DNA from: a virus | DNA length: 56,383 nucleotides | Direction: 5' to 3' (one strand) | Virus record (IMG/VR): IMGVR_UViG_3300031841_002004 | Coordinates: 1 to 56,383 of that record | Part shown: in pieces, positions 1 through 56,383 of the stretch | How positions within the stretch are numbered: the stretch's first letter is position 1 | How the letters are laid out: each line of letters starts with the position of its first letter | Made by a program: the position numbers and the translations under genes | The notes under the pieces: generated by a model | The model's database searches: none | The model's input: only the letters and a program-made list of their open reading frames with translations | What the model was told of the DNA's origin: nothing

Positions 1-49
1 GTATTTCTCAACCATTATTACGACACGCGAGAGGCACACAGTAGGTTGC

Positions 50-3000
50 CTACCTTGCCCCAGCTAATGGACTGAGCATTGCTTGAGCCTCTGCCTTCTT
101 TCTCTCCCGTGCTTTTTTCTGAGCCTCGCTCTGAATGGTGCGGTAGAGAAGGTAGAGCTTCTGCTGTTCCGGTGTCATAGTATTCAAGGCTTCATCTGGT
201 ACTGAGATGTTTTCATAAACTCTCGTGCCAGGCGTGCCTTGGAGAATTTCATTTAGCATGTCACGGGCAGCTCGCGACCGTGCAAGCTCTGGATCAACGT
301 CAGAGATTTTTACACCAAGTGCGTTATTGACTAGCAACTTAATAGCACGTTGTTGAGGTGTCAGCCTGTCGTCGGTAATTCCTTGGAAGATACTCATGCC
401 CTTAGAACCGAATGGCACAATGTTTCTGATGAAGTTTTCCAAAGGACGATAGCCGGGGCCAAACTGTTTCTCTAGTGAAGAGAACGTATCCCGAAGATTC
501 TTGCCAGTATACAACTGCGTCCCAGTTGCTGACTCAATCCCAAACTTAATCAGTGGGTTTGATTGACCGGCAATGTTAGCAAGTGTTTTCGCCGCAGTGT
601 CAGACAGACTGCCACCCTGTGTTAGTAAGTCGAATGTACCTTCCCAAGGCAAGTCGATGTTTGTCAGGTAACGCTGCAAACCTTCCGCTCCGCCATACGC
701 CGCTGGCAATGGTATAGCAGCAGACTTACGGAGATATTCAGGCACGAAGTTTTCTTCTGTGGGTTGGCTTGCTCTGTTGACTGCCCGTATGGATTGACCC
801 ATCACGCCACCAGGACGATACACCATGTTGTTTGCAATCGAAGGCAAGATACCTCGCTGGAATGAATAGAAAGGTATGAGCTGTTTAATGTAGTCGTTCT
901 CAAACCTTGTGAATGCTTCTGGTCTATAATCGACGTTTGCCATTCTTGAAAGGTCGCCAGCTACACCAGGTGCAACACCTTTCCTTGCTTGATTTAAGAA
1001 CGTGCCTAATCGCAGTGTGTCTTCAACAGCCTCGTTGCCATAATCAATGGCTTGCAAAAGAGGGTTCGTGTTTTCTCTCAGCGGCTTAGGATTTCTAAGT
1101 CCCCGTACCCCACGCATACCAAAGAAGTTACTCGGCTTCAAACCTTCTTTGATTGCGCCAAGTATGTTCGGTCGCTCTTTATCTAAACCAGGCAATGCAC
1201 GGGATTCTTTATTTGCAATACCAGCTAGGTCTGATACTACGTTGCCGCCCAACAAATCTTGAGCTGCTGCTTCTCTGGCAAACTTAAAATAAATCTCGTC
1301 GTCTAGGTCTTGCCCCGCAAACTTAGCTTCTAATTCACGGTAGGCTGGAGTTCCTTTAAGTCTTTTAACAATATCATCTTTCAAAGACTTCCCGGTAATC
1401 ACTCCTGTGCCACCACCCCTAGCAGCAAAAAAGTCTAGGATGTTTCCTGCACCTAACGATGCATTATTAGCCAAACCAGAATAGAGGTTACGAACTAAGA
1501 ACGCTGGGTTCCCCAAGGCCCCAACTTTAAATGCATTGGTAAACTGTCGATACGCACCACCAAGTCCAGTGATAGGTTCACGGACAGTAGTTTGCGGCTG
1601 AAGAGTGGTCAGTGCATCTAGTAGCTTCTTGTCAATTGCAGCCTTGCCAGGAGTACGCTGTATCTTCTTTTTTCCCTTTGATGTGAACTTGCCAAGAAGT
1701 TCATTCATTCTCTTGCTTTTATTAGCAAGACCAAGAGAACCTGTCGCCCCTATGAAAGGCTCGAAACCTATCGGCGCACTATCGGCCTTGGTCTGACGAA
1801 GCCCTCTGCCAACTTCTTTCCCAAGAAGGTCATAGATTGCATTCAGGGAACCAACGTCAGCAGCACCTATCTTGAGCCTGCTTCTTATATTATCCATCAC
1901 TGGTGAGTCAAAGAGACCAACGCCACCTTCTTTGTATTGCAGGTCGAGATTAAGAAGGCGTTTTGCCATGTCGCGATAGAACTCTTTAATCTCTGCGTTC
2001 TTCGCTCGCAGCATTCCTCTGGATTTATCGACGGCACGAAAATCAATATTGGGAACAATCTCTTTAAACTTAGCAGCGTTTCTAGCAACTCTCTGTGCTT
2101 CAGCATTGGAAAGCTTTGGTTTTGCTTCTAGGACAAGGTCAAAGTTTCTATTGAAGTTTTCTTCGTCTAAAGCTTTTGCTGCCTTGTATTCGTCAGACTT
2201 TAAGAAGTTGCCAAGATTATCTCCGTATAGCGTCTTGACCTCTGGCTCAACGCCAAACGCATCTCGCATTGCAGAGCGATACGCCTTGTTGATTTCTTCG
2301 CGTGCTGCCTTGTTATTTATTTCACCAAACCCGAGGCTATCACCCAATACGTCTTGAAGATATTCACTCCCCATATCTCCAAACTTTTTTTCAGTCGTGA
2401 ACTTCCGCATCAACCACTGAGGCAAGTCAAGCTCCGGCTTCCTGCCTTTCACGCCCTGACCAAAAATCTTTGACTGACGAGCATACGCACCTGGCTTCTT
2501 GCGAATTCCTTCAGGTAACATAGCTTTGTTAAACGATTGGCTTTGTCGTGGGATGTAACCTAGGCCGGTTAGTTTTCCTTCTGCATCTAGGTTGCCTGTG
2601 CGAGTCCAGTTGTTTGACACGAATTCAGCAGCATCACCACCAGCATCTTCGGTCATCTTCCGAAGTCTAGGGCCTAAGTCCTTAACGAAGTTCGCTAAGT
2701 CCATGTACTCTTTGTTCTGTGAAACTGCCTTGTAGACAGGATTCTTTTCTACTTGAACAGCGAAGTATGCGGGGTCTTCGACAAAGTCATTAATAGCTCT
2801 TTGTATTTCAATATCATTTACTGGTATGACTTCGCCTAAGTCGTTTACGAGGGGGCTTGTTTTAGCCCTAATAAGTTTGTCGTCAAACTGCCCGTCCCCA
2901 CCAATTAAATATTCAGCGCCTAGAGTTGAGTCACGAACTTTCTTTCGTGATAACTTCTGCCCAGCCAAAGTGCCTTCGAGGTCACCGGGGATATAAAAGC

Positions 3001-3871
3001 CGCCCGAGTCTGTGTTGAACAACGCAGACAGTCTTGTCGTAGCAGGGCCAAGGTATGGGTTTTCCGTAGCAAACTTAGCGACGGTATCGCCAACCTTTGC
3101 GGGCAATCCTCCAACAAGCGGAAGGTCAAATGCTGTGTTTATGTTTGTGCCAGGTATGCCAATACTCAAGTCTTTAGCTAGAGGCTGCTTCAGTGCTTCA
3201 TCTAAAGGAGCCGTTCCACCAAACCGCTCATACTGCTGTGCAAATGTCCCTCTTGCGTCTTTTTCTAATTGTTTAGCAGCTCCTTCGGGCAAGTCTATTT
3301 TACCTAGGTGTGTCAGAAAATCGTCAGCCGTTTTTGTTCTATACAACTCACGCACGCCCACGCCTAGTTCGTCAGCGTACTGCTTCGCAAAACGAGAAGC
3401 ACCAGAGGCATCCAGTGCTTTCATCGCTTTTGTAGCAGCACCCTTACCAAAGGTACTTGCACCAGGAGCAATGTAGGTTAAGGGGTCTAATAGAACTTCC
3501 CCTACCATTCCCGCCGTCCAGTTACCCCAACTATCTTCTGCGTTATCGTCGAGCAAACCATAGTCTCGCATTAATTCGCGACCATCAACTCGTTCATCGA
3601 ACGTGCCGAATGCAGATAGAGGGTCGCCTGCAAGAGTGCCTCTAACTAACGCACCAGGTAAGTCAAGAATCCAACCAGCACCAGCAAGACCAGATGCACC
3701 CATTTCCGCAAGACTGCGGAGCATGCCCTTCTTTTCTTCTGGCTCTATGAGGTCAGCTATTGTTAAGTCGCGGTCATCTCCGTACTCACGACCTCTGAGC
3801 ATTCCCATCTCTGCTTGACGTTGTAGTATGCCGTATGGGTCATACCTATCTATCAGAGGTGAACGAGCCAT
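50..3871 (-). CDS. Large internal virion / ejection-type protein
   Basis: This 1273-residue protein is the largest of the virion block and shows no catalytic motif I recognise. It has Gly/Ala-rich hydrophobic stretches near residues 55-80, 105-135 and 780-820 and a highly charged helical C-terminus. Its size and its place at the distal end of the structural operon, behind the tail tube genes, fit the role of an internal core or genome-ejection protein of a short-tailed phage (the place held by gp15/gp16 in T7). That assignment rests on context and not on visible homology. The ATG follows the preceding stop after three bases with only a weak ribosome site, so translation is probably coupled. 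Downstream only a GTAGG/CCTAC mini-hairpin and the window edge are seen. Confidence 0.55.
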   Translation of the reverse strand: MARSPLIDRYDPYGILQRQAEMGMLRGREYGDDRDLTIADLIEPEEKKGMLRSLAEMGASGLAGAGWILDLPGALVRGTLAGDPLSAFGTFDERVDGRELMRDYGLLDDNAEDSWGNWTAGMVGEVLLDPLTYIAPGASTFGKGAATKAMKALDASGASRFAKQYADELGVGVRELYRTKTADDFLTHLGKIDLPEGAAKQLEKDARGTFAQQYERFGGTAPLDEALKQPLAKDLSIGIPGTNINTAFDLPLVGGLPAKVGDTVAKFATENPYLGPATTRLSALFNTDSGGFYIPGDLEGTLAGQKLSRKKVRDSTLGAEYLIGGDGQFDDKLIRAKTSPLVNDLGEVIPVNDIEIQRAINDFVEDPAYFAVQVEKNPVYKAVSQNKEYMDLANFVKDLGPRLRKMTEDAGGDAAEFVSNNWTRTGNLDAEGKLTGLGYIPRQSQSFNKAMLPEGIRKKPGAYARQSKIFGQGVKGRKPELDLPQWLMRKFTTEKKFGDMGSEYLQDVLGDSLGFGEINNKAAREEINKAYRSAMRDAFGVEPEVKTLYGDNLGNFLKSDEYKAAKALDEENFNRNFDLVLEAKPKLSNAEAQRVARNAAKFKEIVPNIDFRAVDKSRGMLRAKNAEIKEFYRDMAKRLLNLDLQYKEGGVGLFDSPVMDNIRSRLKIGAADVGSLNAIYDLLGKEVGRGLRQTKADSAPIGFEPFIGATGSLGLANKSKRMNELLGKFTSKGKKKIQRTPGKAAIDKKLLDALTTLQPQTTVREPITGLGGAYRQFTNAFKVGALGNPAFLVRNLYSGLANNASLGAGNILDFFAARGGGTGVITGKSLKDDIVKRLKGTPAYRELEAKFAGQDLDDEIYFKFAREAAAQDLLGGNVVSDLAGIANKESRALPGLDKERPNILGAIKEGLKPSNFFGMRGVRGLRNPKPLRENTNPLLQAIDYGNEAVEDTLRLGTFLNQARKGVAPGVAGDLSRMANVDYRPEAFTRFENDYIKQLIPFYSFQRGILPSIANNMVYRPGGVMGQSIRAVNRASQPTEENFVPEYLRKSAAIPLPAAYGGAEGLQRYLTNIDLPWEGTFDLLTQGGSLSDTAAKTLANIAGQSNPLIKFGIESATGTQLYTGKNLRDTFSSLEKQFGPGYRPLENFIRNIVPFGSKGMSIFQGITDDRLTPQQRAIKLLVNNALGVKISDVDPELARSRAARDMLNEILQGTPGTRVYENISVPDEALNTMTPEQQKLYLLYRTIQSEAQKKARERKKAEAQAMLSPLAGAR

Positions 3872-3874
3872 TTA

Positions 3875-5704
3875 TTAAGGAGTAGGTAATCCTGTTTGGT
3901 TAGCGGAAGGTGATGCCCCGGCTCTTGATGGCTCTTTATACAACCCTGCCATGCCTTCAACTAAAGCCACTGCCTGTTCTTGCGATATTCCTGGCATTGC
4001 AGCAATTTCTACTATAGCGGCTTGCTTTTCTTTTTCTGTTAAAGCTGTACCAGGCCGTAAACTATCCTTCCTTACGGCGTATTTATCCAAGACATTAGTT
4101 ACCTTCACAAACTGTGCTTCACCCATTCGTTGTAGAATTTCTTGAGCTTGTGCTTCTTTAAGTTTAGCATCTGCTGTAGCTGTAGTTTGAGCAATCGCGG
4201 TTTGTTGTTTAAGAACTTCAAGTCTTTCTGCCCTGTCCGCAGCTGCTTCTTTGAATTCTCGTTGTCTTTCTGCCTCCGCATCCCGCCCTTGGGCAAGAAG
4301 CTCTTCACTCCTACGGTCTGCTGCCCTAATTTCTTGCTCAAGCCTTGACTGCAAGGCAGCCAGTTCGTTCACGCTTAATTCTTTCTTGAGTGCTGCGTCC
4401 ACTGCTGCAAGCTTCGCGGCATTTTCTGCGCCAATGGTAGCAACATCAATCTTTGACTGTGCGTCAATTTCAGCTACACCCATATTGGATTTTTTATTTG
4501 TCCTTGCAACTTTTTCAAGAGCCGCTGCCTTCCTGTCTTCAATATCAAACTTAGTTGACTCAGGCATCATCTGCTGCATTGCTCGTCTGCGGAACTCTTC
4601 ACTCATGTTAATTCCACCAGGAAGCTCTCCTCCCATCAGTAGCATCTGAGCATTAATATTGTTCTGCGTTGGACTGACTCCAGCCAGCATGCCGCGAGCT
4701 TGAATAAGCTGCTTACGGCTTGCCTTGTCAGCAACTTGGTCTCTTCTCTTCTGTCTAACTTCAGGACTGTCAGGATCAACACGCAAGCCCATAGAGCCAT
4801 CCATCTTTCGGTATGGCGTGTACTGAGTTTGGTCTGAATATCCGCTGCGGTCACGCATGCGATTCATTCGGGTTTGCAATTGCTTCATTTGATGTGGATT
4901 TAACACGCCCCTATCTTCGGTCAGACCCATCTTGCCCACTATGGTTGGGTTAACAAAAGTCGCATTCCCCTCTGCATCAACGCCTTCAATGTAATCGTAA
5001 GCAGGTGTACCGTCCCAATCTTTTGTAGTTAATCCGAACACCTCTTGCGCCATTGCTATATCATCTGGGCTGTGCGTCATCTGCTTTCCGCCATGAACCC
5101 GTGTAACAGGAACAGTGCGGTCAGGGTCTTCAGCGGTTGGGCTAGCAACTTGAACTTCCTCTTGCCTAAAACCTCCAGTAACAGTTGGGTCTTGTTCTAC
5201 TAGATTGTCATAGGTTCGTGGCTCAATCATGCCTAGACGCTCTGCTTCATCTCGCTGGCGATTGTAAACATCCTTCTCTACAGCCATGCGGTCTGCCATC
5301 TTTTGGTCAGCTTTCGCCTGGTCATTGCTTTGCTTTAAGACCCCTCGCTCCAGACCAGCATCGTAAGAATTGTCGATGAAGTGACCGTATCCTTCTTCAC
5401 CATCAGAGAGCAATGGATTGCCGCTACCAGCCATAGGGTCAACGCCCATGTCTAAACCTGGCGCACCAACTAATCCACCGTTCAAAGACTCAGGCCCAAG
5501 GTTAAACGGAACTCCATCATCGGGAGGAAGATTGTCTTTACTGTATGGCCCAGGTGCTTGCAAGAATTCTTGGTATTGCTCAGGGGTCGCGTCAGGAGCA
5601 TTTCCTCGAAGTTGCAATAATGCAAACTCTACAGGAACACCATCTCGTTGGGCGATAGCCTGCGCCTGTGCTAAGACTGCTGGGTCATTAATATCAACCG
5701 GCAT
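3875..5704 (-). CDS. Putative virion protein with long coiled coil
   Basis: The 609-residue product has no recognised domain. The N-terminal 200 residues are Gly/Pro/Asp-rich and probably extended. Residues about 390-540 are an Ala/Glu/Gln/Lys-rich segment that should form a long coiled coil. The last 60 residues look like a small helical domain followed by a Pro/Ser/Ala tail. The start has a good ribosome site (AAGGAATAG before ATG). Its place between tail tube genes and the giant ejection-type protein suggests an internal or portal-associated virion component, by position only. Confidence 0.5.
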   Translation of the reverse strand: MPVDINDPAVLAQAQAIAQRDGVPVEFALLQLRGNAPDATPEQYQEFLQAPGPYSKDNLPPDDGVPFNLGPESLNGGLVGAPGLDMGVDPMAGSGNPLLSDGEEGYGHFIDNSYDAGLERGVLKQSNDQAKADQKMADRMAVEKDVYNRQRDEAERLGMIEPRTYDNLVEQDPTVTGGFRQEEVQVASPTAEDPDRTVPVTRVHGGKQMTHSPDDIAMAQEVFGLTTKDWDGTPAYDYIEGVDAEGNATFVNPTIVGKMGLTEDRGVLNPHQMKQLQTRMNRMRDRSGYSDQTQYTPYRKMDGSMGLRVDPDSPEVRQKRRDQVADKASRKQLIQARGMLAGVSPTQNNINAQMLLMGGELPGGINMSEEFRRRAMQQMMPESTKFDIEDRKAAALEKVARTNKKSNMGVAEIDAQSKIDVATIGAENAAKLAAVDAALKKELSVNELAALQSRLEQEIRAADRRSEELLAQGRDAEAERQREFKEAAADRAERLEVLKQQTAIAQTTATADAKLKEAQAQEILQRMGEAQFVKVTNVLDKYAVRKDSLRPGTALTEKEKQAAIVEIAAMPGISQEQAVALVEGMAGLYKEPSRAGASPSANQTGLPTP

Positions 5705-5714
5705 GTTCTATTCC

Positions 5715-6146
5715 TTATTTCAAAAGCGTAGCTGGCGTAGACAAAGGCATCGGGCGAGACTCTTGGACAAGAGCCGCTGTGCCTAGCGGAGAAACATCTA
5801 GTGCGTCCGCTGGTATTTTGTTTCCGTATGAATCTCGTTTGGCTTCTTGGACTGCTTCTCTTGCGAGGTCAAGTGGATCACTGCCTTCACTAGTCTCTTC
5901 TCCAGTGACTGCTTCCATTACCTCTTCCATGACTTCACCGATTTCACCTGGAACTTCTCCATCGCTTTCAATGACAGTTACCGATGCCTCTGGTATTTCG
6001 TCAACAGCCTCACCACCATCAACAACATCAAGGATTTCTGACAAAGCAACTAAGTCCTCAAGCGTCATGTTCTCGTCGCCCATCACAGGTGCGCCTTGAG
6101 TCTGTAGTTCTTGGATTAGACGAGACAGAATTTCAGGACTAAGCAT
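5715..6146 (-). CDS. Small acidic hypothetical protein
   Basis: A 143-residue, very acidic protein with runs of Glu and Val in the middle and a Pro/Thr-rich C-terminus. I chose the ATG giving MLSPEIL because it overlaps the previous gene by 8 bases. A longer in-frame start would only read through the Lys-rich tail region of that gene. No domain is recognised. It belongs to a run of four short, tightly overlapping genes between the large virion proteins, so it is probably virion-associated or assembly-related. Confidence 0.5.
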   Translation of the reverse strand: MLSPEILSRLIQELQTQGAPVMGDENMTLEDLVALSEILDVVDGGEAVDEIPEASVTVIESDGEVPGEIGEVMEEVMEAVTGEETSEGSDPLDLAREAVQEAKRDSYGNKIPADALDVSPLGTAALVQESRPMPLSTPATLLK

Positions 6147-6396
6147 CTTTCTTTTTTTTCTTTCTACGAGGGATGTCGGCAAGCCCTTCTTTAGGCAAGT
6201 CATCTTCTTCTACTTCTGGCGTGTCAGGTTTACCGTGCATCTCTTCGTCAAGGTCAGCAAGGTCATTCTTCTCGCCTTTCTTTAAGTACCTGTCCATAAT
6301 TTGTTTTTCTTTTTCTTCGTCCGCCTTTAGCAGCTCATTAACGAGTCTTTGCAACGCTCCCTTAGTGAGGTCGCTAAGTTCCATTTCCATCTTCAT
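6139..6396 (-). CDS. Small charged helical protein
   Basis: An 85-residue protein with an N-terminal Leu-rich amphipathic helix, a Lys/Glu-rich middle and a C-terminal patch of lysines (RRKKKKKDA). It starts inside the stop of the preceding gene (ATGA overlap), with AGGAGA upstream. The basic tail could bind nucleic acid, but nothing more specific is visible. It is unrecognised and part of the virion operon. Confidence 0.45.
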   Translation of the reverse strand: MKMEMELSDLTKGALQRLVNELLKADEEKEKQIMDRYLKKGEKNDLADLDEEMHGKPDTPEVEEDDLPKEGLADIPRRKKKKKDA

Positions 6397-6812
6397 GAGA
6401 GCAAATCTCCTAATAAGCCAGAGGCGAAATTCATCATCATTTGTTGTTGACTAAGTCTGTTCATCACATCTGAGTAATAATCGTTTGCAGCAAAACCACT
6501 TTGCTGTTGAGCGTAATCTGCATCAGCGCCTTGAGCTTCTAGCTGGTCTGCGCCTTGCTGCGAGCGAGACTGCAAGTCCTGTTGGTAGGCTTGCTGTAGT
6601 CCTTCAACCATGTCAGCCGATGCACTGATCCCTGCCTGATGTTTTGTTCCAGCACCGCGAGAAACACCTGGTCTGTCCAGTTGTTTCATGTGACCTCTCG
6701 GGTCACCAAGTGCAAGAGCCTGAGCGTACTGATTGCTCATTACTGAATTCCGAGTGCTATCACTCAGACCAGGCATCATGCTCTTATAGTTTTGGGCAAA
6801 GGTTTCACTCAC
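6393..6812 (-). CDS. Gln/Ala-rich virion-operon protein
   Basis: A 139-residue protein rich in Gln, Ala, Ser and Asp, predicted helical, with a hydrophobic Met/Leu-rich C-terminus (MMMNFASGLLGDLLS). The start is GTG, overlapping the previous stop (GTGA) and preceded by a clear GGAGG. The hydrophobic C-terminus resembles that of the next gene upstream (NPILGGLFS), so the two may be distantly related or share a binding partner. Function is unknown. Confidence 0.5.
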   Translation of the reverse strand: MSETFAQNYKSMMPGLSDSTRNSVMSNQYAQALALGDPRGHMKQLDRPGVSRGAGTKHQAGISASADMVEGLQQAYQQDLQSRSQQGADQLEAQGADADYAQQQSGFAANDYYSDVMNRLSQQQMMMNFASGLLGDLLS

Positions 6813-7144
6813 GAAAATAGACCTCCTAGAATAGGATTAACCATGCCCATCATCATGTTGGCTTGCTGCATTTGGGCTTGCTGTTGCTGCTGTTTGTTGT
6901 TGGCAACCTGATTCAAAGCCTGAAGAGTTAAGTCTCGCTGTTTAGCCAGCTCTGCATTGTAAAGCTTTGCCCTCTCTCGCTCTGCGTAGGCGGACATGTC
7001 AGCCGCTGCCATGTTTGCCATGCCACGATAAACATCATCGTTCACAACCCCAGCACCCAGCGGAGATTCCGTTGGCATTACGGGAGGCTGATTCATAAAC
7101 GGGTTCGGTACGTTTAGATTTGTTTGAGTTGTAAATGCTGCCAT
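6809..7144 (-). CDS. Gln-rich virion-operon protein
   Basis: A 111-residue protein with a Pro/Asn-rich N-terminus, a central Ala/Gln helix with a run of glutamines, and a hydrophobic Gly/Leu C-terminus. It is co-translated with its downstream neighbour through a 4-base overlap. Composition and position suggest a small internal virion protein. I recognise no family. Confidence 0.5.
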   Translation of the reverse strand: MAAFTTQTNLNVPNPFMNQPPVMPTESPLGAGVVNDDVYRGMANMAAADMSAYAERERAKLYNAELAKQRDLTLQALNQVANNKQQQQQAQMQQANMMMGMVNPILGGLFS

Positions 7145-7161
7145 GTTTTATGCCTAGCTTT

Positions 7162-9462
7162 TTAACCTTGCTTTAGAACTGGTAATGCCCTCCCAGGCCC
7201 TACCGATGGCGAGTAATTCGGAAACATTGGAGCGATATAACCAGGGTCGCCTGGGAGTTGCATACCGCCATATACAGGCATCTGGTATGTACCGCCTGGC
7301 CCTGTAAGGGTTCTTTGGCCTGTTATTGGCCCCATGTTTGTCTTACGAATCTGTTCGTTGCGTCTTGCAGCAGCCCTCTCTGCCTGCTCTCGCATCATTT
7401 TTCTTTGCTTGTAATCAATGTAGTTCTGTTCAGCTTGACGTTGTCTGCGGTCGGCTTCAGCCTGACGCTCTTCACCACTCATAAAGAATGGGTTGTCACC
7501 GAACGAATCATCAAACAGGTCTTGCAGGATTTGGTTCTGGCCTTCAAAGTTAGCTTGCTGCTGATCCATCGTTCCTTGATATCCAGTGTCAAGCCTGTCT
7601 CCCTGCGTTTGGAGCATGTCGTTGAAGTTTCTTACTTGCGACCCGTAACCCCCTCCTAGCCTGTCTTGTGTATTAGTAAGCATTCCAGCGAGTCCACCCA
7701 TACCAGCAAGCGCAAGTGCATTATTTTGAGTCATTACGTCTTGAGCTTTATCGAATTGGTCTGAGTAGCTGCCGAATCCAGTATTGATATCGTCGCGAGT
7801 TGAGTCGATGTTGCCTGTTGTGGCTTGGAACGCATCGCCCAAATCGCCAAGGATTCCACTGTAATCTGTGCCAGAACTACCAACCATGTCGTAAGCGCGG
7901 TCGCGAGCATTGCCAATTTCTTGATAGCCCTGATTGGCAAGGTTAATAAAATCACCTCGCATAGTATCAAGCATCGACTTGTTATCTAAAGTGTTTTGGT
8001 TGTAAGCATTGCCCATCGTGTCCAAAACTGTATTGAAATTAGTATTGAGCATTCCAGGGATTTCGCTGTCTTGAATCCCCAAACGAATCTTGTCTAGTTC
8101 TGAGTATGCTTGGTTTGCAGCTTCTCGGTTTCTAATCTCGTCCATCACGGAGTCGATGCCACCGTATGCTCTATCCCCTAAGTCTTGGTTGTTGGCTAAT
8201 CCTTGCAATGCATTAAGCTGATCAAACCCTCTTTGACCCGCTGCATCAATGCCCCCATAAGCGCCGCCAATGGCTTCACTCATTATTTCGTTTGGACGCT
8301 GACTGCTTTGACTTTCAGAAGTTTTAGTCCCGCCAGCATCAACACTTCCACCACCACCAACTGATACTCCACCTCCAGTACCACTCACAGTAGATGTGTT
8401 AATAATTTCACCGTTTGGCCCAACAGCAGTTACGGTAGTTGGCGAACCACCACCACTAAAACTGTCAAATAATCCCCCGAGGTTTACCGTAGACTCAGTG
8501 CTTGAGGAATCATCTCTGTTGATTAGGTATGGGGCTGCGCCAGACATCACATCTGCATATGACTGACCAAGATTTCCGCCAAGTGCAGCAGACGACTGAC
8601 CAAGTCCAGTTAATGCTCGTAGGCGTTCGGCTTCAATCTGTCCGCCAAGATTAGCGTATGCATTCCCCGCACCAGCGAGAGCCTGATCCCGCGAGCGAAT
8701 GTCTTCGATACCTACATTCGCAACACCTTGCCCTAAGTTAGCCAAACCTTGGTTTTGGCTTATTCCAAAATCTGACAAGGCGTTTTGGTTTTCGTTGCCC
8801 AGTACTGCTAAGGTTTGTAGGTAATTTTGATTATTAGCAGCGGCATTTGCCATAGCGGCATTACTCATCCCGCCATAGTTTGCCAGTGCTGAGTTTGCTA
8901 ATCCTCCCAACGCTCCAAAATCACCTTGTGCTATATCGCCAATAGACTGATATCTTGCAGCCCCCTCATTGCCCATTGCACCAGCAACATTACTTAGAGC
9001 ATTTCCATAATTAGACTGCGCTCCAGTGTACCCCCGCATGGCTTCTGAAAGAGCATTATTGTAAGAACCGTAACCAGTTGTGTATTGACCATACATGTCA
9101 GCCATTTCATTGGCCGAGCCTTGCCCTAGCTGGCCCATCGCATTTGCATAAGCCCCATAAGTGCCACCTAGGTTGTTCATGTAGTCCGACCCAGCTTGGG
9201 TCACGCCGCTACCGTATGTGTTTAGGAGGTTGCCGTGACCACCAACGTAAGCTTCATAACCTCGCATCGCGGCATCGCTATTCTGCCCGAACATGTCTCG
9301 GTACAGGCCACCGAATTGGCCTGGAATTTGGGCGAGTGTATCTTGGTGCTTAAAAAAAGCATCAGGACGACCTGCCGCAGGCGAACCAAACGTAGGTTTA
9401 ACTACGCCCCCACTGCCACCCGGTTGCTCCATTGGCCTATAATTAATCGTACTTCTGATCAT
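7162..9462 (-). CDS. Gly/Asn/Ala-rich repetitive virion protein
   Basis: A 766-residue protein dominated by Gly, Asn, Ala, Gln and Tyr. Residues about 40-300 are a long run of degenerate short repeats (G-x-Y-x-N-A-L/M-like) that should form a low-complexity helical or coiled assembly. Around 320-390 is a Ser/Gly/Thr-rich linker. The C-terminal 120 residues are charged (Arg/Glu/Gln) and end in a Gly/Pro-rich tail. The start has AAGGAG seven bases upstream. It sits between the HxH fibre-like gene and the small internal proteins. It could be an internal or ejection protein, or an elongated tail component; there is no clear homology. Confidence 0.5.
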   Translation of the reverse strand: MIRSTINYRPMEQPGGSGGVVKPTFGSPAAGRPDAFFKHQDTLAQIPGQFGGLYRDMFGQNSDAAMRGYEAYVGGHGNLLNTYGSGVTQAGSDYMNNLGGTYGAYANAMGQLGQGSANEMADMYGQYTTGYGSYNNALSEAMRGYTGAQSNYGNALSNVAGAMGNEGAARYQSIGDIAQGDFGALGGLANSALANYGGMSNAAMANAAANNQNYLQTLAVLGNENQNALSDFGISQNQGLANLGQGVANVGIEDIRSRDQALAGAGNAYANLGGQIEAERLRALTGLGQSSAALGGNLGQSYADVMSGAAPYLINRDDSSSTESTVNLGGLFDSFSGGGSPTTVTAVGPNGEIINTSTVSGTGGGVSVGGGGSVDAGGTKTSESQSSQRPNEIMSEAIGGAYGGIDAAGQRGFDQLNALQGLANNQDLGDRAYGGIDSVMDEIRNREAANQAYSELDKIRLGIQDSEIPGMLNTNFNTVLDTMGNAYNQNTLDNKSMLDTMRGDFINLANQGYQEIGNARDRAYDMVGSSGTDYSGILGDLGDAFQATTGNIDSTRDDINTGFGSYSDQFDKAQDVMTQNNALALAGMGGLAGMLTNTQDRLGGGYGSQVRNFNDMLQTQGDRLDTGYQGTMDQQQANFEGQNQILQDLFDDSFGDNPFFMSGEERQAEADRRQRQAEQNYIDYKQRKMMREQAERAAARRNEQIRKTNMGPITGQRTLTGPGGTYQMPVYGGMQLPGDPGYIAPMFPNYSPSVGPGRALPVLKQG

Positions 9463-9515
9463 GCATAATCTCCTTACTGGCTATTGTCCGGTTGCGGGGA
9501 AATGGTCAAAAAAAG

Positions 9516-10625
9516 CTATGTAGGGCCGCTTACGCCTAGTCCTGGGCCGCAAATCATAGCTCCCTGTTTACCATTTACGAGCTTTGAGGAAGACCCTTCG
9601 AGTGCCCGTGAAGAATCTGTTTTGTTTAAAACATAGTCAGGAATTGGAATGGTTATGGTTCCATCAAAGGTGATTGTGCAGTCGCTGTTTACAGTACCCG
9701 ACAACCCAGAAATGTTGGCTTCATAAGCTGTGTTAGTTCCTTGCGACAACGTGTAGGTTGGGTAGGTGGAATGCGTTGGAACTTCCACGTTTAATGGCGA
9801 GTTCTGATTCATGACAGGCCCAACGCATGACCGAGGCAGATTTGGGCCATTCATAAATATGTTGGTTATGTACTCATTGAAGTACTGATGGATATGGGTG
9901 TGCTGGTTAGTTATTTCGTTGACGATGTTTTGAGTGATTTCCGTGACGAACTTGTTTGTTACATGCGTGTGGTAATGCTCGTCACCCTCGTATGTGTTCT
10001 CAATGTTGGTTTCATTGATGTGGGTGTGATTCTCGTTGTAGGTGTCGCCTTCGTTTGTAATGTTGTAGGTATCACCCTCTTCGGTGAAATTCATAATTGT
10101 GTCGCCTTCGTGAACCGTCAGGTTCTTGTGCGTCACAGGCCCCTCAAACGTAATAGTGTTACCCTCAGTGAAGTTGTACGTTTCACTGTAGTTTGTGGTA
10201 GGGAATGAAAACTGGTCGCCGTGGGTAATGTGAGTTGACATATTGTAGTTTGTAGTCCGTGACCACGATGACATGTCCCATACCGAGTTATCGTTGTATT
10301 GATTCCACACATCGCCTTCGTTGTAAATGTTTTGATATGTACTCAAGTACTCTTGGAAGTTTTGAATAAACTGACGATTGTCGTTAGCATTCCACGCCCG
10401 GTTGTCATCACCGTATATATTCTGATGAACATCACCTCCGCGATAATCACCTGAACTCAGGTTCTTTGAGCCACCAAATGTAATTGGCCCGCCAACCGTC
10501 ATTCCTCCGCTGTGGCTTAAAGGTTGAGCGCAATTTCCAAGGCTTTGCATGAGAGCGCGTATCGTGTTTTGATCAAGCGACCCAGACAAGGCTTTCGCCA
10601 TGTTGGGCATATTTCTTGTATTCAT
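9516..10625 (-). CDS. Fibre/spike protein with HxH metal-binding-like motifs
   Basis: A 369-residue protein whose central part (about residues 75-255) is an Asn/Thr/Glu/His-rich repetitive stretch of alternating polar and hydrophobic residues, as in intertwined trimeric beta-structure of phage fibres and spikes. At least five HxH triplets occur within about 60 residues (HTH, HYH, HTH, HTH, HIH). HxH motifs in T4 gp37 and in membrane-piercing spikes bind iron, so metal-stabilised trimers are likely by analogy. The C-terminus is a small Pro/Ser/Thr beta domain. The gene overlaps the upstream nozzle-like gene by 4 bases (ATGA). Confidence 0.55.
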   Translation of the reverse strand: MNTRNMPNMAKALSGSLDQNTIRALMQSLGNCAQPLSHSGGMTVGGPITFGGSKNLSSGDYRGGDVHQNIYGDDNRAWNANDNRQFIQNFQEYLSTYQNIYNEGDVWNQYNDNSVWDMSSWSRTTNYNMSTHITHGDQFSFPTTNYSETYNFTEGNTITFEGPVTHKNLTVHEGDTIMNFTEEGDTYNITNEGDTYNENHTHINETNIENTYEGDEHYHTHVTNKFVTEITQNIVNEITNQHTHIHQYFNEYITNIFMNGPNLPRSCVGPVMNQNSPLNVEVPTHSTYPTYTLSQGTNTAYEANISGLSGTVNSDCTITFDGTITIPIPDYVLNKTDSSRALEGSSSKLVNGKQGAMICGPGLGVSGPT

Positions 10626-13201
10626 TCAGCGCCTTCTATTGAAACAGAATGGATTGTTGGTGAGTTGTTTGCTGCCGACTGCGTTCCACTAAACGCTACT
10701 GCAATATGCTTATCGCCACCCGATGACTTCTCGTCTACCCTGCCTGAGTATTTCGCACGAGCTGTTCCTGTTGCATCACCTAGAGCGGAGCGAGCCTTCT
10801 TCATGTTTAAGACTGCACCTTCAGTGGATGCTTCAAACCCTGTACCAGGTCGAGTCTGAATAGCGTTTGGCCTGCTTGTGGCAGAGTTGTTGTAGTGCAG
10901 CTTTACATTCAAATTTGAGTCAGCATCTGTCGGAGTGTAGGTAACACTAATAGCCCTACTGCCGTCGTCCGCATTGCTCAACGGCAGATTGCCCGTCTTT
11001 ACGGAGTACGATACATCGGTTCCATTGTCTGTGTAACCTGAAGGTTCATTTAGTCGGCCTGCTTGTCCACCGTAGATATTCGACAGTTTTCCGCCATCCA
11101 TCGTGTTTGTGCCGGATGCTACGACTTCCGAATATTCTTCCTTCCACCAAGCTTTAGTAGCAATGCAGTAACACAACGCCCTCTGCGGATGAGTGTCGGT
11201 TGAATTGCAATAGAAAAACCTAAGTGTTCTTGTGGACGTATCTGTCTTTACGAAGAACTTTTCGGACTTTGTGAAGTCGATTTCCGAGCCTCGCCACAAG
11301 TCGTCAATTGGAACAGACACAGGCTCTTCGCTGCTGCCGTCGAAACCGTATATCCCGGCAGAGTCAGCAATATACGCAACACCATTTAGGATTCCGTAGC
11401 ACCGACTATTAAGCATTCCCCTGTAGCAACCGAGCTGTATTGCTGCATCAATAACTGGTTGAGCAACATAAGTAATTGTGTACAAATGCCGTTGCTGTGC
11501 AGCCACCAGAACTGTTCCTAGTGGTATGAGTCCAATGATTTTATCAGAGTCTGTTATCGACTCTTGCAGCACTAGCCTGTTTGCACCTGGAACCGACTCT
11601 GGCTCATCGACCTCAGAGTACACGAGTGTGTTTGGTTTCTCTCCTGTGGTATCAACAGCCATCCACATTCTATCTTGAAACATTACTGCCACAGAAAAGT
11701 TGCCTGGAGGAATGGCAAACCTGCGAGCGTTAATCTGGCCTGATGGCATATTGATTGGCATCGCACCAAACCCAAGACGCTTCGGGTCTTTCAGACTACC
11801 ATCGTCAATAGTGTCAACGTATGTTCCGTTAAAGGCTGGATCAGTCCGAGCAATCTCAGCAACCTTAAAAAGAACTATTGTTTGGTCGCGAGTTGTTCTC
11901 CAAAGTTGCATACCCGCAACACGGTCATCTAGGTAAGGATGAGAAAAAGACCAAGTAAGTTCACCAGCACCGGGGCCACAATTGACTTCTGCAACCTCAC
12001 TAATTGAACTACATATTGGCCCTCGCTCACTAACGTCCGTGTCATCGATATAGCGAATGTAGCATCGGTACTTCCCAACAAGCGTCCTGCTGAGAACAGC
12101 AGAGGCTGTGGCGGTGGTTCCAAGAATCTCTGCCGTTGGAGGTAAAGAATATTCCCCGTCAGAGTTTAAGCTTATTGTTTGAATAGCTCCATTGCCATCT
12201 GTTGTTGCTGTGGCAATTGCGGCAGTTGTTGTGGTGTCTTCTGGATGTTTGTTGAAAACAACTTGAGGCGTAAAGAAATACCCACTTCCACCATTAACTG
12301 CTGTAACCGAAGTAACTTTATACAATGATTCGACTGCTACAGTTGCATTGCTTCCGCCTCCACCAGTAAGCGTTGCAGTAATCAATCCAGTAGCGCCTGA
12401 GCCAGGAGTATCAAGTGTAATTGATGTGACCTTGCCATCCGCTACCGTAGCAGTGGCCGTCGCGTCAGCTATTCCAGAAAAAGTAACGGTGGGTGCGGTT
12501 GTGTAACCAGAGCCTTGATTTGTAACGAGGACACTTGATACCTTCCCGTCTACACCTACACCTAGAGTTGCGCCACCCCCCTGACCGCCTGTCAATGTTA
12601 TTGTTGGGTTCGATGTAAACCCTCGCCCTCTATTCTTTATATCAATACGACGAACTTCACCATCGCCAATACGCGATTCCAGTTCAGCGTTTTCTGTTGG
12701 GTTCCCGCCACTTACGGTGACTACTGGCCTGTCAACATATCCAGTTCCAGGGTTTTCTATATTTACAGCAACAAGTCGTTGAGAGTTAGAAGTTCCGCTA
12801 ACTACTACAGTTGGCTTAACTACAGGTTTCTGTAGACCAATAGGCTCCATTGTATCAGTGTCGCCATCCCATCGAACTCCTCGGCCCATCCCGTCCACTC
12901 CGTACACATCGTTAAAACGAGAGCGAACAAAGGTCATTGGACGCAATGGGGATGTGTGCGCATATGCAATAGCTCTCGCTTCGCCTGACGAGAAGGTGAT
13001 GATAGGGTCAGATGTATAACCAGTTCCAGCGTTTGTGATCACTATTCTTTCAACATGAGTACCTGCCATGCAGACAACACCGGCAGCACCAGTACCGCCA
13101 CCACCTGTGAATGTGACAGTGGGCGTAGAAGAATACGAATCGCCACCCGTCACCATGCGGATAGCATTTATTGAACCAGTTCTTCGAGATGATATAGGCA
13201 T
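10622..13201 (-). CDS. Tail tubular protein B (nozzle)-like with GSGY-type repeat insertions
   Basis: An 859-residue protein. From about residue 370 onward it has the beta-propeller style of T7 gp12/P22 gp10 nozzle proteins: a Tyr-rich strand block (YRCYIRYIDD), then MWMAVD, GLIPLGTVLVAAQQRHLYTI and WRGSEIDF segments. About eight short repeats of the form G-x-G-Y-x-x-x-P-x-V-x-F-x-G are inserted in the N-terminal 370 residues. Two come before a propeller-like segment (SPLRPMTFV to MEPIGL) and six after it. The start ATG shares a base with the stop of the preceding 110-aa gene (TAATG), which itself looks like a nozzle N-terminus. It probably forms the distal tail tube. The repeats may decorate it for receptor or glycan binding, which is inference. 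Confidence 0.65.
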   Translation of the reverse strand: MPISSRRTGSINAIRMVTGGDSYSSTPTVTFTGGGGTGAAGVVCMAGTHVERIVITNAGTGYTSDPIITFSSGEARAIAYAHTSPLRPMTFVRSRFNDVYGVDGMGRGVRWDGDTDTMEPIGLQKPVVKPTVVVSGTSNSQRLVAVNIENPGTGYVDRPVVTVSGGNPTENAELESRIGDGEVRRIDIKNRGRGFTSNPTITLTGGQGGGATLGVGVDGKVSSVLVTNQGSGYTTAPTVTFSGIADATATATVADGKVTSITLDTPGSGATGLITATLTGGGGSNATVAVESLYKVTSVTAVNGGSGYFFTPQVVFNKHPEDTTTTAAIATATTDGNGAIQTISLNSDGEYSLPPTAEILGTTATASAVLSRTLVGKYRCYIRYIDDTDVSERGPICSSISEVAEVNCGPGAGELTWSFSHPYLDDRVAGMQLWRTTRDQTIVLFKVAEIARTDPAFNGTYVDTIDDGSLKDPKRLGFGAMPINMPSGQINARRFAIPPGNFSVAVMFQDRMWMAVDTTGEKPNTLVYSEVDEPESVPGANRLVLQESITDSDKIIGLIPLGTVLVAAQQRHLYTITYVAQPVIDAAIQLGCYRGMLNSRCYGILNGVAYIADSAGIYGFDGSSEEPVSVPIDDLWRGSEIDFTKSEKFFVKTDTSTRTLRFFYCNSTDTHPQRALCYCIATKAWWKEEYSEVVASGTNTMDGGKLSNIYGGQAGRLNEPSGYTDNGTDVSYSVKTGNLPLSNADDGSRAISVTYTPTDADSNLNVKLHYNNSATSRPNAIQTRPGTGFEASTEGAVLNMKKARSALGDATGTARAKYSGRVDEKSSGGDKHIAVAFSGTQSAANNSPTIHSVSIEGAE

Positions 13202-13533
13202 TAGATTACAAATCTATTAAGGTTTTCATCGCAGAGGTTGTCACCGTTTTCTGTAACTAGCATTGTGTTAACTTCGAGAGTGCAATAAATGTTTCCATCA
13301 GCATCTTGGTACAACAAATTTTCATTTATGCCGTCCTGAAAACGAAACATTTTGATGATTGTGGCGGACGAAGTGTCGCTACTTTCAAACGTCTTTGCTG
13401 TAAGGCCATTGCGAGTAATGAGTTGGCCGGGATTAATGCAAATCAAGTTGACCTGTTCAGTGGCAGCTCCAGGTGGCAATGCGTAAGGCGATGCGTTTGT
13501 GACAAGACCAGGCCATTTGTCTATTACAAGCAT
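13201..13533 (-). CDS. Nozzle N-terminal-like small protein
   Basis: A 110-residue protein containing the pattern typical of the first 60 residues of tail tubular protein B: GLVTNASPYALPPGAATE, then QVNL, a Pro-Gly-Gln-Leu turn and RNGL. In T7-like phages this leads straight into the propeller in one polypeptide. Here the reading frame stops and the remainder follows in a coupled second ORF through a TAATG junction. It may be a natural split of the nozzle gene, a programmed frameshift site, or a separate small chaperone-like subunit. Confidence 0.55.
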   Translation of the reverse strand: MLVIDKWPGLVTNASPYALPPGAATEQVNLICINPGQLITRNGLTAKTFESSDTSSATIIKMFRFQDGINENLLYQDADGNIYCTLEVNTMLVTENGDNLCDENLNRFVI

Positions 13534-13536
13534 GGA

Positions 13537-14673
13537 TTACCCCTCGACAAAATTGTCTTCTTTAAGTGGTGACCGCCAACCATAGGTGTCCCAGACAACT
13601 CGGGTAGCACCCGACATTGGTGCAAGCTGGTCTGACTCCAAAGCAAGACGCAAGTCTCTCTGGTACATAGCAAACGCACCTTCTGCATCTTGGTTTCTTG
13701 TGCGAGAAAGCCAGTACTCTGCTGCGGACAAAATGCAATTAGTCATATGAGGAGGTGCATCAACTGGGTCAGTCACTAAGTACTTCACACCTGAGTAAGT
13801 GCTTAAACTGTCTACTGTCGCAATCGATGTTGCGGACGAGTACGAAGCAATCTCTGACTCCGCCTCAAACGGAGTGATTGAGCCTAGCGTGTCTGGGAGG
13901 TCTGCTGCTGTTCCAATCCGCAGAATAGACCCAACCATATTAGAACTAAACGCAGTCGTGCTACCTGTGACTGCCGTACCACTTGTTGAGATTGTTCCAG
14001 CCCGTGAGTTTGTTTCATGTCCTGAGATTCTTAACTGCCTAGGCGTTCTTCGATAGGTGAAGTCAAGAGTTTCTGCCACAGTAGGGTAGCCTAGAATTTT
14101 TAATACAAACCCCGTGAGACTGTCTGGGTCTTTAACAATAGTCCAGTAGTGAGGACTTCCTTCAACTACCTGTGACCGCTCCATCTTCATGGCCTGATCA
14201 GGAGTGACGTAACAGAAGCTCGTCCATGTGTTCTCGTCAATTGGAGAATCTACATTCCTAAAGTCAGACGGCAAAGGATATTCGGAGCGGTACAGGGTTG
14301 CTGTTTCAGCGGATGAGATGTTGTTAGCAAACGTGATTGTTGGGTCTAACACTAATGCAGAGTCACTTGAGCGAGTCTTGATATTTGCTACCACGTTTCC
14401 AATGCGAACCTTGTAGTACTTCGCATTAGCAGGAAAGGCATCGCCGGTTTGTTTTGTTAAAGTCTCAGTAGACTTATCAAACGTCACTGTGCCTGTCCAA
14501 GTCGGCTCAAGGTTTACTCTTCCGTGCGTAACATAGAACTCCCAATCACGAAGGTAAGCAACTTCGTTATAAGCTCGCTGCACAGCAGAGCGAATGTCCT
14601 TTTGCTCTGCATCCTGTGATCCGCCAAAACTTGACGTAATTAAATGTTCAATTGCATCGTAGTATGTAAGCAT
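13537..14673 (-). CDS. Tail tubular protein A (adaptor/gatekeeper)-like
   Basis: A 378-residue protein with the hallmarks of T7 gp11-like tail tube A proteins. The N-terminal helical part (AIEHLITSSFGG, then VQRAYNEVAYLRDWEFY) is followed by a beta-rich half. The central segment YPLPSDFRNVDSP, the WTIVKDP turn and the FTYRRTPRQL strand are typical of the family. It would form the ring that joins the portal to the nozzle. About 60 residues of Ser/Thr-rich sequence near 220-290 may be an insertion. The order after the sulfotransferase and before the nozzle genes supports the call. Confidence 0.75.
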   Translation of the reverse strand: MLTYYDAIEHLITSSFGGSQDAEQKDIRSAVQRAYNEVAYLRDWEFYVTHGRVNLEPTWTGTVTFDKSTETLTKQTGDAFPANAKYYKVRIGNVVANIKTRSSDSALVLDPTITFANNISSAETATLYRSEYPLPSDFRNVDSPIDENTWTSFCYVTPDQAMKMERSQVVEGSPHYWTIVKDPDSLTGFVLKILGYPTVAETLDFTYRRTPRQLRISGHETNSRAGTISTSGTAVTGSTTAFSSNMVGSILRIGTAADLPDTLGSITPFEAESEIASYSSATSIATVDSLSTYSGVKYLVTDPVDAPPHMTNCILSAAEYWLSRTRNQDAEGAFAMYQRDLRLALESDQLAPMSGATRVVWDTYGWRSPLKEDNFVEG

Positions 14674-14676
14674 GCT

Positions 14677-15249
14677 TTACTCTTGTATGGATTCCCAAAG
14701 TGCTACATCGTCTGCGTAAAAATCCCTAACCAAATCTTTTTGTTTGGGAGTTAGCACTGGCTTTTCGTGCCTTGTTGTATTAATGGTCTTTAAAGGGACT
14801 TTAAGTCCCAGAAAATCAGCACACTCTTGCAGTTGATTCATGCGGAAATACGTTATGTCTCCTGAAAACCTAGACTGTTTTTTAAAGTGAATGTTCGCTG
14901 CTATCGTGCCTCTTATGCCTTCTAACTCACTTGTCTCATTAACTAGGTCATTAAGTACAGGTTCAATACCAAACCTGTTTGTTAGGTTCATGAAACCGGC
15001 TGCACTACAAAACCTGTCTACTGGCTCTCTTACTATTTGGGCAACTTGATGTTTGTATGGAGTAGCCCGTGTTGGCACATGACGGTGATGCTGTTGGTCT
15101 TCGGCTCTTCTTCCATTAGCCCATTGCGTTTTATTTTCCAGAATGTAGAGAGTCTCTGGGTAATACTGCCTAATAATAGCCCAGCAAAAAGTTGACGTTG
15201 CACACTTCGCGTTAAAGGCAAGCAGCTTGTCTCCGCAAATAAAATACAT
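14677..15249 (-). CDS. Sulfotransferase-family protein
   Basis: A 190-residue protein that fits the PAPS-dependent sulfotransferase fold. An N-terminal strand-loop FNAKCATSTF (residues 12-21) stands for the 5'-phosphosulfate-binding loop. VREPVDRFCSA (73-83) matches the 3'-phosphate-binding motif, with Arg74 and Ser82 at the conserved places. The C-terminal DFYADDVALWESI resembles the closing helix of family-2 enzymes. Such enzymes transfer sulfate to glycans or other acceptors. It lies between the Fn3 fibre and the tail tube gene within the virion operon, so it may modify a host surface glycan or a virion protein (inference). It is short for the family (usually 220-300 residues), and a bacterial-type acceptor domain is not evident. 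Confidence 0.6.
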   Translation of the reverse strand: MYFICGDKLLAFNAKCATSTFCWAIIRQYYPETLYILENKTQWANGRRAEDQQHHRHVPTRATPYKHQVAQIVREPVDRFCSAAGFMNLTNRFGIEPVLNDLVNETSELEGIRGTIAANIHFKKQSRFSGDITYFRMNQLQECADFLGLKVPLKTINTTRHEKPVLTPKQKDLVRDFYADDVALWESIQE

Positions 15250-15251
15250 TT

Positions 15252-18113
15252 CTAAGACCCGTAAATCGTGTAGTTCGATGCAAGGCTAGTGTTATCTGAT
15301 CCAGTGCCTGGATTTTGTCCGACGTATATGTCACCTCCTCCAGTGCCAGAAGAGAGGTCTGTATACAATTGATTCAATGCGGTTGCATCAAGGTCTTGGT
15401 TGTATAAGTCAAGACCACCACCGTACACATAAACTTGAGGTGTCCATGTTGGGCTGTAGTACGCTCCGCCACCTGTGCTGAAATCAACATTTACTGCACG
15501 TATCTCAGTGATAGAGCTTGCCATTGAACGAGAGCCAATTGGAGCGCCCATGCCTTTACTGCCGGACAAGGTAGCCCCAGAAGCACCGAGGTTGCATGTC
15601 GTGAGACTAGTGAGTCCTGATATGTCCACTGCATCGACGTTATTGGTAGAGTCTGTACCAATATCAATTCCAATTATATTTCCTGTTATTGTGCCTCCTG
15701 AATTGCATGGAGAAACAGTGACAGTTTTTGCAGCCGAAGAAGACAAACCAGACATCTCAACATATGTGTTGCCGCCTGATAGGTAATATGTTGGATACAT
15801 GGTTGTGTGATCATTTCCTATAACATCTGTTTTGCCAGGAGATGAAACCTTGAAGTATCCACTGGATGTATTCGCAGATACTCTAAACGTGGTTTGCGAT
15901 GCAGGGAGGTAGAACCTTGCAATCTTGTCGTTATTAACATCAATCTTCCCAGTTCCAGAACTTGTGCCGTGCGCGGCTGTTGGCACAGAGAATGAAGTGC
16001 CGTCTGGATAGCGAGCAGTGTCAGTTACACGAAGGTCGTCTAGGCCAAAGTTGTAGAGACCTGAGCTGCTTCGTCCTATCACCACGCTGCTGGGCGCGGA
16101 AAGTGTTCCAGTGCTAGAGGCGACTTGAGTGCCACCCTTGTATAATCGCATTGTGCCGTTTTGGTAGACTATGGCATAATGTTCCCAAGTGTTTAATGCG
16201 GCAGTACCAAAACTTCCTATTGCAGACCCATCGTCATCGTCGTATAGAATGAAATTGTTTGAAGTGGTATGCCGGAAAATAAAATCTCCAAACTTCATTG
16301 CTTGGCGTTGCGTAGTAAAACTGTAATCAGTAATTCGCTTAAACCAAAATTCTACAGTCCAGTTAGTGGAATTAAATGTGCCTGTAGAGTAGGTCACTGT
16401 GCCTTGGAAGTATCTGAAACCGTTTGAGAACTTGCCGTCAGTAGACACAGCACTTGATGGTGAGCCTGAAGTGCCTGACTCTGTTCCAGAGACCTGCTGC
16501 CCATCAGCATGCGTGACGCTGTTGGCAGAAGTCTCAAAAGGAACAAGTAGCCTTACTGCGCCCCATAAGGAGTCAGGGTTGCTAACCACAGCCGCAGCAG
16601 GTGTGGCTGTCGCTGTACTGCTGTATGTGCCATCTCCCTCTGCGTTAATCGCGGCCACTTGAAAACTATATTGTGTGCCATTGGTCAGGCTTGTCTTTGT
16701 GTACGTGGCACTGGTTGAACCTGTGCTAATGTAGGCTGCATTACCGGGGAACCCAGACGTTGCACCCCACTTGACCTTGTAGCCTGTGATAGCTGACCCA
16801 CCTGTATTGGTTGGTGCAGTCCAAGTCAGAACAGACTGCGTGTCGCCGTTTGTTGCAGCGAGGCTAGTCGGTGCAGCAGGAGTTGTTGCAGGAGTAGCAT
16901 TCACCGAGGATGTCTGCGAGCCAGTGCCTACTGCATTGACGGCTGCAACTTTGAAGTAATACTGTGTTCCGTTAGTCAAGCTTGTAACGGTATGCGACGT
17001 ACCGGATGGCGTTGCAACTTCACTGAAGCTAGCGTCATCTGTTGACTGATAAACCTTATAACCAGTCACTGCGGTTCCACCATTACTTGCAGGGGCTGAC
17101 CACGACAGTGCCACCTGAGCATTGCCATGCGTTGCTGACAAGCTTTGCGGAACTCCAGGGTTTGTTGCAGGAACTGCGCTTACGGATGACGTTTGAGTTC
17201 CTGTACCAACAGCATTAACCGCCGCAACCTTAAAGTAGTAAGTTGTCCCGTTTGTCAGGCCTGTCACGGTATGCGATGTACCTGACGGGGTCGCAACCTC
17301 AGAGAAGCTCGCATCGTCTGTACTCTGGTAAACCTTATACCCCGTAACTGCTGTGCCACCATTGCTGGACGGCGCAGACCAACTGAGGGCTACTTGTGTA
17401 TTTCCTCTCGTTCCAGAGAGGCTTTGCGGTACACCTGGAGTTGTGGCTGGAACAGCATTTACTGAAGATGTTTGTGTACCAGTACCCACTGAATTAACGG
17501 CTGCAACTTTGAAATAATAAGTCGTGCCGTTAGTCAGTCCCGTGATGGTGTGCGATGTGCCAGATGGCGTTGCTACTTCGCTGAAGCTTGCATCATCTGT
17601 ACTCTGATAAACCTTGTACCCCGTGATAGTTGCTCCACCATCACTAGATGGAGCCGACCAAGATAAAGCAACCTGCGTGTTTCCTCTGGTAGCAGATAAA
17701 CTTTGAGGAACGCTTGGGGCGGTAGCGGATGCTGATGGCGATGCGGACACAGATGAAGTCTGCGTTCCCGTACCTACAGAGTTTACTGCCGCAACTTTGA
17801 AGTAATATGTTGTTCCGTTTGTTAAACCAGTGATTGTTTGTGATGTTCCTGATGGAGTAGCAACCTCAGAGAAACTTGCATCGTCCGTGCTTTGATATAC
17901 CTTGTATCCAGTAACTGTTGCACCGCCATCGCTCGCGGGGGCTGACCAGCTAAGGGCTACCTGAGTATCACCAGCACTTGCACTTAAAGACTGCGGAGCG
18001 GAGGGAGTGGTTGTTGCTGAGTATACCTCTGTTGTGCCAATACACAGCTTTGCAACGTCTGTCGTACCCAACTTGAAATCTGCTGGGTCTGTCGTACCAA
18101 GTTTAATACTCAA
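15252..18113 (-). CDS. Tail fibre/adhesin with five Fn3 domains and a LamG-like domain
   Basis: A 953-residue modular fibre. Residues 1-31 hold a three-fold KLGTTD-like repeat seen at the N-terminus of other phage adhesins. Five fibronectin type III domains follow (about 38-127, 132-221, 225-314, 319-408, 412-505), the first four nearly identical (GYKVYQSTDDASFSEV). Residues about 513-720 form a LamG/concanavalin-like jelly roll (WTVEFWFKR, WEHYAIVYQNG, LDDLRVTDTARY). The last 230 residues are a Gly/Ser/Thr-rich beta region. No ATG is available, so the start is TTG overlapping the stop of the preceding gene (TTGA), which implies translational coupling. It probably binds carbohydrate on the host. 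Confidence 0.8.
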   Translation of the reverse strand: MSIKLGTTDPADFKLGTTDVAKLCIGTTEVYSATTTPSAPQSLSASAGDTQVALSWSAPASDGGATVTGYKVYQSTDDASFSEVATPSGTSQTITGLTNGTTYYFKVAAVNSVGTGTQTSSVSASPSASATAPSVPQSLSATRGNTQVALSWSAPSSDGGATITGYKVYQSTDDASFSEVATPSGTSHTITGLTNGTTYYFKVAAVNSVGTGTQTSSVNAVPATTPGVPQSLSGTRGNTQVALSWSAPSSNGGTAVTGYKVYQSTDDASFSEVATPSGTSHTVTGLTNGTTYYFKVAAVNAVGTGTQTSSVSAVPATNPGVPQSLSATHGNAQVALSWSAPASNGGTAVTGYKVYQSTDDASFSEVATPSGTSHTVTSLTNGTQYYFKVAAVNAVGTGSQTSSVNATPATTPAAPTSLAATNGDTQSVLTWTAPTNTGGSAITGYKVKWGATSGFPGNAAYISTGSTSATYTKTSLTNGTQYSFQVAAINAEGDGTYSSTATATPAAAVVSNPDSLWGAVRLLVPFETSANSVTHADGQQVSGTESGTSGSPSSAVSTDGKFSNGFRYFQGTVTYSTGTFNSTNWTVEFWFKRITDYSFTTQRQAMKFGDFIFRHTTSNNFILYDDDDGSAIGSFGTAALNTWEHYAIVYQNGTMRLYKGGTQVASSTGTLSAPSSVVIGRSSSGLYNFGLDDLRVTDTARYPDGTSFSVPTAAHGTSSGTGKIDVNNDKIARFYLPASQTTFRVSANTSSGYFKVSSPGKTDVIGNDHTTMYPTYYLSGGNTYVEMSGLSSSAAKTVTVSPCNSGGTITGNIIGIDIGTDSTNNVDAVDISGLTSLTTCNLGASGATLSGSKGMGAPIGSRSMASSITEIRAVNVDFSTGGGAYYSPTWTPQVYVYGGGLDLYNQDLDATALNQLYTDLSSGTGGGDIYVGQNPGTGSDNTSLASNYTIYGS
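16599..18002 (-). repeat. Tandem Fn3-domain repeats (five units)
   Basis: Five tandem units of about 273-282 bases encode the fibronectin type III domains of the fibre. The first four proteins are almost identical over more than 85 residues, but the DNA copies differ at many third codon positions. The GYKVYQSTDD stretch, for example, is spelled with different Tyr, Ser, Val and Thr codons in each copy. The fifth unit is diverged at the protein level as well. Confidence 0.8.
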
Positions 18114-19000
18114 GTGATCACATATAAGGTTGTAGCATTAGTTGTTCCAGCGCTAACCAAGCTGTTGTAATTTGCTTGGGAAATTGAAACCACATTGTCG
18201 ATTTCAGCACTATTGGCTTCCGTAGACGTATCGCTTACCACTGCCGTTGATGGAAGTTTGGCTTGCGTAATCGTAGGTATACGAGCAATGTCAAATGTGC
18301 CGCTTGTTACCTTGGCAGCATCGTGGTCAGTCGGAGTTCTTGCGTCAGACAGTCGCGAGTCATTTCCAACACAAACAGTGCTAGAACTTGTGCCTGTTGG
18401 AATACGTGCAATATCAAACGTACCTGAAGTAACCAAAGATGCAGCGTGTGCAACGGGTGTCCTAGCGTCTGATAACCGAGCATCGTCGCCAATGCATACA
18501 TCACTTGATGTCGTGCCAGTAGGTATACGAGCAATGTCAAATGTGCCTGAAGTAACCAAAGATGCAGCATGAGCAACAGGTGTCCTAGCATCCGAAAGAC
18601 GGGCATCGTTACCAATACATACATCACTGGATGTTGTGCCAGTAGGCAGTCTTGCGATATCAAAAGTACCGCTTGTTATAAGAGATGCAGCTAGCGTGTT
18701 AGTCCACGACAAAGCACTATCTGACCCATCTCCATTGGTCGTCAACAGCTTTCCGCTATTGCTAGTTTCGCTAGGCCAATGTCCTGTGGGAACCCTATCA
18801 TAAAAGGTTGCGTCATCAGCGATTGCAGCAGCTAATTCGTTAAGTGTGTCAAGAGCGCCTGGTGCAGCGTCTACGAGCAAGTCGAGAATGGCAGATAGTG
18901 TTAGCTTAGATGTAGTTGTGCCGCTTGAATCCATCGCCGGAACAATATCTGTTAACGCTGCTGTTCCTGCTGGCAAATCAGAAATCTTTACATTAGCCAT
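18110..19000 (-). CDS. Tail fibre protein with 41-residue repeats
   Basis: A 296-residue protein. The N-terminal 20 residues (KISDLPAGTAALTDIVP) are a common fibre-attachment motif. From about residue 105 there are four units beginning VTSGTFDIAR and continuing through CIGDDARLSDARTP, a repeat known from many tail fibre and tail-collar proteins. The end (NNATTLYVIT-like) is a typical fibre tip or knob linker. It has a good ribosome site (AGGAGTTGTAG) and is coupled to the Fn3 fibre gene by a 4-base overlap. It may connect the Fn3 fibre to the tail. As in the Fn3 gene, the repeat copies use different codons. Confidence 0.7.
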   Translation of the reverse strand: MANVKISDLPAGTAALTDIVPAMDSSGTTTSKLTLSAILDLLVDAAPGALDTLNELAAAIADDATFYDRVPTGHWPSETSNSGKLLTTNGDGSDSALSWTNTLAASLITSGTFDIARLPTGTTSSDVCIGNDARLSDARTPVAHAASLVTSGTFDIARIPTGTTSSDVCIGDDARLSDARTPVAHAASLVTSGTFDIARIPTGTSSSTVCVGNDSRLSDARTPTDHDAAKVTSGTFDIARIPTITQAKLPSTAVVSDTSTEANSAEIDNVVSISQANYNSLVSAGTTNATTLYVIT

Positions 19001-19009
19001 CTACAACTC

Positions 19010-19543
19010 CTACTTTAATTTTCGTTTTAGCGAGTGCTTGTTTATTACTCTCTCCCGAAGCTCCTCTTTACTAGCTTTGGGAAACTTCTTTTTCATGTGC
19101 CTTGTTTCTTCTTTAATTATCTTTTCACTCAGCACTTTTCGTTTTGGTGGAACAGCTCGACCTTCATGATTAACCGACCCGGATACGGATAGGTTCCTCT
19201 TTCTCGCGACTGTAGTAATGTCGTCGTTGTTGCTCACCCACGCCTCGGGGTCTTTCCATCCCCTCTTGTCGGCTAGTCCTGCTACATAATGCTTGCCGTT
19301 GATGTTGATCCCCGCAGCCTTGGCATCCTTCACCATGTATCTCGCCATGATTGGTGGAAGCTCGTCGAGTTGCTGGTTGTTCATCCGGCCTTCCATAAAG
19401 GCCCTGTCTGTCCCTTTTGTCCCTGGGGCGATTTGGACGGCGCACATAGTTGCGAATTTTTCAGTGCCTCCATTAGCGATAGACTCTTTAAATACTCTGA
19501 TAGCTGCTGGGCCAGCTCGTTCTACTTCGTATGGAATGTTCAT
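19010..19543 (-). CDS. Hypothetical virion-operon protein between portal and fibres
   Basis: A 177-residue protein with no domain I can name. The N-terminal 100 residues look globular (a Cys-Ala-Val-Gln-Ile strand, the PPIMARYMVKDAKAAGI helix). The C-terminal 70 residues are strongly basic and helical. It overlaps the portal gene by 4 bases (ATGA). Position suggests a head completion or portal-associated role, by context only. Confidence 0.45.
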   Translation of the reverse strand: MNIPYEVERAGPAAIRVFKESIANGGTEKFATMCAVQIAPGTKGTDRAFMEGRMNNQQLDELPPIMARYMVKDAKAAGININGKHYVAGLADKRGWKDPEAWVSNNDDITTVARKRNLSVSGSVNHEGRAVPPKRKVLSEKIIKEETRHMKKKFPKASKEELRERVINKHSLKRKLK

Positions 19544-21558
19544 TCTGTTGGCTGTCCTTCTTCGGGGGGTGCTTCTTCAGGAGGCCCTTCCTGTTGAGGA
19601 GGCCCTTCCTGTTGAGGTGGTGGGGGTGGCGGTGGTGGAACAAGGAATTCGCTAACGTCCATTTGGTTAGCCTCGCCCCACTTAGTGAGCAAGCCATTGA
19701 ATACTTCTGGCTTGCCAGCTTGCATCAGACCCTGAGCAACAGGCATTGCAATCTGCATGAAGTTGTTAAGGTTCTCAATCTTTGTTGCAACATTAGGTTT
19801 CTTAACTGAGCCAGCTTCAACTCGATAAGAGTACTCGCGAACAATTGCATCTGGGCTTTCGCCCTGAACGTGCATCTGCCATGCCTGTGCTGCCATTGGC
19901 CCAAGAACAGGAGCAACGTCCTGTGGGTATATGTGCCATCGAGCAAGGAGGGCTTCTTTGCGAGCAACTTCTGACAGGGCATCTTCTAGAATGTTAGCGT
20001 AGTCGTCTGGCCGCACAGAAATCTGTTCAGCTTTTACTTGTGCTTCAGCAGCACTTCTAAACTGATTCCTAGACATTCCGTAGATAAGTTCAGTCAAGCC
20101 TACACGCCTGTCAAACAACGCAGTCACTTCGCTGATTATCTGATACATGTCAGATGAAACACCAGGAAGATTAAATACGCTAATGACATCATTAACATTT
20201 CTTCCTATCGCTTCACTAATTTCGACAATCTTAAACCCACCCTCTGACTTCTCTAACAACTTGGCCTTCATGTCAGGATCAGCAGACTTAGCAACACCAA
20301 TTAGAGTCTGGCTAGATGACGCTATTCGAGTTGCTAGGAAAGACATTGCCCAGTTGATAAACCGAAGCTCACCAATACCTGGTCTAATTAAAGAGATAGG
20401 CCATGAGTAACCAGGCTTGCCGTGCCAAGCAAGAAGCGTGAAAGGCCAGCCATTTGGCTCTGCCCAAAATGGGATAGGCCACTGTGCTGCCATAAAGAAA
20501 TTCTGTGGCACTCCCGTTTCATCGACTTCTTCCTTCAACATTGACGGGGGAAGATTCAACGGAAAGTCAACGCCTTCAGCCACACATATGTAACAGTTCG
20601 GCCCTAGCTGGTCGAACTTGCCACGCATGGCTTTGTCAGCATCTTTAAGACGGTCTCCAAAACCTGTCTTGGAATATATCTCCCAATAACAAATTAAGTC
20701 GTTCGTCTTGCCACGTTTCTTTTCAGTTTCATAACCTCGCCTATGTCTATCAGACTGTGACGCATAAGATTCGAGGTGTCCCTTCAAGTCTTCTCTATTG
20801 AGATTAAACTTTGCGGCGACTTCATCGACAGGCTGCACTCTCTTACGAGCGCACCATCTGATGTCCTCAAACTCATCCGCATCCATGTCCCAAACGAGGT
20901 TATCTACACTGTCATAAAAGGAACCAGCCATTTTATTTTCGCCACCAGGAGCTTGGTACAGTTCATGCCACCAAACCCCAGCGCCTTTAATAAACGCTTC
21001 CTCTACAACCTTTCTGGAATGATGTTTTAGGTTTAACTCATTAGGCGTGTAGTTGAGATAAGCACCAAGCAAATCACTAACTACCTTTCGCCTCTGGAGC
21101 ATCATTCCTTGATTCTGCATGCCTTGCTGGTATTGCTGCATAGCAGGATCAGGCATCATCACAGGCTGACCATTTGGCCCAATGACAGGCTGACCGTCTG
21201 GCCCCATTTGTGGAACAGGAGGCTGTGGCATAACACCCAACATTTGCGGTGGCACTATTGGGTATTGCTTTGGCGTTACCTGTCGCTGGGGATTCCTGTG
21301 ATGGATTACAGCAGTAAATAGACGTACCGCTTCCCAGACTCTATTGATTTGCATCCTGAAAGCCGGAGGATCAATGCCTTTGTTGTAGCCACGTTCTCCT
21401 CTTGCATACTGGTTTTCCCACATGAAATTGGGGTCTCCAGCAAAGAAGTTCATGGCCTCTTCAGCATCATCGCTAAATGGCTTTTTATGTTTCTCGGCAA
21501 GCTTGATTTTTTCAAGCCAGCCCTTACAAATTGGACGCAAAGGGTTCTGATCAGACAT
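19540..21558 (-). CDS. Portal protein
   Basis: The 672-residue product fits podovirus-type head-tail connector (portal) proteins in size, operon place (after the terminase, before the tail genes) and style. Segments include a helical N-terminus (NPLRPICKGWLEKI), VWEAVRLFTAVIHHRNP, a Pro/Met/Gln-rich loop near 110-150, the central WDMDADEFEDIRW, and GYSWPISLIRPGIGELRFIN, then the long wing/stem helices. The C-terminus has a run of eight prolines followed by Gln/Glu/Pro-rich sequence. Twelve copies would form the ring through which DNA enters. The ATG is placed 23 bases after the preceding small gene. Confidence 0.8.
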   Translation of the reverse strand: MSDQNPLRPICKGWLEKIKLAEKHKKPFSDDAEEAMNFFAGDPNFMWENQYARGERGYNKGIDPPAFRMQINRVWEAVRLFTAVIHHRNPQRQVTPKQYPIVPPQMLGVMPQPPVPQMGPDGQPVIGPNGQPVMMPDPAMQQYQQGMQNQGMMLQRRKVVSDLLGAYLNYTPNELNLKHHSRKVVEEAFIKGAGVWWHELYQAPGGENKMAGSFYDSVDNLVWDMDADEFEDIRWCARKRVQPVDEVAAKFNLNREDLKGHLESYASQSDRHRRGYETEKKRGKTNDLICYWEIYSKTGFGDRLKDADKAMRGKFDQLGPNCYICVAEGVDFPLNLPPSMLKEEVDETGVPQNFFMAAQWPIPFWAEPNGWPFTLLAWHGKPGYSWPISLIRPGIGELRFINWAMSFLATRIASSSQTLIGVAKSADPDMKAKLLEKSEGGFKIVEISEAIGRNVNDVISVFNLPGVSSDMYQIISEVTALFDRRVGLTELIYGMSRNQFRSAAEAQVKAEQISVRPDDYANILEDALSEVARKEALLARWHIYPQDVAPVLGPMAAQAWQMHVQGESPDAIVREYSYRVEAGSVKKPNVATKIENLNNFMQIAMPVAQGLMQAGKPEVFNGLLTKWGEANQMDVSEFLVPPPPPPPPQQEGPPQQEGPPEEAPPEEGQPTE

Positions 21559-21581
21559 AGCAGCTCCTATGGACTAGTGTC

Positions 21582-21905
21582 CTATTTGGTTTTTTTGCCC
21601 ACAATTTCTGCCATCTTCTTTTCTAATACAGCTAGTTTCTCAGAAAGAATGGCTATTGTTGGGTCAGCAGGCTTGAAATCCCACATGCCGTAACGGCCCC
21701 ATTCAGGAAACTCCTGCAAGCCAACGTCATCCTTGTGGTGGACAGAAAACTTCTCCACGCCACCATAATCAGGCACAATGACCCAGCATTTCAGACTGCG
21801 AGAAGAGACTTCTGTGACGATGGCAATATTTGGTGCAGCGTCTTCATGGGCATAGTAGTGAATAAAGTCGCCTAGTTGAATCTCAGGCATATCGTAAGGT
21901 TTCAT
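21582..21905 (-). CDS. Small hypothetical protein between terminase and portal
   Basis: A 107-residue protein. I chose the ATG that overlaps the terminase stop (ATGA), not the longer upstream start. The N-terminal 75 residues look like a small beta-barrel domain (GDFIHYYAHEDAAPNIAIV, then LKCWVIVPDYGGV). The rest forms a Lys/Glu-rich helix. Proteins of this kind are common between the terminase and portal genes of environmental phages, but I know of no assigned function. Confidence 0.5.
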   Translation of the reverse strand: MKPYDMPEIQLGDFIHYYAHEDAAPNIAIVTEVSSRSLKCWVIVPDYGGVEKFSVHHKDDVGLQEFPEWGRYGMWDFKPADPTIAILSEKLAVLEKKMAEIVGKKTK

Positions 21906-23578
21906 TTCTTTAAATCTCCGCAAGGCCCAAGGATGATGCAGGAGTCCTGACCGCCCTGCTGTCTTTTCTTTTTCTCTGTCAGGTACTTAACCCACCAAGG
22001 CTCAGGGCCATTGGTCTTCGGTGGAGGGTGGTATGAAGGCTCAAACGCACAGAGGTATTCCATGCACTGACATGCATGAACATCGCCTCTTGTCTGCGGA
22101 GCATCTGTCACAAATACTTGACCATTAACGGTCGTCGTCTTCTTGCGGTATCTTTTTAATTCTCGTCTAAGGTCAGGGCATGTGCCTTCGAGAATCTTGA
22201 GTCTTGTCGTGCCATCTCCTCGTATGTGCATCATCTGACGCACAAGCGATGTACGAGCTTGAATGTCGTCTGAGCCAGGTATGAATTGGTAGCCTGACAT
22301 CTGAGCTTGAATTGAACGCTTTTTTAACTCTTCAGAATAAAGCTCATGTGGCAATCGGCCTGAGCCAAGGTCACGCAACGTACCTCCATGCATGTCCATG
22401 ATCATCGCGTAGATGTTCTGTTCTTGCAGCTTCTCCTTAAACCTCTCGCCCCATATCTCTGCATTACAATGCCGGATATAAAGTTCGTCGTAGATAAGTA
22501 AATACTTTTCGTTAGGCGGGACTGCGGCAAACAGAGTAGCCATGACGGCGTGACCAGGGTCAATGGCTACATACCTTGTCCAATCATTAGGAACTACCGG
22601 AAGTTCTTTTCTTTCAAGAATGTGTACAGACGGGTTGAACGTGGGGTACATGAGGGTGGACTCATTTGTAAACTCACCCTCTGAACGCATGCGTAACTCG
22701 TCAGGCCCTAACGCAGCCCATCGCTCAATGTTCTTTCTCTTTTCTTCATCATCGATAGCGACGTTGTCTAAAAAGCGAAGAGTAAACTTCTTGATGATTG
22801 GATTCTCAACACCGTCTTCAACAGCCTTCTCGGCTCGCTCGCACAAACCAAGTAATGCATCATTCTTAGAGTGCGGCATAGCACTCCAGACAAACCGACC
22901 CTTACGGTCAGAAAGCCTAGCCTGCATTTCACCGACCCATCTCTCATTGTTGATGTCCTCATCGATATGGACGAGGTCGGCAGAAAAGCCCTGGGGCGGC
23001 TCACCTTCGCTACTAAAAAAGTTAACAACCCATCCGTTAGTCAGCGTTACCTTCTGACAGTAACCAGCAGACTTCAAAACCCAAGAAGTCTCTTTGACAA
23101 AACGAGGAGGTATTAACGGTGGAGCTGGCTTCGCCTTTGTTTTATCATCACCAGGTTTGCATGCTCGCCAAAGGCCGGTCTCTTCGTCTTTAATTATTTT
23201 GAATGCACCAGCACGAAACAGCATCGGATAAGCGACTAGACCTATGTGAGGCCAGTTCCTGCCGACAATGACGATGTTGCCATCTTCCTTGGGGTATTTA
23301 TTGTTGGGGTCTTGGCCCGTGGCGGCTCTCGCATCTTCTACAAATGATGCACATGACTTACCGCTTCTATTACCACCAATTAACAGACGTTCAGAAGCAA
23401 GACATTTATGAAAATCATCCTGCAACGGCATCGGTTCGTACAAGCGAAGTGCTTCGAGTTTACGACCGGCTAGTTCTGCTTGCACCTCACGGAGATGCTG
23501 CAAAGCGTGTTGAGTTATGCCGGAAAAGTTTTCCCCGCTAGGAGTCGGAGATTTCTGAGTCTTCTTTGGCTTCTTCAA
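21902..23578 (-). CDS. terL: Terminase large subunit
   Basis: The 558-residue DNA-packaging motor has an N-terminal ATPase with Walker A GGNRSGKS at residues 68-75 and a Walker B-like LVHIDED strand in the centre. A C-terminal RNase H-like nuclease begins with the catalytic-type strand YVAIDPGHAVMATLFAA and contains MIMDMHGG. It translocates DNA into the prohead and cuts the concatemer. The start appears to be TTG (no ATG precedes Walker A), with AGAGGA about ten bases upstream. It overlaps the small-subunit candidate by 41 bases. Confidence 0.9.
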   Translation of the reverse strand: MKKPKKTQKSPTPSGENFSGITQHALQHLREVQAELAGRKLEALRLYEPMPLQDDFHKCLASERLLIGGNRSGKSCASFVEDARAATGQDPNNKYPKEDGNIVIVGRNWPHIGLVAYPMLFRAGAFKIIKDEETGLWRACKPGDDKTKAKPAPPLIPPRFVKETSWVLKSAGYCQKVTLTNGWVVNFFSSEGEPPQGFSADLVHIDEDINNERWVGEMQARLSDRKGRFVWSAMPHSKNDALLGLCERAEKAVEDGVENPIIKKFTLRFLDNVAIDDEEKRKNIERWAALGPDELRMRSEGEFTNESTLMYPTFNPSVHILERKELPVVPNDWTRYVAIDPGHAVMATLFAAVPPNEKYLLIYDELYIRHCNAEIWGERFKEKLQEQNIYAMIMDMHGGTLRDLGSGRLPHELYSEELKKRSIQAQMSGYQFIPGSDDIQARTSLVRQMMHIRGDGTTRLKILEGTCPDLRRELKRYRKKTTTVNGQVFVTDAPQTRGDVHACQCMEYLCAFEPSYHPPPKTNGPEPWWVKYLTEKKKRQQGGQDSCIILGPCGDLKK

Positions 23579-24083
23579 GCCGAGGCTGTTCCTCTGGAGA
23601 AAGGTTAAGGATAGTTGCTGCTTCTGTCAGTCTTTTTGTTAGCTCACTGTCAAGTTCTTCGTCTGACCAAAGTGTTAGTGGTTTCTTTGCTCCTCCCATC
23701 GCTGTATTGCTAGCAGTAAGTCGGACAATGGTGTCGAGCATCTTAGTTCGGAACGCCCCTCCTGGTGGTGCGTCGAAGTATTGTTTCATGTAGACATTTG
23801 CAAATCCTGCAACGCCACCAAAGTAACCCATAAGCACTTCAAGCATTTCGCTTGAGTGCGGTATGTTCGCCCCTCCTATGCGGGCTTGAGCAACAAATAA
23901 ATCAATCGCATCTTTTTCTAACTCAGCTAACTTTTTCTGATCCCTAGCCTTCTTGGCATTCTTTTCGTATGTGTTCCTGCATTCCTTGCATCTCGCATGA
24001 TATCCATCGCGAGTTTTATGCCAGTGTTCCTCGGTGAGCGGGAACTCTTTATTGCACTGTATGCACTTACGAACTGTTTCCAT
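23538..24083 (-). CDS. Putative terminase small subunit with zinc ribbon
   Basis: A 181-residue protein immediately upstream of terL. The first 40 residues carry two CxxC pairs (CIQC and CKEC) that should bind one zinc. Next come a charged helix and a helical region (LVAQARIGG-like, VYMKQYFDAPPGGAFRTKML). The last 20 residues are acidic. DNA-recognising small terminase subunits usually sit here and are of this size, so the call is mainly positional. A zinc-ribbon packaging factor of another type is possible. Confidence 0.5.
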   Translation of the reverse strand: METVRKCIQCNKEFPLTEEHWHKTRDGYHARCKECRNTYEKNAKKARDQKKLAELEKDAIDLFVAQARIGGANIPHSSEMLEVLMGYFGGVAGFANVYMKQYFDAPPGGAFRTKMLDTIVRLTASNTAMGGAKKPLTLWSDEELDSELTKRLTEAATILNLSPEEQPRLEEAKEDSEISDS

Positions 24084-24930
24084 TGCTCAGTAATTTTTCA
24101 ATGCCTTCCTGTCGTAAATCAATTTGACGCAGGTTTGAGTCACACAACCAATCTTCTGAAATTTTCCTACCTATCTCTTTCGCATCTAACATAACTGGAG
24201 GCCCTACGCACTTAGGCTTCCAATGTCCTGCCCATGCGTTCCAATTGCAAAGCACTGGATTGTATCCAAGCACTCTAGTGCCAGCGATTGACAAGTCTCG
24301 CGTCATGGTGACATCCTCTGTAGATGCCTTTCTTGTTGCGTACTTATCAAGCCACTCATAATAGAACCAAGAGTTGTCGTCTTTACTTCTAGGCTCCGTG
24401 ATATCAAAGCACCTCATGTCATACATGATTAATCCAGTTGGCAACGCAGCGCATTCCTGAATGCCTGCCAGCTTAGATGCTGTGTGACGGTCGTATGCTT
24501 CTAACTGAAAGTCTGGGTTTGCATTACCGGATTCTTGGTTCTGCCAACGGAACACGTAAACGCATTCATCGGGAGGCGGGCCACAATACGGTGCGCCAAT
24601 ACACACTGGCCCTTTGTCGTAATGATTTACTAAAAAGTCGAAAGAGGAATCAAAGAAAGGCTCGTCACCTAAATCCGGTTTCATGTCTGAGTCAACCATG
24701 ATTAAGATATCGAGTCCATACTCCCTCGCTTGCATAACACTACGATTGCGGGTCATCGTGATAGGCGTGTCGGAGAGATTCCATATTTTCAAATCACCAA
24801 CGATTGGGTTCTGTGCAATGTTGGCTGCAAGGGGAACCATCCATTCACGGATGTCAGGAACCTCTGAAGAGATTCCTCCGTTGCCTCCGTAAGAGAAGGT
24901 GCAGATTCCAATGTCAAAACTTTTTCGCAT
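24067..24930 (-). CDS. Glycosyltransferase-like protein (GT-A, DxD)
   Basis: A 287-residue protein with a nucleotide-sugar transferase pattern. There is an N-terminal beta-strand and a helix ending in TMTRNRSVMQAREYG. The strand ILIMVDSDMKPD carries the metal/nucleotide-binding D80-S-D82. Downstream acceptor-side segments include TGLIMYDMRCFD and EDVTMTRDL, where E-D followed by a helix is typical of GT-A folds. It would move a sugar from a nucleotide donor to an acceptor. It is coupled to the small terminase gene (17-base overlap). The target could be a capsid or fibre protein, modified DNA, or a host glycan; the sequence does not decide. Confidence 0.65.
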   Translation of the reverse strand: MRKSFDIGICTFSYGGNGGISSEVPDIREWMVPLAANIAQNPIVGDLKIWNLSDTPITMTRNRSVMQAREYGLDILIMVDSDMKPDLGDEPFFDSSFDFLVNHYDKGPVCIGAPYCGPPPDECVYVFRWQNQESGNANPDFQLEAYDRHTASKLAGIQECAALPTGLIMYDMRCFDITEPRSKDDNSWFYYEWLDKYATRKASTEDVTMTRDLSIAGTRVLGYNPVLCNWNAWAGHWKPKCVGPPVMLDAKEIGRKISEDWLCDSNLRQIDLRQEGIEKLLSNGNSS

Positions 24931-25004
24931 GCAACACCTCGGGGGATGGTGAACAGTTGTATAGTATACTCTAGCTACACTATCGCGCTATATCAGTTTT
25001 TTCG

Positions 25005-28000
25005 TTACCTTGGCACGTTGCTAGATACAAGCTGATCCCCAGTATTTGTCACTCTTCCAGGGCCATAGCCAAACAAGTCTCTTCTCTTAACTGGGTTACC
25101 AAAAGCGTCTACTGGATTAAACCACTGGCCTTCATTCTCAGGTTTATTTGGTCTTCCGTACCGTATGTCTACTCCTGGCGTTGTCCATTGTGTCTGTTCA
25201 ACTACAGGAGGTAGGTATTTTGAGATGTCAGTATCTTCCTTGTACATTGGGTTACCGTTTTCGTCGAGGAAGAAATCTTCATTATTAATACCAAGCATTT
25301 CATCAAGCCGTGCGGTAAGAGCTGGATCAGAGGGGTCAACTCCAGACGCTATAGCATCACGCAAGAACTGAGTGGTGAATCCATCGTCGATGTCTTTCCT
25401 AGCGCCAGTCATCAATTCGTTCACATTCAAATCAGGACTATTAAACCCGAGGCTTTTGAAATGCGGTCTCCGTGATTTATTGATTCTGTTAATTAAAGCA
25501 GATTGATAATCTAGCCTTCCTGCTTCAGCCTCGTTGCTATACCCAGTTGACTGACCAATAACATTACCACCAGCATCTAGTGTTGTATTTTGTCTTCCAA
25601 AGTTTGCAGGTTGGTCAGGAAATTGTTCGCGGTATTGATTCAAAGCTTGCTCGTAAGTAGAAGGTGCTGCCTCTGGAGCTGCACCGGCAGGAGCAAAGTC
25701 AGGAGACATGTATGCTTGAGCAAGAGCCTGGGTGTCAATTGAATTGTCGAAGTTCCATGTCTGATCATTTTCAACACCAGTCATTTGGAAAGTGCCAGGA
25801 GAAACCTGCGTTCGCTGAGTGGCTTCAAAGTCCACGCTTTGCTGAACAGGCAATTCAGCGGAGTCGCTTACAGGTATATCCGAAGAAACAGAATCAACAG
25901 GATAATCTGTTTCGTTCATAAAGACATCGTTGTCGTTGTTTCCTGTTTGAGATGCACTAACTTGAACTGGCTGTGCGTTCATTGCCTGCTGTCGCCGCTG
26001 GTCGTAGATGCTTTCCTGTGTATCAACCCCCACAACATCCTGAAGAATGTCTGAGTATTCTCCAGCTTTCTTTCCGCCATCTAAGTCAATGATTGTTTGG
26101 CTTGGTTGTTGCGGAACAGAAACGGTCTGTTCTTGTGCGAAAGCAGGAAACTCGTCCATCATTAATTTATTAGCAGCAATTACATCGTCATTACTTGACA
26201 CTTGAGCATAAAACTCTTCAAAAGAAGGAGCGAGGCTTTGCGAAGTTTGTTGCATCTGATCCGTAGGAGAAGCCTGCAACATATCAAAAGCTGTCTGGGC
26301 CTGAGAGTTGTATATTTGTGGAGTTGGCAGAACATCGTTCATCGACTGAGGTTCAGCAGTGCTTGTAGGTTGTGAAGGCTGCGATTTTGCAATAGGTGTT
26401 CCTTCTCCGTAACCCATCCCATAGTTATTGTCTATAACGCTATTCATTCCACCGTAAGGTGTACCACCTTGTGGAGGAACTTGGTTTACGTCCGTTTGCT
26501 GGGGTGGATCAACCGCCCTTCGTACCCCAGATTTATCAGTGTAAAAACCTGGGAAAGCATCACGCTTCGCCATCTCACGCTTCGCCCGTTCATGCGAAGA
26601 TTCGGGAAAAACGTCACTAAGGAATTCCTCGTAAGACATACTGCCTTCTGGAGGAACTTGGTTTATGTCTGTTTGCGGTATTGGCTCAGGAGCATATCCA
26701 GTTTCACGAAACACCTTTGGATCAGAAGGACTATGTCCAGTACTATGTTGTAGCACTGCGCCGTCATCACGCCTGGTGTAAAAGGGAGGCCCATGTGTTA
26801 TGTCAGTGTGCCGTCTTCGTTGATTGTGTATCTCGATGTGTTCATCAGTCCAATCGCCAATATTTTCTGGCAAGCCATAATCTAAAGGATATTTATCGTA
26901 GTCGTATCTCCATCGCCCGCTATCCTCTGTGCCTTGCCATGCATACCCTACCCCTGGATTGTAATTCGGGTCTCTCAAGTCTTCAGTCGTATTGGGAGGC
27001 GTTGGTGGGGGCGCAGGTTCAGGGACGGGATTGTTGGGGTCGTAGCCAACATTTTGCCATTCCCCTGTTTCCTCACTAAATTCCATTGCACGGGACATTG
27101 AAGGAGCTTGGTTTATGTCTGTTGGCTGGACGCTAGGTGCAGTCGTGGTTTCAGAATATGAAGGAGTAGAGGAAGAAGCGAACCCGTTCGACTGAAACGC
27201 ACGCATCCAATCATCAAAACTTTCTCCTGACTGACTTTGAAATCCTGGGATGCCCGGATTGTCTAGGCCGCCTGTAACAGAAATAGTTGATTCTGTTCCA
27301 CCCCCGGCAGTGTTCATGCCAAAGTTCTGACTAAAACCACTTTCGCTTTCTGACGTTGTAGGTTGATAGTACGACTCGCTTCCTCCACGAACATTGGGAT
27401 TTTCTCCTTCTACAGTCGTCTGGATGCTGTAGTCTTGCGTCGGCATCGATGCCATGCTTCTTGATGCAGCAGGCTGTCCTTGCGGAGTGTTATTGGAAGC
27501 CATTGTCATCGGAGCTGTCATTGGACTGCTGGGTGCAGCCGTTGATGGGACGGTCGCAGAGAAACCGCTTTGGTTCCAGCCGCTATCTTCTGCCTGTTCC
27601 CATCCTGTCTTAGTGATTTGAGGAGGGCCGGGGTCGCTCCAACCTCCACCACTGTAGGTAGGTGGCTGCGATATTCTCTCGAAGATGTCCGGCCCTTTTT
27701 CGGTGTAGCTTTCTCCTCTCTCTGTTGTGCTTTCTTTGGTTGTTCCACCTTTAGTTGTTTCAGTCCGCGAACTGCCTGGGGTTGTGCTAGTTGTAGTAGT
27801 TGTGTTCCTGGTTCCGGAAGTCGAAGACGAGGTTGGAGATGGCGAACCAGAAGATTGGTTTTGTAAAGCCCGAATGGTATTTGTAGACGAAGTGCCAGTT
27901 CGACCCATGCCCTGAATATCGGCTGTTGGTATGTGCGGATTTACTCCAGGGATATGAGATATATAACCGCCGCTTTGACCACCCTGTTGACCACCCTGTT

Positions 28001-28427
28001 GACCGCCTTGTTGACCGCCAAACATTTTCGTCCATTCTTCAGTTGCTTGCCTTGCTTTGTTCGGGTCTGTGCCAGGGGCCATTGAAAGACCCGCAGTCAT
28101 CGGGTAGTTCCTGTCGTTACCGGATTGTTGAGGCGGCTTCGCATATGAGGACGAAGCAGCAGGAGCTTTGTAAGCATCCATGCTGAAACCACTGCTGGAG
28201 CTTCCGCTCTTCGACGAACTGCTAGGAGTGCCATGCCGGTACTGATCATAGCCATCGTTTTGAAATGTTTTTTTCTGGGTATTTATACGATTGCTTTGTT
28301 TGTCATATTTTCCAGCTCTGGCATCTTGAACATACCCTGGTGTCCTATCGTATTGACCAGGCTTACCAGGCCTTTCCGTATAACCTTTTAATGGCCTATA
28401 CCAGCTAGAATTTGGAGGCGTGGACAT
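25005..28427 (-). CDS. Very long low-complexity (disordered) virion-operon protein
   Basis: A 1140-residue protein that is Ser, Thr, Pro, Gln, Gly and Asn-rich almost throughout, so mostly intrinsically disordered. A four-residue run (QQGG) is repeated near residue 140. A motif TD[IV]NQ[AV]P occurs at least three times in the middle, each after a Pro/Gln-rich spacer. Only the last 200 residues (SRRPHFKSLGFNSPDLN onward) look foldable. It starts directly after the stop of a 50-residue ORF (TAAATG). Function is unknown. It might be a flexible capsid-interior or decoration protein with repeated docking peptides. Confidence 0.5.
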   Translation of the reverse strand: MSTPPNSSWYRPLKGYTERPGKPGQYDRTPGYVQDARAGKYDKQSNRINTQKKTFQNDGYDQYRHGTPSSSSKSGSSSSGFSMDAYKAPAASSSYAKPPQQSGNDRNYPMTAGLSMAPGTDPNKARQATEEWTKMFGGQQGGQQGGQQGGQSGGYISHIPGVNPHIPTADIQGMGRTGTSSTNTIRALQNQSSGSPSPTSSSTSGTRNTTTTTSTTPGSSRTETTKGGTTKESTTERGESYTEKGPDIFERISQPPTYSGGGWSDPGPPQITKTGWEQAEDSGWNQSGFSATVPSTAAPSSPMTAPMTMASNNTPQGQPAASRSMASMPTQDYSIQTTVEGENPNVRGGSESYYQPTTSESESGFSQNFGMNTAGGGTESTISVTGGLDNPGIPGFQSQSGESFDDWMRAFQSNGFASSSTPSYSETTTAPSVQPTDINQAPSMSRAMEFSEETGEWQNVGYDPNNPVPEPAPPPTPPNTTEDLRDPNYNPGVGYAWQGTEDSGRWRYDYDKYPLDYGLPENIGDWTDEHIEIHNQRRRHTDITHGPPFYTRRDDGAVLQHSTGHSPSDPKVFRETGYAPEPIPQTDINQVPPEGSMSYEEFLSDVFPESSHERAKREMAKRDAFPGFYTDKSGVRRAVDPPQQTDVNQVPPQGGTPYGGMNSVIDNNYGMGYGEGTPIAKSQPSQPTSTAEPQSMNDVLPTPQIYNSQAQTAFDMLQASPTDQMQQTSQSLAPSFEEFYAQVSSNDDVIAANKLMMDEFPAFAQEQTVSVPQQPSQTIIDLDGGKKAGEYSDILQDVVGVDTQESIYDQRRQQAMNAQPVQVSASQTGNNDNDVFMNETDYPVDSVSSDIPVSDSAELPVQQSVDFEATQRTQVSPGTFQMTGVENDQTWNFDNSIDTQALAQAYMSPDFAPAGAAPEAAPSTYEQALNQYREQFPDQPANFGRQNTTLDAGGNVIGQSTGYSNEAEAGRLDYQSALINRINKSRRPHFKSLGFNSPDLNVNELMTGARKDIDDGFTTQFLRDAIASGVDPSDPALTARLDEMLGINNEDFFLDENGNPMYKEDTDISKYLPPVVEQTQWTTPGVDIRYGRPNKPENEGQWFNPVDAFGNPVKRRDLFGYGPGRVTNTGDQLVSSNVPR

Positions 28428-28580
28428 TTATTCGTCACCCTTCTTGGTAGTCATTGCGTCAGTACCCATGCCAGTTCCATGTATCATTCGCAACCGAGTT
28501 TCGTCCTCAGAAGGCATCTGCTTCGACTCCGCAATTAACTTACGAAGAAACTCAAGGTTCTGAATGGCTGGCTGTTCCAT
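28428..28580 (-). CDS. Small 50-residue protein
   Basis: A 50-codon ORF beginning MEQPAIQNLEFLRKLIAESK. It has an amphipathic N-terminal helix and a Gly/Met/Thr-rich end. It lies between the capsid-gene terminator and the 1140-aa gene, whose ATG follows its stop directly, so the two are probably coupled. No strong Shine-Dalgarno site precedes it. It is unrecognised but plausible because it fills the gap exactly. Confidence 0.5.
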   Translation of the reverse strand: MEQPAIQNLEFLRKLIAESKQMPSEDETRLRMIHGTGMGTDAMTTKKGDE

Positions 28581-28615
28581 AAGTAGATATAAAAGGTGTG
28601 GATTCATATGTATAG

Positions 28616-28652
28616 AAAAGGCCCTGGATTAGCCGACCACCAATCCAGGGCC
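28616..28652 (-). terminator. Rho-independent terminator after the capsid genes
   Basis: A perfect 11-bp stem (GGCCCTGGATT with AATCCAGGGCC) closes an 11-base loop and is followed on the minus strand by TTTT. It sits just after the decoration-protein gene and should end or reduce transcription of the scaffold-capsid-decoration unit, lowering expression of the genes beyond it. Confidence 0.9.
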
Positions 28653-28683
28653 TCCCCCGAAAGCCCCGTGTAGGGCGATATTC

Positions 28684-29205
28684 TTAACGGTCAGTATTAA
28701 CAACAGCTAAGACTTCTTCAGTTGCAGCACCAGCTTCAAGTGCGTAACCGATTACGGCTGTGCCGCCATCATCTACGCGACCGGCAGTTGTAACTGTCGA
28801 AAGTGCTGCACCGACTGCAACTGTACCGTGCAAGATAACTTCTGTCGGCCCTTCGACCGTAACCCAGAAGACATCGTTAGCAGATACACCAGCCGATGGG
28901 AGATGCTCGTCAACAACACCAACGAATCGTGCATTCGCTGCTGTGTTGTCTCCGCTTGCAGCTCCAAGCACGGCTGCACCAGCAGTGCCTATGTCAAACT
29001 TGACAACTTTCTTTGGAAGCAACGCACCGCCAGATGTGTTACGAACAGCAACACAAAGCTTGCGACGATTACTTCGGATAACACCAGTAGTTGGGTTAAC
29101 GTCAGTGAATTCTTTCACCGCTCCAACCCAACCCGTACCGTCAGACGCAGACGAAACACCAAGTGTTTGACCTAACGCCCACGGTGGATCAACAAGAAGA
29201 CTCAT
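28684..29205 (-). CDS. Head decoration / capsid-stabilising protein (DUF2190-like)
   Basis: A 173-residue beta-rich protein directly after the major capsid gene and before a strong terminator. The pattern ARFVGVVDEHLPSAG then NDVFWVTVEGPTEV and an Ala/Gly-rich end is typical of small capsid cement proteins of the DUF2190/decoration type. It should bind the capsid surface and stabilise it. The last gene of a highly expressed head unit fits this role. Confidence 0.65.
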   Translation of the reverse strand: MSLLVDPPWALGQTLGVSSASDGTGWVGAVKEFTDVNPTTGVIRSNRRKLCVAVRNTSGGALLPKKVVKFDIGTAGAAVLGAASGDNTAANARFVGVVDEHLPSAGVSANDVFWVTVEGPTEVILHGTVAVGAALSTVTTAGRVDDGGTAVIGYALEAGAATEEVLAVVNTDR

Positions 29206-29230
29206 CTTTTAATTTTCCTTATCTAAAGAG

Positions 29231-30340
29231 TTAAGCTAAAGCAGAAAGTTTGAAAAAATTTCTGGCCGACTTGAATTTCAAGTTGCCAAGCATTGAAACT
29301 ACATAACGATACTGCTGCGTAATTTCATCGTAGAAAGGCCCTTCGCTATTTAGAAGCTGGCCTTCCATGCACAACAGTTCCATGTTGCCCATTGCAAGTC
29401 CGTAACCAGTGTTAGCTGGAACAGAATTTTCTGAGCTTATTTCCACACCATCAAGCTCGAATACGTCTGTGAAGCCGTAGCTACGAAGACCATTCTGCTT
29501 GCTTACGATAACTCGCTCTTTAGCATCAAGAGTGTTAAGGAAGTCAATGAAGAGTCGTCGGTCAAGCAAGACCATATCGACCTGATCCTCAAGCGTATCG
29601 TTTCTGCGAGTTTGATGAATCGCTTCACGAACAGCCTTAACGCAGTTAGCTTCCCAAGTTGTTCCACCAAAGTAACTACTGGTGTAGTTAACAATTGTTG
29701 GAGAGTTGAAGTCAAACTCAGGATCAGCTTCGCCGTTAGGCCAAACACCTGTCTTCTGACTTCCGCCATAAGCACCAAGCGTGGTTGAAAGACCAGCATA
29801 GGTATCACTTGGATAAGCGAATGGATCAGCAGCATTAGCTGTACGCTGTGCGCCAGTGCTAATGTTGATAGTTCCGTTCGTTCCCATGAAAGACTCGATG
29901 CCGTGGAAACGAAGTTCGTTACCAGAAGCATAACCATCAACAACCCATTCCTTGGCAAGGTACTGTTCCATGCTCGTCAAAAGACGATTTGACATTTTTC
30001 CAGCAACATTTACCAAGGCCTGAGCGCCACGGTTCTCAAGCATTTCTTTTTTGTAGATTGCGTCCGTGACTTGTGCGCCACGATACTCAAGCTCTGCGTT
30101 CTTCCAGAGATTCTGTCGAGCGAAGACCCGAGCTGTCTCTCCATTGTTACCTGTTGGAGTATGGTTTCTGTATTGGAGTTCCCAATCAAAACCTCGTCCA
30201 GACATATTAGTTCGTACATTGCCGCTACCTTCGAGAGCAGCAAAGACTTTGTACTTCCGAAGAGATGCAATCTCTTCTTCTTTCAGGTGATTGACGATTG
30301 TTGTCGCAATCGACCTGGCCCAATCAGTGGCACTCGCCAT
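29231..30340 (-). CDS. Major capsid protein
   Basis: A 369-residue protein in the HK97-fold style. It has an N-terminal helix (MASATDWARSIATTIVNHL), an E-loop-like region (GRGFDWELQYR), the spine helix (LLTSMEQYLAKEWVV) and a C-terminal strand set ending in YRYVVSMLGNLKFKSARNFFKL. It follows the scaffold gene directly and precedes the decoration gene and a terminator, the standard order for a phage head unit. No in-frame prohead protease is present, so maturation may not involve cleavage. Confidence 0.85.
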   Translation of the reverse strand: MASATDWARSIATTIVNHLKEEEIASLRKYKVFAALEGSGNVRTNMSGRGFDWELQYRNHTPTGNNGETARVFARQNLWKNAELEYRGAQVTDAIYKKEMLENRGAQALVNVAGKMSNRLLTSMEQYLAKEWVVDGYASGNELRFHGIESFMGTNGTINISTGAQRTANAADPFAYPSDTYAGLSTTLGAYGGSQKTGVWPNGEADPEFDFNSPTIVNYTSSYFGGTTWEANCVKAVREAIHQTRRNDTLEDQVDMVLLDRRLFIDFLNTLDAKERVIVSKQNGLRSYGFTDVFELDGVEISSENSVPANTGYGLAMGNMELLCMEGQLLNSEGPFYDEITQQYRYVVSMLGNLKFKSARNFFKLSALA

Positions 30341-30341
30341 T

Positions 30342-31388
30342 TTAGATTACTCCATCTTTAGTAAGTTGGCTTTGCAGCCGTTCCTCGAAACTTAACCGCT
30401 TGCCCTGCTGGGTTTGCGGTTCCGTAGTACCCGCACTCCTGTTAGGAGTTCGAGTTGCTCGTTCCCGAAGGAACTGCATGTTTTGTTGTGCTACAGGATC
30501 AGGTTGAGCCTGCGGCGAGGGGGTTGGTGAAGGCTGATGCTGCATAACCTGCGGTTGTGGTGCAGGTTGTCGTTGAGCTTGCTCGTAACTGCTTTGAAGC
30601 AAATCTCTTTGCAGCATTCCAGTTGCATACTGCCACCTAGCAGTAGGGCCATTGATGCCTAGCTGTTTTGCTTCAGCAATGTACTGCTGAATAGCATGCC
30701 CTTCACGAGTTACATTACCCTGCTGGTCGTACAACCAATCAGCATTCTGTGCTTCTAAATCATTAATGTAATTCTTTGCTTGGTACTGACCGAGTTGACC
30801 AGCTACCATCTCTTGCGCTTTTTGTGTTGCGACTTGCTCCACGAAAGGCTTGAGAGCATTCTCAGGATCAGTGACCAAGCGGCGAGCGAAATCGGCGGTG
30901 TAGGTCTGATAGTCCCGTAACGCCTGCTGCGCCTCAAACGGCGCTGACGGGTCGATGACCTCTTTGCCGCTTTCAGGGTCTCGGACGATGTATGACTTCC
31001 AAGTGTCTTTAACTTCCGGCGGATTCCACCACTTAGGAGGTGGATCAGGTTGCGAAGCTTTAGCGGCTTCTTCAGCCTTGCTTTTTTGCCACTCAGTAAA
31101 AGCCTGCTTGTTCTGAAGATACTCTTGAGCATATGGCACAACCTGCTGGTACTGTTGCAACTGACGTTGCGACTCTTGGAAACCGTTGTATGCGCCATAC
31201 AGATTGCGAGCGATTGTCAGGTCGTCTTGACCTTCAAATTCGGGTAAAGCACTAAACGCTTGATAAGGACTTTGGAATCCTTGGTTTTGCTCTACTGTTT
31301 GTTCAGGTGCAGATGCCTCTGGCGCAACAGCTTCGGGGGCTTGCGTTTCTTCTGCGACAGGTACATCTGCTAATGATTCTTCGGACAT
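30342..31388 (-). CDS. Scaffolding protein
   Basis: A 348-residue Gln/Ala/Pro/Glu-rich, mostly helical protein placed directly upstream of the major capsid gene. The N-terminus is acidic and Pro/Ala-rich, the middle is a coiled-coil helix, and the C-terminal 60 residues form a basic helical segment that would bind capsid protein. This composition and position match internal scaffolds of podoviruses, which guide procapsid assembly and then leave. Confidence 0.75.
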   Translation of the reverse strand: MSEESLADVPVAEETQAPEAVAPEASAPEQTVEQNQGFQSPYQAFSALPEFEGQDDLTIARNLYGAYNGFQESQRQLQQYQQVVPYAQEYLQNKQAFTEWQKSKAEEAAKASQPDPPPKWWNPPEVKDTWKSYIVRDPESGKEVIDPSAPFEAQQALRDYQTYTADFARRLVTDPENALKPFVEQVATQKAQEMVAGQLGQYQAKNYINDLEAQNADWLYDQQGNVTREGHAIQQYIAEAKQLGINGPTARWQYATGMLQRDLLQSSYEQAQRQPAPQPQVMQHQPSPTPSPQAQPDPVAQQNMQFLRERATRTPNRSAGTTEPQTQQGKRLSFEERLQSQLTKDGVI

Positions 31389-31467
31389 AATTAACCTCTG
31401 TTGGGGCTATCGGGAAATAGGGCCTCTACAGGGTCACTGTCCTTTTATGCTGTTTTTGTTACCGAAT

Positions 31468-31746
31468 TCAGCATTTCCACTTGCGTAGCGACTTGTTTAT
31501 CCGCGAGTTCGGATCATTAGCAGTCTTTTTGCTGGTAAGTTTCTTTTTCATCCCACCCATCCTGGCACAGAATGATTTCTTTCGACTGCCCCCTTCGGGC
31601 TGTGGAGCCTTGAGGTTTCCGCCCGTAGAACGGTTATAAGAAGCACGGCCCTTTGCATTTAATCCGCCGGAAGGACTTTTGCCTTCCTTGCGAGTCCATG
31701 CCGCTGTTTTTGCTTTGCGTACTCGGTCGCCTGCCTTGTCTCTCAT
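31468..31746 (-). CDS. Small basic virion-type protein (DUF6321-like)
   Basis: A 92-residue, very basic protein with a pattern I have seen in many marine and freshwater phages: a WTRKEGK..GGLNAKGRASY segment, GGNLKAP, SFCARMGGMKKK and a C-terminal DPNSRINKSLRKWKC. Such proteins are usually placed near capsid genes, and the function is not known. Its first 13 residues (MRDKAGDRVRKAK) repeat exactly those of the gene just before it. About 80 bases without a gene separate it from the scaffold gene. Confidence 0.6.
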   Translation of the reverse strand: MRDKAGDRVRKAKTAAWTRKEGKSPSGGLNAKGRASYNRSTGGNLKAPQPEGGSRKKSFCARMGGMKKKLTSKKTANDPNSRINKSLRKWKC

Positions 31747-31901
31747 GATGACCTCTTAGTCTTCTCCCAACTCTTGGCATCTGGATAATCTTTATCACCT
31801 GGCTTTGCAGGAGATTCACCACGCTTACGCTTGGCATGAATGTTTGCCCATAAACCGGGACGCTTTGCTTTGCGTACTCTATCTCCAGCTTTGTCTCTCA
31901 T
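31743..31901 (-). CDS. Small basic protein sharing an N-terminus with its neighbour
   Basis: A 52-codon ORF. It begins MRDKAGDRVRKAK, exactly as the next gene does, and continues RPGLWANIHAKRKRGESP with a Lys/Asp-rich end. The W-A-N-I-H-x-K-R-x-R-G-E pattern is a widespread short phage protein of unknown function. It is linked to the 92-aa gene by an ATGA overlap. The shared N-terminus probably arose by a short duplication and may be a common targeting or packaging signal. Confidence 0.6.
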   Translation of the reverse strand: MRDKAGDRVRKAKRPGLWANIHAKRKRGESPAKPGDKDYPDAKSWEKTKRSS

Positions 31902-31903
31902 GT

Positions 31904-32251
31904 CTAGTACCTTATTCCTCGTCGCTGAAGCTCTTGCCTTCCTTGAAGAGTTTGACTCATCCTGTGAATATATTCTCGCATTGCATCTTGGTTTTGATTT
32001 TGCTGCATTTGATTTGCAGCCTGTTTTTGCATTTGCTGGTTATGAACCTGCTGGTTTTGCATTGCTTGCTGTTGAGCAGCAGCTTGCCGCTTCTGTATGT
32101 TGATCAAGATTGGGTCTTGCGTTCCATACATTTGATGGTTTTGTTGGAACTGCTGTAACCGCTTTCGCTCTTCCGCTGCCCTCTTAGCCATTGCTGCACG
32201 ACGCTCCTGCGGAGTCAGCCCATTAAAACCATCACCAAACATTCCAGGCAT
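31904..32251 (-). CDS. Gln-rich helical protein
   Basis: A 115-residue protein with a Gln/Asn/Met-rich central helix (QNQQVHNQQMQKQ) and basic ends. It belongs to the family of short Gln-rich proteins that open this operon. The composition suggests an assembly or internal protein. No domain is recognised. Confidence 0.45.
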   Translation of the reverse strand: MPGMFGDGFNGLTPQERRAAMAKRAAEERKRLQQFQQNHQMYGTQDPILINIQKRQAAAQQQAMQNQQVHNQQMQKQAANQMQQNQNQDAMREYIHRMSQTLQGRQELQRRGIRY

Positions 32252-32253
32252 TG

Positions 32254-32775
32254 CTACACCTCTGTCCTTTCCAGTTTCATTCGTTTTAATTCTTCACGAA
32301 GTTTCCAAGCGTTGTCTGTTTCACGACTGTTCAGAGAACCGTTTTCTATGTAATCACGCAACTCTTCCTCTGATATTTTGTCTTCTAGCTCGTAGTAGTA
32401 TTCCCAAGGCTTCCACCGAAGGTGAGTGCTATTAATCTCGGTGACTAAGATGCCTTTCCTGTTCGTGTATTGATACTTACACCAATACCATTCTTCCAAC
32501 GCTACAGCATCTTCAATGACTTTGAAGTCTTGGCGGAAGCCAGTGCCAGCCCATATGCGCCACTCACCAATTCTTTTAAGTAGAGGCAATGCCTTCTCAA
32601 AACTGACCGGATGGAAGTGGTTGAGATAACTCATGTGTAGAGTCATCACACGAAAACCTACTTGCTCTGGAATGATGATTACCACTAACGAGCATAGAAC
32701 AAACAGTAAGAAGACCTGATAGAAGAGGGTGCGGATGACCGCTTTAAGGCAAGGCCAAAAACACTTACGTGCCAT
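32254..32775 (-). CDS. Single-pass membrane protein of unknown function
   Basis: A 173-residue protein starting at the internal ATG (MARKCFWPC), which overlaps the previous gene by 11 bases and has AAGG upstream. Residues about 12-35 (IRTLFYQVFLLFVLCSLVVIII) are one strong transmembrane segment. The remaining 135 residues are a charged, Trp/Tyr-rich globular part (WYWCKYQYTNRKG, WKPWEYYYELED). A membrane protein among capsid genes is unusual. Possible roles are superinfection exclusion or membrane association of assembly. Confidence 0.5.
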   Translation of the reverse strand: MARKCFWPCLKAVIRTLFYQVFLLFVLCSLVVIIIPEQVGFRVMTLHMSYLNHFHPVSFEKALPLLKRIGEWRIWAGTGFRQDFKVIEDAVALEEWYWCKYQYTNRKGILVTEINSTHLRWKPWEYYYELEDKISEEELRDYIENGSLNSRETDNAWKLREELKRMKLERTEV

Positions 32776-33037
32776 AACCTTGCATCGGTTTCGCTGGTAC
32801 ACCTGGACGAGGCAGTGGTTCTTGTTTGCTGCCTTGCGGAGCCGTAGAGTACGGAATGGATGGATCAGGAGGTGCGACTTCTTGCTCTACTTCCTCTTTT
32901 TCTGGAAGTGGTTGACCGCAAGTTTCACAGTACAAAGTGCCGGGGTCTTTAGGATCATAAACCGCTTGAGGCTTTTGGCCCGTTAGCGGCTTTGTCATGT
33001 CGTACTGGTCTGTAAATCTATCTACTCTGTCTGCCAT
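32765..33037 (-). CDS. Small Pro-rich protein with a CxxC pair
   Basis: A 90-residue protein. A CETC pair lies near residue 37 within an otherwise Pro/Glu/Gln-rich and probably disordered chain that ends in PGVPAKPMQGYGT. With only one CxxC, a zinc site would need a partner. It overlaps the preceding gene by 20 bases. Function is unknown. Confidence 0.45.
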   Translation of the reverse strand: MADRVDRFTDQYDMTKPLTGQKPQAVYDPKDPGTLYCETCGQPLPEKEEVEQEVAPPDPSIPYSTAPQGSKQEPLPRPGVPAKPMQGYGT

Positions 33038-33440
33038 ATCTTTGCCTCATTTGTCTCGCGAATTCGTTATCAAAGAAATGTTGCTCTTCCCGTCTTTTCA
33101 TTTCCTGGTTATATCTGTTCTCTTGAGCTATTTGTTCTGCTTCCGCTGATTCACGGTCTGCCTGAAATCTTTGTTTCGCCTGTTTAAAGGCATCCTGACC
33201 GAAATTGTTTACGAAGTTTACTCCTGCCCTATCAATCTGATTCTGCGGTGCATTAGCAGCAATCAATTGTCTAATTTGATTTTCCCTTGCCTGTCGAAGT
33301 TCTGGACGAGGACTTTGGTTCTCTTCTCTAGCCTGTCGTTTACCTATGCCTATTTGACGCAGAAATTCCCTTTTCGCCTCTCGATTCCCGTACATGGAAG
33401 GCGGGAAATCAATTTTTTCGTAACTTCCATCGTAAGGCAT
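33018..33440 (-). CDS. Gln/Arg-rich helical protein
   Basis: A 140-residue, highly charged and Gln-rich helical protein. A central part (IRQLIAANAPQNQIDRAGVNFVNNFG) could be globular and the C-terminal half is a coiled-coil helix. It is tightly spaced with its neighbours. By composition it is a possible assembly or internal virion protein. It is not recognised. Confidence 0.45.
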   Translation of the reverse strand: MPYDGSYEKIDFPPSMYGNREAKREFLRQIGIGKRQAREENQSPRPELRQARENQIRQLIAANAPQNQIDRAGVNFVNNFGQDAFKQAKQRFQADRESAEAEQIAQENRYNQEMKRREEQHFFDNEFARQMRQRYGRQSR

Positions 33441-33442
33441 TA

Positions 33443-33823
33443 CTAAGTCCTTGGGTCGTATTGAATTTTGAAAGCGGCATTCCTTGCACCGCTTGGATGA
33501 TTAAACACGGGAACCTTCTTTGCTCGACGACCATTCTGCATCACAACTTCGCCAGGAAGCTGGTCAAAAGGATGCATGCTCTCCCGCCGTTCTTGCTGTC
33601 TTGCATTTATCTGCATCTCCGCAAGACGTTCCTTTAAATTTCTGTCTGCTTGCTCGCTTGCCATCGCTTGGTTGTACCGCCTTTGCCGAGCGACTGCTTC
33701 CGCATTCTTCCGGGCATTTGCAAGACGGATTGCGTTATCCTTGGCAACCATGTCTCTGCCTTGCTGAAGAAATTTTTCGCCAGCAGTCATGGCTTGCATC
33801 ATGTGGTACTGTTGTAAATTCAT
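33443..33823 (-). CDS. Ala/Arg/Gln-rich helical protein
   Basis: A 126-residue protein. The first 80 residues form an Ala/Arg/Gln/Glu helix and the last 45 (HPFDQLPGEVVMQNGRRAKK) look like a small beta hairpin domain. It is one of four consecutive short helical proteins at the head of the operon. Function is unknown. Confidence 0.45.
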   Translation of the reverse strand: MNLQQYHMMQAMTAGEKFLQQGRDMVAKDNAIRLANARKNAEAVARQRRYNQAMASEQADRNLKERLAEMQINARQQERRESMHPFDQLPGEVVMQNGRRAKKVPVFNHPSGARNAAFKIQYDPRT

Positions 33824-33834
33824 AAAGCTCTCCT

Positions 33835-34272
33835 CTATTTACTACTGTTCCTCTTTGCTCGTTTTATAGCCATTTTTACTATCGCTTTCCCCGCCATGTC
33901 TATAAATGGCAACTTCCTTTTATTTGCCTCCTCTCTCAACCAGCCCACAATGGTGTCAATGTTTTCCTCGCACCACTCTACCCCACGAACATTCATCATG
34001 ATGGCACGTTTATTACAAGTGCAATTCGGAGTGGCAACAATGCCGACCTTGGCTAGCAATTTCTTCAACTCTGTGCCAGCACCGGGAGTTTCTTTTTCAT
34101 GAGGAAAATTTTCGTGATTTGCGTCCACAGTAATCTTGCCGTCATCGTGCGTCTTAACAATACACGGTCTGACTTCATCTAACGTGTAACCGCGAATGAC
34201 CGCTGTTGTTGCAAGTTGATTCATGCTCCACTTGACATACACAGGGCCTGTCCATTTTTTTGCTTTTTGCAT
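33835..34272 (-). CDS. Hypothetical protein with CTCNKRA / WCEENI motif
   Basis: A 145-residue protein. The N-terminus is short and variable. Residues about 65-105 (ELKKLLAKVGIVATPNCTC, then NVRGVEWCEENIDTIVGWL) form a conserved-looking Cys-containing helical unit, and the C-terminus is a basic amphipathic helix. I associate this arrangement with virion genes in prophages and phages of Planctomycetes-type bacteria. That is memory of a family style, not a verified match, and the function is unknown. Confidence 0.45.
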   Translation of the reverse strand: MQKAKKWTGPVYVKWSMNQLATTAVIRGYTLDEVRPCIVKTHDDGKITVDANHENFPHEKETPGAGTELKKLLAKVGIVATPNCTCNKRAIMMNVRGVEWCEENIDTIVGWLREEANKRKLPFIDMAGKAIVKMAIKRAKRNSSK

Positions 34273-34280
34273 TTTTATAC

Positions 34281-34829
34281 CTACGGATCAACACAGTCAC
34301 TGTTGGGCGTAACCCCATCGTCCCAATCACAAAAGTAACTTTGAACACAGTCGAGCTGAACTCTCTCGTTGACTGCTGTCCCTGCACCACCAGGTGTGGG
34401 ACAAGTGCAGGTCAGCCGGACGACAAAACCACCACCATGAGCCAATATGCTCCCATGATTACTATCGCAACTATTGCCATTTTCATCTGTACTCCAAGCA
34501 GCACCATCCCAAATGGCAAAGCAGCAGCCACATTCACCGGCAGTAGAAACGCATATACCTGCAATAATTTCGCCGTCGTAATCACCCGCACGGGCGGCAA
34601 TCAAACAGGAACAAATCGGCCCATTTGCAGAAACAAGATGCTCTACAAAACCTGAACCTTGAGGTACTGGGACAACAGGGCCGCCACACACTCTGCCTGT
34701 TTCTTCATCCGCAACTTCGACCCAACCAGCAAAATCTTCTCCATGTTCATCCACGCCCTCTTCCCATCTCTTTGAACAAGGGCCACACGTAGGACAAGGG
34801 TCTGCATTGTCGCAACACGGACAGGTCAT
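34281..34829 (-). CDS. Cysteine-rich protein (first gene of the virion operon)
   Basis: A 182-residue protein with 19 cysteines, six of them in the first 18 residues (CPCC, CPTCGPC). The rest is Gly/Ala/Val-rich beta-type sequence with scattered single cysteines. It could bind several metal ions or be disulfide-stabilised on the virion surface. GGAGTG lies upstream of its ATG. As the first gene after the ORF-less 34830-35289 stretch it would be transcribed first in the late unit. Confidence 0.5.
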   Translation of the reverse strand: MTCPCCDNADPCPTCGPCSKRWEEGVDEHGEDFAGWVEVADEETGRVCGGPVVPVPQGSGFVEHLVSANGPICSCLIAARAGDYDGEIIAGICVSTAGECGCCFAIWDGAAWSTDENGNSCDSNHGSILAHGGGFVVRLTCTCPTPGGAGTAVNERVQLDCVQSYFCDWDDGVTPNSDCVDP

Positions 34830-35289
34830 AGAACACTCCGAAAGACAGGGGACTAAAGACTAATGTCCTGCAAGTTGAAACCAGCCTGAAACTAGGGGGG
34901 ACAAAAAATCCAAGAGCGGATATGACATAACCATCGGCGAGCCGCCGGGGGGGCAAGGCCCCTCCGTGCAATAGGCGAGCATCCGATGCCCAGGGCTTGG
35001 CGGTTGGCATGGCTGGCGGCCTACCGTTTGACGTTTTCCGGGGTATTTTCGGCGGTGTGGTTTTGGCTGTCTTCCGCTGGTGCGCGCGTCACAGGCTATC
35101 CTCGCGCCCCGTGGCTATGGTTGCGGGGTTTCTGCGGTGCTTTTGTTCGGTCTACTGTTTAGAATTGGGGCCAAACCTTCCCGGCATGCTGTTCCCTAGG
35201 TGTTTTCGTCCGGTGATATGGTTATGCATGTCCCCCCCTCATCACTCGGGTTCCCTCTTGGACAGTTGGTGTGTTGAGACTAGGTACGA
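34830..35289. other. GC-rich ORF-less stretch upstream of the virion operon
   Basis: About 460 bases with no credible gene on either strand. The sequence is richer in G and C than the flanks and contains several short inverted repeats. CATCGG/CCGATG arms (34932-34937 and 34983-34988) enclose CGGC/GCCG and GGGGC/GCCCC pairs. It should hold the start of the late transcript, and it could also be a packaging site or a structured RNA. I find no convincing sigma70 promoter on the minus strand here. Confidence 0.4.
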
Positions 35290-35321
35290 AAAAGGCCCGC
35301 AAGCGGTGAAGCCTGCGGGCC
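35289..35321 (-). terminator. Terminator of the 398-aa gene unit
   Basis: An 8-bp stem (GGCCCGCA with TGCGGGCC) closes a 12-base loop and is followed on the minus strand by TTTTT. It lies about 50 bases past the stop of the 398-residue gene. It should separate that gene's transcript from the virion operon. Confidence 0.85.
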
Positions 35322-35372
35322 AAATTGCTCTGAGCTTTTTTTTGCGTTTTTGAAAACTGGGTGTGATTTTCC

Positions 35373-36569
35373 CTAGTTTTCTTGACTGCTTGCCAGTTCA
35401 CTCCGTGCATACTCTAGGAAGTTGCGTCCCTTCTTCCCGATTGGCTGCCCAAGTCTTTGCTCAGTGTCTGTACCTTCCAGAGCGTTTAACAGTTGAGCCC
35501 GTGTTGGTTTTCCTTTCTTCTCGTATTCGTGGGCGGGTGTTTTGTGCCACGTTTGTGAGTCCTTGTCGTAGGTGTACATGTTTGCCACGCTGTCCCCATT
35601 CTCCGGGTAGATTGCTGGGGCGTTTTTCTCCTTTGTTCCCGTTTTGCTGTTGGGTGTTTCTTGGTTCCTTGTTAGTGGTAGTCTCCTCTTTAGGATATCA
35701 CGGTTTGCAGTGGTTCCGGTTCTGGGGTTCCTTATTGCATACTCTTTGCCATGGTCTATCACTCGGGCGGGTTCCCTGTGGTAGGTTCCGTCCTCATAGA
35801 ATCGCACACTCGGTGCTTCTCTGGTTTTCGTAAGGTCGAAAAGTTCTCTATCACTGGCGGGCAATTTGCTGAACGTCTTTTCCTTCTCTGCTCCCGTCAT
35901 TAGGTAGTGAGGCGTGATAAGTTCCTTTTGCTTCCTTGGTGGTTTTGCGGGGCGGTTCCTATCGGCAACTGTTCCCGGTGTTCTCATCTTGGTGTGACCT
36001 TGAACGGGTGCGAAGGTTTGGTTTCCTTCGTGCCATTCTTCAACCGCTGCCACTATTCGCGAGGGGTTGAGACTCCGCGCCGATTCACTACAGCCACTGT
36101 ACGGGCTATCGTCGGCCCGTGTCCAGTCGCTTAGTGTTTCGGTGTTCTCGTCTTCTCTTCTCAACTCATACCGAATATTCCAGCGGGCTACCCTCGCCCA
36201 AGCACAGCACATGCGCGCGGTGTATAGTGCGGGGTCTTCGATTGGTTCCGGTATGGTGTAGATAGATAAGGCCCAACAGACCAAAAGGTCTTGTATAAGT
36301 TCGGCCTGCTCTTCTTCTCCTTTCGGGGTCTCGCTATATGTCGAGCAATGGTATTTGATATAGTTCCTTATCACCTCCTCTATCCGTTGCGCGTCTTCAT
36401 TGTCTGCACGCGCTGCGATATATGAGAAAGCACCCTCTTCCCATGTTTCTACGCTGGGTTCCTTTCGTGCTTCTTCTATCCACCTGACCGTATCTCCGTT
36501 TTCTTGGTTTCTGTAACCTTGCTCTAGTTCGTCGGTATCGGTGCGCGCGGTATCGTTTTGGGTTCTCAT
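35373..36569 (-). CDS. Unknown 398-aa protein with its own promoter and terminator
   Basis: I do not recognise this 398-residue protein. Residues about 85-150 are helical, and the order acidic helix, DPALYTAR and VARWNIRYELRR vaguely recalls region 2 of small sigma factors. No region 4 is visible, so this is weak. The remainder is hydrophilic and Lys/Arg/Thr/Pro-rich, probably a DNA- or RNA-binding or disordered part. The gene forms a complete unit, with a near-consensus promoter 60 bases upstream and a terminator 50 bases downstream. It faces away from the early plus operon across the control region, as a regulator or moron would. Confidence 0.55.
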   Translation of the reverse strand: MRTQNDTARTDTDELEQGYRNQENGDTVRWIEEARKEPSVETWEEGAFSYIAARADNEDAQRIEEVIRNYIKYHCSTYSETPKGEEEQAELIQDLLVCWALSIYTIPEPIEDPALYTARMCCAWARVARWNIRYELRREDENTETLSDWTRADDSPYSGCSESARSLNPSRIVAAVEEWHEGNQTFAPVQGHTKMRTPGTVADRNRPAKPPRKQKELITPHYLMTGAEKEKTFSKLPASDRELFDLTKTREAPSVRFYEDGTYHREPARVIDHGKEYAIRNPRTGTTANRDILKRRLPLTRNQETPNSKTGTKEKNAPAIYPENGDSVANMYTYDKDSQTWHKTPAHEYEKKGKPTRAQLLNALEGTDTEQRLGQPIGKKGRNFLEYARSELASSQEN

Positions 36570-36629
36570 AATTAAGATTCCTTATTTAAGGGTAGTGTTT
36601 AGCCGGTGCAATGTTGCTCCGGTGTTGTG

Positions 36630-36657
36630 ATTGTATTCGGCGCGCGTGCTGTGTCAA
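36630..36657 (-). promoter_or_regulatory. Sigma70-type promoter for the 398-aa gene
   Basis: On the minus strand a perfect -35 box (TTGACA) is separated by 16 bases from TACAAT (5 of 6 matches to TATAAT). Transcription would start near 36623 and give a leader of about 50 bases before the ATG. This is the best host-type promoter I see in the window. Confidence 0.75.
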
Positions 36658-36684
36658 GTTCAGTCTATGTCAAAATATTTTTTC

Positions 36685-36710
36685 CAATTTTTTATTGGTA
36701 CGTCAACGGT
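36685..36710 (+). promoter_or_regulatory. Duplicated 26-bp element, copy 1
   Basis: A T-rich block followed by TTGGTACGTCAACGGT is present identically at 36914-36939, and similarity continues for another 25 bases (ATAGAT, CGACTAAC). Both copies point toward the early plus operon. They could be promoter elements for a specialised sigma factor or activator sites. Classical -10 and -35 spacing is not met. Confidence 0.5.
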
Positions 36711-36843
36711 CTATAGATTGTCAACACGACGACTAACACAACACAACACGACACGACACGTTTTTTCGTTTCGTGTCTTTGTTTTTGTTGTGATTTTGAA
36801 AAATTGGTCATTAGCCTGGTTGCTACAACATGTGCAATCAGTC

Positions 36844-36864
36844 ATTCGCAAAATTTTTGTGAAT
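36844..36864. promoter_or_regulatory. Candidate operator: 21-bp dyad
   Basis: The arms ATTCnCAAAA and TTTTGnGAAT are perfectly complementary apart from one position each and flank a single central base. A dyad of this quality between divergent transcription units is typical of a repressor-binding site. It lies between the two copies of the 26-bp element. Confidence 0.5.
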
Positions 36865-36913
36865 CGCCTGGATGCCTGGTGCTATGCAATCAACTAGTGA
36901 AAACAAATTTTTT

Positions 36914-36939
36914 CAATTTTTTATTGGTACGTCAACGGT
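36914..36939 (+). promoter_or_regulatory. Duplicated 26-bp element, copy 2
   Basis: This is identical to copy 1 over 26 bases and sits about 60 bases before the first early gene. TATAAC (5 of 6 to TATAAT) lies 25 bases further on, but without a matching -35 box. Between the copies, GACACG/CGTGTC arms (36755-36777) followed by T-rich sequence may be a weak terminator of transcripts from copy 1. Confidence 0.5.
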
Positions 36940-36999
36940 ACATAGATAGTCACAACCGACTAACTATAACACTCAGTCAAAAACATGAAGGAGTGTCAC

Positions 37000-37173
37000 A
37001 TGTTGCATGACCTACAAGATAGGTTCGCGCAAATCGAAAGGCTTTGGGAGCATCTCCTATCAAAAGATAAGAGAAGTTTTTCAGAGTTCTATCTGGAGGA
37101 GTACGGAGTAGTACTCCCAGAAGATGTTTCCCCAGAGGATTTATCCGATGGCAAACAAGCGTTTCACGACTGA
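37000..37173 (+). CDS. First gene of the early plus operon, small acidic protein
   Basis: A 57-residue acidic helical protein (MLHDLQDRFAQIERLWEHLL). I chose the ATG at 37000 because AAGGAG lies exactly six bases before it; the earlier ATG overlaps that ribosome site. It is unrecognised. As the first early gene it is a candidate for host takeover or regulation. Confidence 0.6.
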   Translation: MLHDLQDRFAQIERLWEHLLSKDKRSFSEFYLEEYGVVLPEDVSPEDLSDGKQAFHD

Positions 37174-37336
37174 AGAGATTCAGGAAGCAGACTGGGACGG
37201 TGTCGGCTTCTGTATTTCTTGCGGTGAGCAGTCTGGCCCAGTTGAACCTGATGCCAGGCGGTACGCCTGCGAGGAGTGCGGAGAGAAAACCGTTTACGGT
37301 GCTTCTGAAATTCTCTTCATGGGATTGGTGGACTAA
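37148..37336 (+). CDS. Small zinc-ribbon protein
   Basis: A 62-residue protein with CISCG and CEECG knuckles, 26 residues apart, forming a probable zinc ribbon. The sequence around them (WDGVGFCISCGEQSGPVEPD, then VYGASEILFMGL) is a conserved type found in many environmental phages, with no known function. It overlaps the preceding gene by 26 bases. The ATG at 37148 has GAGG upstream. Confidence 0.7.
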   Translation: MANKRFTTEEIQEADWDGVGFCISCGEQSGPVEPDARRYACEECGEKTVYGASEILFMGLVD

Positions 37337-37473
37337 CAGTTCCCGATAACGCTCACTAGGCAGGATGGGATGCCCTCATCTGAGCCTATGGCCAGGGCCA
37401 GCACACTGGTGGCATGTACGGCCTAGTGGGCGTAATCCGGCATTGTTCCGGTTCCCCTAACAAAGGAGGTAGC

Positions 37474-38367
37474 ATGAGTTATCATGTCGCCACCATTGTT
37501 CAGCCGGGAAGCAACAACACCAAGATAAAGCACGGCTCTATCGAAAGTGTTCGTAGTTGCGGTATCTCTCTCGCGGCTAGTGATGATTCTGGGATCAACG
37601 TCTGTCCAAAGGCGTTCCCCAAATCACGCATAGTCAAGATGCGAGCAGATGGTTTCACCTGGGAAGATATTGTTGAGGCTGCAAAACGCCTTAATCTTTC
37701 CACATGCTCCATTGCTTGTGTCACCAGTGAGGCTGGTCACGGTAGGTTCGACAATGTTCGCAACCCTCGTGCTAATCTTACTCGCTGGTATGTCGAAAAC
37801 CGCGAAGAGTTCAAGCAGCATTGCTTGGCTGAACTGTGGCGTGAGCATGGCAGGCTCAAGGCTAACCAACTGTTAGCCTGTCGGCCTAACATAGACTCAG
37901 ATGTCCCTTGGGAACGCACGTTCCCAGAGATGTTTGATGTTCCGTGTAGCTTCTGGGATTACACCAAGGTGTCAAAGCGTCTTGGCAAGACTCCCGATAA
38001 CTATCATCTGACTTACTCAGTCAGTGATGCAACTACTGCTGATGATTGGCAGCGAGTGTATGACACTAACAGCCCAATCGCAGTTGTGTTCGATAGTACT
38101 TGGCAGCCGGGAGGCAAGGCTGAGTACCGCAAGTTTGGTGCGTTGCCAACTTGGTATACCGACCCTAACGGCTATCGATGGCAAGTCCTCGATGGTGACC
38201 GTTCGGACTTCCGGTTTCTTGATCCAAAGCGACCAGTATGCATTGGTCTCCGGCTCAAGGGTATGACGTTTGGCAAGTACATTGCCCGCATATCAGGGTT
38301 CGCGATGCAGTTGCCTAGGCGGCTGCGAAGCATGCTGACCAATACTCACCCAGCAGTAGCTGCATAG
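37474..38367 (+). CDS. Phage protein resembling the GP88/DUF7227 group
   Basis: A 297-residue protein starting at the ATG with AAAGGAGG before it. Several features recall a widespread phage family (GP88/DUF7227-like): an N-terminal Asn/Ser/Thr strand region with Cys residues (SCGISLAASD, NVCPKAF), the motif FWDYTKVSKRLGK, then NYHLTYSVSD, a VAVVF strand and LDGDRSDFRFLDP near the C-terminus. The role of that family is unknown. My assignment is from pattern memory and should be tested by profile search. Confidence 0.5.
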   Translation: MSYHVATIVQPGSNNTKIKHGSIESVRSCGISLAASDDSGINVCPKAFPKSRIVKMRADGFTWEDIVEAAKRLNLSTCSIACVTSEAGHGRFDNVRNPRANLTRWYVENREEFKQHCLAELWREHGRLKANQLLACRPNIDSDVPWERTFPEMFDVPCSFWDYTKVSKRLGKTPDNYHLTYSVSDATTADDWQRVYDTNSPIAVVFDSTWQPGGKAEYRKFGALPTWYTDPNGYRWQVLDGDRSDFRFLDPKRPVCIGLRLKGMTFGKYIARISGFAMQLPRRLRSMLTNTHPAVAA

Positions 38368-38378
38368 GAGGTGCAAAG

Positions 38379-38744
38379 GTGAAAACATACGGCTACATGG
38401 TGCTGTTTTCATACCGCCATGAAGGTGCGATAGGCTTGCCAAGCAAATGCTTTGTGCGAGTGTGTAGCAAGCGTAAACGTCTTGAGCTTTCCACCATTGA
38501 AAGGATTGCTCAAGAGTTGTGGCAGTCTTACGTCCTAGCCAAAAACGCTCTTCGTGACGAGTTCTATCACGGGCGAGGCATTGAGGCTTTTCTGCCAATC
38601 CAAATAAATTCAAAGGATGTCGTGGGATGCAAGAAGCATATACCAGACGACGAACCTTTCGTTGCGTACTTCGATGGTATCGAACTGATACCGGGGCAAG
38701 GTGACATCACTCCATGTGCGGAATGGCCCATGTGGAGCGATTAG
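38379..38744 (+). CDS. Hypothetical early protein
   Basis: A 121-residue alpha/beta protein. The start is GTG with GGAGG seven bases upstream. A long basic helix (RKRLELSTIERIAQELWQSY) lies in the middle and the end is acidic with one Cys. No family is recognised. It overlaps nothing and is part of the early operon. Confidence 0.55.
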   Translation: MKTYGYMVLFSYRHEGAIGLPSKCFVRVCSKRKRLELSTIERIAQELWQSYVLAKNALRDEFYHGRGIEAFLPIQINSKDVVGCKKHIPDDEPFVAYFDGIELIPGQGDITPCAEWPMWSD

Positions 38745-38761
38745 AAAGGAAGCAGGTACAC

Positions 38762-39079
38762 ATGAAACTAGCTGAATGGGCTAGTCAGGTAGATGATATT
38801 AACACCATCTGGAGAGCGGACTTTGTTCGCGAACTACCACCTACCACTAGCTACTCAGAGAACGATAGGTTCTGCCAAGTCTTCTCAGTCTTTGGTACAG
38901 CAGAACGTAAGGCACTGTCAGAATTAGAGGACTACAGCCTGATGAACGTGCAGTACTGGTCTGATGAAATGCTTGGCTCTGACTACGACATGCAATCTAG
39001 ACCAGCCCTGTTTAGTTTTCAACGCAAACAAAAACCAGATAGGAACAAAGCAACACCTTGGAAACTAAGGAGTAGATGA
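38762..39079 (+). CDS. Hypothetical early protein
   Basis: A 105-residue protein. I chose the ATG of MKLAEW because the upstream in-frame codons lie inside the previous gene. It is helical with a basic C-terminus (RKQKPDRNKATPWKLRSR). It overlaps the next gene by one base. Function is unknown. Confidence 0.5.
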   Translation: MKLAEWASQVDDINTIWRADFVRELPPTTSYSENDRFCQVFSVFGTAERKALSELEDYSLMNVQYWSDEMLGSDYDMQSRPALFSFQRKQKPDRNKATPWKLRSR

Positions 39080-39270
39080 TGAGTTACGCAGTCGAGGTGA
39101 CGCATGCTGCCTGGAGAGCTTTAGTGCCTAGGGATGCAGTGTGCGTAGACGTTGAACACGGCGAGTGTTACAGGAAAACTTTTTTCTGTGTTCATGATGT
39201 CAGGGTTTTCTACATGGAGAACTTTGTGTCTTGCGTGACACAGTACTACGTCATGGACATCAACTTGTAG
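39079..39270 (+). CDS. Hypothetical small early protein
   Basis: A 63-residue protein rich in Val, Cys and aromatic residues, probably a small beta domain. Of two adjacent ATGs the second has the better spacing (six bases) from AAGGAG. It is not recognised. Confidence 0.5.
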   Translation: MSYAVEVTHAAWRALVPRDAVCVDVEHGECYRKTFFCVHDVRVFYMENFVSCVTQYYVMDINL

Positions 39271-39282
39271 AAGGAGATGCAG

Positions 39283-39504
39283 ATGCTGACTGACTACTAT
39301 GTGACCTGCAATATATGCGGCACAGATAAAATGATATCTGTCAAGCCGGAGGATGTCCGTGCTTGGATGGATGGTAAACTGATTCAGGATGCCATGCCTT
39401 ACTTAGATAAAGCAGACCGTGAACTTCTTGTATCACGCACTTGCGGAGAGTGCTGGCATGAGATGTTCGGAATAGAGGAGGAGGAGGATGCCGAACTGGT
39501 GTAG
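39283..39504 (+). CDS. Small zinc-binding phage protein
   Basis: A 73-residue protein with CNICG near the N-terminus and CGECW near the C-terminus, enclosing a helical segment (VRAWMDGKLIQDAMPYLDKA) that ends in RELLVSRTCGEC. This is a common architecture in phage and archaeal virus genomes, with no assigned activity. The start is the second ATG, six bases from AAGGAG. Confidence 0.65.
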   Translation: MLTDYYVTCNICGTDKMISVKPEDVRAWMDGKLIQDAMPYLDKADRELLVSRTCGECWHEMFGIEEEEDAELV

Positions 39505-39976
39505 TTGTACTGTGGAGATAACCCACAAAGACCCAGAGAAGGTGAAGGAATTTAAAGAAGCCTTCATGCGTAAAGATATTGCCAACCATTTTCTACCTGA
39601 ACCTGATTGGATGAAAACCCCAAACGATAAAGGTGAACTGCCCACGGTAAGAGAAATTGGTGAATGGAAAATCCCGTTCTTCGGTATGGATCAGGACATG
39701 CGGTTCCGAGACTGGCGTGACAAACACTGGGGATCACATAAGTTCCTGTTTGATATTGAAGGTGATGGGCTTGAGATAGATGACATCGAAAACGAAGACG
39801 TTAAAGGTGTCTACGTCCACTTCATGTCTGCATGGAATCCGCCTGTCGAACTGTTCAAACATCTTGAAACACTAGGCTTTGAATATATGATGGAGTGCTA
39901 CGAGCCTGACAATGGTATAGACGAGACCCACATGTCAGAGTACTGGCTTCCAAAGGATCAGGTAGACCCTACCTAG
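39488..39976 (+). CDS. YubB/DUF1281 ferredoxin-like protein
   Basis: A 162-residue protein that begins MPNWCSCTVEI, the signature of the Api92/YubB ferredoxin-like family (DUF1281), which is common on plasmids and phages. The acidic middle and the C-terminal FMSAWNPPVELFKHL motif support this. Function is unknown. A GAGGAGGAGG run precedes the ATG, which overlaps the preceding gene by 17 bases. Confidence 0.7.
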   Translation: MPNWCSCTVEITHKDPEKVKEFKEAFMRKDIANHFLPEPDWMKTPNDKGELPTVREIGEWKIPFFGMDQDMRFRDWRDKHWGSHKFLFDIEGDGLEIDDIENEDVKGVYVHFMSAWNPPVELFKHLETLGFEYMMECYEPDNGIDETHMSEYWLPKDQVDPT

Positions 39977-39980
39977 TACA

Positions 39981-40077
39981 AGCCAGCCCACGGATGTTCT
40001 CATGTCCGTTCGTCTGTGTTTTAGTAGTGTTTAATACAGATGTCAGTAGGTTTTCCTACTGGGGCTGGTTTTATTCT
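39981..40077 (+). ncRNA. Four-helix cloverleaf-like RNA ending in a terminator
   Basis: The gap after the YubB-like gene folds into four helices. P1 pairs AGCCAGCCC with GGGCTGGTT (39981-39989, 40062-40070). P2 pairs ACGGA with TCCGT (39990-40009). P3 pairs TCTGTGTT with AATACAGA (40013-40040). P4 pairs CAGTAGG with CCTACTG around TTTT (40044-40061). P1 closes directly on P2 and P4, and the 3' side runs into a T-rich tail. It could be a stable RNA or an elaborate terminator of the upstream operon segment. Confidence 0.55.
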
Positions 40078-40103
40078 TCCCTCTTTTTTCTATGGAGGAG
40101 CGT

Positions 40104-40616
40104 ATGATTTTACCGGCTCTGTATGTCCGTGCGCCTTGGGCAAACCTCATTGCGTCAGGGACTAAGTCAATTGAGACAAGACACTACCCACCACCGGACT
40201 ACGTCATTGGTGAATGGGTAGCAATCGTACAGCCAAGGTGCAGAGGCAATCCAAAAGCCTCTGTTCGTTGTCTCGCATACTTCAGTGGCTCTTATCAATA
40301 CCGTGATAAAGAACAGTGGGCCAAGGAATTGACATCACATCGAGTCAAAGACTGTGACCCAGACTTCGGATGGCAAGAAAGCAAACCGAAGTATGCCTGG
40401 AAAATCCACATGGTGGCAGATGTCCATGACACATGGTACTGGAAGGTACGTAATGGTGGTCGAGTATGGACACAGGTTCAAGTCGGATTCAGACAGTTCC
40501 TCGAAACAACAGGAGGTTATGGAACATGTTCAGAGTTACAATCTTTACAGATAACGAAGCATTCACCCACGACGACGAAGTTAGCAGAGTCTTGCGTGGC
40601 TTGGCTCGAAAGGTAG
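40104..40616 (+). CDS. ASCH/PUA-like domain protein
   Basis: A 170-residue protein with the ASCH signature at the N-terminus (ALYVRAPWANLIASGTKSIE followed by TR), which binds RNA or modified nucleosides in this superfamily. A later YAWKIHMVADV segment fits the barrel. The last 30 residues overlap the next gene in another frame by 91 bases and look unlike the family, so the natural end may be near residue 140. GGAGGAG precedes the ATG. Confidence 0.65.
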   Translation: MILPALYVRAPWANLIASGTKSIETRHYPPPDYVIGEWVAIVQPRCRGNPKASVRCLAYFSGSYQYRDKEQWAKELTSHRVKDCDPDFGWQESKPKYAWKIHMVADVHDTWYWKVRNGGRVWTQVQVGFRQFLETTGGYGTCSELQSLQITKHSPTTTKLAESCVAWLER

Positions 40617-40717
40617 AGGAGTTCCCTGCGGAGTCATTCAGTGGAACGCTGCGTGATATCAATGGAAACTTCTGCGGTACGTATGAGTACAGTGAGAGGG
40701 TGAGCGTAGAAGAGTAG
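40526..40717 (+). CDS. Small conserved-type phage protein
   Basis: A 63-residue protein (MFRVTIFTDNEAFTHDDEVS), with a two-strand/helix pattern ending in GTLRDINGN. It is common among small phage proteins of unknown function. AGGAGG lies nine bases before the ATG. Its first 91 bases overlap the ASCH gene in a different frame. Confidence 0.65.
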   Translation: MFRVTIFTDNEAFTHDDEVSRVLRGLARKVEEFPAESFSGTLRDINGNFCGTYEYSERVSVEE

Positions 40718-40722
40718 TACTA

Positions 40723-40748
40723 CCCAGCCAGTGTCGGCTGGGTTTTTT
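40723..40748 (+). terminator. Rho-independent terminator
   Basis: A perfect 7-bp stem (CCCAGCC with GGCTGGG) around a six-base loop is followed by TTTTTT. It lies six bases after the stop of the small gene. A second transcription start may lie beyond it, where a TATACT box appears at 40776 without a good -35 box. Confidence 0.9.
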
Positions 40749-40806
40749 CGTGTCGGTTTTCATGGTGTACAGATGTATACTTAACCCTAACAAACAAAGG
40801 AAAAAC

Positions 40807-41277
40807 ATGGCAAAACCAGACGACTTCAACGGCATCCCCGGATGCAGTTGGGTTACCAGAAACGGTAACCGTGTGTACGGGAAAATCATTCGCGTAAACG
40901 CACGTACTGTGACATGCGAGGTAGTGAAATCAGACGAGCCGCATGATGGACGAAACAAGTTCTACACAGGCAATAAATACTATGTGAACTACAGCATCTT
41001 GCGTCCTGAGCGCACGCTCCCTGTGCAAAAGCAGACAGGCAAGCCTTACCCGATTGGCCTGACCATCGCTGACATTCGGTGGGCCACGAAAGAGGACTTA
41101 GAACAGTTTGGTTTCGATGAAGGGTATGCATATCCCAACCCACCGCAAGTGCTAGTCCTGTCTGACGGCACTTGTCTTATGCCATCGCGAGACCCTGAGT
41201 GCAACGGCACTGGTTTCATGCTGACCACTCACGGCAGCGGCTGGCTCGAAGTAAACGAGAGAGGAGAGAGCGTATGA
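40807..41277 (+). CDS. Hypothetical protein upstream of the methyltransferase
   Basis: A 156-residue protein with the ATG chosen after AAAGGA. The N-terminal half is beta-rich with many basic residues, and the middle has an LTIADIRWATKEDLEQFGF segment. The C-terminus is Gly/Thr-rich. It overlaps the methyltransferase by 4 bases (ATGA), so they are co-translated. It may assist the methyltransferase, but this is not shown. Confidence 0.55.
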   Translation: MAKPDDFNGIPGCSWVTRNGNRVYGKIIRVNARTVTCEVVKSDEPHDGRNKFYTGNKYYVNYSILRPERTLPVQKQTGKPYPIGLTIADIRWATKEDLEQFGFDEGYAYPNPPQVLVLSDGTCLMPSRDPECNGTGFMLTTHGSGWLEVNERGESV

Positions 41278-42419
41278 GATATGCCTCTGTCTGTGATGGA
41301 ATCGGTGCGGCACATGCTGCATGGGGGCCATTGGGATGGGAGTGTGCTTGGACTAGTGAGGTTGATCCGTTTCCAGCGGACGTTGTTAAGCAACGGTATG
41401 GACATGACAACCTTGGAGACATGTTGTCTATAACAGAAAGGCAGATAGATGAGCGAGGTACAATCGACCTTCTTGCCGGAGGAACGCCATGTCAATCATT
41501 CAGTATCGCAAACACAAAGCGACAAGGATTGGGTGACCATCGTGGCAACTTGGCCCTCCGATTTGTACAGCTTGCTGGATACTGCAAGCCCAAATGGATT
41601 GTCTGGGAAAACGTCCCCGGTGTCCTCAGTTGTAACAACGGACACGACTTTGGAACCTTCCTCAAAGGGTTGGTTGACTGCGGGTATTCTCTCGCCTACA
41701 GAGTCATGGACGCACAGCACTACGGAGTCCCCCAACGTAGGCGTAGAGTCTTCGTTGTCGGAAGTCTTGGAGGGTGGCGAAGTCCCGCAGCGGTACTACT
41801 TGAGCAGCAAAGCGTCCAGCGGAATCCTAAGAAGAGCGCAAAACCGTGGCAAGAAATTGCCATCCCAACTGAAGGAAGCGTTGGAAGTAGTAGCGAAGCG
41901 CGAGGAGTAATCGCACCTGAAGTTAGCGACACTATCACGCAACGATATAGCAAAGGGACACGCAGCCGAGATGGTCTAGTCGTATGTCCTGAAGTAGCAA
42001 ACTGTTTAACTCGTCGGATGTACAAGGGTATCAACACCACACTCGACGAGGGCCAGACCCCGATAGTCATGCCCCAGGCATACACGAAGAAGCATCGTGC
42101 TGCCTCGGCTGATGACTATGAATCGTGGGAAGCAAGTGAAGTATCACCAACCCTGAATGTCTTTGACACAGGTGACACTCGTGCGACCACTGTCATACCA
42201 AAAGAAACGGGAGTCCGAAGACTAACTCCCCGCGAGTGCGAGCGTCTTCAAGGATTCCCTGACGACCACACAGCAATCGTATTCAACGGCAAGCAAGCCA
42301 GCGATACACGCAGATACAAAGCATTAGGTAACTCATGGGCTGTGCCTGTGGCCCAGTGGATAGGCAGGCGAATTGAAATGGTAGAGGAGGTAAACAAATG
42401 CCATACGTCCGAAGCATAG
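41274..42419 (+). CDS. C5-cytosine DNA methyltransferase
   Basis: A 381-residue enzyme of the Dcm/m5C family, with the motifs in order. The N-terminal SVCDGIGAAHAAW is motif I. GGTPCQSFSIA is motif IV, with the catalytic Cys73. WENVPG is motif VI. QHYGVPQRRRRVFVVG is motif VIII. KALGNSWAVPVAQWIGRR is motif X. It methylates C5 of cytosine in DNA, probably to protect phage DNA from host restriction. No partner endonuclease is seen nearby. The region between VIII and X would determine the target and contains a long Ser/Thr/Glu-rich stretch. Confidence 0.9.
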   Translation: MRYASVCDGIGAAHAAWGPLGWECAWTSEVDPFPADVVKQRYGHDNLGDMLSITERQIDERGTIDLLAGGTPCQSFSIANTKRQGLGDHRGNLALRFVQLAGYCKPKWIVWENVPGVLSCNNGHDFGTFLKGLVDCGYSLAYRVMDAQHYGVPQRRRRVFVVGSLGGWRSPAAVLLEQQSVQRNPKKSAKPWQEIAIPTEGSVGSSSEARGVIAPEVSDTITQRYSKGTRSRDGLVVCPEVANCLTRRMYKGINTTLDEGQTPIVMPQAYTKKHRAASADDYESWEASEVSPTLNVFDTGDTRATTVIPKETGVRRLTPRECERLQGFPDDHTAIVFNGKQASDTRRYKALGNSWAVPVAQWIGRRIEMVEEVNKCHTSEA

Positions 42420-42646
42420 AGGTCAGCAAGATACAAGAGATAGCTACGCACCTCATGCATCTAGCAGATGTCCTCCAAGAGGAACACGTTAAGCCTGACT
42501 TCTATTACAGGCAAGTTGGCAAAGAGGAACCCAACATTATGGAACAAGAAAAGTGCGAGGCTGCATGGGACGAGATGTCTGCCCAGTGCAGTGACTACGG
42601 ACGGTTCTTGCAAAGAGTTATAGACGAAAACCTTACTACTTGGTGA
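42398..42646 (+). CDS. Small hypothetical protein
   Basis: An 82-residue helical protein (MPYVRSIEVSKIQEIATHLM) with an acidic C-terminus. It overlaps the methyltransferase by 22 bases, with GAGGAGG upstream. Nothing is recognised. Confidence 0.5.
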   Translation: MPYVRSIEVSKIQEIATHLMHLADVLQEEHVKPDFYYRQVGKEEPNIMEQEKCEAAWDEMSAQCSDYGRFLQRVIDENLTTW

Positions 42647-42662
42647 CAAAGGAGGAAAGGAA

Positions 42663-43448
42663 ATGGTTGAAACACCTGATGATTTCGATAAGCCAGAATG
42701 CGTTCTTCGTATTCTTCGTGAGGGAGTCAACGGACTGTCCGTTGTCTACAAAAAATTCATAGTTACTGATGAAGACATTGAAAGTGGCTTCGTAAAAGAA
42801 ACAACAAAAAACGCATCGGAAGTTGAGCCAGGTGATAGCCTGCATCCTATCCTCGACTACGAAAGAGGAGAAGCGATTAATGCTTGCAACATACCTAACA
42901 AGGAAGCCTTGGAACTACTCTTGTCTCCTGCGGCATTGAGCTGGGGGGAACTACAGCAGGCCGAAAAGTTTTCTGTCTCGTTAGATGCTAACTACTTGTG
43001 CATGTACAGGTACGAAGAGTACGACAAAGTTGACCCGAACCTTCTGCCCAAGGACGACGACCGGGAGAACTACAGGCTTGCATGCGACGAGTACAACATC
43101 ACCGCTAAAGAAGTTGACGACGACAGACCGTTCGCGGTCAAGAGGTTTCAGCCTGCGTCATATGCGGAGGCTCGACTGCGACACGGCCCTCTAATTGATG
43201 GGCTGTACGGCAAGCCGGGAGACTTAGTGTTTGAAGCATACAGGGAAGAGGGCGACATGGAAGACAGGAAGCCGTGGTGGATTGTGGAATGGCAACCAGA
43301 CAACGGCGAAGTCTTTGCCTGCGTCAATGCTACCGGAGACATCATGCTTGTTGACGCTGAAAGCCTGACTCGAAACTGGCGTGGGAAGGATGACGCTGAC
43401 GCATACAACGAGGATTGGGAGACAGGAGAGGAGGAGGATGATGAATAA
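42663..43448 (+). CDS. Acidic hypothetical protein
   Basis: A 261-residue, strongly acidic protein, with about a fifth of residues Asp or Glu and a Glu/Asp tail. The middle contains a Trp/Tyr-rich region (YLCMYRYEEYDKVD) and the end has WWIVEWQPDNGEV. Such acidic proteins can act as DNA mimics, but I have no evidence beyond composition. A GGAGGAAAGGA run precedes the ATG. Confidence 0.5.
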   Translation: MVETPDDFDKPECVLRILREGVNGLSVVYKKFIVTDEDIESGFVKETTKNASEVEPGDSLHPILDYERGEAINACNIPNKEALELLLSPAALSWGELQQAEKFSVSLDANYLCMYRYEEYDKVDPNLLPKDDDRENYRLACDEYNITAKEVDDDRPFAVKRFQPASYAEARLRHGPLIDGLYGKPGDLVFEAYREEGDMEDRKPWWIVEWQPDNGEVFACVNATGDIMLVDAESLTRNWRGKDDADAYNEDWETGEEEDDE

Positions 43449-43623
43449 ATATTGGCAGCAAATTCACTCTGAATATGCACGGCTAAAACAGTGGTATCTA
43501 GAAGCAGATGCCTACGAGTCCAACAGCAATGGAGACCCTTTATACGCTGCCCACAAGGCTCTTTATGAAATAAGAAAACAAATTGCTTATGACCGATGGT
43601 ACGACAAGGAAATGGCAGACTAA
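43441..43623 (+). CDS. Small hypothetical protein
   Basis: A 60-residue Tyr/Trp-rich helical protein (MNKYWQQIHSEYARLKQWYL). It overlaps the previous gene by 8 bases, with the Shine-Dalgarno run GAGGAGGAGG inside that gene's end. It is not recognised. Confidence 0.5.
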   Translation: MNKYWQQIHSEYARLKQWYLEADAYESNSNGDPLYAAHKALYEIRKQIAYDRWYDKEMAD

Positions 43624-43667
43624 ACAACAGGGAGAGTACGAGGACTTCAACGAAAAGGAGGAGGAGG

Positions 43668-43871
43668 ATGATTACGTTTGTGATTAAAGAAGACGAGATG
43701 TTTCAAGTTAGTACCAACGGTGAGCCAGCACCGTGCCAGGTAGAAGTTCATGACTATACATATTGTCCGTATGAACTTGCTGACTCTGGCGAGGAAGAGG
43801 AGATACTTAGGACTGACAAGAACGGAGACAACTACTGTGTTCTGACCATCAAGAAAGGAGACATCTTCTAA
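43668..43871 (+). CDS. Small hypothetical protein
   Basis: A 67-residue beta-type protein with three Cys (ending CVLTIKKGDIF), preceded by a GGAGGAGGAGG run. It is followed by a TAATG junction into the next gene. Function is unknown. Confidence 0.5.
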   Translation: MITFVIKEDEMFQVSTNGEPAPCQVEVHDYTYCPYELADSGEEEEILRTDKNGDNYCVLTIKKGDIF

Positions 43872-44098
43872 TGACTAATTATCGCGTAATCGTAATATCA
43901 CGGCTCGATGATGTGCCTTGCGAGTTTCGCAGGTTCAAAACTAAATCTGATGCGGAACAGGCGTTAGAGGTTTGTAAGGATACGATACCAGAACTTATCG
44001 CAGAAGTTTCAGAGATGCGAGAAGACGACGCGAGTACTCTGGACAAAGAGCCAATTACGTTTGACGAGTGGTGCTACGAGGAGGTGAGTGATGGGTAA
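43871..44098 (+). CDS. Small acidic hypothetical protein
   Basis: A 75-residue protein with a beta-strand start (MTNYRVIVISRLDDVP) and acidic helices. The ATG shares a base with the previous stop (TAATG). Function is unknown. Confidence 0.5.
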   Translation: MTNYRVIVISRLDDVPCEFRRFKTKSDAEQALEVCKDTIPELIAEVSEMREDDASTLDKEPITFDEWCYEEVSDG

Positions 44099-44312
44099 GA
44101 GAAGGACAGGAGGCTTCAACAAGAAGCGTAAGTGTAGATACTACGCACCGAGCCAAATGGTTGGTGCTGGTTACAAGTCGAAGAGACTAGTCGTAGAGTT
44201 TAATGGTCGGGCAGTGCGGTTACCGCTCGACAGAATAGACCCGAGTCTTGCGATGAAGAAGGAGGTGAGTGATGCGGAAGAGGAGAACGGAAATCATTCC
44301 ATACACAATTGA
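44091..44312 (+). CDS. Small basic hypothetical protein
   Basis: A 73-residue protein with a Lys/Arg-rich first half (MGKRRTGGFNKKRKCRYYAP) and a beta-strand pair. It could bind nucleic acid. It starts after the sequence GGAGGTGAGTG and shares 41 bases with the next gene. Its last residues lie within that overlap. Confidence 0.5.
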   Translation: MGKRRTGGFNKKRKCRYYAPSQMVGAGYKSKRLVVEFNGRAVRLPLDRIDPSLAMKKEVSDAEEENGNHSIHN

Positions 44313-44487
44313 TTTACTGAGTATGAATGAAGTTGCAAAATCAATGGATGTCCCGCGAACAAAGGCTATCGAAATAGTCAGTGATGCTGCTGCTAATCGC
44401 GAGATTGAAATCTACAGAAACGGAAGGATGGAAGTCTACGTTTCCATCGCAGACTTCAACAAACTTGAGCGACCGAGACCAGTGTAG
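44272..44487 (+). CDS. Winged-helix/excisionase-like small protein
   Basis: A 71-residue protein with a short basic N-terminus, a helix-turn-helix-like stretch (SMNEVAKSMDVPRTKAIEIV) and a following wing-like strand pair (EIEIYRNGRMEVYVSIADF). This layout fits the excisionase/MerR-type winged helix. It lies 1 kb before a serine recombinase, so a role as a recombination directionality factor or regulator is possible but not shown. Its start is preceded by the repeated GGAGGTGAGTG sequence. Confidence 0.45.
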   Translation: MRKRRTEIIPYTIDLLSMNEVAKSMDVPRTKAIEIVSDAAANREIEIYRNGRMEVYVSIADFNKLERPRPV

Positions 44488-44642
44488 AACGCCTCCCGTA
44501 ACGGTTGTCCTGATCAAACAACTGCCAAGGGCGTGGTTCTACTCCAGATACTGTCAGGTCTGGGTGTGACGGCACATGCCGTTCAAATAGGGATGGAACG
44601 TAAAAGTCCCGCTGGTTTTTCTTTAACTAAAGGAGGTGAGTG

Positions 44643-44825
44643 ATGAATAAGTTTATTCCATACTATTTCGTTCGTATGACTGAAGAACAGATTAGAAGTC
44701 TCGGTTCTCAGTTGACGCAACCATCAACTGAATGGGGTGACCCAATGGAACGATTGAGATTGGTGTATGACTTGCGTTCGATTCTCAGAAACATAGAGGA
44801 GGGAGTTGATGTCAGCGATAGTTAA
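44643..44825 (+). CDS. Small hypothetical protein
   Basis: A 60-residue protein (MNKFIPYYFVRMTEEQIRSL) that looks like a beta hairpin followed by two helices. It starts after a third copy of GGAGGTGAGTG. The 155 bases before it contain no gene and hold short hairpins (ACGGC/GCCGT at 44569-44582) and a T-rich stretch, so a small RNA or attenuator is possible. Confidence 0.5.
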   Translation: MNKFIPYYFVRMTEEQIRSLGSQLTQPSTEWGDPMERLRLVYDLRSILRNIEEGVDVSDS

Positions 44826-44970
44826 GTCAGCTTTGATTGCCAGTACCTTGTGGTCTGGTTGTACGATTGTTCCTAATAAGAACACTATCACTATGAATAA
44901 AACCATAGAGTTAGATGAGCGAGCATTGGAGGATGTCAACGTAGGCATCCGATTAGAGTGGATTCGATAA
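44809..44970 (+). CDS. 53-residue lipoprotein-like peptide
   Basis: A 53-codon ORF with a hydrophobic N-terminus followed by Cys (ALIASTLWSGCTIVP). This resembles a lipoprotein signal with a lipobox ending in G-C, although Trp at -3 is atypical. The remainder is charged. GGAGG lies upstream inside the previous gene. It may be a small membrane lipoprotein, for example a spanin-like or superinfection-exclusion peptide, but this is weak. Confidence 0.45.
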   Translation: MSAIVKSALIASTLWSGCTIVPNKNTITMNKTIELDERALEDVNVGIRLEWIR

Positions 44971-44980
44971 GGAGGAACTT

Positions 44981-45421
44981 ATGCAGCACAGTACCGACAC
45001 ACTTAGCCTGTTGTCGTTGTTAGAAACGCGAGCATTCAGCAAGCGACTCAAGAAGATTCGATGGGACTCTGTTCTCAAGTCAGTGCAAGAGCTGGGCAGG
45101 ATATCTTGGAAGAAAGATACCGACCCCAGTAAAATTGCTTTGCTAGTCAACCAGTTATACAATGCCATGACTCCAGAGTTATTCACTGAGTTGATTGGCG
45201 TTGACGAGAAGCCGTTAGCTATCAAGCAGACACTGCCTAGCGGCAAGACTTTTACCAAAAGATTCAGCGGTGATTGGGCAGAGCTTTGCACTTCACCTGT
45301 TTCACTCGACGAGTCTGACTATCCCCCAGGCTCATGGCCCTTGTGGTTTAACGGTACATCTACTGTGTTCTTTGAATACGACACAGGCCGCATAGCCATT
45401 GAGAATAAGGAGGATAAGTAA
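44981..45421 (+). CDS. Hypothetical early protein
   Basis: A 146-residue helical protein with a basic helix at the start (LLETRAFSKRLKKIRWDSVL) and an aromatic-rich C-terminal part (SWPLWFNGTSTVFFEYDTG). AAGGAGG precedes the ATG. It is unrecognised. Confidence 0.5.
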   Translation: MQHSTDTLSLLSLLETRAFSKRLKKIRWDSVLKSVQELGRISWKKDTDPSKIALLVNQLYNAMTPELFTELIGVDEKPLAIKQTLPSGKTFTKRFSGDWAELCTSPVSLDESDYPPGSWPLWFNGTSTVFFEYDTGRIAIENKEDK

Positions 45422-45492
45422 TGGTCTTGTTAGAGTGCATTGTTAGCGGAGTGGTTCTTATTACTGTAATCGTATGGGCAGGGAGTGACTAA
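45421..45492 (+). CDS. 23-residue membrane peptide
   Basis: A 23-codon ORF encoding MVLLECIVSGVVLITVIVW followed by AGSD. It is almost a pure transmembrane helix, starts with a strong AAGGAGG site, and is coupled by TAATG to the recombinase gene. Such micro-proteins can alter membrane or enzyme activity. It is too short for homology. Confidence 0.5.
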   Translation: MVLLECIVSGVVLITVIVWAGSD

Positions 45493-46247
45493 TGATTTAC
45501 GGATACGCAAGGGTTTCAACAGGCAAGGAAGACCAAGAGAAGTCGATACCTAACCAGGTTGCAGCAATAGAAGAGTTAGCTGATACCATCGACGATTCTT
45601 TTGGTGGTGTCTTCGTTGACGATGGCGTGTCAGCCTACAAGGTTGAGTTACGAGACAGACCTAATGGCAGGAGACTGCATGACAAACTGGAGCGTGGGGA
45701 TACTGTAATCGCCACGGACTACGACAGACTGTGGCGAATTGAGAATGACAGAGAATGCTGCAAGGATTCATGGAACAACCTAGGCGTTACGCTGCACATC
45801 GTTGGTCAAGCTCCACAGAAACCAAGGCCCCGCATCACTGCTGACGAGATGCTGCTTGAGAAAATCGAGGGTGTCATGCCGCAATACCAAAGCCACAAGC
45901 ATGGCGACAAGGTATGGAATTGTCACAGAAGGTATCGCAAGAACAAGAAACCGTATGCAGCCATGCGTCCTTGGGGATGGAAGAGCAATGGCAAAGGTGA
46001 TTGGGTAGAGAACAGTAAGGAACGAGAAGTTGCAGAGCGAATCACTTTCCTGCGGGACGACCAGGGTTTGTCTTGGAGGAAAATTGCGAACACGCTTTTC
46101 CTGGCAAGGATTCGCAAGCCTGTGACCCAGAAGAATTCTTCGGGCAGGTACTGGCCCAGCGATTGCCGGAGTCTTTACCGGGCATCGGAAGACGGATATC
46201 CAATTTCTCCGCAAGCTCCTTCATCAATCGTCGATTCTTCATCGTAA
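45492..46247 (+). CDS. Serine recombinase/resolvase family protein
   Basis: A 251-residue protein with the catalytic domain of serine recombinases. The N-terminal GYARVST carries Ser9, and the DRLWR motif (Arg79 and Arg82) follows. The C-terminal part GLSWRKIANTL and RIRKPVTQKNSSGRYWPSD fits the end of a recombinase domain. Its function would be site-specific strand exchange (integration, resolution or inversion). It is short for a large serine integrase. The final 20 residues look unlike the family and lie inside the opposite-strand sigma gene. Confidence 0.75.
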   Translation: MIYGYARVSTGKEDQEKSIPNQVAAIEELADTIDDSFGGVFVDDGVSAYKVELRDRPNGRRLHDKLERGDTVIATDYDRLWRIENDRECCKDSWNNLGVTLHIVGQAPQKPRPRITADEMLLEKIEGVMPQYQSHKHGDKVWNCHRRYRKNKKPYAAMRPWGWKSNGKGDWVENSKEREVAERITFLRDDQGLSWRKIANTLFLARIRKPVTQKNSSGRYWPSDCRSLYRASEDGYPISPQAPSSIVDSSS

Positions 46248-46707
46248 CGATTCTCATTGCTGAATCATTCTCTTCACTCAGTTGCCGAAGAGTCATGTTC
46301 TCAATAAATCTCTGGGCTGCAAACTCTTGGTCTGCCTCATCGAGTCCTTCGATTGCTAGACGCAAGTGATCCAGTTCATCCTCTGTTCTTAGTTGATGCT
46401 CTGCTTCACTCATTGCCACCCGTTCACCAGGTGACCTAGTAATCTTTCGCATGAACTTGCACATGGCATTCAGTACTGCCCGTGCGAAGTATGCCTTTGG
46501 ATATGGCAGTTTCTTTTTGTCATAGGTAATAGCTGCCTTTGACAATGCAAGGTAACCCTCACCCTCAAGGTCAGGTATCATTGCAGACCTTTGCCACCCT
46601 GGTCTCTGCGAAACAAAGTAACGTGAGAGCATGCGAACTAAAGGCATGTACTCAACTGCCAGTTTTTGTCTTGCTTTTGATAACTTCGATTTCTTTTTCG
46701 TGGGCAT
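46042..46707 (-). CDS. Phage sigma-70 family RNA polymerase sigma factor
   Basis: A 221-residue protein. Region 2-like sequence is EYMPLVRMLSRYF, DLEGEGYLALSKAA and AYFARAVLNAMCKFMRK. Region 4-like sequence is LDEADQEFAAQRFIENMTLR, then SEENDSAMRIVTMKNRRLM. It would direct host RNA polymerase to phage promoters. The last gene of a minus-strand unit, it overlaps the serine recombinase by 206 bases tail to tail. The last 45 residues (after DIRLPMPGK) look like translated recombinase DNA and not like sigma sequence. Confidence 0.75.
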   Translation of the reverse strand: MPTKKKSKLSKARQKLAVEYMPLVRMLSRYFVSQRPGWQRSAMIPDLEGEGYLALSKAAITYDKKKLPYPKAYFARAVLNAMCKFMRKITRSPGERVAMSEAEHQLRTEDELDHLRLAIEGLDEADQEFAAQRFIENMTLRQLSEENDSAMRIVTMKNRRLMKELAEKLDIRLPMPGKDSGNRWASTCPKNSSGSQACESLPGKACSQFSSKTNPGRPAGK

Positions 46708-46879
46708 CTAATCGCTCTTCATGTTGTTCCAGTTTGATACGGAGTTCTTTAATCAACTCCGGTAATGCCTCGACCGACTGCGCTATCAGCGCAACCTTGG
46801 CGTGTATAGAAAACGCCCAAGGTATAACGGCAAAGACGGCAGCTAATAACACTGCGAGAATTTCTACGTCTACTGTCAA
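46652..46879 (-). CDS. Holin-like single-pass membrane protein with coiled coil
   Basis: A 75-residue protein with a TTG start that overlaps the preceding stop, after GGGGAAGAGC. Residues about 5-24 form one transmembrane helix (ILAVLLAAVFAVIPWAFSI). The following 50 residues form an acidic/basic coiled coil (LIKELRIKLEQHEERLDAHE). Size and topology match small holins or lysis-regulating membrane proteins. It follows the protease cassette, supporting a lysis role by inference. Confidence 0.5.
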   Translation of the reverse strand: MTVDVEILAVLLAAVFAVIPWAFSIHAKVALIAQSVEALPELIKELRIKLEQHEERLDAHEKEIEVIKSKTKTGS

Positions 46880-47145
46880 AGCTCTTCCCCCATAGCCATC
46901 AGGGCCATAAGCCCTACATATGGATGCAAGCGACCAGTTTCCACCTGATCCCAGATGCAATCCTTCATTTGTTCTTCTTCTTCTCGGGGGTACACGTAGA
47001 TATAAGTCTGCCCATTACAAGTGATGGTCATATCTACAACATCCTCTTCACCGAATTCGTAGTTGTCGAAGTCAGTGTCGTCGAGAGGTAGAGATTCGTA
47101 GTCGTTAAACCAACTATCGAATGAGAACCGTGGTGCATTTGCCAT
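46876..47145 (-). CDS. Acidic small protein in the protease cassette
   Basis: An 89-residue protein rich in Asp, Glu and Tyr (DTDFDNYEFGEEDVVDMTIT) with a single beta domain and two Cys. It overlaps both neighbours. It could be a small inhibitor or partner of the proteases, but this is only context. Confidence 0.45.
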   Translation of the reverse strand: MANAPRFSFDSWFNDYESLPLDDTDFDNYEFGEEDVVDMTITCNGQTYIYVYPREEEEQMKDCIWDQVETGRLHPYVGLMALMAMGEEL

Positions 47146-47422
47146 TAAGGCATCGCGTTTCTTTCTTGGCCGGAGGTTCGTTTATCTCGACGGGGTCATG
47201 TACTAGTGCCTTGTCAGTGGTCTTACACTTACAAGTTTCTGGGCAGGGGCAGTCAGTGATGTGACCGTCACCGTGAATAATCTTCCCACCTTCACATATG
47301 CCACAGCATTCAGTCGGCGTGTCATCCAGTGGTGCAGCCAAAACATAGGCAGCTTCACATGCTATGCGTGGCGTGTAGTCAGGCTGTGGGTCAGCTAGGA
47401 GAGCGAGGATAAATTCAATCAT
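47114..47422 (-). CDS. Cys-rich small protein in the protease cassette
   Basis: A 102-residue protein with a hydrophobic N-terminus (MIEFILALLADP, possibly a short export signal). The centre is Cys-rich (CCGICEGGKIIHGDGHITDC, then PCPETCKCK) and resembles a metal-binding or disulfide-rich domain. It overlaps the papain-like gene by 8 bases, so they are translated together. I recognise the CxxC-GGKI-HGDGH style from environmental phages, but no function is known. Confidence 0.5.
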   Translation of the reverse strand: MIEFILALLADPQPDYTPRIACEAAYVLAAPLDDTPTECCGICEGGKIIHGDGHITDCPCPETCKCKTTDKALVHDPVEINEPPAKKETRCLNGKCTTVLIR

Positions 47423-48347
47423 CAGATAGCATTCCTATGGTTCCGAAGTCAGGCAGTTGTTGTGGTGGGAAACCATCAACACCACCATACACCCAGCAGT
47501 CTCCACTGCTTACGCATACATTGAAGTCGTCGGCTGTTGTAACAATCAAACCTGGCGGAGGTTTAGGGAATGACTTAGGCCAGTCTTTCACTGGCTTATT
47601 CCATGCTCCCCATGAGTTGGCTATGAACCATACACGGAAGGGCCAGAATTCTTTTGTGTCGTCGTACCCCACGATTCCCATGTCATGATTCCATGACCCT
47701 TTTCTTTCGTGTACGTTTCGGCTTGAGGGAGTGCCGCTCCATGCAGCAGACTGCCCCGAGTGTGCGGCGTACCCATTGATCATGGCATCCATCAAGTCTT
47801 CCTGCGACTTAATGTTTCGGATATTGTTTACCTTCTGATTGTTGCACAGTTCCTTGACTTCATCAGGCACACCACCTCGACCCCATCCTGTACCGATGCT
47901 GCTTTTGTATTTGGTCAGGTCACACGCATCGTACTTCTCTCGTACTAGGTATCCCGTATCTCTTTCAAACCGTGAAGCTCTAGCCGGAGACATGCCTTGA
48001 CCACTATGTCCTCTTGCGCCATACGTTGGCTCAGTCGCACCACGTTTGTAAAAGTCAAAGGGTTCTTTCCTTACGAGGATGCGACAACACCGTGAGATAT
48101 CACGGGCGTTACGCGAGCCATGCGAGACACAGTCTCCTGTTGTCTGCCGCTCACTGAATGCACCCTTATCGAACTTGGTGTAGTACTGCCACAGTAAAGC
48201 TCGCTTGCCCTTGCCACTGTCCTTGATGTTCCCTTCACTGAAGTACGGATGCTTCTGTGACTCTAAGAACTGTATGCGTTCACGTACATCCTCGATGTAC
48301 CCAGGCAAACCATCTTCGTATTCTTTGACAATGTCTTTATCTGGCAC
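47415..48347 (-). CDS. Papain-like (C1-type) cysteine peptidase
   Basis: A 310-residue protein with the papain active-site pattern. Q68 and C73 lie in QTTGDCVSHGS, H221 in WNHDMGIVGYDD and N244 in IANSWGAWN, matching Gln/Cys/His/Asn in order and spacing. There is no signal peptide. The GTG start overlaps the preceding gene by 11 bases. C1 peptidases are rare in tailed phages. It sits in a cassette with a subtilisin and several membrane proteins and may help break proteinaceous host envelope structures, or process phage or host proteins inside the cell. Confidence 0.75.
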   Translation of the reverse strand: MPDKDIVKEYEDGLPGYIEDVRERIQFLESQKHPYFSEGNIKDSGKGKRALLWQYYTKFDKGAFSERQTTGDCVSHGSRNARDISRCCRILVRKEPFDFYKRGATEPTYGARGHSGQGMSPARASRFERDTGYLVREKYDACDLTKYKSSIGTGWGRGGVPDEVKELCNNQKVNNIRNIKSQEDLMDAMINGYAAHSGQSAAWSGTPSSRNVHERKGSWNHDMGIVGYDDTKEFWPFRVWFIANSWGAWNKPVKDWPKSFPKPPPGLIVTTADDFNVCVSSGDCWVYGGVDGFPPQQLPDFGTIGMLSDD

Positions 48348-48741
48348 TTGCAGCTATCTCCTTACAAGCAGCAACGATGTCGTCCGCAACTCCTGACAAA
48401 GCTACGTTGTCTAAAGAGATGTGGCTTCCAATAACCTCTTCGACGGCATCGTCTAAATCGGGGTACTTTCCCACTAGGTCTGTACCTCCTACGGCTAGGC
48501 CCAGTGTGTTCTGATGTATCTCTCGCCACGCAGCAGTGGTAGGTATTCGCTCACCACCATCACGCTCTGTTATGTCAGCTAACGATTCGTAGATACTGGC
48601 GACAGTCGCCTTGTCTTTAGCAGTGGCATAGCGGAGAGCTTCAGCTACTACACCTGTTGGTTTTGGTGGTGCTTCTTTCGCAGGAAGGAATGTGTATGCC
48701 ACATAGAGAACTGCGATAGCCATCACGATATGCTTGCTCAT
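48337..48741 (-). CDS. N-terminally anchored protein of the protease cassette
   Basis: A 134-residue protein with a hydrophobic segment at residues about 4-20 (HIVMAIAVLYVAYTFLP) that would act as an uncleaved anchor or signal. A helical, acidic remainder follows. It is coupled to neighbours on both sides. It could be a partner of the peptidases on the outer side of the membrane. No family is known to me. Confidence 0.5.
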   Translation of the reverse strand: MSKHIVMAIAVLYVAYTFLPAKEAPPKPTGVVAEALRYATAKDKATVASIYESLADITERDGGERIPTTAAWREIHQNTLGLAVGGTDLVGKYPDLDDAVEEVIGSHISLDNVALSGVADDIVAACKEIAASAR

Positions 48742-48977
48742 GTCTTCACCTTTAATAGAACTTCAAGCAGACTGTTGCATGCCTTAGTCACTTCTGTTGT
48801 GGCATGAGCCTGACGTATAGCAACAACATCTTCTATCTCTTTCATCAAGTCAGGCTTTGCCTTGGTCACTGGCTTAACTTGAGGCACGGTATCTATAAGA
48901 GCTTTAATGTTTGGGAGGTAAGCCCACACAAAGATGCAGCCCACTATTACCAAACCAATAATCTGTTGCGTTGTCAT
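48738..48977 (-). CDS. Small single-pass membrane protein
   Basis: A 79-residue protein with one transmembrane helix (residues about 5-22, QQIIGLVIVGCIFVWAYLP) and a Lys/Ala/Thr-rich cytoplasmic or periplasmic tail. It overlaps the subtilisin gene by 4 bases. It is possibly holin-like or an anchor protein for the peptidases. Confidence 0.5.
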   Translation of the reverse strand: MTTQQIIGLVIVGCIFVWAYLPNIKALIDTVPQVKPVTKAKPDLMKEIEDVVAIRQAHATTEVTKACNSLLEVLLKVKT

Positions 48978-49852
48978 AGAAAACTTTCCGTTTTGATTAA
49001 CATTTGTTTCGGATCAATCAGACCCCAACCGTAGATATCATCGTGTCCAGCTTGACCAACATCGGTACAGGTTTCGCGTAAGACCTCGAAGACATCTGGT
49101 GGGTTCTCCCTGTCTTTCCAAGCAGACAGGTACAGGGCCAGCACTCCAGCTACAAAAGGCGCAGCCATACTTGTGCCAGATAGAGTTGCATAATCGTTAT
49201 TGAGCCAGGTGCTTGTGATATCTTCGCCAGGAGCTGCAACAATTATTTGTCTGCCCCGGCAACTAAACTCACACGCATGGCCTTTGCTATCAACCGCACC
49301 GACCGCAACTGTTTCTGGGAACGCAGCGGGAAAATTCACTGACCCTGCATCATTACCCGCAGCGCAGACAGTGATCACCCCCTCTCGATGAGCTTCTTCA
49401 ATCGCATTATGAACTCCTTTACTAGGAGAAGAACCACCCAGGCTCATGCAGATAATGTCTGCACCAACTTTAGTGGCATGTCGAACCGCTTGGGCAACAT
49501 GTTCGTTGCTACCAAATCCTGAATGCCCTAACACTTTTAAAGAAAGAAGTCTGGCTTTCGGAGCGACTCCTTTACATCTACCTCCGGTGCTAGCAATGAT
49601 GCCAGCAACGTGAGTACCGTGACCCAAGGTGTCATAGAACTCCGAGTCACTAGTGAAGTTGCGATAGTCTGCACACTCTAGGTGCGAGTGTTGTGCAACA
49701 CCGGAATCTATCACGGCTACAGTCACACCTTTACCCTGAGACTTCTGCCATATCTCTGGTATGCCATAGGAAGAAACTCCCCAATCAACACCAGTTGACA
49801 TGATTGAACTACCGAACTGAACTCGGTATGGCGGCAGGTGAACTAAGCTCAC
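48974..49852 (-). CDS. Subtilisin-like serine peptidase (S8)
   Basis: A 292-residue protein with a complete subtilisin triad. D49 lies in VAVIDSGV, H81 in GHGTHVAG and S228 in GTSMAAP, and the oxyanion Asn167 is in CAAGND. There is no signal peptide or long propeptide, so it would be made active inside the cell and released or exported by other means. The GTG start overlaps the preceding gene (GTGA), with AAGG upstream. A subtilisin in a lytic-type cassette of a tailed phage is unusual. It may help lysis of a host with a proteinaceous wall or S-layer (inference). Confidence 0.9.
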   Translation of the reverse strand: MSLVHLPPYRVQFGSSIMSTGVDWGVSSYGIPEIWQKSQGKGVTVAVIDSGVAQHSHLECADYRNFTSDSEFYDTLGHGTHVAGIIASTGGRCKGVAPKARLLSLKVLGHSGFGSNEHVAQAVRHATKVGADIICMSLGGSSPSKGVHNAIEEAHREGVITVCAAGNDAGSVNFPAAFPETVAVGAVDSKGHACEFSCRGRQIIVAAPGEDITSTWLNNDYATLSGTSMAAPFVAGVLALYLSAWKDRENPPDVFEVLRETCTDVGQAGHDDIYGWGLIDPKQMLIKTESFL

Positions 49853-50181
49853 TTGCCTTCCCGTTGCACAAAATCAAAAACGATTTGAAGAACAGGGATG
49901 ATGATACTGGTCACTGCTATCCAGGGGATACCCAACGCAGACACATCAGCACCAAGAGCCATCAGCTCCACATCGTCTTCATAATCAAATGAGTCAGCGT
50001 CAAACGCCAGCACTCCACCGTCTTCAAACAACGGCAATACAATTCGAGCAACGGCATCAACAATCTTCCATCTCTCTTCAAGAGACATGTCTGTTGACCA
50101 TGCTTTAGTAAGCTCATAAATCTGTAGAGCCTGGTCACGGTGGCTTAACAACCAACGTGCGATTTTAACTACGGTCGCCAT
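49849..50181 (-). CDS. Small protein with C-terminal membrane segment
   Basis: A 110-residue protein starting at the ATG after AGGAGAGGACG. The N-terminal helix is basic, the middle is acidic, and residues about 84-104 (GIPWIAVTSIIIPVLQIVF) form a likely transmembrane segment. It is the first gene of the protease cassette and overlaps both neighbours. A holin-like or exporter role is possible. Confidence 0.5.
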   Translation of the reverse strand: MATVVKIARWLLSHRDQALQIYELTKAWSTDMSLEERWKIVDAVARIVLPLFEDGGVLAFDADSFDYEDDVELMALGADVSALGIPWIAVTSIIIPVLQIVFDFVQREGK

Positions 50182-50584
50182 CGTCCTCTCCTTCACTCAC
50201 GAGTAAGACGGCAATGACGGCATGGCCTGCTATGTCCATCATCGTTCGCCTAATATCAAATGTCCTTAAAGTGCCACCGAGTCTCCGGTATTTTTCACCA
50301 ATCCTTGCGAGTTGATATCTCCAAGGTTTAATCCCTGTCTCAGCCACACCTTTGGCGTTTGCGAGGGGTTCTTCTACGCAGTTGTAATACCCTCGTTTGC
50401 GGCTCAATAGCTGCCAGACGCTAACGCATACACCCCAGTATGGGTCTGCCTGGAGTAGCAGGCTTAGTTCTCCAAGGAGTGTTTCTATACGCGCTTGTGA
50501 TTCTTCCGAGTTCAGCCCAGAAGGTTGCGTGGTGATGGGGGTCTTCTCTACCGTCAACGTCTTCGAGTCCTTCAGTCCTAGCAT
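50165..50584 (-). CDS. Nucleotide-modification-associated-like protein
   Basis: A 139-residue protein. The end carries WRYQLARIGEKYRRL, FDIRRTMMDIAGHAVIAVLL, a pattern that resembles the NMAD1/DUF1599-type helical domain linked to phage nucleotide metabolism. I chose the ATG after GGAGGAATACGCCC. Its first 164 bases overlap the preceding zinc-peptidase-like gene in another frame. The assignment is weak and based on pattern. Confidence 0.4.
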   Translation of the reverse strand: MLGLKDSKTLTVEKTPITTQPSGLNSEESQARIETLLGELSLLLQADPYWGVCVSVWQLLSRKRGYYNCVEEPLANAKGVAETGIKPWRYQLARIGEKYRRLGGTLRTFDIRRTMMDIAGHAVIAVLLVSEGEDDGDRS

Positions 50585-50807
50585 GGGCGTATTCCTCCAG
50601 TAGTGTGTCAATCAGCGTGTCATTGCTCAGGTCGTTCCTCAGTCGTATCACTCCCTGTTCCTCGTTCACGAGATACCATTCCCCCAGACGGTCTGGCAGA
50701 GTCTTTCCCTCCACCAGCTTGATCCGAATCTTGAATCTCACTGGGTAATGTTTCATCAGCCAGCGTCTGACCTTGTCTATGAATTTCCTCTGCAAATCTT
50801 GGGGCAT
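50421..50807 (-). CDS. SprT-like/zincin-like protein
   Basis: A 128-residue protein. EEYAHA (residues 71-76), with the His of an HExxH-like helix, and a later HHH (91-93) followed by FWAELGRI match small phage SprT/zincin proteins. The first His of HExxH is replaced by Glu here, so peptidase activity is doubtful. It overlaps genes on both sides by long stretches (188 and 164 bases), and the conserved core lies partly inside the overlap. Confidence 0.45.
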   Translation of the reverse strand: MPQDLQRKFIDKVRRWLMKHYPVRFKIRIKLVEGKTLPDRLGEWYLVNEEQGVIRLRNDLSNDTLIDTLLEEYAHARTEGLEDVDGREDPHHHATFWAELGRITSAYRNTPWRTKPATPGRPILGCMR

Positions 50808-51105
50808 CCTGCAACCTCATAATTAAGACCCATTCTTCTCTGTTGCGACGATGCAACACGACAGGCACTTTGCCTCTGGCATCTACAACTGCTTGGGCTA
50901 ACCAGTTGTATGGATTACCTTTCTCTGTCCTCTTAACCTCAACATGTATCTCTGTATGGTCTGTCTTGATGTCAGGTGAGTCTGGGCCTCCTGCGAATTG
51001 GCAGCCCCTAAAACTATTCACGTTAAAAGTTTCCGACCAAGCTTTCGCTCCAGACCGTTCACCACGCGCGCCCTTGGCACGAGAATCTATTTTTCTTTTT
51101 GCCAT
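50620..51105 (-). CDS. Holliday junction resolvase-like PD-(D/E)XK nuclease
   Basis: A 161-residue protein with the resolvase pattern KGARGERSGAKAWSE (Glu16), a SPDI segment (Asp45) and EVKR (Glu56 and Lys58), then NWLAQAVVDARGK. These are the PD-(D/E)XK catalytic positions. It would resolve recombination or replication intermediates before packaging. AGGAG lies before the ATG. The last 50 residues overlap the next gene and look non-conserved. Confidence 0.7.
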   Translation of the reverse strand: MAKRKIDSRAKGARGERSGAKAWSETFNVNSFRGCQFAGGPDSPDIKTDHTEIHVEVKRTEKGNPYNWLAQAVVDARGKVPVVLHRRNREEWVLIMRLQDAPRFAEEIHRQGQTLADETLPSEIQDSDQAGGGKDSARPSGGMVSRERGTGSDTTEERPEQ

Positions 51106-51112
51106 GTCGCTC

Positions 51113-51367
51113 CTAAAACAAGTATGCGAGTTCACCGTAGTTGTCTCGATTCTCGACAAGCACAGTACTCACCGAACCAAACTGTTCTTCAACTAATCGT
51201 GCGATTGATGTTGCTTTACTTTTGCCAAGCACTTTTTCGTTCTTGCCAATCCAGGTTCCTACTTTGCTGGCAAACCTGAAGTCGGCGTTCTCTCCGAGCG
51301 TAGGCCAGTACACACGCACTACCCACTTCGTAAGAGTTACTTTAGTTCCGCAATGAATGTCAGACAT
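51113..51367 (-). CDS. Small hypothetical protein in the nuclease cluster
   Basis: An 84-residue basic beta-rich protein (MSDIHCGTKVTLTKWVVRV). I chose the ATG overlapping the preceding stop by 8 bases. Nothing is recognised. Its position suggests a role in DNA metabolism. Confidence 0.45.
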   Translation of the reverse strand: MSDIHCGTKVTLTKWVVRVYWPTLGENADFRFASKVGTWIGKNEKVLGKSKATSIARLVEEQFGSVSTVLVENRDNYGELAYLF

Positions 51368-51743
51368 CGTCAGGTTCCTTTGATTCAAGCATCATCGTTA
51401 AACAATCGAACACATGGTTCGGGTGGTCATCACAACAATCATTCTTGATTAGGTAGTCGCACAGACTTTCTTTGCTTTGAACATCAAGCAAGTCCACAAG
51501 CAATCGACCGTAGCTATCTCTCCACCACTCATGACTATCTAGGTACAACCTTCCGTGATCAGCATGCACCTCCACCCAATCCACAATCGCTTGCTGGCAA
51601 TCAGGCGTATGGTTCTTTGTGCAAATAGGCACTGCGTAAACATTCACGTTGGCTGAAATAGCTGGCACGTTTGTCCTTATGATGAAAGTGTCAGGCCGGG
51701 TGACCCGTATGACCTGGGCAGTCAGGGGTTTCTTTTTGACCAC
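51360..51743 (-). CDS. Staphylococcal nuclease-like (SNase-fold) protein
   Basis: A 127-residue protein with the beta-barrel order of SNase-like nucleases. VTRPDTFIIRTNVP is an OB-type strand region. HADHGRLYLDSH, then DSYGRLLVDLLD, fit the family's D-x-Y-G-R-x-L segment, and LCDYLIKN follows. Of the classical active residues, an Arg in the DSYGR motif can be placed, but the Glu of the usual D-x-P-E motif is not seen. It may be an inactive or diverged relative. The start is GTG with a 22-base overlap of the HNH gene. Confidence 0.45.
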   Translation of the reverse strand: MVKKKPLTAQVIRVTRPDTFIIRTNVPAISANVNVYAVPICTKNHTPDCQQAIVDWVEVHADHGRLYLDSHEWWRDSYGRLLVDLLDVQSKESLCDYLIKNDCCDDHPNHVFDCLTMMLESKEPDDV

Positions 51744-52123
51744 GTTAAGTTTCGTTCTCGTTCGTTCATGTAAAATTCCGGTATAGGTTCTGGGTCTACT
51801 CCCAGATGTTTTTTGTTTTTTAACTTTGCTAAAAACTGTGGGTCGTAAAGCTCAGGATCACTCTCCCGTTTAGCCTCTAGCAGAATTGCTAGCGTTAGGT
51901 CTGGCGTGTTAGCCACTACCTTCCCGCCGTGGTACACACCGTGGCATCTGTTACACAACGTGAGGTATGCCCTTGGTGTATGTGCCTTCTGTCTATTTGC
52001 TCCTCCAACTAAATGGTGTACCTCTAATCGCCTACGCCCGTCTGACTCAGGCCAGTGGCAAACTGCACAACTCCTGTGCAAGTCGGCCCAAGCAAACATC
52101 TCAGCTCGCTGCTTTTCGTTCAC
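51722..52123 (-). CDS. HNH endonuclease
   Basis: A 133-residue protein with CAVC (residues 19-22), the HH pair at 36-37, and LTLCNRCHGVYH (Cys57, Cys60), which together form a zinc-bound HNH/beta-beta-alpha-metal nuclease core. The second half is a basic-acidic tail. The GTG start overlaps the endonuclease VII gene by 23 bases. It may be a homing-type or host-DNA-cutting nuclease. Confidence 0.75.
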   Translation of the reverse strand: MNEKQRAEMFAWADLHRSCAVCHWPESDGRRRLEVHHLVGGANRQKAHTPRAYLTLCNRCHGVYHGGKVVANTPDLTLAILLEAKRESDPELYDPQFLAKLKNKKHLGVDPEPIPEFYMNERERNLTWSKRNP

Positions 52124-52529
52124 GGTAAATGCCTGGTGGATTCGTAACGTAAGACAACGCTCGCTTTACTGTCGCTACTGTGTCTCCTATTTTTCCTAAC
52201 CCTGTATTGCAACTACTGCAAAGAATGCCTCGCACCTGATTGCTGTCATGACAATGGTCAATCATTGCACGAGTTTTCGCACCAGGTGTCCATGAGATTT
52301 TTTTTCCACATAAGTCGCAATGAACTATCTTCATTAAAAGTTTTATTTCTTCTGTTGTGACTTTGTATTTTGTTTTGATGTTGATTATTTTCTGTCTTGC
52401 AGCGCAGTAACTTGATTGGCGACTTTTCTTAGCACACTCTTTGCATTGCCAACACAAACCATTTGGTCTAGTACCGTCCTTACTAAAACTCGTTTTATGT
52501 TTATTTTTGTTGCATGACGGACACTTCAC
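52101..52529 (-). CDS. Recombination endonuclease VII-like protein
   Basis: A 142-residue protein with an N-terminal zinc ribbon (CPSC, CWQCKEC) and a CDLCG knuckle. The characteristic IDHCHDSNQVRGILCSSCNT, then LGKIGD, matches T4 Endo VII. It resolves branched DNA and heteroduplexes during packaging. The GTG start overlaps the preceding gene (GTGA). Confidence 0.85.
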   Translation of the reverse strand: MKCPSCNKNKHKTSFSKDGTRPNGLCWQCKECAKKSRQSSYCAARQKIINIKTKYKVTTEEIKLLMKIVHCDLCGKKISWTPGAKTRAMIDHCHDSNQVRGILCSSCNTGLGKIGDTVATVKRALSYVTNPPGIYRERKAAS

Positions 52530-53032
52530 GGAGCGGCTCCTTCCAGAGCAAACTCCATTGATGGGACAAGACCTACGTGTAGTTCATCTTCTGTCAGCCG
52601 TAGCCTTGGGCCATAGCCGTAGTCGTGTAGGTCACCAGCCTGTATCTCTTCGAGGGTAGCCCAACCGGCAATGCGAGCTTGTTGATTAGGAACATCAACT
52701 ACTGTCAGCACGTAGTAGTCAGCCCAGTGCTTCTGGTCAGGAAATACAACTAGGTCTGGTGAATGAATCCTAGTGGTAGCTTTGACATCTACTGTGCCAA
52801 AGTCACAACTGAAGTCTTTGCCGTTGTCGCCTTCCGGTCTCAGCTCTTCATCTATTGGCTGACCGCATGCAAGGCTTACTGCCACCTCGCCAGCTAATCC
52901 AACTAGCCAGGTGCTGTGTTTAGAAAGATGCAACCCAGATGCATAGTTACGCTTCTGGTGCTGACGCTCCTGATCCAGCAAGGCAATCCTTTGCCAATGC
53001 TGGGATAGGTCAATCCATTGTGGGGAAACCAA
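52526..53032 (-). CDS. PD-(D/E)XK restriction-like nuclease
   Basis: A 168-residue protein with a GLAGEVAVSLACG helix (Glu49), then GKDFSCDFGTVDVKATTRIH (Asp73 and Asp82-x-Lys84). These positions fit the PD-(D/E)XK fold. The end is a beta/helix region with GWATLEEIQAGDLHD. No ATG lies nearby, so the start is probably TTG with a nearby GGAG. Its biological substrate is unknown; it may act in DNA degradation or recombination. Confidence 0.6.
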   Translation of the reverse strand: MVSPQWIDLSQHWQRIALLDQERQHQKRNYASGLHLSKHSTWLVGLAGEVAVSLACGQPIDEELRPEGDNGKDFSCDFGTVDVKATTRIHSPDLVVFPDQKHWADYYVLTVVDVPNQQARIAGWATLEEIQAGDLHDYGYGPRLRLTEDELHVGLVPSMEFALEGAAP

Positions 53033-53068
53033 ACTCCGTTTAGCCCTTCACCTCCATGAAGTTGCATT

Positions 53069-53097
53069 ACTGTACGCTTGTCCACCATGCATGTCAA
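53069..53097 (-). promoter_or_regulatory. Sigma70-type promoter before the nuclease genes
   Basis: On the minus strand a perfect TTGACA box is separated by 17 bases from TACAGT (4 of 6 matches to TATAAT). Transcription would start about 30 bases before the nuclease gene. A second candidate further upstream (TTGAAT, 17 bases, TATTAA at 53458-53486) lies just after the 47-aa gene. Confidence 0.55.
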
Positions 53098-53487
53098 GGA
53101 GAAAATCTGGGCCTCTATATATAGACCACTGCTTTCTTAATACTTGCAGGTCAACCTTGGCTTTCAGGAAAGGGAAGCAAGGTGCGCAGGGAGATAGTCC
53201 CACCGCATGCTTGCAGTGTGACCCCTGCACTCCCAGCGTACCCTTGGCTTTCGAGGTTGCGGTCGCTTTAGTGCGTCCCCAGTTCACACAGGTCTGGGGC
53301 TTGTTGCTTCTTTTGCTGCTGTGTCAGCGTGAGACTAGGCTATCAACTTTCGGGCTTGCCTTTGTGGTCATGTCTCGTCCCTCAATCTCTCGTTACCGAG
53401 AGCCTCCGCCTGTCAACCACGCCACCGAACACCGACAGGTCAAACATTCGATGGTAATTAATACGTTTTAATTTTCTTTAATTCAAA
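53098..53487. other. ORF-less stretch between nuclease genes and small membrane genes
   Basis: About 390 bases without a convincing gene. It contains hairpins CTCTCG/CGAGAG (53387-53402) and CCTGTC/GACAGG (53409-53439) and a TCTATATATAGA palindrome (53114-53125). On the minus strand an ATG with GAGGGACGAG before it (start codon at 53372-53370) opens a frame that stops after 15 codons but would continue for about 90 more if its TGA were read through. This may be a leader region or a decayed gene. Confidence 0.35.
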
Positions 53488-53631
53488 TTACTTTACAGCA
53501 AACATTAGTCCTACATTGGCAAGAGCGTAAGCAAAGTATGTAACAGCCATTGGCAGGTTGCCCTTGTAGGTTTGCTCAATCGCAACGTACAGGTAAATCA
53601 AACCTGTGATTGCAACCAGCGGTACGCTCAT
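53488..53631 (-). CDS. 47-residue membrane protein
   Basis: A 47-codon ORF with an amphipathic and hydrophobic chain (MSVPLVAITGLIYLYVAIEQ, then a second hydrophobic stretch VTYFAYALANVGLMFAV), probably two membrane helices. Short proteins of this type (YLYVAIEQ...G...AYALANVGL) are common in phages. A clear GTCAGGAGG site precedes the ATG, which overlaps the preceding gene by 4 bases. Confidence 0.65.
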   Translation of the reverse strand: MSVPLVAITGLIYLYVAIEQTYKGNLPMAVTYFAYALANVGLMFAVK

Positions 53632-53798
53632 CCTCCTGACCTATGTTCTTTAAAGTCTTTAGCAAGCCGACCTACTAGCCGACTGCCAACTCTCCTAAAA
53701 ATACACGGCAGCAATGAATGAACTATCAAGGCCACTCCCGCCAGTATGCATCGCACACCATGCCGAAACGCAAAACGAAAGTGTCCTAGGTATGTCAT
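53628..53798 (-). CDS. Small basic membrane-associated protein (DUF6356-like)
   Basis: A 56-residue protein (MTYLGHFRFAFRHGVRCILA) with a hydrophobic central helix (GVALIVHSLLPCIF) and a basic C-terminus. It resembles a phage family of short membrane proteins called DUF6356 (pattern memory). I chose the internal ATG; the longer frame upstream overlaps another gene. It overlaps the next gene by 4 bases. Confidence 0.5.
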   Translation of the reverse strand: MTYLGHFRFAFRHGVRCILAGVALIVHSLLPCIFRRVGSRLVGRLAKDFKEHRSGG

Positions 53799-53829
53799 GT
53801 TATTTTTTCTTAAATGTCTTCTGGCTCTT

Positions 53830-54117
53830 TTAAAAATCTCTGTGTCTCCTTGTGTCACCTGGCCCGTACATAGTGCAAAGGATTCGCGGCAGTGTTGGCT
53901 TATTGCCACCAGTGACTCGCCCACCTTTGCAATCTTCAATGTGTTTGTTTCTAATTTCGTATTTCGCTTTAGCTATTCGCCGCAGCTCCTGCACTGCAAG
54001 TTCATTAGCCTCTTCAAAAGAAAGAGCGCCATGAGACTCAGCATGAATATCATTAGCTACCTGTAATGTTGTGGTGTCGTAAACGTCCGTGTACTTATTT
54101 TCGTTCTCGTATGTCAT
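53830..54117 (-). CDS. Small hypothetical protein
   Basis: A 95-residue charged helical protein (LSFEEANELAVQELRRIAKA). Its ATGA overlap with the preceding gene supports it as real. It has two Cys near the end (EDCKGGRVTGG, ILC). Function is unknown. Confidence 0.5.
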   Translation of the reverse strand: MTYENENKYTDVYDTTTLQVANDIHAESHGALSFEEANELAVQELRRIAKAKYEIRNKHIEDCKGGRVTGGNKPTLPRILCTMYGPGDTRRHRDF

Positions 54118-54341
54118 CGTCCTGGCATTCGTTTTACGGGGGACTCGGGGTCAGCAATGCCGTACATGGCATTGCCCATGATTTTTATTTCAGGGCTGTC
54201 TACGTGAATGACAGACCCGTCTTTGAAGAGATGAACTACCCACACGGAATTAATCATTGGCCCGTAGTCAATGAGGAATAGGGCATGGCCTTCTCCGGCA
54301 GGCGTGTTGACATAGATTTCTGGATTGATGCGACTAATCAC
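54114..54341 (-). CDS. Small beta-type protein common in phages
   Basis: A 75-residue protein with strands INPEIYVNTPAGEGHALFLI and NSVWVVHLFKDGSVIHVD. This architecture is frequent in phage genomes and has no assigned activity. The start is GTG, overlapping the previous gene by 8 bases. Confidence 0.55.
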   Translation of the reverse strand: MISRINPEIYVNTPAGEGHALFLIDYGPMINSVWVVHLFKDGSVIHVDSPEIKIMGNAMYGIADPESPVKRMPGR

Positions 54342-54501
54342 AACTGCCCCATGTATCTATCATTCGTTTCTGAATTCTTTCTAACTCGGACTCCAACTCT
54401 CTAATCCTCTTCGCCATCTCCTCTGGGCTGCGAGTGATGTGTTGTTTCCTACTGCTTGTTTTTTGCTGCTTACCTGTAACCGGCGTTGGGTCACTTGCCA
54501 T
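54334..54501 (-). CDS. Small coiled-coil protein
   Basis: A 55-codon ORF with a Lys/Gln-rich N-terminus and a charged helix (SPEEMAKRIRELESELERIQ). It overlaps both neighbours by a few bases, as genes here usually do. Function is unknown. Confidence 0.5.
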   Translation of the reverse strand: MASDPTPVTGKQQKTSSRKQHITRSPEEMAKRIRELESELERIQKRMIDTWGSCD

Positions 54502-54673
54502 TCTTCTTGCCTCGTTTAAACCAATTGAAAATTCTTCTTAACAATCCTTTTTTTCTCTCGGGTCTTTCGCCAGGAGGAAACGCATGCTCGATGTCGAACC
54601 GCTGATGAAACACATGAACTGTTTCCTCCAGCAATGCGTCCTGTCTCTCAACTTGCTGTTCTGAATTTTTCAT
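54491..54673 (-). CDS. Small charged protein
   Basis: A 60-residue protein (MKNSEQQVERQDALLEETVH) with a strongly basic C-terminus (RRIFNWFKRGKKNGK). It overlaps the helicase gene by 26 bases. Nothing is recognised. Confidence 0.45.
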   Translation of the reverse strand: MKNSEQQVERQDALLEETVHVFHQRFDIEHAFPPGERPERKKGLLRRIFNWFKRGKKNGK

Positions 54674-55691
54674 TTCTTCGCCCTATCTCCTTTCGGTACA
54701 AACCTCGTATCCATCCGGTGAGCGTTGGGTTGTTCGCCCCCCACTCCAAATAACTCTTAGGTAGTTCGCTTAACTGCTTGCCTCCATACTTTCCTTTCAA
54801 CGGATTTCTGTATGTGCCTACACTTCGTCGTCCGTTCTTGGTGATGTCGTGCTTGATGCTTTGCACTTTTCCTGTAGCCTGCCCAGAGGCATTGGCTCGC
54901 ATGGCTTCAATAAGTTCAGCTTTTGCTCTTCGCTCCGCTTCTTTCCGTGTGAGTTCTTCCAGTTCTTCAGGCGTAAGAGGAGTTTCGGATTGACTACCAA
55001 TCTCACTAGCAATTCGCCTTTCCTTTGCAGAGAAGTCACAAAACATGTCAGGCGCTGTGATGAGGTTGTGATCCAAGGTGGCATCGGTGCAGTCAACAAT
55101 TTTGAAAAACGGCTTGTCTGAATTTTTGATACGTTCAATTCTTTGCTCCTTCGTAAGTCCTGGTTCATCAACTGTTCCCGGCAAGCAACGAGTCGCTCGA
55201 CCAACGCATTGCAGCCAGAAACTTCTGGAGCGTGTGGGCCTTCCAAGAATGAGTGTGGTTGTGCTTGGAACGTCGAAGCCGGTGGCACAGACGATGCAGT
55301 TGACAAGCACTTCGATGTCTCCGGCACGGTATGCTGCCAACGTGTCCCTTCGTTCTTCCTCGTCCTGTTTTCCGTGGACGTACTCGGCTTTGATTCCGTA
55401 GTTGTTTTTGAGGTAGTGGGCTGCACCTTTGGCTGAGAAGACGCTTGGCGTAAACAAGATTGTCTTGCCCTCCATGTGGCTCTTGGTGATAAGACACAGG
55501 CGGTGGAGGTTTGCTTCTTTGTGCAACTCTTGCTGGAGTTCTTTTTGTTTGTAGTCGCCCCCAGAAATCCCAACCTTTGAGAGGTCAAGGTTTTCAAGCA
55601 TCGCGAGAACAAATTTGTACGGAGCTGACCAGCCATTATCTACACCCCATTGAGTTCCAAGGTTTGCTGTGACGCAGTCGTAAAATTGCAT
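54648..55691 (-). CDS. SF2 helicase, C-terminal half (motifs IV-VI)
   Basis: A 347-residue protein with the second RecA-like domain of a superfamily 2 helicase: GKTILFTPSV (IV), LVNCIVCATGFDVPST (V) and QCVGRATR (VI, residues 161-168). A long Glu/Lys-rich helical tail follows. The N-terminal domain is encoded by the separate upstream ORF, which overlaps by 52 bases in another frame. AAGGAGGGAGC directly before its ATG would allow internal initiation. Together the two would make one ATP-driven DNA unwinding enzyme for replication or repair. Confidence 0.75.
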   Translation of the reverse strand: MQFYDCVTANLGTQWGVDNGWSAPYKFVLAMLENLDLSKVGISGGDYKQKELQQELHKEANLHRLCLITKSHMEGKTILFTPSVFSAKGAAHYLKNNYGIKAEYVHGKQDEEERRDTLAAYRAGDIEVLVNCIVCATGFDVPSTTTLILGRPTRSRSFWLQCVGRATRCLPGTVDEPGLTKEQRIERIKNSDKPFFKIVDCTDATLDHNLITAPDMFCDFSAKERRIASEIGSQSETPLTPEELEELTRKEAERRAKAELIEAMRANASGQATGKVQSIKHDITKNGRRSVGTYRNPLKGKYGGKQLSELPKSYLEWGANNPTLTGWIRGLYRKEIGRRNEKFRTAS

Positions 55692-56200
55692 GCTCCCTCC
55701 TTGAGCAAAGGTTTACCGTCCATCCGAAATGGCGTGGCAGTGAACCCACATACAAATGCCCCTTGGTCTTGAAAGTACTTCAGCATTTCGATGACCTTCT
55801 CACTGCATTGCAAATGGGCTTCGTCCACGATTACCATTTCGATATCTTTGAATTTTGTGTAACGCTTGTTGTCTGTCCTCCCTGACAACAGGGTTTGCTT
55901 GCAGGCCACTACAACCTTGGCAGGCCATGCGAATTCGCCATCAACTGGCGCAGAGTATTCAGCCATTTCAATGTCAGCGTTTTCCCCAACTATCTGTCTC
56001 ACCTTGTCTGCTGCTTGCCATACCAACTCGCGGAGCGGTGCAATGATCAGCGTCCGGCCTTCAATACGAGAGGCCATCGTGGCGAAGATGACGGTCTTGC
56101 CAGCCCCGGTGAACACAGCATTGAGCATTGCCTTAAACCCAAGTCGTCTGGCGTTGAAATTTCGCTCTATAATCTCTTCTTGGTAGTCGCGTGGTTTCAT
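55640..56200 (-). CDS. SF2 helicase, N-terminal half (motifs I-III)
   Basis: A 186-residue protein with the Q-like motif RDYQEEII, Walker A TGAGKT (residues 31-36), DEAH (126-129) and the motif III tripeptide TAT (154-156). It ends 26 residues after its last conserved motif in a different frame from the rest of the helicase. The domain order is that of a single SF2 enzyme cut in two. GGAGAACTA precedes the ATG. Confidence 0.8.
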   Translation of the reverse strand: MKPRDYQEEIIERNFNARRLGFKAMLNAVFTGAGKTVIFATMASRIEGRTLIIAPLRELVWQAADKVRQIVGENADIEMAEYSAPVDGEFAWPAKVVVACKQTLLSGRTDNKRYTKFKDIEMVIVDEAHLQCSEKVIEMLKYFQDQGAFVCGFTATPFRMDGKPLLKEGACNFTTASQQTLELNGV

Positions 56201-56221
56201 TAGTTCTCCAGGTAAAGAAGG

Positions 56222-56258
56222 CCCTCCGGCCCTGTCAGGAGGTAACAGAGCCGGAGGG
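56222..56258 (-). terminator. Strong hairpin between ssb-like gene and helicase
   Basis: A 14-bp stem with one mismatch (CCCTCCGGCCCTGT against ACAGAGCCGGAGGG) around a nine-base loop that contains GGAGG. The tail on the minus strand is only moderately T-rich (CCTTCTTT), so it may work as an attenuator or an RNA stability element and not as a full terminator. Confidence 0.55.
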
Positions 56259-56278
56259 TGGCAGCGAGAAGGTCGCGC

Positions 56279-56383
56279 CTAAAATCGACCGGCAAAGTCA
56301 TCCTCAAGGGACTCGGTTTTCTTTTTGCCCCCACCTAGTAATTGCACGTTGCCAACTACTAGCCGCATCTTTTGTCGCTTCTC
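56279..56383 (-). CDS. ssb: Single-stranded DNA-binding protein, C-terminal part (cut by the window end)
   Basis: Only the last 34 codons are present. They read MRLVVGNVQLLGGGKKKTES, then an acidic end LEDDFAGRF. The VVGNVQLLG strand followed by Gly and the acidic tail is the typical SSB C-terminus, which recruits partner proteins. The adjacent helicase fits a replication unit. Confidence 0.55.
   Translation of the reverse strand, partial: EKRQKMRLVVGNVQLLGGGKKKTESLEDDFAGRF

Follow-up and report, generated by a model that had tools for sequence, protein, structure and literature searches.

The window, by which we mean the whole 56-kb stretch of viral DNA that was analysed (56,383 nucleotides), contains, according to ORF calling, an overlapped operon on the minus strand at positions 46042-50611. 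This operon encodes a subtilase, a papain-fold cysteine peptidase and four proteins with a single membrane segment each, together with one Cys-rich and one acidic protein and a sigma-like factor; neighbouring reading frames overlap by 4-56 bases. The most upstream gene, g148 (50165..50611), specifies a soluble protein of 148 aa and overlaps tm115, an order that is kept in nearly all relatives. The tm115 product (49849..50181) has 110 aa and one C-terminal hydrophobic segment; the ORF itself runs from a GTG at 50196, and homology places the start at the ATG at 50181. Downstream lie the gene for the S8 subtilase (48974..49852; 292 aa), tm79 (48738..48977), whose 79-aa product has its membrane segment at the N-terminus, tm134 (48337..48741; 134 aa), which combines an N-terminal membrane segment with a conserved 'GKYxGL' domain and is the predicted exported partner of the cysteine peptidase, and the gene for this peptidase itself, referred to as C1 (47415..48347; 310 aa). 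These are followed by cys102 (47114..47422), encoding 102 aa with 10 Cys residues and the motif ECCGxCxxGKIxHGDGHxTxCPCPxxCxCK, by acid89 (46876..47145), encoding an acidic protein of 89 aa with a net charge of -17, and by holin75 (46652..46879), in which an N-terminal membrane segment precedes a coiled coil. Within the ORF at 46652-46960 that contains holin75, TTG 46879 is the most likely start, giving 75 aa, the length of most homologues. The last gene of the operon (46042..46707) encodes a sigma-70-like protein of 221 aa (phrog_351, 0.0026; Sigma70_r2, 0.014) that is kept in relatives. It is overlapped convergently by a gene on the plus strand for a serine recombinase with a resolvase N-terminal domain (45492..46247), where the module ends and whose position is conserved; the Resolvase match (PF00239, 5e-17) was taken from the aggregate Pfam table of the window and assigned to this ORF by sequence. 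A previous sequence-only reading had described two peptidases in an overlapped run with four single-span proteins, a Cys-rich and an acidic small protein, and all genes that it named were recovered in place on the minus strand.

The same reading had suggested that this gene order be sought in other phages, where it is indeed found. S8 and C1 lie close together and in the same order in 33/33 non-redundant related phages; in each of them S8 precedes C1 by 0.4-1.3 kb, and C1 is followed by the 75-aa protein. The gene order is still kept where protein identity falls to 28-57%. When the window was compared with the related locus L003, every gene showed pN values of 0.11-0.31 versus pS values of 0.58-0.98, nonsynonymous changes being far below synonymous ones, and on this measure the cassette is under purifying selection.

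The S8 subtilase is complete, as had been claimed with D49/H81/S228 as its triad. PF00082 matched over the whole length of the family with an E-value of 8.5e-53 (180 bits versus a cut-off of 21.8), and D49, H81, S228 and the oxyanion residue N167 are invariant in an alignment of 7 relatives. A signal peptide was looked for in the window subtilase and none was found. Its best PDB matches are intracellular subtilisins (7y6m, 2.4e-68), and its invariant N-terminal HLPPYR aligns with the LIPY pro-peptide motif of these enzymes. The LIPY/F pattern of intracellular subtilisins is [LVI][IFLV]P[YFH] (PMC6220982), which is not matched by HLPPYR, as its second position is Pro. Judged by its sequence, the window subtilase is of the intracellular type, a likeness by which a cytoplasmic or virion role becomes possible. 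S8 is confined to the window's phage clade; the distant phages and the Planctomycetota prophages either have no subtilase or encode a secreted trypsin-like enzyme in its place.

For C1, the proposed catalytic residues C73, H221 and N244 held up among 110 relatives: C73, H221 and the oxyanion residue Q68 are each present in 110/110, and position 244 is occupied by N in 102 sequences and by Q in the other 8. A single-sequence search with PF00112 gave 14.1 bits, below the gathering score of 20.7; C1 is a divergent branch of the papain family that escapes Pfam. AlphaFold2 reached a pLDDT of 38 with 6 C1 sequences and of 90.6 with 55. The model superimposes on xylellain with a Z-score of 21.0 and an rmsd of 2.8 over 229 residues, and the predicted structure is clearly a papain fold. 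About 45 residues ahead of the catalytic domain in this predicted model overlie the pro-region of solved zymogens. By profile, the nearest solved sequence (0.0056) is that of Cwp84, a cysteine protease on the cell surface of Clostridioides difficile. A signal peptide was sought in C1 of the window clade and none was detected. A papain-like family that is widespread in phages, with 356 viral-contig loci, has been overlooked by PHROGs and Pfam cut-offs: it has no PHROG, and neither the window query nor the L110 query retrieved a C1 relative from 50,697 phage records.

C1 keeps an exported partner in the distant phages and in Planctomycetota prophages. Profile-profile comparison with the distant clades linked tm134 to its counterparts (99.1%) and cys102 to their Cys-rich protein (98.7%), and the core common to the clades consists, on these comparisons, of C1, tm134 as its exported partner, and the Cys-rich protein. 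Relatives of tm134 carry a signal peptide with a PKD/Ig-like region or a lipoprotein signal (lipobox), and C1 of prophages often has its own N-terminal membrane anchor, as in the Planctomycetota prophages L121, L122, L124, L128 and L129. Export of the module proteins is supported by the signal peptides, lipoprotein signals or membrane anchors predicted in the relatives. The trypsin-like enzyme next to C1 in relatives (Trypsin_2, 3.5e-17) is secreted, and so is a thioredoxin next to C1 in some prophages (7.5e-8). Homology of tm79, tm115 and holin75 to the small membrane proteins of the distant clades was not supported by profile-profile comparison, and these proteins are alike in topology only. 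Curated holin or spanin cut-offs were passed by none of the small proteins of the operon. The matches of holin75 were weak (PHROG_1296 'holin', 2.4e-5; XhlA, 0.085; DUF7365, 1.7e-4, below cut-off), as were those of the operon's protein with a membrane segment and coiled coil to Rz-like spanin PHROGs (0.033-0.14). In prophage L141, the module is immediately followed by the genes for HNH, small and large terminase, portal and capsid. A site just before the terminase genes is common for lysis genes.

Searches of the window with Pfam and PHROGs revealed no muramidase, amidase or other endolysin, which agrees with the sequence-only reading, and Amidase_2, M23, Phage_lysozyme, SLT, CHAP and NLPC_P60 were found in 0/31 related phage records, among them the 60.25-kb G698, which bears a terminal repeat. 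Likewise, no Pfam peptidoglycan hydrolase was found in the proteins of the window or of the extra relatives. Two tail proteins of 859 and 953 aa with matches to the PHROGs 'tail lysozyme' and 'minor tail protein with lysin activity' were not counted as endolysins, because these matches cover repeats and Pfam gave Fn3-type families instead of catalytic domains. A highly divergent peptidoglycan hydrolase could reside in the unannotated proteins of 1273, 1140, 766 and 609 aa, the first three of which had no PDB match.

C1 was detected in 13/392 Planctomycetota genomes. Among 292 genomes of the cyanobacterial phylum, it was represented by one 3.6-kb MAG contig and one match with E=5e-4. That contig (L013, Synechococcaceae MAG) was rejected as an indication of a cyanobacterial host, as it is probably a mis-binned phage contig. 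A 55-kb contig with the same cassette (L012) belongs to a Pirellulaceae MAG and may be a binned phage as well. From this distribution, the host range of the phage family is probably Planctomycetota, and we infer from the Pirellulaceae contig that the host of the window phage is a planctomycete. The YTV wall protein was found in 14/14 C1-positive Planctomycetota genomes versus 1/20 C1-negative ones; phylogeny confounds this comparison, since the C1-negative genomes may belong to other classes. A full-score MraY was missing from 6/14 C1-positive versus 1/20 C1-negative genomes; it is present in 8/14 C1-positive hosts and, therefore, some hosts do have peptidoglycan. Most Planctomycetales have no peptidoglycan genes and possess walls with Cys-rich YTV proteins (PMC8567305), and in P. 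limnophila the genes for peptidoglycan synthesis are mostly dispensable (PMC10632474). The earlier suggestion of a protein-walled planctomycete host is thus supported for the range of the family and the presence of YTV, and for the window phage's own host it is presumptive.

We consider the chances about even that this operon serves Planctomycetota phages to breach the envelope with peptidases, most likely as a lysis cassette. Since no peptidoglycan-degrading enzyme was detectable in the searches described above and the peptidase set is conserved, the virions may exit through digestion of a protein wall. Somewhat short of even is, in our estimation, the wider proposal that these phages lyse Planctomycetota without a peptidoglycan hydrolase, in which a papain-like peptidase with its exported partner, an interchangeable serine peptidase of the subtilisin or secreted trypsin type and sometimes a secreted thioredoxin would dismantle a disulfide-linked protein wall. 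The target would be mostly a layer of Cys-rich YTV proteins, with peptidoglycan scant or dispensable. Both peptidases would build up in the cytoplasm in an inactive or restrained form, the subtilase being held by its N-terminal LPPY segment as in intracellular subtilisins, probably with a need for calcium, and C1 possibly by the residues in the pro-region position. Late in infection, holin75, tm79 and/or tm115 would permeabilise the inner membrane, after which C1 with tm134 and the Cys-rich protein, together with the subtilase, could cleave the proteinaceous wall and envelope proteins and let the virions out. Here we infer the timing, the substrate, the permeabilisation step and lysis as the outcome. 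Of the peptidase lysis module proposed from the sequence alone, the conserved cassette, the intact peptidases and the lack of a peptidoglycan hydrolase in the searches described above stand, whereas lysis and the identity of the holin are presumptive. Against the lysis reading speak the intracellular type of the subtilase, its absence from the distant clades, and the position of the cassette in the window clade, where it is found between DNA-metabolism genes and a sigma factor and away from virion genes. In the literature searched, no paper connects phage lysis with papain-like or subtilisin enzymes and no lysis mechanism is described for planctomycete phages; a survey of viral lytic proteins that appeared in ISME J in 2025 has no mention of planctomycetes, cysteine or subtilisin.

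The peptidases and their partners might instead be packaged or tail-associated, and cut a protein wall or virion proteins at infection or maturation. The location of the module between capsid and tail genes in the Planctomycetota prophages L142 and L014/L147, its position after a putative virion gene in distant large phages, and the resemblance of the C1 N-terminus to a pro-region are all in line with such a role. We nevertheless regard it as unlikely, as the operon in the window clade (33 phages) is remote from virion genes and flanked by DNA-metabolism and sigma factor genes, and several partners have membrane anchors, lipoprotein signals or signal peptides, which are unusual in virion proteins. 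That same company of replication genes and a sigma factor would suit a role of S8 and C1 in the cytoplasm, where they would degrade host or defence proteins with the membrane neighbours being incidental. Neither S8 nor C1 of the window clade has an export signal, and among solved structures S8 is closest to intracellular subtilisins, which carry an inhibitory pro-peptide (PMC6220982). However, relatives of C1 and tm134 are exported or membrane-anchored, and the conserved order of the neighbours argues that these are not incidental. Classical endolysins likewise have no export signals and rely on holins, and we judge a purely cytoplasmic role to be rather improbable.

Remodelling of the envelope without lysis, be it to shave off receptors, to exclude superinfecting phages or to let virions leave chronically through a protein wall that has been weakened, would be consistent with retention of the module in prophages and with locus L138, where it lies on a chromosome with no other obvious phage genes nearby. 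Moreover, a planctomycete phage has been reported to be released without lysis (PMC10945688). Against this, there are multiple peptidases, and the 56-kb window and the 60-kb relative with a terminal repeat encode no other recognisable exit function, and we hold this explanation to be slightly less probable still.

If the lysis reading is true, a peptidase module that replaces endolysins would be phage-side evidence on what holds planctomycete cells together, in a dispute over protein versus peptidoglycan walls that is decades old. It would also add proteinases to the known phage lysis effectors and provide reagents for opening planctomycete cells.

Compared with known systems, the operon resembles the holin-endolysin-spanin cassette of dsDNA phages in its single-span small proteins, the lipoprotein or membrane-anchored partner, the soluble hydrolases and the overlapped genes, as well as in the position of one prophage's module directly before the terminase genes. 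It differs from this cassette in that the effectors are proteinases (S8 and papain-like) instead of peptidoglycan hydrolases, and no partner exceeds a curated holin or spanin cut-off. The window S8 shares with the intracellular subtilisins (PDB 7y6m, 7xr8, 6f9m, 2x8j) the S8 family and triad, the absence of a signal peptide and a short stretch at the N-terminus that aligns with their inhibitory LIPY/F pro-peptide; unlike them, it is phage-encoded, has LPPY at this site and is always found beside a papain-like peptidase. C1 has the fold, the Q/C/H/N residues and a region over the pro-segment in common with papain family C1A (xylellain, 3ois; procathepsins; Cwp84 by profile), but with about 10-17% identity and a score below the Pfam cut-off it forms a phage family of its own, accompanied by a gene for an exported partner. 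Lastly, the pseudomurein endoisopeptidases (Pei) of methanogen viruses are, as a resemblance drawn from the literature only, also viral peptide-bond hydrolases suited to a non-murein wall (PMC12596118), but Pei cleave the peptide cross-links of pseudomurein, whereas the proposed substrate of the present module is protein.

The two-peptidase gene cassette described in the sequence-only reading was confirmed by the gene layout, by the catalytic triad of the subtilase S8 and by the residues and fold of the papain-like peptidase C1. On the minus strand of the window, a 56,383-base viral entry of IMG/VR, the series comprises g148 (soluble), tm115 (single membrane segment), S8 (292 aa; 48974..49852), tm79 (single membrane segment), tm134 (the exported partner of C1), C1 (310 aa; 47415..48347), cys102 (Cys-rich), acid89 (acidic), a 75-aa membrane and coiled-coil protein, and a sigma-like gene. 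Neighbouring genes overlap by 4 to 56 bases, and a convergent plus-strand serine recombinase marks the operon end. The sigma-like and recombinase genes overlap by ~200 bases (window:46042-46247), an arrangement kept in relatives. A 128-aa protein (window:50421-50807, minus strand; LLEEYAHA...HHHATFW) appears to recall SprT-like metalloprotein motifs.

Protein searches in IMG/VR identified C1 relatives of 53-99% identity, in which the order g148-tm115-S8-(tm79)-tm134-C1-(cys102)-(acid89)-75 aa-sigma-recombinase is kept as far as the contigs extend. After removal of C1 sequences of >95% identity, the 75-aa gene was located downstream in all 33 of the 33 S8-bearing non-redundant loci; the search for the same gene order in other phages thus succeeded for S8, C1 and the 75-aa gene. 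S8 was not within reach in the 37 remaining loci, one of which (L026) is merely truncated by the contig end. Every gene tested showed several-fold fewer nonsynonymous than synonymous differences. Secreted HExxH proteins (HEGNH/HEGTH) of ~205 aa, possibly a third peptidase, are encoded ~3-6 kb upstream of C1 in L005, L012, L018, L024, L027 (L027:4756-5376), L051 and L068, and have no counterpart in the window.

C1 fell below the Pfam cut-off in a single-sequence scan and matched no PHROG. Nevertheless, all 110 relatives compared share Q68, C73 and H221, position 244 being Asn in 102 and Gln in 8. The AlphaFold2 model built from 55 relatives (pLDDT 90.6) predicts a papain fold: it matches xylellain (Z 21.0, rmsd 2.8, 229 residues), its residues 46-290 overlie mature papain, and the preceding part overlies the procathepsin pro-segment. 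Two relatives carry an in-frame intein exactly preceding the catalytic Cys (L009:8519-10726 and L037:8462-10726, plus strand; junctions QTTGD / CFVAGT...AFIANGYAVHN / CVSHG), with homing-endonuclease-like (LAGLIDADG-type) motifs. Inteins usually insert at functionally constrained sites.

The wider family was examined with a 9-sequence profile, which detected 356 C1 loci in viral contigs, of which 80 were retained. In distant clades C1 has 36-46% identity and S8 is missing; many of these contigs carry a putative ribonucleotide reductase and a PhoH-like gene, as read by eye. C1 still keeps a relative of tm134 and a Cys-rich protein beside it there, mostly with several small membrane proteins. 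Profile-profile comparison confirmed cross-clade homology of tm134 (99.1%) and the Cys-rich protein (98.7%), but not of the other membrane proteins. In place of the subtilase of the window clade, two modules of distant phages carry secreted trypsin-like peptidases (L036:7741-8682, two genes before C1, Trypsin_2 3.5e-17; L100:9365-10237, within the module). C1, its exported partner and the Cys-rich protein thus form the module core, the serine peptidase being interchangeable or optional. In L036, a 170-kb phage contig, a secreted thioredoxin-like protein follows C1, and a C92 (YaeF/YiiX permuted papain-like) domain protein is encoded nearby (L036:5525-6064, plus strand).

A genome scan found the full window-type cassette in L012, a Pirellulaceae MAG contig; the other matches were L014 (a Planctomycetaceae MAG contig) and one short Synechococcaceae MAG contig. 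C1 was present in 13 of 392 Planctomycetota genomes by profile search, and a control set of 292 cyanobacterial genomes gave only the same short contig and one match with E=5e-4. Several Planctomycetota loci adjoin terminase, portal, capsid or tail genes inside megabase contigs and are therefore prophages. In L141 the module directly precedes HNH-terS-terL-portal (genes named by reading their sequences), which is a usual site of lysis genes. An N-terminal membrane anchor is frequently part of prophage C1 itself (L121, L122, L124, L128, L129). Together with relatives of tm134 that are secreted or lipoproteins, and with adjacent thioredoxin-like proteins (Thioredoxin_7 7.5e-8) that are also secreted, this indicates that the module acts in the envelope or periplasm. 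In a 6.1-Mb planctomycete chromosome, a possibly domesticated C1/tm134 module (L138:8552-13072, minus strand) has no obvious virion genes nearby; close to it are a Transgly_assoc-like gene and one for a secreted protein, very rich in Cys, that contains NVYTYQRKC.

Cys-rich YTV proteins are a wall component confined to Planctomycetales, most of which are without peptidoglycan synthesis genes (PMC8567305), and most such genes are dispensable in P. limnophila (PMC10632474). YTV proteins were detected in 14 of 14 C1-carrying and 1 of 20 C1-negative genomes (Fisher p 1e-8); since the C1-negatives were the first twenty listed, class-level phylogeny confounds this comparison and that of MraY. A full-score MraY was missing from 6 of 14 versus 1 of 20 (p 0.012), and one of the six is the Pirellulaceae MAG that bears the window-type cassette, although MAG incompleteness can hide MraY. 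The comparison shows that C1 is restricted to YTV-walled planctomycetes, not causation.

The earlier observation that no endolysin is visible in the window was borne out, as no peptidoglycan hydrolase was found among its proteins with PHROGs or Pfam (25 of 32 families listed). A wider scan of relatives agreed: in six-frame searches, Amidase_2, Peptidase_M23, Phage_lysozyme, SLT, CHAP and NLPC_P60 were each found in 0 of 31 related viral records; bacterial controls were positive, and the rate expected for ordinary phages rests on general knowledge only. The related record G698 looks complete because of its direct terminal repeat (its 80 initial bases occur again at 60,128 and its 80 final ones at position 43), and no hydrolase was found in selected proteins of G698 and a second relative, G707, that lack window counterparts. 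A 1273-aa window protein (window:50-3871, minus strand) has conserved orthologues in both at 36-37% and matches nothing in Pfam, PHROGs or PDB.

S8 is a clear subtilase by Pfam profile search, with its triad and N167 invariant across seven relatives. It looks like an intracellular subtilisin (ISP), judging from its top solved relatives (7y6m, 2.4e-68; 7xr8, 6f9m, 2x8j), from the absence of a signal peptide and from the way its invariant HLPPYR lines up with the LIPY/F pro-peptide that inhibits such enzymes, though HLPPYR departs from the published pattern at position 2. In ISPs this segment restrains the enzyme, and calcium is required (PMC6220982). A cytoplasmic store of restrained peptidases is thus a reasonable proposal; like ordinary endolysins, they would then be let out by a holin-like protein. 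Cytoplasmic proteolysis as the actual role of the module seems unlikely to us, and remodelling of the envelope without lysis slightly more so. The module might also supply virion or entry enzymes, which we regard as improbable, albeit the least so of these alternatives. Of the peptidase lysis cassette proposed earlier, the peptidases, the conserved order and the lack of a detected endolysin hold; lysis itself is the best-supported single explanation of the operon, with about an even chance of being correct. Its effectors by definition place the operon outside the canonical holin-endolysin family, but it may work in like manner.
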